Shown: positions 1-21,122 of the stretch, one piece after another | Layout of the letters: each line of letters opens with the position of its first letter | Position numbering within the stretch: position 1 is the stretch's first letter | IMG/VR virus record: IMGVR_UViG_3300007511_000188 | Span: 1 to 21,122 of that record | Strand: one strand, 5' to 3' | Origin: a virus | DNA: 21,122 bases | Position numbers and translations under genes: made by a program | Notes under the pieces: model-generated | The model's input: the letters and a program-made list of their open reading frames with translations, nothing else | What the model was told of the DNA's origin: nothing | Database searches by the model: none

Positions 1-968
1 TCGACCGTGTTCGGGTAGTCTCGATCGACGCATCTCCACCGGAGGTGAGCGGAGAACCCCTTCGCGGAGACGTTCGACGCGAGACCGGCCGGTCGACCGT
101 AGAGGATCGGGAGGAGCCCGTCCGAACCGTCGAGCGGGTTCGGCCCGAACCCGTCACCGGACCCGGCGTCCGCTGGGGCGCCGATGTACGCGGACGCCGG
201 GCTCGCGTAGTACGCGAAGGCCTGACAATCGACGAAGGCCTGGGTCTCGCCGTTCGACCCGTTCATCGCGTACCAATGCTCTCCCGGAGGCGAGGTCGAG
301 GCCCATTGACCCGCGGAGCTCCCGAACTGAAACGGGTCCGACCCGCTCGAGTCGTAGGCCGCGACGTAGACCGCCGGGTCCGGCTCTCCGGTCGTCGGAC
401 TCGACCTCGTCCCGACGAGGGCCGGGTAGCTCGCAGAGTCCAGGGAGTCGCACATTACGAGCGTCTTCGGGACACCGGTGCCGTTGATCGTCGCGAACGC
501 ATACCAGGGGTAGACGCCGGTCTCCGCGGCGTCGAACCCGGACATATGCCACCGGTAGGACCCGTCCGTCGCGAAGAGGGCGGAAAGGCTCGGGCTTGCG
601 TCGGTTCCGCCCCCGAGAAGGATCGCCTCGTCCGTTGCGGACGGGGTCTGGGTCGCGGCCGGCGACCCTCCCACGAACCCGTCGAGCGCGGACAACTTGA
701 CCCGCCAGTTCGTGTTGTTCGCGTTGTCCCGCTGGAACGTCCACTCCCGGCCGCCGGCCCCGGTCGCGTCTCGGATGCGAAGCCAGGCGAACGGGTTCCC
801 GAGACCTCCGGCCCCGGCTCCTCCGCCGGTGAGGGTCGTCGGGTAGGTCGTCCCGTCGGAGGCCTCCACGATCGAGAATCCGAGGCCCGAAACGAGCCAG
901 GATGCGAGCTCATAGATCGCCTCCGCTCCTGTAGCCGGGCTGTTGTTTACGCTCGTTTGCTTCGCCAT
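1..968 (-). CDS. Large beta-rich virion protein downstream of gpJ, C-terminus beyond window
   Basis: The frame is open from ATG at 968 to the left edge (322 codons seen, no stop), so the gene is partial. The start lies one base after the TGA of the gpJ-like gene (TGAGATG), which places it last in the baseplate operon. The protein opens MAKQTSVNNSPATGAEAIYE and is rich in Gly, Ser, Trp and Tyr, with no membrane segment and few charged residues. Segments such as REWTFQRDNANNTNWRVK (about 74-91) and GSYRWHMSGFDAAETGVYPW (about 126-145) look like beta-sheet virion protein. I do not assign a Pfam family. Its position after the gpJ-like wedge is where contractile phages keep gpI-like, tail-fibre or receptor-binding proteins, so a baseplate-attached or receptor-contacting role is an inference. 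Short antisense and frame-shifted ORFs in this stretch are composition shadows. Confidence 0.8.
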   Translation of the reverse strand, partial: MAKQTSVNNSPATGAEAIYELASWLVSGLGFSIVEASDGTTYPTTLTGGGAGAGGLGNPFAWLRIRDATGAGGREWTFQRDNANNTNWRVKLSALDGFVGGSPAATQTPSATDEAILLGGGTDASPSLSALFATDGSYRWHMSGFDAAETGVYPWYAFATINGTGVPKTLVMCDSLDSASYPALVGTRSSPTTGEPDPAVYVAAYDSSGSDPFQFGSSAGQWASTSPPGEHWYAMNGSNGETQAFVDCQAFAYYASPASAYIGAPADAGSGDGFGPNPLDGSDGLLPILYGRPAGLASNVSAKGFSAHLRWRCVDRDYPNTV

Positions 969-969
969 C

Positions 970-2163
970 TCATGGGCTCCCGGGTGTAGTCGCGACCGTG
1001 ACATTCGTCGACGCGGACATCGTCGCGAGCTCGCGGGTCGTGATCGTGTAGTCCGACGCGACCGGGGCGACGACCGGAGCGACGCTTCCAATCCGGATCG
1101 CGGAGACGTTGATGATTCCGGCGGCGGATTCGATCGCCGGGCCGTTGATCTGCGAAAGGAAGACGTCGTTCCCGACCGGTAGGCCGTTGATGTAGGACGC
1201 GATCGCGTCCTGGACGAGGGTGTCGCCGCCGGCCGGATAGGCCTGGGCGTCGATCGTCAAATCGATCTCGACGAGGATGTCGATCGTCGTCGGTCGCGAA
1301 AAGCGGATGTTGTGGGAGAAGCCCTGGGAGTCGACAACGACCTCGAGGGTCGTCCCGACCGTCTCGATCCCGGCCGCGATCGTCTCGAAGAGGGCGAGTG
1401 CGACCGCCGCGTCCGTTCCCCCGAGGACGAGGGCCTCGACCGAGTGAGGCGGGAGACCGTCCGCGTCGACGACGTCGGTCGGGTTGTGGAAGATGCTCAC
1501 GGAGTCTACGTCCTCGACCTGGAGGAGGTCGGCTCGGATCGCGTTCACGGTTGCGCTTCCGGCGATCGCGAGTTGCTGCGCTCGACGGATCCGAAGCTGG
1601 GCGTCCGTGTCGACCTCGTCCCCTGGAATCGCCGGGGCCGGGTTCGTGACCGCGGTCCACCCGGCGACCGGCGTCACGATCACCGTAACCGTCGAGGAGT
1701 TCGCGACGAAGGTCCCGGCGACCTGGGCCTCCGCCTCGACCGACGCGGTCCCGGGAGCGGCGAAGACGAGGTCCGCCGTCGTGACCCATCGGTTCGAGTC
1801 GTCCCCGAGGACCTGGGCAACACTCCCGGACGGGATCGTCGTCGGGGCGGAGACGGTACATTCGAGCGTGATCGTCCCCTTCGTCGCCGGGCCCCGAAGC
1901 GTCCCGGTGAGGCTCGCGACCTGGTCCAGCTGGAACCCCGTCGCAGTGTCCGGAAACCGGCCCGCGTTGACCGCTTCCGCGAGCTCCCAGAGCTCCGAGA
2001 GCTTCGACGCGATGATCCCGTTCAACTGCCCGATCGGCTCCTCCGGCTGGACGTTGAGCCGGGAATCGATCCGGAGCTTCTCGTCCGCCTCGATCTCGTC
2101 GAGGAGCTCGCGGAGTGACTTCCGGCTGAAGCCGGCGGACGTGAGGCCGAACGGGGCAGGCAT
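970..2163 (-). CDS. Baseplate wedge protein, gpJ-like (Baseplate_J family)
   Basis: This 397-residue protein has the layout of the P2 gpJ/Mu gp47/T4 gp6 family. These proteins form the wedge ring of the contractile baseplate and trigger sheath contraction. An N-terminal helical part (about 1-85) with SLRELLDEIEADEKLRID leads to a beta-rich centre containing GTLRGPATKGTITLECTV and IPSGSVAQVLG. Then comes the family-typical stretch IPGDEVDTDAQLRIRRAQQL (about 189-208). The C-terminal domain (about 300-397) carries DILVEIDLTIDAQAYPAGGD. Length is normal for the family. The ATG at 2163 directly abuts the TAG of the gp25-like gene (TAGATG), so the two wedge genes are translationally coupled. The stop is followed after one base by the next ATG. 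Family assignment is from recognised motifs and operon position. Confidence 0.9.
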   Translation of the reverse strand: MPAPFGLTSAGFSRKSLRELLDEIEADEKLRIDSRLNVQPEEPIGQLNGIIASKLSELWELAEAVNAGRFPDTATGFQLDQVASLTGTLRGPATKGTITLECTVSAPTTIPSGSVAQVLGDDSNRWVTTADLVFAAPGTASVEAEAQVAGTFVANSSTVTVIVTPVAGWTAVTNPAPAIPGDEVDTDAQLRIRRAQQLAIAGSATVNAIRADLLQVEDVDSVSIFHNPTDVVDADGLPPHSVEALVLGGTDAAVALALFETIAAGIETVGTTLEVVVDSQGFSHNIRFSRPTTIDILVEIDLTIDAQAYPAGGDTLVQDAIASYINGLPVGNDVFLSQINGPAIESAAGIINVSAIRIGSVAPVVAPVASDYTITTRELATMSASTNVTVATTPGSP

Positions 2164-2559
2164 CTAGAACTCTCCCAGGAGGAAGTCCTCGAAGACGAGC
2201 GGGGCGTCCGAGTCGTCGAGGATCGCGCGAAAGGATACCCGCGCGACCCGGTTCGGTGCCACCTCGAGGGAGAGCTCATCGACGACCGCGACCCCGGGGG
2301 TCTGCCGGATCGTCCGCCGGAGGGAGGAGATCACGGACTGACGGTTCGGCGCCTTGATGAAGACGTCCCGGTAGTACGGGAAGCCCTGCCGCGCATCGAG
2401 GAACCACTCCCCGAGGAACAGCCGGAGCCTCGATCGGACGTGTTGCTGGACCGCCTCCGGCCCTGCGAGGAGGACAAATTGCCCGGATGGACCGATGAAG
2501 AGGTCGCCCTCAACCGGGTTGTCTCCGTCGACCCTCGGGGCCCTGGCGAGTGTAGTCAC
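2164..2559 (-). CDS. Baseplate wedge protein, GPW/gp25-like
   Basis: The 131-residue length and motifs fit the T4 gp25/P2 gpW family, a small baseplate-wedge protein that links the wedge to the first sheath ring. The core is EAVQQHVRSRLRLFLGEWFL (about 35-54), then DARQGFPYYRDVF (about 55-67) and a helix SVISSLRRTIRQTPGV (about 74-89). The 'L..F.GEWFLD...G.PYY' pattern is the hallmark of the family in this phage group. The GTG start at 2559 overlaps the TGA stop of the spike gene (GTGA), so translation is probably coupled. It lies between spike and gpJ-like genes, the usual order in contractile phages. Despite the historical 'gp25-like lysozyme' name, nothing in the sequence suggests enzymatic activity. 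Confidence 0.88.
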   Translation of the reverse strand: MTTLARAPRVDGDNPVEGDLFIGPSGQFVLLAGPEAVQQHVRSRLRLFLGEWFLDARQGFPYYRDVFIKAPNRQSVISSLRRTIRQTPGVAVVDELSLEVAPNRVARVSFRAILDDSDAPLVFEDFLLGEF

Positions 2560-3251
2560 GTCCCCTTCACCGTATCAGAGGACGGGTCGGTCGGAGTGTA
2601 GGTCGCGGTCGAGGGCCCCGTCGAACCCGTGCAAGCGCCCGCCGTTGAATCCAGGAGAGCCCCGGCCGTGTGGGTATGGCCGGACAGATCGGTCGCAATG
2701 TCCTGGAGCTCCGAGAGGACGCGGTCCGCTCGAGCGAGGAACTCGGTCGCGTTGTGCGGGAACCGGGCCTCCGTGCCGGAGATCGCCGCGACGTAGTCTC
2801 CATCGAGACCGATCCGGACCTCGGAGTCCGACGTGTCCGCGATCGTCTCGGAGCTCGGGAACAGGCCCGGCACGAAGACCGCCCCGGACAGATCGTGACG
2901 CCGCTCGTCTCCCGGGTCGACGTCGTCTCCGGTCGATCGCCATCGGTCGAGCGTGTACTCCGAGAAGACGAGGAGCCCGGAGTCTCCGGCCGCGAGCGGG
3001 AGGGAGACGAAGGCGCCGCCTCCCCGGGACCAGACGACGGGGACACAAGGGATCACCGGGAGTTCCTCCGCGACCCGATCCATATTCTCGCGCCGGATGA
3101 CCCGCCGGAGCATGGGCTTCACGTCGGCGACCTGCCGCGAGGAGTCGTAGCTCTCGACGCGGCCGGGGAGGGCCGTGTGGACATCGACGAGGGAGGTCCG
3201 GATCGCCTCCGCGATCACGCTCGCAAGCCCGGGACTTGTGTCCTCACCCAT
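2556..3251 (-). CDS. Baseplate spike / puncturing protein (gpV, Gp138-like)
   Basis: A 231-residue central spike protein that would sit at the tip of the tail tube and pierce the outer envelope. The N-terminal half (about 20-130) has the OB-fold pattern of the Gp138/gpV family: PGRVESYDSSRQVADVKPML, then VPVVWSRGGGAFVSLPLAAG, ending in DSGLLVFSEYTLDRW. A short stalk precedes SGHTHTAG, whose H192 and H194 form the HxH motif that binds a metal ion at the apex of known spikes such as P2 gpV. A Thr/Ser-rich tail of about 35 residues follows. I chose ATG 3251 over the upstream in-frame start at 3278 because it overlaps the hub stop by 8 bases (ATGGGTGA), and the extension would overlap the hub by 35 bases. 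Confidence 0.85.
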   Translation of the reverse strand: MGEDTSPGLASVIAEAIRTSLVDVHTALPGRVESYDSSRQVADVKPMLRRVIRRENMDRVAEELPVIPCVPVVWSRGGGAFVSLPLAAGDSGLLVFSEYTLDRWRSTGDDVDPGDERRHDLSGAVFVPGLFPSSETIADTSDSEVRIGLDGDYVAAISGTEARFPHNATEFLARADRVLSELQDIATDLSGHTHTAGALLDSTAGACTGSTGPSTATYTPTDPSSDTVKGT

Positions 3252-4080
3252 CGACCGCCCTCCCTTGGATCGTGACATACCAGTCCGCGCCGAAGGTCGA
3301 GCCCTGATAGGTCGCCTTCGTCACGCGGTAGACCCCAGTCACGAACTCGGCCCGGACGTCGACCTTCCGGCCCGGGAAGATCCCAGGGATGATTAAGGCC
3401 TTCGCCTCGAGGACGTTCTCCGAGTCGATCGAGGGCGAGCCGACGAGCCCGGTCTGGGGGGAGAGGAGGACCGCCGTCTGCCGGAGGGCGGTCCGGAACG
3501 GCAAGAGTTGAAGGTTCCCGTCCTGGACGCTCCACTCGAGACCGATCGACCGGCAAAGTCCGGTCAAGCTCTCGCGCGAGCTCCCCGAGACGACCGTCCC
3601 CTCCGAGTAGATCGACCCGAGCCCCTCGAAGCCGGCTCCGGTCGTCTGGGCCTCGAGGTTCCCGACTCCGAGGCCCATCCCCCCCGCTACGTCTTCGATC
3701 ACCGATCGGACCGATGTCCCCTCCCCGAAGGACCGGTTCGTCCTCGCCTGCCGAAAGGCTCGCTCCCCGTCTCCGCCCTCGATCGTCGTAACGATGTCCG
3801 GGCCCTCTCGCGTCGAGGACGCCTTCCGGAGATCGCCCTCGAAGATCGTATGAACGTCCTCGCGATACCCGGCCTCGAGGCGGATCCTCTGTTCCTCCGC
3901 GGCTTCGAGACTCTCCCTCGAGGACGGCGCGAGATTGTAGATCTTGATCTCCGCCGTGTTTGGTTCGCGCCGAAGGTTCTTCACGACCTGGAACGAGAAG
4001 TCCAGGCTCTCGATCCGGATCGCCTGACCGGACCCGATCCCAGCGACGAGGGCCGCTCTCCGCTCGAAGAGAAGCGGCAT
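3244..4080 (-). CDS. Baseplate hub protein (gp27/gpD-like)
   Basis: The 278-residue protein begins MPLLFERRAALVAGI and contains IRIESLDFSFQVVKNLRREP followed by NTAEIKIYNLAPSSRE (about 41-56). That opening is typical of hub proteins in Pam3/E217-type phages, which form the trimer between tail tube and spike. The middle holds GEGTSVRSVIEDVAGGMGLG (about 119-138) and SSRESLTGLCRSIGLEWSVQ (about 167-186), matching the repeated beta domains of hub folds. The C-terminal part (VTGVYRVTKATYQGSTFGAD) again looks like a beta domain near the spike. The ATG abuts the TAG of the plug gene (TAGATG) and the stop overlaps the spike start. Identification rests on operon order (Dit, plug, hub, spike) plus these motifs; exact family is less certain than the role. 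Confidence 0.75.
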   Translation of the reverse strand: MPLLFERRAALVAGIGSGQAIRIESLDFSFQVVKNLRREPNTAEIKIYNLAPSSRESLEAAEEQRIRLEAGYREDVHTIFEGDLRKASSTREGPDIVTTIEGGDGERAFRQARTNRSFGEGTSVRSVIEDVAGGMGLGVGNLEAQTTGAGFEGLGSIYSEGTVVSGSSRESLTGLCRSIGLEWSVQDGNLQLLPFRTALRQTAVLLSPQTGLVGSPSIDSENVLEAKALIIPGIFPGRKVDVRAEFVTGVYRVTKATYQGSTFGADWYVTIQGRAVDG

Positions 4081-4458
4081 CTAACCCTCTCGGATCCCGA
4101 GCTCGACGAGCTCCGCCTCCGAGAAGTAGAGGAGGGCGACGCGGTCTCCGAGATCTGCAATCCCGGGATCTCTTGCGAGCGTCTTCTCCGTCTGGAGGTC
4201 CGCCTCGACCGCTTGAGTGTCGAGAGCGAGAAGGACGCCGGGAGGACGGCGCGAGTCGACCACGAGCCGGAGGAGCGGAAGCTGGACGGTCACCTTCAAG
4301 CCCTCGACGATCGGATCGTCCTCCGCGTCCGCGATCGAGAAGAACCACTCCGCCTCCCGCTGGTTCCAGCGGAACCGAAAGATGTAGTCCCGGCCATCGA
4401 GTGAGGTCGTCTGCCGGTAGTCCGTGAGGGTCGTCGACGTTGGAATCCGGACGCTCAT
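4081..4458 (-). CDS. Baseplate plug protein (Pam3 gp18-like)
   Basis: A 125-residue protein beginning MSVRIPTSTTLTDYRQTT, with SLDGRDYIFRFRWNQREAEW (about 19-38) and FFSIADAEDDPIVEGLKVTV (about 39-58). The 'L.G..Y.F.F.WN.R...W...I.D....PI..G..V' pattern is characteristic of the small baseplate plug family described for cyanophage Pam3 gp18 and common beside Dit-like and hub genes. The C-terminal half (about 85-125) is acidic and ends LVELGIREG. The start is one base after the TAA of the Dit-like gene, and the next ATG follows the stop directly, so the three baseplate genes are tightly packed. A structural role closing the hub before infection is known for the family, not visible in this sequence. 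Confidence 0.8.
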   Translation of the reverse strand: MSVRIPTSTTLTDYRQTTSLDGRDYIFRFRWNQREAEWFFSIADAEDDPIVEGLKVTVQLPLLRLVVDSRRPPGVLLALDTQAVEADLQTEKTLARDPGIADLGDRVALLYFSEAELVELGIREG

Positions 4459-4459
4459 C

Positions 4460-5107
4460 TTACCCTCCGAAGAAGCCCGCGAGCCCGTCCGCCGCCGCCG
4501 CGAGTAGGCTCTGGCCTTCCCCCCCCTCGTCCTCCGTGTTCTCGCGACCCCTCTCGGAGCTCTCGTTCCCTCGAGGCTCGCGCGGCTCCGGAGCGGCGAC
4601 GATCTCCGAGCTCACAACGCGGACCTGTTTCAAGTCCACCGTAGCGACCAGAGCGTCCCCGGTTTTCGCTTCTCGGATCGGGCTCACCCTCGTGAGGCCC
4701 ATCGATTCATACTCTCGGAGCGAGGTGATCGCGTTGACAGCCGTCCCGCTTCTCATGAGGTCCAGGAGCTCCTCGTAGACCGACCGGACCCGAGTCAACG
4801 GACCATCGAAGACGAGGACGTTCGCCGCCGCGAGGACCTCGCCGTTCGGACCGAGGAGATCAACCGGACGCTGCGAGCCAGTCAACCCGTCGTTGTGGTC
4901 GGAGGGCGAGGCGACGGGAGTGTTCGAGACGACGACCTGAAGCGAGACGCGATCGAGGTCCGGCCGGATATGGTCCGCGATGTCCGCCCCTTCCTCGACC
5001 GGATGCTCCGTGATCGTTGCGCTCGATTCGTGGGAGTCTCGGACCGTCGCGTCGAAGAGGATCGATTGCTCCTGCCCGTCTTCGAGGATCCAGGTGAGCT
5101 CGGCCAT
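4460..5107 (-). CDS. Dit-like baseplate/tail hub protein
   Basis: A 215-residue protein that starts MAELTWILEDGQEQSILFDA. The pattern SSATITEHPVEEGADIADHI (about 28-47) is the signature of the Dit-like N-terminal beta-barrel in myophages of this type: a 'tEhPVE.G..iaDHi' loop followed by DRVSLQVVVSNTP. This domain forms the ring joining tail tube to baseplate. A second block (about 104-172) with RSVYEELLDLMRSGTAVNAI and a 'V.VDLKQVRVVSSE' strand completes the fold. The last 40 residues are charged and low in complexity (EPREPRGNESSERGRENTED) and probably disordered. It starts three bases after the tape-measure stop. Gene order tape measure, Dit, plug, hub supports the call. Confidence 0.85.
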   Translation of the reverse strand: MAELTWILEDGQEQSILFDATVRDSHESSATITEHPVEEGADIADHIRPDLDRVSLQVVVSNTPVASPSDHNDGLTGSQRPVDLLGPNGEVLAAANVLVFDGPLTRVRSVYEELLDLMRSGTAVNAITSLREYESMGLTRVSPIREAKTGDALVATVDLKQVRVVSSEIVAAPEPREPRGNESSERGRENTEDEGGEGQSLLAAAADGLAGFFGG

Positions 5108-5110
5108 CGT

Positions 5111-6652
5111 CTACCCCGCGACCGCTGTAAGGGCGCGAGACGCTACGCGGAGAGCTCGCTCGTTCGCCTCGGAGAGAGCGTCCCGGACGCTCCTCGTGAG
5201 CTCCTCCGCGGAGAGCTCGGACCCGTTGATCGTGACGTCGACGGTCTGGTCGACGTTCGTCGTCTTCGACCCCTCCGGTCGAACCACGGCTCCCGGAGAG
5301 GCCGCCGGGGCGGCGCCGGGGACATCGACCCCGAAGAACTCTCCGACCGTCGCGAGGCCTCCGCGGAGACGGTCGAGTCCGCTCATCCAAGAGGCGACCG
5401 CGGAGGAAACCCGCTCGGAGATCGCGTCGAAGAGGGAGACGATCGACTCGAAGGCGGAGCGGACAAGCCCGGGGAGAGCCGCGAGGAACCGAAACGGCGC
5501 CGCGATGAACCGGCCGATCGCCCGGAGGCCGACCCGCATCAAGGGCCAGAGCCCGACGAGCGTCCTCCCGATCGCCATCACAACCGGGATCGCTTCCGCC
5601 TCGACCCAGCGGACGAAGTCCGCCCACGCAAGCCGGGCCGCCTCCGCGACCTCCGCGGCGGTCCCGACACCGAACATCGCATCTAGGAACCGGCCGATCA
5701 CGGAGTCGCCGCCCTCGAAGAGGGTCAACAGGTCGTCCACGGCGAGCACGACGATCGCGATCGCCGCCGCCCAGGCCCCGAAGATCAAGAGGAGCGGAGC
5801 GAGGGCCGGGAGGAGGACGAGCGTCACGGCGGCGGCGACGGACCCGATCGCGATCCCGAGACCGAGGAGGATCGCGCGAAGCGGGTGGGTCCGACGTGTC
5901 GCACGGTTGAACGCACCGACTAGGTCCGCGACGCCGGTCACCATGATCGTCACCGTGGGGATGATGTCGGCGACGAGCGTCGACCGGAGGCCGACCGTCG
6001 CGAACTCGAAGTCCGCCATCGCCGCGGATGCTTCCGCCGCGTTCGCCGCGACCTCCGCGGAGAGGCCTCCCCCGAGCTCCCGAGCCCGTTCGCGGAGCTC
6101 CTCGATTCCGGCGCTCCCGTCCTGGAGCACGGGGAGAAGGTCACGCCCGACATCGCCGAACAGGGTCATCGCCGCGCCGACGCGATCAGTCTGGGAGCTC
6201 ATCCCGGCGAGACCGTCCGCGACCGCGAGGAACAGGTCCTCCGCTCCGCGGAGCTCCCCCTGGGCGTCCCGGGCGGAAACTCCCAGGAGCCGGAGCTGTT
6301 GGGCCGGATCGGAGGCCGGGTCGATGAGGGCGTCCCTCGCTCGCTCCTGGAGCGTGGACATCGCGTCCGTGATCTCTTCGACGCCGCGTCCGGCCCTCGA
6401 CGCCGCGAACCCCCACTCCTGGACCGACTGGATCGATAGGCCCAGGGTATCCGCCGTCCGCTGGGTCTCGACCCCGAGCTCGATCGTCTCGATGGTCGCG
6501 TCCCGAAGCGCGTCGAAGAGGGCGGCGCCGATCGCGACCGCCGCCGCCGCCGCCGCCGCGGCGAGAGCGACGAGCCCTCCCCTCGCAGCCAGGAGCCCTT
6601 GCCCGTCGAACTCGATCCCGAACCTAGCTAGGACCTCGCGAAGCACCCTCAT
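5111..6652 (-). CDS. Tail tape measure protein
   Basis: A 513-residue protein placed directly after the frameshifting chaperone gene, the standard location of the tape measure. It has a hydrophobic Ala-rich segment at about 26-49 (GLVALAAAAAAAAVAIGAAL), long helical regions, and a second strongly hydrophobic stretch at about 262-307 (GIAIGSVAAAVTLVLLPALA and onward). Tape measures carry such segments for membrane insertion or channel formation during DNA ejection. The C-terminus (about 455-513) includes TTNVDQTVDVTINGSELSAE, a common tape-measure end. At the usual 0.15 nm per residue the length predicts a short tail of about 77 nm, which is an inference. The ATG at 6652 overlaps the stop of the -1-frame chaperone extension (ATGA), linking its translation to the frameshift product. 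No peptidase motif was seen. Confidence 0.9.
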   Translation of the reverse strand: MRVLREVLARFGIEFDGQGLLAARGGLVALAAAAAAAAVAIGAALFDALRDATIETIELGVETQRTADTLGLSIQSVQEWGFAASRAGRGVEEITDAMSTLQERARDALIDPASDPAQQLRLLGVSARDAQGELRGAEDLFLAVADGLAGMSSQTDRVGAAMTLFGDVGRDLLPVLQDGSAGIEELRERARELGGGLSAEVAANAAEASAAMADFEFATVGLRSTLVADIIPTVTIMVTGVADLVGAFNRATRRTHPLRAILLGLGIAIGSVAAAVTLVLLPALAPLLLIFGAWAAAIAIVVLAVDDLLTLFEGGDSVIGRFLDAMFGVGTAAEVAEAARLAWADFVRWVEAEAIPVVMAIGRTLVGLWPLMRVGLRAIGRFIAAPFRFLAALPGLVRSAFESIVSLFDAISERVSSAVASWMSGLDRLRGGLATVGEFFGVDVPGAAPAASPGAVVRPEGSKTTNVDQTVDVTINGSELSAEELTRSVRDALSEANERALRVASRALTAVAG

Positions 6653-6906
6653 CTCCTCCGGCGTCTCGAGGGCCCCGACGCTCGCTCCGCCTTGACCCGG
6701 GCCTCATCATACGCGTCGAGGACGGCGTGCGCATCGATGACGTCTTCGAGGCTCCAGGCCTCCTCGATCGTCGCGAGCCCGTCCGGGATGCGAGGGTCTA
6801 CGACAAGCCGCCAGATCCAGACCGGGACGCCTTCGGGGAACTCGACGCGGACCGCGTGGGGGTCACGAACCGGCGGACGGCTCCCGAGAGTCCTCCGGCG
6901 CCCTTG
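6649..6906 (-). CDS. -1 frame extension of the tail assembly chaperone (gpT-like part of gpGT)
   Basis: If ribosomes slip -1 at the slippery site, they read 85 further codons in this frame. The predicted segment continues QGRRRTLGSRPPVRDPHAVR and includes EFPEGVPVWIWRLVVDPRIP and ATIEEAWSLEDVIDAHAVL, then a helical charged end. It looks like genuine protein, not shadow sequence. The frame has no ATG, GTG or TTG between its nearest upstream stop (about 6985-6987) and this region, so independent initiation is unlikely. The stop TGA (6651-6649) overlaps the tape-measure ATG (6652-6650) as ATGA. The fusion product would be 144 + 85 = 229 residues. The G/GT arrangement is established for long-tailed phages (lambda G-T and Mu gp41/42). 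The extended form would recruit tape measure and tube subunits during tail assembly. Confidence 0.8.
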   Translation of the reverse strand, partial: QGRRRTLGSRPPVRDPHAVRVEFPEGVPVWIWRLVVDPRIPDGLATIEEAWSLEDVIDAHAVLDAYDEARVKAERASGPSRRRRR

Positions 6907-7337
6907 AAAAAAGTCGAGTAATTCGCCTTCAACCCTGCCGCGACGAGGGCGAGCTCCGCCCCGTACTCTCCCGCGAAGAGGTCCTCATAGATCTCACCGG
7001 TCAACGGGACGAACGTCTCCGCCTCCTCGGTCTCGACCGCGACGCCCTTCCGGAGCTTCTCCGTGAGCCAGTCGAGGACCCCTTCGTTCTTCGCGAGGTT
7101 CGCCGCGAGAGCATCGAACGCCCCGGAGAGTCCCTCCCTCGAGAGGTCTCCCGCGACCGCCTTCTCCGCGTCCGCCTCCCCGAGCCCGTCCGCGAGAGCG
7201 CCGAGGACCGGAGCCCCGACCCGGAGGAGCCGCTCCAGGACGGCGTGTCCGTCGCGGACCTTCATCTGGGTGATCTGGAACCGACGGCTCTCGCCGTCGC
7301 CGAACTCCACGACCGCCGTCGTCTGTTTCCTCGCCAT
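6798..7337 (-). CDS. Tail assembly chaperone, short form (gpG-like)
   Basis: Without frameshifting this gene gives a 179-residue protein: MARKQTTAVVEFGDGESRRF, a small beta domain, then a helical region with LRVGAPVLGALADGLGEADA and GVLDWLTEKLRKGVAVETEE. The core ending GAELALVAAGLKANYSTFFK is typical of chaperones that bind the tape measure while the tail tube forms. The zero-frame tail after the slippery site becomes low in complexity (TPTRSASSSPKASRSGSGGL), unlike the conserved-looking core, as expected of the minor-constraint short form. The ribosome site is AAGGGG about 6 bases before ATG 7337. The position between tube (7390-7830) and tape measure is canonical. No Pfam family is assigned by motif alone; function is from context, the core and the frameshift. 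Confidence 0.85.
   Translation of the reverse strand: MARKQTTAVVEFGDGESRRFQITQMKVRDGHAVLERLLRVGAPVLGALADGLGEADAEKAVAGDLSREGLSGAFDALAANLAKNEGVLDWLTEKLRKGVAVETEEAETFVPLTGEIYEDLFAGEYGAELALVAAGLKANYSTFFKGAGGLSGAVRRFVTPTRSASSSPKASRSGSGGLS
6870..6898 (-). promoter_or_regulatory. Predicted frameshift-stimulating hairpin
   Basis: Minus-strand stem CCGGAGGAC (6898-6890) pairs with GTCCGCCGG (6878-6870): nine positions with one A.G mismatch, enclosing an 11-base loop. It begins seven bases after the slippery heptamer, within the usual 5-9 base spacer of stimulatory structures. The structure was paired by eye. Confidence 0.6.
6906..6912 (-). promoter_or_regulatory. Slippery heptamer T TTT TTC for -1 ribosomal frameshift
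   Basis: On the minus strand the sequence is TTTTTTC, phased as T TTT TTC in the zero frame (codons ACT TTT TTC at 6914-6906). It fits the X XXY YYZ rule for -1 slippage. Six consecutive T's are rare in this GC-rich operon, and the site falls exactly where the zero and -1 reading frames overlap. Confidence 0.85.
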
Positions 7338-7364
7338 CGAACCCCCTTCGGTTGCGCGGAAGCT

Positions 7365-7380
7365 CCTCGGTTGACCGAGG
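7365..7380 (-). other. Perfect hairpin between tube and chaperone genes
   Basis: CCTCGG TTGA CCGAGG (plus strand) forms a 6-bp stem with a four-base loop in the 52-base gap between the tube stop (7390) and the chaperone start (7337). There is no U-run, so it is more likely a processing, stabilising or attenuating element than a full intrinsic terminator. Confidence 0.55.
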
Positions 7381-7389
7381 GACCCCCAG

Positions 7390-7830
7390 TTACGAGTACC
7401 CGCCGAAACTGTTGATCAGTTTCGCGACACGAACGACCCACTCCCGCGGCGTCACCTCGCGATCATAGGACGCATCCGGCTCCGCCTGGATCCAGCACTG
7501 GGCCCCCTCGTGGAGGGTCGTCCCGTTGAGATCCTCGACGAGGAAACGACCGACGCCGGCTCCGCCCTCCGCGTTCTTGTCCGCATTGTGGAATGCGGAG
7601 AGGACCGCGTTCGCTTCCGCCGACTGCATGAGGATCAACGTGACCGTCGCTCGGTCGTCCTTCGTCGCGTTCCGGGTCACCTCGCCGTCCGTCCCGACGA
7701 CGTCCGAGAAGGCCTCCGTCTCGCGTTCGATGCGGAGGAACTCGCCGTCCGCGTAGCCTCCGGTAATAGGGATCCCGGCGATCGACACCTTGACCTGGGA
7801 AGAACTGTAGACGCGAAAACCTGCCGGCAT
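7390..7830 (-). CDS. Tail tube protein (DUF3277-like)
   Basis: A 146-residue protein immediately downstream of the sheath gene. The opening MPAGFRVYSSSQVKVSIAGI, then PITGGYADGEFLRIERETEA and FSDVVGTDGEVTRNATKDD (about 42-60), match the DUF3277 tail-tube pattern ('G.aDGefi.i......f....GadGev.r..t.d..a.vtltL'). The C-terminal half contains LILMQSAEANAVLSAFHNAD and a final PREWVVRVAKLINSFGG. It would polymerise into the inner tube through which DNA passes. A clear ribosome site AGGAG lies five bases before the ATG, in a nine-base gap after the sheath stop, as expected for a highly expressed protein. Length is normal for the family. Confidence 0.9.
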   Translation of the reverse strand: MPAGFRVYSSSQVKVSIAGIPITGGYADGEFLRIERETEAFSDVVGTDGEVTRNATKDDRATVTLILMQSAEANAVLSAFHNADKNAEGGAGVGRFLVEDLNGTTLHEGAQCWIQAEPDASYDREVTPREWVVRVAKLINSFGGYS

Positions 7831-7839
7831 GAGGATCTC

Positions 7840-9153
7840 CTAAATGGCGAGCGTGCCTTGGATCGTGATCGAGTGGATAGCGCCGGCGAGTCGAGCCGAG
7901 AACGCAACGTCCGGGAGGAGCCGGTTCGCCCGATCCGTCGCCGATACGTCCGCGACGAGAGGAGCGGTCACGACCGGCTCCGTCTCCGGGTCCAAGGCGC
8001 TCGAGGCCTGGAACTCTCGGAGGACGCCGCGGATGATCGACTTCACGAGCGAGACCGACGAGTCCGTGTAGGGGAGCTTCGGTTGATTCACGATCACCGC
8101 GTAAACCTCCTCCTGGATCGCAGCGATCAGAGCGTCGATGGTCCTCGTGATGTCGATGAATCGTCCGGAGGCGAGCGTCCCCTGAAGCGTCACGTTGATC
8201 CCGGCCCTCGCGACGTAATAGTTCGCGTTATTGCTCTCGAGAGCGGCTGTCTCCGTCGCCGTGAGGGCGTCCCGCGTGATTCCCGCGAGTTGCTTGTAGG
8301 CCCACGTCGAGGAGCCCGGGTCGGACGGGAACCGGTCCCCCATCCAAGCGATCCCAGCGTAGGAGAGGACCGACCCGCTCCAAAGGAGATAGGTCCGATC
8401 ATAGGCCGCGGCCTCGAGGGTCTCCGCGATGTTTCCCGCCGTGTCGAGGAGGACCTCCGCGTCCGCGGAGCTCGCGCCGAAGAGGATCGGCTCCGCTTCC
8501 GCCCAGGCCGCCGCCGCTGCGATCTCCGCCTTCGAGTTCGAGTCGAGTCCGAGCCCGTACCAATCCGGATCCTCGAGGCGGATCGCGGTAAGGTCCGCGA
8601 CGACGCCGGGATCCGCCGTCTGGTCGAGAGCCGCGAGTCCGGTCATCGCTCCGAAGTCGTTGAGCTCGTCGGACGTCGTCGGGGTACAGGTCACCGATCC
8701 CGTATTGTCGACTGCGGTCACGCCCACGATCGCGTCGAGGAGGACCTGGAGGGCCGTCGCGATGGTCGTCGGCGTCTCCGCCGCCCCGTTCGTCCTCGTG
8801 ACCGTCGTCGAGGTCCCGTCCGCCGTCGTGACACGAACGGACACGACGAGGCCCTCCGTCGTGTCGTCCGGCGTGAGGAGGATCGATTGCTGCGGAGCGT
8901 TCGCCCGCCGGCCGATCTTGAACGAGGTGACCCGGGGGTTCTGGATCACCCTCTGGGCTGCCCGGACGATCGGGTCGTTCGCGCCGAACCCGTCCGTCAC
9001 CATCTCGGAGGTTTTCGTGTAGGTCCGGACCCGCTCCGGGAAGACGCTCGTCGGGAAGTGACCCGCGATGAGAGGGATCCCGAAGTTCGCCTGGTCCGGC
9101 GTGAGCGTCTCCGCCGTGATCGAGACGGAGACGATGGAGTCGAGGTCGGACAT
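7840..9153 (-). CDS. Tail sheath protein (DUF3383-like)
   Basis: A 437-residue contractile sheath subunit, which makes this phage a myovirus. It begins MSDLDSIVSVSITAETLTPD with ANFGIPLIAGHFPTSVFPER (about 22-41) and VRAAQRVIQNPRVTSFKIGR (about 63-82), all typical of DUF3383 sheaths. A variable beta domain sits at about 95-200. The conserved C-terminal half includes DPDWYGLGLDSNSKAEI, a region resembling YLLWSGSVLSYAGIAWMGDR, then GINVTLQGTLASGRFIDI and a beta C-terminus ending SITIQGTLAI. The C-terminal arm normally exchanges strands with neighbouring subunits. A strong AGGAGA lies eight bases before the ATG. The neck terminator gene lies upstream and the tube gene downstream, the canonical order. 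Confidence 0.92.
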   Translation of the reverse strand: MSDLDSIVSVSITAETLTPDQANFGIPLIAGHFPTSVFPERVRTYTKTSEMVTDGFGANDPIVRAAQRVIQNPRVTSFKIGRRANAPQQSILLTPDDTTEGLVVSVRVTTADGTSTTVTRTNGAAETPTTIATALQVLLDAIVGVTAVDNTGSVTCTPTTSDELNDFGAMTGLAALDQTADPGVVADLTAIRLEDPDWYGLGLDSNSKAEIAAAAAWAEAEPILFGASSADAEVLLDTAGNIAETLEAAAYDRTYLLWSGSVLSYAGIAWMGDRFPSDPGSSTWAYKQLAGITRDALTATETAALESNNANYYVARAGINVTLQGTLASGRFIDITRTIDALIAAIQEEVYAVIVNQPKLPYTDSSVSLVKSIIRGVLREFQASSALDPETEPVVTAPLVADVSATDRANRLLPDVAFSARLAGAIHSITIQGTLAI

Positions 9154-9177
9154 TTGATAGGTCTCCTGGGGTGCGGT

Positions 9178-9203
9178 CCCGGGTCTCGTTCTAGCAGACC
9201 GGG
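9178..9203 (-). other. Hairpin ahead of the sheath gene
   Basis: In the 60-base gap between the neck terminator stop (9214) and sheath start (9153), CCC(G)GGTCT pairs with AGACCGGG across a nine-base loop: eight base pairs with one bulged base. No U-tract follows on either strand. It precedes the sheath ribosome site and may affect mRNA stability or processing. Confidence 0.5.
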
Positions 9204-9213
9204 CCTTCTTTCG

Positions 9214-9825
9214 TCACGGGCTAGGGATCACAACGTCGATCGGCGGGCTCGAGATCGCTCCTCCGGCCTCGTCCTCGAGGGAGGGAACGAGGCGAACGGT
9301 CTCAATGTACCCGAACGCCTTGTCCCGCTCGCAGGTCGCAGTGTGGAGCCGGACGACGATCGTCGACGCGGAGGACATCCGGCCGTCGACCGGGAGCGAA
9401 GCGGAGAGGACCGGACCGACGTCGATGAGGCTCGTCGAGACCTTCTCCAGAGCGAGCCGCGCGGACTCCCGGCGGAGTCTCGTTCGGATCCTCGAGGCGA
9501 AGAAGCGGCCCCGCTCTCGCGCCCGATGGTCGTAGGTCTCGACCCCGACGAGGAGCTCCAGGAGGTGGACCTCGACGATCGACGGCTCGACCTCCGCGCC
9601 GGCCGGCGGCGTCGCCGGAAACGAGAGCCGCGTCTCCGGTACGCCCACGACGCGATCCGACGAGACGAAGAGAGTGCAGAGGCCACGCTGCGACGGGAAG
9701 ACCGCGGGCCGCGGAGCGTCCCTCCAGACCGTGGGAAGCTCGGAGAGGTCCCCGAAGAGTCCGGAGAGGGCGTCCTCCCAGATCTGCGCCGCGGCCGGCT
9801 CCTGGGACGTCTGGGCGGAGCTCAC
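9214..9825 (-). CDS. Neck/tail terminator protein
   Basis: A 203-residue protein just upstream of the sheath gene. The N-terminal region has AAAQIWEDALSGLFGDLSEL and VWRDAPRPAVFPSQRGLCTL (about 33-52), followed by beta strands. A central segment VEVHLLELLVGVETYDHRAR (about 84-103) and RIRTRLRRESARLALEKVST (about 111-130) match the pattern of neck-terminator proteins (LIC_12616-like) that cap the tail tube and join it to the head in E217-type phages. The C-terminus is a beta region ending PPIDVVIPSP. The GTG start at 9825 overlaps the TGA of the gp10-like gene (GTGA), so it is translationally coupled. The family is recognised mainly by position and general pattern. Confidence 0.72.
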   Translation of the reverse strand: MSSAQTSQEPAAAQIWEDALSGLFGDLSELPTVWRDAPRPAVFPSQRGLCTLFVSSDRVVGVPETRLSFPATPPAGAEVEPSIVEVHLLELLVGVETYDHRARERGRFFASRIRTRLRRESARLALEKVSTSLIDVGPVLSASLPVDGRMSSASTIVVRLHTATCERDKAFGYIETVRLVPSLEDEAGGAISSPPIDVVIPSP

Positions 9826-10310
9826 GAAGACTCCCGGACCCTCGACCGGATCGACGCGATGAGGCGTCCCTCATCGATCAGCGGGACGTCCGACCCCTTC
9901 GCGGCGATCGTCGAGGGCGCGAGCGGCGGAGGGATCCGGCGACGGATCCGTCCTTGGATCTTCGCGACGATGAACTCCCCGAGTTGAAGGTAGGCAACGT
10001 CCGGCCGCATCCTCGCGGCGGCGATCTCCCTCCCGACTCGGCGGAGAGCCTCGTCGATCCTGGATTGCTCCTCGTCGATCGTGTCCGCGAGCCAGGACCG
10101 GCGGGGAACCCTCGAGGTTCCGAGCTCGTGATAGAGCCCGATCTCCGCGACGGTCTGCCCGCCGTCAACAGTCTCGCCGCCCTCCTCTTCGTGGATCCCG
10201 ACCGTGACGGACATCCGTGAGGCCTCCTCGGTCGCCCGCTTCCTCCGGCCGATGAGGCCCGAGACGCGAGCGATCGCGGCCCGGTTCACGACGTTGAGAC
10301 CAAGTCCCAC
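9822..10310 (-). CDS. HK97 gp10-like / virion morphogenesis tail-completion protein
   Basis: A 162-residue protein with the pattern of gp10-like head-tail completion proteins. MSVTVGIHEEEGGETVDGGQ (about 33-52) is followed by TVAEIGLYHELGTSRVPRRS (about 53-72), where the 'A..hElGt..vP.RsfL' core is diagnostic. Then comes a helical LADTIDEEQSRIDEALRRVG and the end IPPPLAPSTIAAKGSDVPLI with DEGRLIASI, also typical ('pLidtG.L..si'). The start is GTG at 10310, which shares its first base with the TAG stop of the DUF4054 gene (TAGTG). Longer in-frame extensions overlap two upstream genes and look like shadow sequence. It would help connect head and tail. Confidence 0.82.
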   Translation of the reverse strand: MGLGLNVVNRAAIARVSGLIGRRKRATEEASRMSVTVGIHEEEGGETVDGGQTVAEIGLYHELGTSRVPRRSWLADTIDEEQSRIDEALRRVGREIAAARMRPDVAYLQLGEFIVAKIQGRIRRRIPPPLAPSTIAAKGSDVPLIDEGRLIASIRSRVRESS

Positions 10311-10618
10311 TAGCAGCCCACAACGCGAAAGCCGCTCGTCACGCTCCGGACGAGCCTGCGGAACTCCCGCTCGTAGGTCGTGAGGGCGTCCTCTCGCGTC
10401 GCCTTCGAGTTCGGAGGGACGAGCCGGGAGTGTTGCCCGAAGCTCGACATCGAGAGGAGGTGAGCCGCGAGATAGGTCACGGCGAGATCCGACTTGTCGC
10501 CGAAGACCTCCGCGTCGACCTGGAGCCTCGCCTCCGCGAGCTTCGCGTTCACGAGGGAGACGGGAGCCTCCCCGAACTCCGGGAAGCCCTCGACGAACGT
10601 GGAGAAGTCGACCGCCAT
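10310..10618 (-). CDS. Head-tail connector protein, DUF4054 family
   Basis: A 102-residue protein beginning MAVDFSTFVEGFPEFGEAPV, followed by SLVNAKLAEARLQVDAEVFG and a helix LAVTYLAAHLLSMSSFGQHS (about 45-64). The opening 'f...fPeF......v..al..A...vd...wg....la...laAHlL' is the DUF4054 pattern, comparable to gp6-like connectors. Such proteins bridge the portal vertex and tail completion proteins. It starts three bases after the stop of the preceding gene and shares its stop with the GTG of the gp10-like gene. Length is slightly short for the family, which usually runs to 120-150 residues. Confidence 0.85.
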   Translation of the reverse strand: MAVDFSTFVEGFPEFGEAPVSLVNAKLAEARLQVDAEVFGDKSDLAVTYLAAHLLSMSSFGQHSRLVPPNSKATREDALTTYEREFRRLVRSVTSGFRVVGC

Positions 10619-10621
10619 CGA

Positions 10622-11059
10622 CTAGCCCAGGGCCGCCTCGTCGAGAGCCTCGGACCTCGCGTCGAGGAGCTCGAGAATCCCGGACCGTCCCTTCCCCTTC
10701 GTCTCGATCGTCCGCCACTTCGCGAGCGTCTCGAGGGAGCCGCAAGCGTCGATCCAGGGCTTCGACTTCGCGATCGAGAGCCCGGAGAGGCCGGAGAGCG
10801 AGTCCGGAGCATGGCTGTGTTTCCGGAGCGTCTCGGAGCTCGCGTCGAGGACGAGCGTCCCGGTCTCGCAGTGGACGCGGACCGTCGGGTGGCTCGCCGC
10901 GAGCTCCCACCGGCGGCGGGAGATCGTGTTCGTTCCAGGCCGAAGGAGCCGGGCCGGGGCGATCGTCCGGCGGACGTTCGTCTCCTCGTCGACCTCCGCC
11001 GCTCTCGGAAGCCAGAAGGGAGCCGCGCGGTTTACTAGGACCTGGATCGTGTCACTCAT
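10622..11059 (-). CDS. Hypothetical protein between major capsid and connector
   Basis: A 145-residue protein of unassigned family. The N-terminal half is beta-like (MSDTIQVLVNRAAPFWLPRA) and contains LLRPGTNTISRRRWELAASH (about 38-57), which resembles a motif often seen in small neck-region phage proteins ('l.PG.N.V....W....'). The second half includes LSIAKSKPWIDACGSLETLA and a helix AKWRTIETKGKGRSGILELL. The ATG at 11059 follows a GAAGGA ribosome site. The gene lies after the capsid hairpin and ends three bases before the DUF4054 gene. Its location suggests a head or neck structural or assembly role, which is inference only. Confidence 0.7.
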   Translation of the reverse strand: MSDTIQVLVNRAAPFWLPRAAEVDEETNVRRTIAPARLLRPGTNTISRRRWELAASHPTVRVHCETGTLVLDASSETLRKHSHAPDSLSGLSGLSIAKSKPWIDACGSLETLAKWRTIETKGKGRSGILELLDARSEALDEAALG

Positions 11060-11114
11060 GGTGTCCTTCGGTTCGCCTCGAGGTCCTTCCTCGCCGACGC
11101 TCCCGGAGAATAGC

Positions 11115-11159
11115 AGAAGGCGCCGACGAGACCCGGGCGGAGTCTCGAGGGCGCCTTCT
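11115..11159 (-). terminator. Strong hairpin after the major capsid gene, possible attenuator
   Basis: AGAAGGCGCC (11115-11124) pairs perfectly with GGCGCCTTCT (11150-11159), and an inner stem CGAGAC/GTCTCG stacks inside with a 2x2 internal loop. This is the longest inverted repeat noticed in the window, in the 115-base gap between the capsid stop (11175) and the next start (11059). Neither side carries a proper U-run (the minus transcript continues GCUAUUCUCC), so complete termination is doubtful. A partial terminator or mRNA-stabilising 3' hairpin for the abundant capsid message is plausible. Confidence 0.55.
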
Positions 11160-11174
11160 TCGGACGGCTCCGAT

Positions 11175-12149
11175 CTACGAGATGTCGGAGTAGACCGCCG
11201 CGAGCGGATAGTGCCACTCCACGACCCCGACCCGAGCGTGAACCGGGACGACGAAGCTGAGGTTCCGAGCCTGCGGGGGGAGCTGCTCGAAGAGGAGGGG
11301 GATGTTGTACGCGAGGACCCGATCGGAGCGGTCGTAGCAGACCGCCCGCGGGAGACCGCCGGCGCCGGCCGCGTTGAGCTTGCTCCATTGCTCGACGGCC
11401 GTGATGTAGGGCGAGTTCCGGAGGAAGACCTGGAGGATCGTGTCCGGGCTCCCGTTGACCGGAGACAAAGCGCGGGACGCGATCGTTCCGTATTCCGATG
11501 TCGGGAGGATCAACGTGTTCGGCTCCTCGACCTCGATCGTCTGGTCGACGATCGCCTGAGCCATCGCGTGAAGGTTCTCGAGGACGAGGTCCGCGCCGAT
11601 CGTGTCCCAGGCCCCCGCGTTCGGGAGGGCGAACACGGGGACGTTCGCGTTATTCGTGAGGCCGGTCGTCCCGACCTCGACGGCCCCGAAAGCGCCGATG
11701 TCATCGATCCGGCGGTCGATCGACATCCGAGCCGCTCGCGCCTTCCGGAGGTCGAACTGGGAGCCCGCCATCTCCGCGCGTCGGATGTCCTGGATCGACC
11801 ACTGGTAGGAGCTCCCGAGCGAGATGACCGCGCTCGTGAACTGCCGCGCGAACACGTCGACCTGCGGGAGATCGTCCGCCATGTTCGCGACGATCTTCGC
11901 GGCCTCGACCTCCTCCCACTGGGAGTATGTGATCGACTCCGCGCCGGCCGGGGCGGACGTGTCGAGCGGGATGAAGTCCAGAGACTTGAGTTTCCCGAAC
12001 TCGATATCGTAGGTCTGGGCCTTCACGTATTCGAGTTGTCGGGCGAAGTGTGCGGTCTCGTTTGCGTCGAGCCGGACGCCGCAGGCCTCGAGGAGACGAG
12101 AAGCCGCCTCCGTCTGCCGGGCGTCGACCCTGATATCCTCGATGTCCAT
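11175..12149 (-). CDS. Major capsid protein (DUF2184-like)
   Basis: A 324-residue capsid protein with HK97-fold features of the DUF2184 family. A helical N-terminus (DARQTEAASRLLEACGVRLD) precedes FARQLEYVKAQTYDIEFGKL and KSLDFIPLDTSAPAGAESIT (about 55-74), the extended N-arm/E-loop region. The core contains ARQFTSAVISLGSSYQWSIQ and a spine helix with SQFDLRKARAARMSIDRRID (about 129-148), both hallmarks. The C-terminus (ERLPPQ-like FEQLPPQARNLSFVVPVHAR) is also typical. I start at ATG 12149, preceded by GGAG and an A-rich spacer; an in-frame TTG at 12176 lacks such a site. It follows the cement gene directly, the usual order. Confidence 0.9.
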   Translation of the reverse strand: MDIEDIRVDARQTEAASRLLEACGVRLDANETAHFARQLEYVKAQTYDIEFGKLKSLDFIPLDTSAPAGAESITYSQWEEVEAAKIVANMADDLPQVDVFARQFTSAVISLGSSYQWSIQDIRRAEMAGSQFDLRKARAARMSIDRRIDDIGAFGAVEVGTTGLTNNANVPVFALPNAGAWDTIGADLVLENLHAMAQAIVDQTIEVEEPNTLILPTSEYGTIASRALSPVNGSPDTILQVFLRNSPYITAVEQWSKLNAAGAGGLPRAVCYDRSDRVLAYNIPLLFEQLPPQARNLSFVVPVHARVGVVEWHYPLAAVYSDIS

Positions 12150-12185
12150 CTCTTTTTCTCCGGGTGTAGGGGTCAAGCCGCAGGA

Positions 12186-12674
12186 TCAGGTCTGCGGGCG
12201 GTACTCCACGATCGCGAGCTCGCCGGCGCCGGCGGCGGAGCGGAATGTTGCGCCGGGAAGCGCGACCGCGTTCCCGCCGTCCGCGTCCGACCGGACCCGG
12301 CCTTCGCCGCCGCCCTGGAACCGGACGAAGACGGCCGCGCCGAGCGTGACCGCATCCTCCGCGAGCATCCAGATCCGGCCCGATCGCAGGATCCGAACGA
12401 CCGAGTCGACGGCCCATCCGCCGGGAGCCTCGATCGTGACGTCGTTCGTCGCGAAGCCGATCCCGGTCGCTCCGGTTACGTCTCCGGTGAGGGCCGGGAG
12501 GTCGACCCGCGGCGGCCGATCGTCGGCGGGTCCGCCGGCGACCCGGTGGACGAAACGGCCGAAGATGATCGCGGCGTCCGCGGTCCCGGTGATCAAGTCG
12601 CGGTCGGTCGAGATGTCGACGAGACCGCCTTCGAGGGCGACGGTCGGGTCCTGCTGATAGGCGGTCTGGCTCAT
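12186..12674 (-). CDS. Capsid cement / decoration protein (gp24-like)
   Basis: A 162-residue protein directly upstream of the major capsid gene. The opening MSQTAYQQDPTVALEGGLVD and the stretch FGRFVHRVAGG (about 39-49) resemble the phage cement family of E217 gp24-like proteins ('.....a.eGmiad......i.....e..i.fG..V'). The remainder is beta-rich with many Ala, Gly and Val, including VTIEAPGGWAVDSVVRILRS and AAVFVRFQGGGEGRVRSDAD. Such trimers sit on the outer capsid and strengthen it. A GGAGA ribosome site lies seven bases before the ATG, in keeping with high expression. The 36-base gap to the capsid start contains no other feature. Confidence 0.78.
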   Translation of the reverse strand: MSQTAYQQDPTVALEGGLVDISTDRDLITGTADAAIIFGRFVHRVAGGPADDRPPRVDLPALTGDVTGATGIGFATNDVTIEAPGGWAVDSVVRILRSGRIWMLAEDAVTLGAAVFVRFQGGGEGRVRSDADGGNAVALPGATFRSAAGAGELAIVEYRPQT

Positions 12675-12689
12675 GAGAGGTCTCCGTGG

Positions 12690-13136
12690 TTATTCGAGGA
12701 TCGGGTGGACGTCGAAGTCGATGATCTCGGACGACCAGGTTCCAGGGGCTAGGTTTACCACACCCTGCCGTCTCCATCGTCCCGTCCGGTCGAGGAAGCC
12801 CGCAGGCGTGCGGAACTCTATGTAGCCGTCCGTCCCGTCTCCAACAAACCCCGGCAGCGGAGGGACGGTCGCCGTCGCGAACGTCACGACGACGGTCTGG
12901 ACGATCGGCGGATCGCCGGGAGAGTCCCCGGGCTTCTCGATCCTCATGGACAGATCGGTCGCCGGCGTCGCTCCCGAGAGGTCGAGCGGAGGAGGACACG
13001 GATCCACGAGCGGATTGTAGGCGTTCGTCGAGAGGTCGAAGAGGCGGAGGACAAGGGCCGTGTCTTCGTCGTCCTTCCGGATCGTCGCCTCGAGTCCGGC
13101 GCCGTCGAGGCGGTTTATGACGAGAGCGGCGGTCAT
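12690..13136 (-). CDS. Putative fibre-module protein, BppU-like beta fold
   Basis: A 148-residue protein, MTAALVINRLDGAGLEATIR, with TALVLRLFDLSTNAYNPLVD and DLSGATPATDLSMRIEKPGD (about 52-71). The second half is GTDGYIEFRTPAGFLDRTGR followed by WRRQGVVNLAPGTWSSEIID. The arrangement of a polymerised-value domain ('...ga......m.i.kp......v....vv.f....gt.GyieY.t.....d..G.W..q..v') resembles the BppU/DUF2479-like N-terminal domain used by fibres and their adaptors. The ATG overlaps the upstream TGA (ATGA), ending the coupled run of fibre-module genes. I reject a longer in-frame extension starting at 13427, which overlaps two genes and is Arg-rich shadow sequence. Function is inferred; a fibre attachment or adaptor is the best guess. 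Confidence 0.72.
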   Translation of the reverse strand: MTAALVINRLDGAGLEATIRKDDEDTALVLRLFDLSTNAYNPLVDPCPPPLDLSGATPATDLSMRIEKPGDSPGDPPIVQTVVVTFATATVPPLPGFVGDGTDGYIEFRTPAGFLDRTGRWRRQGVVNLAPGTWSSEIIDFDVHPILE

Positions 13137-13408
13137 GATTCGGCGGGCCTTGCGGCATTTTGCACGATTCCCGCCCCGTGTGCATCGAGGACGCTCGTCC
13201 CGGCCCCGGTCGCCTCGAGGAGAGCGACGCCGGCTCCGGACGCGGAGAGCGAGGCCACGGACGCCCCGTCTCCGGCCGCGAGGACGATCCCGGCGCCGTC
13301 CGCGACGACCTGCCGCGAAGGGGCGGAGGGGTCGAACGGGGTCACCGGGCCCGGATTGAGGGTCGACCCGATGTCCGTCCCGGACGCGTTGAGACCGTGA
13401 GAGATCAC
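13133..13408 (-). CDS. Small repeat protein of the fibre module
   Basis: A 91-residue protein starting at GTG 13408, whose first bases overlap the stop of the 952-residue protein (GTGA), and whose stop overlaps the next ATG (ATGA). Those two couplings are the main reason to call it real. After a polar N-terminus with STLNPGPVTPFDPSAPSRQ come about five imperfect 10-residue repeats from residue 34: VVADGAGIVL, AAGDGASVASL, SASGAGVALL, EATGAGTSVL and DAHGAGIVQN. The recurring GAG tripeptide and alternating hydrophobic residues suggest a small beta-solenoid or fibre element. No family is recognised and no signal peptide or membrane helix is evident. Confidence 0.65.
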   Translation of the reverse strand: MISHGLNASGTDIGSTLNPGPVTPFDPSAPSRQVVADGAGIVLAAGDGASVASLSASGAGVALLEATGAGTSVLDAHGAGIVQNAARPAES

Positions 13409-16263
13409 GCCGGAGATCCTCGCTCATGCTGGACCCCGAAGAACGCGAGGACCTCCGCGCCGTTCGTCGTCGTGAGCTCCGCGCGGTAGAGCTCGGTCGT
13501 TCCGGCCTGGTCGTAGACTACGAGCTCCCGAGGAGGCCCGGCCGTGAAGTCGATCCGGATACGGTTCCGCAGGACCGCGAGGGCCTCCGCCGCGGACCCG
13601 GAGACGGTCTCGTGAGCCGCGAGAGCTTCCGCCCAGACCGCGTCCGTCACGGACGCCCTCGACACGAGCTGGTCGTCGACGATTGTCGTCCCGGTCGACC
13701 CGTCGACGACATCGCCGACCCCCGAGACGTGAACAGTCCCCGCAGAGCATGTTCCGTCGAGCTCGACGGACCCGGTGATCGTCCCAGTGAGAGAGTCCGT
13801 CGGGTGATCCATATTCTCGACGACGACGTCTCCGCGGTATCCGATGGCGACGACGTTCGAGAAGAAGGCCCCGGCGGCCGGGAAGATGAACCTCGAGGGG
13901 TTACCGGACCCGACGTCTCCGAGGGCCGTGTAGCAGTCGACGAGCAGGGCCGGTCCGCCGTCGATGAACTCGATCGAGAACCCGACCCCGCAACGGTAGA
14001 GCGTGCCCGCCAGCCCGGTAACAGCGGACCCGGAGAAGCCCAGGTAGCAGTCGACGAAGGTTGGGTATTCGCCGGGAGAATAGGCGACCGCACCTTGAAT
14101 CCGACACGCAGTAAAGGTTGTTCCAGATACGTCTTGGCCGTTGAGGGCAATCGTGGTCCCGAAGTTTTGGGTACATACGCCATCAACAGCAAACCCAGCC
14201 AGCGGCGCGGCCAGCGTGACGGAGCCGCAAATGTGAAGCGACTTGACGCCCAAGGCAGCGGCGAGGACGAGCGCGTCCGCCATACCGTCGACCGGGTTTT
14301 CCTCGGTCCCGTTGACACCCAACACGGACCCGGGCGACCCCGCTCCGACGTTGATCCAGATCTTCCGCCCGTAGAGGCTCGCGAGGCCGGCCCGCCCCGA
14401 GGTCCCCGAGGTCGTGTGGCCGGAGAGCGGTTCGTCCATCGTCGCGGAGGCCGCATCCGCCGCCGTGTGGCTCGACCTCGACGAGACCGACGCGTCGAGA
14501 TTGGACGAGACGAGAGGCTCCATCGTCGACGTATCCGCCAGGATGTCGTCGAGCTCCGCATCGACGGATCCGGCCGCTGGGGCGCCGATGGTCGGGGCGA
14601 GCTTCATCGCGTCCCGGACCTGTTGAGAGGTGAGGCCTCCGCCGCCCCCGCTCGTCCATGGACCCGGGCCTCCGGCCGTGGTGTCCGCGAGGATCGCCGT
14701 GACATCGGCCGGGAGGTTCGCCGCGTCGAGCTCCGAGAGCCTCGCGGACGTGACCTCATCGAGAGCCGCGGCCCTCGCGACCGTGATCCTCGTCTCGAGC
14801 GCGTTCGTGTCCGCCTCGATCTCGTCGAGATGGTCGTCGACCGATCCGGCGGCCGGCATCCCAGCGGAGGGCGCGAGCTTCATCGCGTCCCGGATGTCCT
14901 GGGGTGCGAGGCTCCCGACCCACGACCCGGCGCCATGAGAGGCGGAGAGAACGGCGTCGACGTCCGCCGCGCTATGGCTCGACCTGGAGGAGATCGTCGC
15001 GTCGACGTTCGTCGAGACGAGAGGCTCGATCGCCGCAGTGTCCGCCTCGATCGTGTCGAGGGCCTCGTCGATGGATCCAGCGGCGGGAGCTCCGGCGGTC
15101 GGGGCGAGCTTCATCGCATCGCGGATCACCTGGGGCGCCGTCGCAGCCCCGGCCCAGGAGCCGGCCCCGTGGGAGGCGGTTAGGACCGTGTCAACGTCCG
15201 CGGCCGAATGGCCGCTCCGCGAGGAGATAGCCGCGTCGATGTCGGCTCCGGCGAACGGGGTCGCGTCGCTCAAGATCGCGTCCCTGATCTCAGCGGCCCC
15301 GGTCGCGGCTACCGCGGACGCGTCGACCGCGTCGACGACCAGGTCCATCGCGTCCCCTGCGACCGCGAACCCGGTCGCCGACAACCACGAGCCGCCGCCA
15401 TGGCTCACGGAGAGGGTCGTGTCGACATCCGCCGCGGAGTGAGAGCTCCGGGAGGAGACGGTCGCGTTGAGATTCGTCGAGACGAGCGGCTCCATGGTGG
15501 ACGTGTCCGCCTCGACTGTGTCCAAGTGAGCGTCGATCGACCCGGCCGCCGGAGCTCCGGCCGTTGGAGCCAGTTTCATCGCGTCCCGGATTACCTGCGG
15601 AGCGGTCGCCGCCCCGGCCCACGAGCCGGCGCCATGGCTCGCCGTCAACACCGTGTCGACATCCGCCGCGGAGTGGCTCGACCTCGACGAGATCGCGGCG
15701 TCGATGTTCGCCCCAGCGAACGGGATCGAGTCCGAGAGGATCGAGTCCCGGATCTCCTCCGCTCCCGTGGTCGCGACGGCGGACGCATCGACCGCGTCCG
15801 TCACGAGATCCATCGCATCACCTGGAACCGCGAAGCCGGTCGCGGTCGTCCAGGCTCCGGCGCCGTGGGTCCCGGAGAGCTCCGCGTCGATGTCCGCCGG
15901 CAGATCGTAGGCGGAGGCGACAAGCTCGACGACGTCCTGGGCGACCGCGGTCACGGTCCCGGAGACCGCATACTCCGCGACGAGATAGTCCGTCGCCGCC
16001 GGGATCGTGAGGCTCGAGAGGTCGACCCGGAGGACATACTTCCCGGGAGCGTTCGTCGCGGAGATCTCCACCATCGCGGACTGACGGGTCGTCCACCCGG
16101 CGGCCTTGAAGGTCCCGTCCGCAAAGTCGAGGTAATCGCCGTCCGTCGCCCCGTCACGGAGAGCGACCGCGCACGTGAGGCCGGTCGTCCCTCCTCCGCG
16201 GGCGACGAGAAGCTCCAGAGGGAGATCGGTCGAGGTCCTCTCCGCTGTGATCGTCGTCGACAT
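13405..16263 (-). CDS. Large repeat and beta-helix fibre protein (952 aa)
   Basis: The start is ATG 16263, which overlaps the upstream TGA (TGATG); an extension to 16530 is Arg-rich shadow sequence overlapping the previous gene. Domain order: a BppU-like N-terminal beta domain (about 1-115) with LTCAVALRDGATDGDYLDFA; a repeat region (about 125-600) built on a 155-residue period, each period containing FAVxGDAMDL, SSRSxHSAADVD and IRDAMKLAP blocks; a linker; a predicted parallel beta-helix (about 635-850) with Cys at 679, 697, 720, 739, 758, 777; and a C-terminal beta domain (about 870-952) with ELVVYDQAGTTELYRAELTT. The plan resembles long phage fibres and decoration fibres. Its place inside the head-gene cluster suggests a capsid-attached fibre, which is inference. 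Part of the beta-helix DNA has foreign codon use. Confidence 0.88.
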   Translation of the reverse strand: MSTTITAERTSTDLPLELLVARGGGTTGLTCAVALRDGATDGDYLDFADGTFKAAGWTTRQSAMVEISATNAPGKYVLRVDLSSLTIPAATDYLVAEYAVSGTVTAVAQDVVELVASAYDLPADIDAELSGTHGAGAWTTATGFAVPGDAMDLVTDAVDASAVATTGAEEIRDSILSDSIPFAGANIDAAISSRSSHSAADVDTVLTASHGAGSWAGAATAPQVIRDAMKLAPTAGAPAAGSIDAHLDTVEADTSTMEPLVSTNLNATVSSRSSHSAADVDTTLSVSHGGGSWLSATGFAVAGDAMDLVVDAVDASAVAATGAAEIRDAILSDATPFAGADIDAAISSRSGHSAADVDTVLTASHGAGSWAGAATAPQVIRDAMKLAPTAGAPAAGSIDEALDTIEADTAAIEPLVSTNVDATISSRSSHSAADVDAVLSASHGAGSWVGSLAPQDIRDAMKLAPSAGMPAAGSVDDHLDEIEADTNALETRITVARAAALDEVTSARLSELDAANLPADVTAILADTTAGGPGPWTSGGGGGLTSQQVRDAMKLAPTIGAPAAGSVDAELDDILADTSTMEPLVSSNLDASVSSRSSHTAADAASATMDEPLSGHTTSGTSGRAGLASLYGRKIWINVGAGSPGSVLGVNGTEENPVDGMADALVLAAALGVKSLHICGSVTLAAPLAGFAVDGVCTQNFGTTIALNGQDVSGTTFTACRIQGAVAYSPGEYPTFVDCYLGFSGSAVTGLAGTLYRCGVGFSIEFIDGGPALLVDCYTALGDVGSGNPSRFIFPAAGAFFSNVVAIGYRGDVVVENMDHPTDSLTGTITGSVELDGTCSAGTVHVSGVGDVVDGSTGTTIVDDQLVSRASVTDAVWAEALAAHETVSGSAAEALAVLRNRIRIDFTAGPPRELVVYDQAGTTELYRAELTTTNGAEVLAFFGVQHERGSPA
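14944..15873 (-). repeat. Two tandem 465-bp coding repeats in the fibre gene
   Basis: Units 15409-15873 (residues 131-285) and 14944-15408 (residues 286-440) are diverged copies in register. The His in THGAG, SHGGG and SHGAG falls at residues 133, 288 and 443, and the other SHGAG His at 210 and 365. Each unit itself has two related halves of about 77-78 residues. A degenerate partial copy continues to about residue 486 and another at about 540-600. Confidence 0.75.
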
Positions 16264-16853
16264 CAAAAGGCCAAATAGGGGGCGGCGGCGGCCTGGGCGT
16301 CCGCGACCGAGGTCGCCGCGATCACGCCGTCGATGTATGGTTGGGCCAGAGCTCGCTCCGCGAGGACCTCGCCGCTGATAGCGCCGACGATCCCGGACAG
16401 ATCGGCCGATGTCGTGATCGTGTAGGTCGCCCTCTCGTCGTAGGTCGTGACCGTCATCGGATACGGGGCGAGCCCGAGAGAGTCGAGCGAGACGAGGGCC
16501 GACCAATTCGCCTGGCTCTCCGCCTTGCACGAGAACAGGAGGCCGGAGCCCGGCGGGTACTCCGCGAGGATCTGCGAGTCGAGGCGAGTCCCGTCCCGGT
16601 GGGCCTTGATCTCCGCGACGAGCCGCTCCTGGACGATCGGTAGGCTCGAGTGCGCGGACACGAGAGCATCACAGCGGACTTGCTCCGCCGCGGACGGCGT
16701 CGCGGCGAAGAGGAGCATGAACGAGGATCCGGCCCGGTCGACCCCGAGGAGAGCCGTCGCGATCGCCGGGTCCTCGACGATCTGGGCGTGGAGGAGCTCG
16801 ACATCAAGGGTCCCGTCGCTCGTGTCCGCGGTAGTGTAGCTCGGGAATGCCAT
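16263..16853 (-). CDS. Hypothetical protein of the fibre module
   Basis: A 196-residue protein of unrecognised family: MAFPSYTTADTSDGTLDVEL, then LLHAQIVEDPAIATALLGVD, a hydrophobic strand SSFMLLFAATPSAAEQVRCD and ALVSAHSSLPIVQERLVAEI (about 64-83). A second half has beta strands (YPMTVTTYDERATYTITTSA) and a helical end. ATG 16853 overlaps the TGA of the previous gene (TGATG); a TTG one codon upstream is also possible. The 'A...v..D.lV..H' stretch is reminiscent of small proteins that accompany fibre genes in other phages, but this is not enough for a family. The gene stop overlaps the start of the 952-residue fibre protein, so a chaperone or adaptor role for that fibre is a hypothesis. Confidence 0.72.
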   Translation of the reverse strand: MAFPSYTTADTSDGTLDVELLHAQIVEDPAIATALLGVDRAGSSFMLLFAATPSAAEQVRCDALVSAHSSLPIVQERLVAEIKAHRDGTRLDSQILAEYPPGSGLLFSCKAESQANWSALVSLDSLGLAPYPMTVTTYDERATYTITTSADLSGIVGAISGEVLAERALAQPYIDGVIAATSVADAQAAAAPYLAF

Positions 16854-17701
16854 CAAGAGATCCTATACAGGGAGACGGTCGTGAGGTGGACGTTCGCCTT
16901 CTTCCCGTTGCTTGACGAGATATCAACGTCGACCTCATGGACCCCAGCGGAGAGCGACACGTCCGCGAAGAAGCTCGCAACGTGTCGTTGATCGGTCCCG
17001 CCGTCTCCGCTTCCGCCTCGGTCTTTCGGCTCCTGTTGATGTGCGTCGTAGGCCCCCGCTCCGCCGTCGATCTGAGCGTATAGCTCCGTCGAGTCGTCGA
17101 CCTGGACCCTGCATCTGAAATTGTTTTGAGTGTCGTCGAAGCTCCAAACATAGGCCCACTCGACGCGATACGCCCCGGCCGGAAGGCTCGACGTCGTGAG
17201 CTTGTGGACCTCGAAGAAAGCGGTCGACGTCGTCTGGCGAAAGGTTCGATCCGTCGTCGACTGATACTCCGAGCCGAAGACTCCGCCGCCTCCGGCCGCC
17301 GCCCACTTGACCCCGGTCGGCTCCGCCGAGTCCGCCGTGAGGACGGTCGCATCCGCCCCTACCGGGAGCCTCGCGAAGGCGTCCGCCGCGGATGCTACGA
17401 GGAGGTCCCCCTTCGCGTCCGCGAGATCCCCCGTGAGGGCCGGCCCTCCGGTCGTCGACGTGACGGGCTCCATGAGGGCGAGTGATTCGGCCTGCGAGAG
17501 ATCAGAAGCCCCGTCGTTGAGAACACAATCTCCGGCGGCAATATGCGCCCGGAGCTCCTCGTCGGACTGGATCTCCGCGACGCTCGCGAAGTCGGTCAGG
17601 CTGACAGTCGACCCGACCCCCGCCGGGATCTCCCCGTTCGGGACCGGGAGCTGCGAGAGCGCGAGAGCGCCGGCCGTTTCGTTTTTCGCGATGATCGTCA
17701 T
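16853..17701 (-). CDS. Fibre-like protein with C-terminal receptor/trimer-type beta domain
   Basis: A 282-residue protein beginning MTIIAKNETAGALALSQLPV. Residues about 96-140 contain AKGDLLVASAADAFARLPVG and ATVLTADSAEPTGVKWAAAG, the familiar 'G.LL.as....v..LpvG.dg.vLtaDsa...GvkWa' shaft motif of phage fibres. The C-terminal domain (about 145-282) is a jelly-roll-like beta region, with YRVEWAYVWSFDDTQNNFRC and an ending VDVDISSSNGKKANVHLTTV, similar in style to trimeric fibre heads. ATG 17701 overlaps the upstream TGA (ATGA); a GTG three codons earlier is less likely. A fibre protein next to the capsid genes points to head fibres. The exact ligand is unknown. Confidence 0.82.
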   Translation of the reverse strand: MTIIAKNETAGALALSQLPVPNGEIPAGVGSTVSLTDFASVAEIQSDEELRAHIAAGDCVLNDGASDLSQAESLALMEPVTSTTGGPALTGDLADAKGDLLVASAADAFARLPVGADATVLTADSAEPTGVKWAAAGGGGVFGSEYQSTTDRTFRQTTSTAFFEVHKLTTSSLPAGAYRVEWAYVWSFDDTQNNFRCRVQVDDSTELYAQIDGGAGAYDAHQQEPKDRGGSGDGGTDQRHVASFFADVSLSAGVHEVDVDISSSNGKKANVHLTTVSLYRIS

Positions 17702-18273
17702 GTGCGCCACCGCAGGGTCACCCAGCCGGTCACGTGCCGGGTCGTGTTCGATCCGACTTGGTTCTTGACGCCCAGGACCCCTCCCGCGGAGAAGTCACCG
17801 TCAAGAGCGAAGTCCGTCCCGGAGGTCGCGGCGGAGGCCAGGGTCGCGATCGAGGATCCGCCCTCGGTCACCTCGAAGGTCGCCGCGTCGACATCGATCC
17901 TCGTGTACGTCAATGCGACCACGGTCCCATCATGCTCCGCGGGCCTCCCCTGGGTCGCGGAGTATGCCCGGCTCCCGGGGCCCCGGTAGAACGCCCCGCC
18001 TCCTGTGTTGCCGTTCCGGCCGAACGCGACCGTCGAGGTCGAGACGGAGAGCCATTTCCCCCGGGCGAGGTCGTAGACCATCAAGAGGTCGAGGGCGGTC
18101 GAATAGTACAAGTCCCCGTCCGCCGGCGCCGGGAGGGCGGGAGAACTCCCGGCGGCCCCATAGTGCCGGACCCCCGAATCGAGCACCACGGAGCCGGAGG
18201 TCCCGTCCCAGAGGACGATCCCTCGGTCCACCGACGAGGCCGGCCCCGTGATGCTATCCGGGACGGTCGCCAC
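17698..18273 (-). CDS. Putative decoration or fibre protein, C-terminal beta domain
   Basis: A 191-residue protein with GTG start at 18273, three bases after the protease stop. The N-terminal part includes SVDRGIVLWDGTSGSVVLDS (about 14-33) and SPALPAPADGDLYYSTALDL (about 44-63), then LLMVYDLARGKWLSVST. These recurring elements ('...Dr.ialWdG..G..l.dsgv......P..GD.yy.t.l...m.YD..R.kWLS') are common in phage fibre and capsid-decoration proteins. The C-terminal part (about 120-191) is a beta domain with TYTRIDVDAATFEVTEGG and VGSNTTRHVTGWVTLRW. It opens the coupled fibre module and its stop overlaps the next start. A head-fibre or attachment protein is inferred. Confidence 0.78.
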   Translation of the reverse strand: MATVPDSITGPASSVDRGIVLWDGTSGSVVLDSGVRHYGAAGSSPALPAPADGDLYYSTALDLLMVYDLARGKWLSVSTSTVAFGRNGNTGGGAFYRGPGSRAYSATQGRPAEHDGTVVALTYTRIDVDAATFEVTEGGSSIATLASAATSGTDFALDGDFSAGGVLGVKNQVGSNTTRHVTGWVTLRWRT

Positions 18274-18276
18274 GGG

Positions 18277-19539
18277 TTACCCGAAGCGACGAGTCGACCG
18301 GAGCGGCTCCCGGCCGCGAGCTCGCGCCGCCTTCTCCGCTGCGATCCGGGCCGCCTCCGACGAGTCGATCCTCGGCTCGCTCGCGTCGGTCTTCGGGACG
18401 CTCGTCCCTCCGGCGGCGACCGCGATCGCTTCCCGCGTCGCGTCCCTCTCGTCTCGTCGCTCCGGAGCGGCCTCGACGATCGCCTCGAAGCGGCCGTTGA
18501 TGTAGTCGTCCGAGCGGTCCGCCGCGTCGAACTTCTCGTCCCTCGAGACGAGGACCTCGCAGCGGATCTCGCGGTCGGACTTCCCGTCGAAGCGAGCCTC
18601 GTCCCCGAGGACCTTCTTCGCGGCGGCCTCGAGGGCGACACGAGAGCGAACGGCGGCGGCGATCGCGGCCGGATCGGTGGCGGCGTCGAGCCGCTCCTTC
18701 GTCTCCGCGAGCTCGCTCGTCGCGGCGTCGAGCTTCCCTTCCGCCGTGTCCGCTCTCGCGGTCGCCTCGGAGATCGCGCTCTCGAGCGCGGAGACGTGCT
18801 TCTCGATGACCTGGGCGGCCTGGGCCGGGACCTCGAGGTCGAGGCCGTCGATTCGGATGTTCTTCGTGCTCACGGTCGGATCCTTTCCGGGCCTCGCGCC
18901 CGTCTCGTCTTCGGTCATGGGTAGCACGGCGGCCGGGTGGAGGGCGAGAATCCGCGCGAGCTCCGCGTCGAACCTCTCGACCCCGATCTCCGCGCGGAGG
19001 TCCTCGGAGAGCCCGTCGAGATGGAGGGAAACCTCCGGCCCGGCTCGACCCCACCCTCGAGGCCCAAGGGCGACGTGGTTGTATGTGATCTGGCGCTGTA
19101 CTCCGTCATATCGCTCCCCGTTGAACTCGCCCGGGGTCGCGTCGATCCGGCAGGTGTACCCGGCGGAGAGCTCGCGAGCGTCGCCGCCCTCGACCTTCGA
19201 GATCATCCGGGCGTCCTGGACGACGAGGTCCGAGCGGAGAAACCTGCCGTCCTTTCGAGGGTTCACGACGAGGCCGACCTGGAGGTCCCGGACGTTCTCG
19301 GGCGAGACGAGCTCGGAGGGATGCCGGTCGGTCACCGGAGCGAGGGCGAGAGAGCGGATCGAGTCGTCCCGGAAGACCTCCTCCGGATGCCGGAGCTCGC
19401 GGAAGGTCGACCCGTCTCCGCGCGTGTAGTGGAGGACCCCGACCCGGGTCACGTTCCCAGGGACGAGGAGGAAGCCCTGCGGAGTCCGAGAGCTATCGCC
19501 CAGGCCTCCGACGTCGAACCGGATCGCGCGTTCGGTCAT
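18277..19539 (-). CDS. Prohead protease with scaffold domain (DUF2213 family)
   Basis: A 420-residue protein with an N-terminal protease (about 1-165) and C-terminal scaffold region. Candidate catalytic residues are H73 in APVTDRHPSELVSPENVR, S125 in ARELSAGYTCRIDATPGEFN and H155 in ITYNHVALGPRGWGRAG. These match the 'P.t..HP', 'ELS.GY' and 'NH.A' motifs of DUF2213 proteases. Residues about 225-300 form a coiled coil (ESAISEATARADTAEGKLDA), followed by an Ala-rich charged tail ending in REPLRSTRRFG. The combination would drive capsid assembly and then be cut out. It is the first minus-strand gene after the inverted plus-strand gene. No strong ribosome site precedes ATG 19539. Internal ATG at codon 208 lacks a visible site too. 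Confidence 0.88.
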   Translation of the reverse strand: MTERAIRFDVGGLGDSSRTPQGFLLVPGNVTRVGVLHYTRGDGSTFRELRHPEEVFRDDSIRSLALAPVTDRHPSELVSPENVRDLQVGLVVNPRKDGRFLRSDLVVQDARMISKVEGGDARELSAGYTCRIDATPGEFNGERYDGVQRQITYNHVALGPRGWGRAGPEVSLHLDGLSEDLRAEIGVERFDAELARILALHPAAVLPMTEDETGARPGKDPTVSTKNIRIDGLDLEVPAQAAQVIEKHVSALESAISEATARADTAEGKLDAATSELAETKERLDAATDPAAIAAAVRSRVALEAAAKKVLGDEARFDGKSDREIRCEVLVSRDEKFDAADRSDDYINGRFEAIVEAAPERRDERDATREAIAVAAGGTSVPKTDASEPRIDSSEAARIAAEKAARARGREPLRSTRRFG

Positions 19540-19613
19540 CTCGTGAGCCTACCGGAAAACGCCACGGAGAGCCCCCGGGCCCAAAAAAAACGGGGAACGG
19601 ATCGCTTTACCGC

Positions 19614-19642
19614 TAGACACAAGTCTGCGCGGAGGTTATGTT
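19614..19642 (+). promoter_or_regulatory. Sigma70-like promoter for the plus-strand gene
   Basis: TAGACA (19614-19619, 5/6 to consensus -35) is followed by exactly 17 bases and TATGTT (19637-19642, 4/6 to consensus -10). The predicted start of transcription is about 2-4 bases before ATG 19652, so the mRNA may be nearly leaderless. The GGAGGT at 19631-19636 lies within the promoter spacer and 15 bases before the ATG, too far for a standard ribosome site. A short inverted repeat AGAC-ACAA-GTCT overlaps the -35 box, and an A8 run lies at 19583-19590. Confidence 0.5.
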
Positions 19643-19651
19643 GGGGTCTCA

Positions 19652-20608
19652 ATGGCCACAACGCTTCACGCCGCGACCGCAGCAATCGCCCTTTACCTCG
19701 CCCAAGCGTTCGCCGGATGCTTCGGACGCTTCCGGTACTTCGCGAGCGGGTCTAACCGGTCCGCTGAAATCCGAGGGCTCTCCCGCTCCGGATGCGACTT
19801 CGGGGTAGCGGCGCCGGAAATGATGACCCGACGCGGAGCGCCGAAGGCCGCCATGGACGATCTGGTCGAGGCCGCGAAGAACCCGGGCGTCCGCTGTTTC
19901 GTCGACTCCGGCGCCTTCTCCGAGGTGGACTTCACGAGCGAGGGCCCGGTTTGGCCGGCGCCGATGACCCCCTCCGGCTGGCGCGCGGTTTTCCGCTGCT
20001 ACGAGATCGCCGCCCAGGCCTTCGGCGGCCGCTGCTACGTTGTCGCACCCGATCGGGTTGCGGACCAGGCGGAGACCCTTCGCCGCCAGGAGCGATACCG
20101 CCGACACGTCCGAGCAATCGCCGCCCACGGAGCCCAGATTCTCGTCCCCGTCCAGAAGGGGTCCCTCCCGATGGCGGACTTCTACGCCGCGGAGCTCGTG
20201 ACACTCGGCCTACCCGCGGACCAGGTGATCCCGGCAGTCCCGATGAAGAAGGACGCGACGAGCGTCGAGGACCTCGTCGACTTTGTTCGCGCCACCCAGC
20301 CGACCCGGCTCCATCTCCTGGGACTCGGCCCGAAGCGACGAGGCCCGAAGGGCTATGACGCGGTCGTGGCGGCCGTCCTCGCCGTGTGCCCGGGATGCGA
20401 GATCATGAGCGACTCGGTCTTGATGGCCGCGATTAGCGGGCGCGGAAACGGCTCGAAGATCACCGGGAAGCGCCGGGCCTTGACCGTAGCTCTCGACCAG
20501 ATCCGGATGCGACGTCCCGACCTCGGGGCCCAGGATGCCCGAGAGCTCGCGATCCGGCTCCTCGCGGCGGCGGCCCGGCCTTCCGGCGCTATCGCGGCGG
20601 CGGCCTAA
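19652..20608 (+). CDS. DpdA/TGT-like deazaguanine transglycosylase
   Basis: A 318-residue protein and the only plus-strand gene. Its motifs follow those of tRNA-guanine transglycosylases and the DNA-modifying DpdA relatives, TIM-barrel enzymes that swap guanine for a 7-deazaguanine. D85 in RCFVDSGAFSEVDF lies where TGT has its 'DSGGFQ' Asp. D134 in VVAPDRVADQ, Q168 in LVPVQKGS (like 'VQGG') and LHLLGLGPKRR (about 220-230) follow in order. D254 in CEIMSDSVLM is the likely nucleophile, followed by SGRGNGSK. The zinc-binding CxCxxC..H of tRNA TGT is absent after it, which favours a DpdA-like role in modifying phage DNA. This is inference. The gene has its own promoter, convergently overlaps the head-side minus-strand gene by 20 bases, and would be antisense to late readthrough. 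Confidence 0.7.
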   Translation: MATTLHAATAAIALYLAQAFAGCFGRFRYFASGSNRSAEIRGLSRSGCDFGVAAPEMMTRRGAPKAAMDDLVEAAKNPGVRCFVDSGAFSEVDFTSEGPVWPAPMTPSGWRAVFRCYEIAAQAFGGRCYVVAPDRVADQAETLRRQERYRRHVRAIAAHGAQILVPVQKGSLPMADFYAAELVTLGLPADQVIPAVPMKKDATSVEDLVDFVRATQPTRLHLLGLGPKRRGPKGYDAVVAAVLAVCPGCEIMSDSVLMAAISGRGNGSKITGKRRALTVALDQIRMRRPDLGAQDARELAIRLLAAAARPSGAIAAAA

Positions 20609-20783
20609 CCGGCCCCGCTTGACAGCCAGGATCGCTCGTCCGGAGCTCCCGCTTCTCCACCGGGTCGTAGCAGATACAGGAGCACGGTTCGGACCGGACA
20701 TAGTCGAACTCGAGGACCTCGCAGACGTCCCGGCACTCGGTCCGGAGACCGAGGAGGAGGAGGAGGAAGCCGAGCGGGATCAC
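20589..20783 (-). CDS. Small Cys-rich hydrophobic protein coupled to the head gene
   Basis: A 64-residue protein starting at GTG 20783, which overlaps the TGA of the minor head gene (GTGA). A hydrophobic N-terminus IPLGFLLLLLGL (2-13) suggests membrane insertion or a short signal. Then come six Cys in a short acidic stretch: TECRDVCEVLEFDYVRSEPC, CSCIC and one in the tail DPGCQAG. There is no clear lipobox. I do not recognise the family. The upstream in-frame ATG at 20825 would overlap the head gene by 46 bases and is less likely. Its 3' end overlaps the DpdA-like gene on the opposite strand by 20 bases. A lysis, envelope or redox-linked role is not demonstrated by anything seen here. Confidence 0.55.
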   Translation of the reverse strand: MIPLGFLLLLLGLRTECRDVCEVLEFDYVRSEPCSCICYDPVEKRELRTSDPGCQAGPVRPPPR

Positions 20784-21122
20784 AGTCCCTCGAAGATCGA
20801 CGAGAGAACGGGCTCCGCTACACACCGGCAGTTGATCGGCTCTCCCGGGTGTCCCTCCGGCGACCCCTCCGCCCAGGTGAACGTCTGCCCGTCGAAGTCC
20901 TCGTGAGATGGCCGGACCCGCTCGTCCCTCGATGACCTCCAGACGTAGCTCGTGACGCCCATCCGGGTTTGGCGGATCTGGGTCAACTCGCCATTCAGGC
21001 TCGCGACCTGATCCCTCGCGATGAGCTTCGCCCGACGCTTCGAGACCCCGAAGGCCTCGCGGACCCCCTTCGCGATCTCCGCGTTCGACCGGCCCCGGCG
21101 GAAGCCGGCGAGGACCGTCGAC
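20780..21122 (-). CDS. Minor head / head morphogenesis protein (SPP1 gp7, Mu gpF-like), C-terminus
   Basis: The frame is open from the right edge to TGA at 20780 (113 residues seen), so the gene is 5'-partial. The visible part runs from TVLAGFRRGRSNAEIAKGV through SKRRAKLIARDQVASLNGEL. It ends with TSYVWRSSRDERVRPSH, the diagnostic motif of the Phage_Mu_F/SPP1 gp7 family, then FDGQTFTWAEG and GEPINCRC. The 'ARDQ..KLN..L...RQ..G...Y.WR.S.DeRVRp.H..ldG..f.w......PG...nCRC' pattern is very characteristic. The protein sits at the portal inside the prohead and is packaged with or near DNA. The portal and terminase genes should lie just to the right of the window. Confidence 0.9.
   Translation of the reverse strand, partial: STVLAGFRRGRSNAEIAKGVREAFGVSKRRAKLIARDQVASLNGELTQIRQTRMGVTSYVWRSSRDERVRPSHEDFDGQTFTWAEGSPEGHPGEPINCRCVAEPVLSSIFEGL

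Follow-up and report, generated by a model that had tools for sequence, protein, structure and literature searches.

Phage 7-deazaguanine systems described so far mostly come with their own precursor genes, and the DNA made during infection is what they modify. Their base-exchange enzymes are the phage DpdAs (9g, Dp-1 and mycobacteriophage type; phrog_887), which are phage-borne relatives of TGT. In the 9g enzyme, H196 is a conserved DpdA residue that is missing in DpdA2 (Vibrio phage nt-1), a divergent subfamily of phage DpdAs detectable by profile methods only, and singleton DpdAs possibly dependent on host preQ0 are known as well (PMC6884629). In bacteria, the Dpd system combines dpdA-dpdC with a restriction operon; the product of dpdC converts dPreQ0 to dADG (PMC12839542), and its Pfam domain is reported to be DUF6884 (PMC11888242), a distant YaaA relative (PMC11701544). 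A further point of comparison is given by the polyvalent proteins, predicted to be injected together with DNA (Iyer 2017, PMC5512222).

Sequence comparisons place the gene analyzed here in what would be a separate, uncatalogued DpdA-like branch, often found within polyvalent proteins of phages and plasmids. We consider it likely that the product of the gene is a base-exchange enzyme of the DpdA-like kind, belonging to this new branch, with D254 as nucleophile, which would use a 7-deazaguanine of the host and serve antirestriction. The window, that is, the whole stretch of 21,122 bp that was analyzed, is the entire IMG/VR virus record of a contractile-tailed phage according to its gene content (Pfam and PHROG), and its minus strand holds genes matching tail sheath, tape measure, baseplate wedge, DUF2213 protease and MuF families. 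Among the tail genes we also noticed a 1,041-aa ORF (13405-16530, minus strand) whose PHROG match is at chance level only. The last 1,316 bp of the window are 99.7% identical to a second viral contig (L002), which continues rightward with the remainder of the MuF gene, followed by genes for portal and terminase and by part of a DNA methyltransferase gene, the last ones named by reading the sequence. This N4/N6 methyltransferase fragment (L002:5469-5729, minus strand, motif DPFGGSGSTG) lies next to the terminase genes of this virus and is a possible second DNA-modification gene. The features of the locus are collected in the table.

Table. Features of the DpdA-like locus, with window coordinates
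Feature	Position	Strand	Basis
Head maturation protease, DUF2213	18277..19539	-	PF09979 1.3e-40, phrog_530 5.2e-88
Divergent gap between protease start and DpdA-like gene; one sigma-70-like consensus match 19614-19642 (+)	19540..19651	.	Match not functional evidence
DpdA/TGT-like gene, 318 aa, ATG start	19652..20608	+	ORF, coding bias, homologues, AlphaFold2 model, hhalign to phage DpdA
D85 codon, in VDSGAF; pairs with TGT DSGGFQ and 9g DpdA D72	19904..19906	+	Invariant in 67; profile alignments
D134 codon, in APDRV; pairs with 9g DpdA D114 and TGT FDE aspartate	20051..20053	+	Invariant in 67; profile alignments
Q168 codon, in VPVQKG; pairs with TGT VQGG motif	20153..20155	+	At least 90% conserved; profile alignment
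H221 codon, in HLLGLG; pairs with 9g DpdA H196	20312..20314	+	Invariant in 67; profile alignment
D254 codon, presumed nucleophile; pairs with 9g DpdA D215	20411..20413	+	Invariant; profile alignment without confidence cut
Convergent gap between DpdA-like gene and end of MuF gene	20609..20779	.	Sequence
MuF-type minor head protein, cut at window end, continued in L002	20780..21122	-	PF04233 1.9e-21

The original prediction had described this ORF as the only plus-strand gene, embedded between minor head and protease genes, and both statements held. Codon-position G+C of the ORF is 0.71/0.54/0.83, like that of the minus-strand genes, and this pattern is absent from the two ORFs antisense to it. 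When the window was scanned in 300-bp steps, a sustained strong plus-strand coding signal appeared only here, which makes it the sole gene of the window that is clearly on the plus strand; the MuF and DUF2213 protease genes on either side run in the opposite direction, on the minus strand. The promoter that had been ascribed to the gene found no support: what is present is a single 9-of-12 consensus match (TAGACA-17-TATGTT), which does not count as promoter evidence because its -10 box stops 10 nt upstream of the ATG and the match overlaps the sole Shine-Dalgarno-like GGAGG. Base composition likewise gave no sign of the recent acquisition that had been supposed (69.5% versus 68.1% G+C).

Searched alone, the window protein had no match in Pfam, NCBIfam, PADLOC or PDB (single-sequence searches), a silence that is uninformative because 9g DpdA likewise lacks a real Pfam match; tblastn of the protein against 50,697 phage records found nothing either. 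Five distant homologues were found with a DNA pattern encoding VPVQKG, and a search with their alignment (A1) yielded 53 viral and 30 bacterial loci, so that this motif-guided route gave about 80 related loci. Forty-eight plasmids carried homologues; most were from Pseudomonas, and 18 were typed as conjugative. Conservation figures are based on a family alignment of 67 members (A2), in which G51, D85, S86, G87, A88, V131, P133, D134, H221, L223, G224 and D254 are invariant and Q139 and Q168 are conserved in at least 90%. Sequence-profile searches of PDB with either alignment revealed no relative. The PHROG family named queuine tRNA-ribosyltransferase (phrog_887) was matched by 27 of the 67 members (best 1.4e-9), the window protein alone not being among them, and 34 of 67 matched the unnamed phrog_15826. 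At the level of sequence, the DpdA link thus runs through the homologues, the window protein itself matching no family.

Profile comparison (hhalign) aligned the family with seven known phage DpdAs at a probability of 93.9 and E 1.6e-7, against E 0.2 or worse for reversed and shuffled decoys, while canonical tRNA-TGT reached E 0.011, the same as known DpdA versus TGT; by this measure the family appears much closer to DpdA than to tRNA-TGT. Together with the PHROG matches of the homologues, the fold comparison and the conserved catalytic positions, this bears out the proposed DpdA/TGT-like assignment. D85, D134 and H221 of the window protein pair with D72, D114 and H196 of 9g DpdA, and D254 pairs with D215 outside the confident part of the alignment; the aspartates of the DSG motif (D85) and of the nucleophile motif (D254) are both invariant and DpdA-aligned (n = 67). 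Identity between the family and phage DpdA is about 20% in the profile alignment, and where phage DpdA has PxxHxGE the family has VPVQKG, with a glutamine. H221 is invariant in the family, in contrast to DpdA2, which lacks the conserved histidine (DpdA2 was compared by description only). With bacterial TGT the family shares the fold and the motif order DSGxF, D, VQxG, LxGxG, but the similarity is weak and the window protein is shorter and without the zinc site. The TGT-type motif series noted at the outset is present in the window protein (D85, Q168, H221-L-L-G224-L-G226, D254), as is the noted lack of a zinc-site Cys after the nucleophile, no Cys occurring beyond D254 when the sequence is read directly. 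This missing site does not discriminate, because the seven known phage DpdAs have no invariant Cys in the alignment either.

The supply of the base was considered next to these similarities. No preQ0/G+ synthesis gene is present in the window or L002 (about 25 kb of an incomplete genome), and FolE, QueD, QueC and QueE of the 9g type are absent from all family-locus flanks searched. Virus records with the family, which may be fragments, gave QueC in 1 of 50 (weak and partial) and QueD in 0 of 36, so that the lack of precursor genes is to be read as a tendency, not as proof. By contrast, six of seven records of classical DpdA phages, a small and hand-picked set, have QueC. Bacterial carrier genomes matched QueC in 15 of 16 cases, 13 strong and two weak or partial. 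Considering the rarity of QueC and QueD in the family phages and the presence of QueC in carrier bacteria, the host is the probable source of the base. The original prediction had named missing precursor genes, together with unmodified G in virion DNA, as evidence against itself; since hosts can supply preQ0, the absence of precursor genes would not weigh against the function proposed here.

Family phages without QueC and QueD might instead point to a DpdA-like enzyme whose base, inserted or removed, is not preQ0, or which reverses host DNA modification, its substrate being phage-made or host-derived, and the TGT-like Q168 in place of the DpdA histidine motif in the pocket would agree with this. 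We regard such an activity as improbable, considering that hosts carry QueC, that singleton DpdAs possibly dependent on host preQ0 have precedent (PMC6884629), and that fusions to DUF6884/DpdC fit preQ0. These fusions were found in five distinct proteins (L029, L051, L056 and the plasmid proteins L133 and L135), which join to the DpdA-like domain the domain reported for dpdC (PMC11888242). The arrangement differs from the bacterial Dpd system in being a single polypeptide of phages and plasmids, with no restriction operon in the loci read, bacterial DpdA having been compared by description only. DUF6884 (PF21818) occurs in 5 of 46 virus records, and most family members are not fused to it. A DUF6884 sequence search of PDB gave no relative.

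The AlphaFold2 model of the window protein (pLDDT 89.6) showed, in agreement with the expectation, a TIM-barrel TGT fold. TGT was the best fold match with VIA (human TGT, Z 14.2 over 256 residues, rmsd 5.2; archaeal TGT, Z 13.8), and TGTs occupy nearly all of the best 50 VIA rows; an aldolase reached Z 13.3, as TIM barrels resemble one another. In a viral fold library, a polyvalent ART protein came first and a phage queuine transferase second. The fold, and a Q168 equal to the TGT glutamine where 9g DpdA has HxG, could be expected of a TGT paralogue acting on host tRNA and not on DNA, for example by altering decoding during infection. This reading has slightly less in its favor than that of another base and we think it unlikely, because the family profile resembles DpdA far more than tRNA-TGT, no family member lacks the DpdA histidine, the TGT zinc site is missing, and the fusion partners described below are DNA-directed. 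Speaking against the DNA-directed reading, tRNA or free nucleotides may be what the homologues act on.

Having weighed these alternatives, we return to the DpdA-like enzyme that would use a host 7-deazaguanine, for which the architecture of the homologues is the most telling clue to function. Twenty-five of the 67 homologues lie within ORFs of at least 550 aa (maximum 5,639 aa), the window protein being a single, stand-alone domain. Fusion partners include C5 DNA methylases (L035, L055, L079), InPase, a pyrophosphatase (L038, L061, L075, L079), ART-PolyVal (L053, L076), LPD1 (L115), LPD38 (L068, L076), ddrB-ParB joined with a helicase (L066), a zeta toxin domain (L076) and PAPS reductase (L053), with a sub-threshold LPD22 match in L035. 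Moreover, an N-terminal domain common to five phage homologues (L004, L010, L041, L050 and L058; alignment A4) matches the N-terminal part of ScoMcrA, a type IV restriction enzyme (PDB 5zmm, 4.9e-14); Pfam does not report this domain for L004 and L010. A role in DNA modification and antirestriction is plausible from these sequences, and it is strengthened by the fusions to DUF6884, DNA methylases and the ScoMcrA-type domain.

ART-PolyVal, InPase, LPDs, ddrB-ParB and methylases are also the partners seen in polyvalent proteins (Iyer 2017, PMC5512222), from which the window gene differs in standing alone. The text of that study (PMC5512222) makes no mention of TGT, queuine, archaeosine or deazaguanine, and the DpdA-like domain seems absent from the domains it lists. 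Considering that ART-PolyVal and zeta-toxin domains occur in the same proteins as the DpdA-like domain, one could imagine an effector that damages host nucleic acid through base exchange, as other polyvalent effector domains would; this is very unlikely, as partners such as methylase, DUF6884 and pyrophosphatase suit a role in protection or metabolism and DpdA relatives protect DNA (PMC6884629). That the gene encodes a decayed or fortuitous TIM-barrel protein without activity, as a single sequence without family match might suggest, has a negligible chance given catalytic positions invariant across 67 diverse members and a confident model.

In the base-exchange mechanism that we favor, D254 would act as the nucleophile displacing guanine from DNA, and a 7-deazaguanine (preQ0 or a derivative) from the host pool would be inserted into incoming or replicating DNA, so that restriction or other defences that sense DNA would act poorly on the modified phage DNA. 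Where the enzyme is a module of a polyvalent protein, as in part of the family, it would probably enter the cell together with the DNA; in the window phage it would be encoded among the head genes by an inverted cargo gene that stands alone. A more specific and rather doubtful version is that of a third kind of DpdA, an injected polyvalent module borne by phages and conjugative plasmids, some with DpdC-type conversion in the same chain, which would hypermodify incoming DNA with the preQ0 of the recipient before restriction. Unlike the classical phage DpdAs, this branch has records mostly without precursor genes, many of its members lie in polyvalent, presumably injected proteins, and some are fused to the enzyme that follows in the pathway. 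Provided that it is active, the branch would represent a precursor-free, early-acting DNA hypermodification common to phages and plasmids. The family members offer a ready list of proteins for assay, and a domain unrecognised by Pfam, NCBIfam and PADLOC would gain a name.

Two individual ORFs illustrate the range of architectures. In one (L055:8546-12079, plus strand), the DpdA-like domain is combined with a C5 DNA methylase and a match to Mom below threshold, so that a single chain might serve three types of DNA modification. The other (L016:4426-7293, minus strand), of 956 aa, joins the DpdA-like domain to a zincin-like motif (SHELAH) and to linkers of the form GPxGGxWADAxHTxxW, which are repeated.

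The original prediction had also regarded the gene as a moron, and its mobility is supported by a 45-kb relative (L032) with similar terminase, portal, MuF and protease genes. There, 44 bp separate MuF from protease with no gene between them, and the homologue is found upstream of the terminase, at a distance of about 2 kb; within this phage group the gene has therefore moved, as fits a cargo gene. By codon bias, this homologue and the late genes share one strand. Longest-ORF gene calls misread the strand in L032, and a tally of neighbour strands based on them was therefore discarded. Among plasmids, the homologue and a relaxase gene are no more than about 6 kb apart in pG20 (L116) and pRK1-3 (L133) and not in four others inspected; a location in plasmid leading regions would agree with the first two and not with the other four. 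In the tree, the window protein shares a clade with L037, L044 and the fused form L016 (97% SH-aLRT), and parsimony requires at least 11 switches between fused and stand-alone forms, four of them forced by starred branches.
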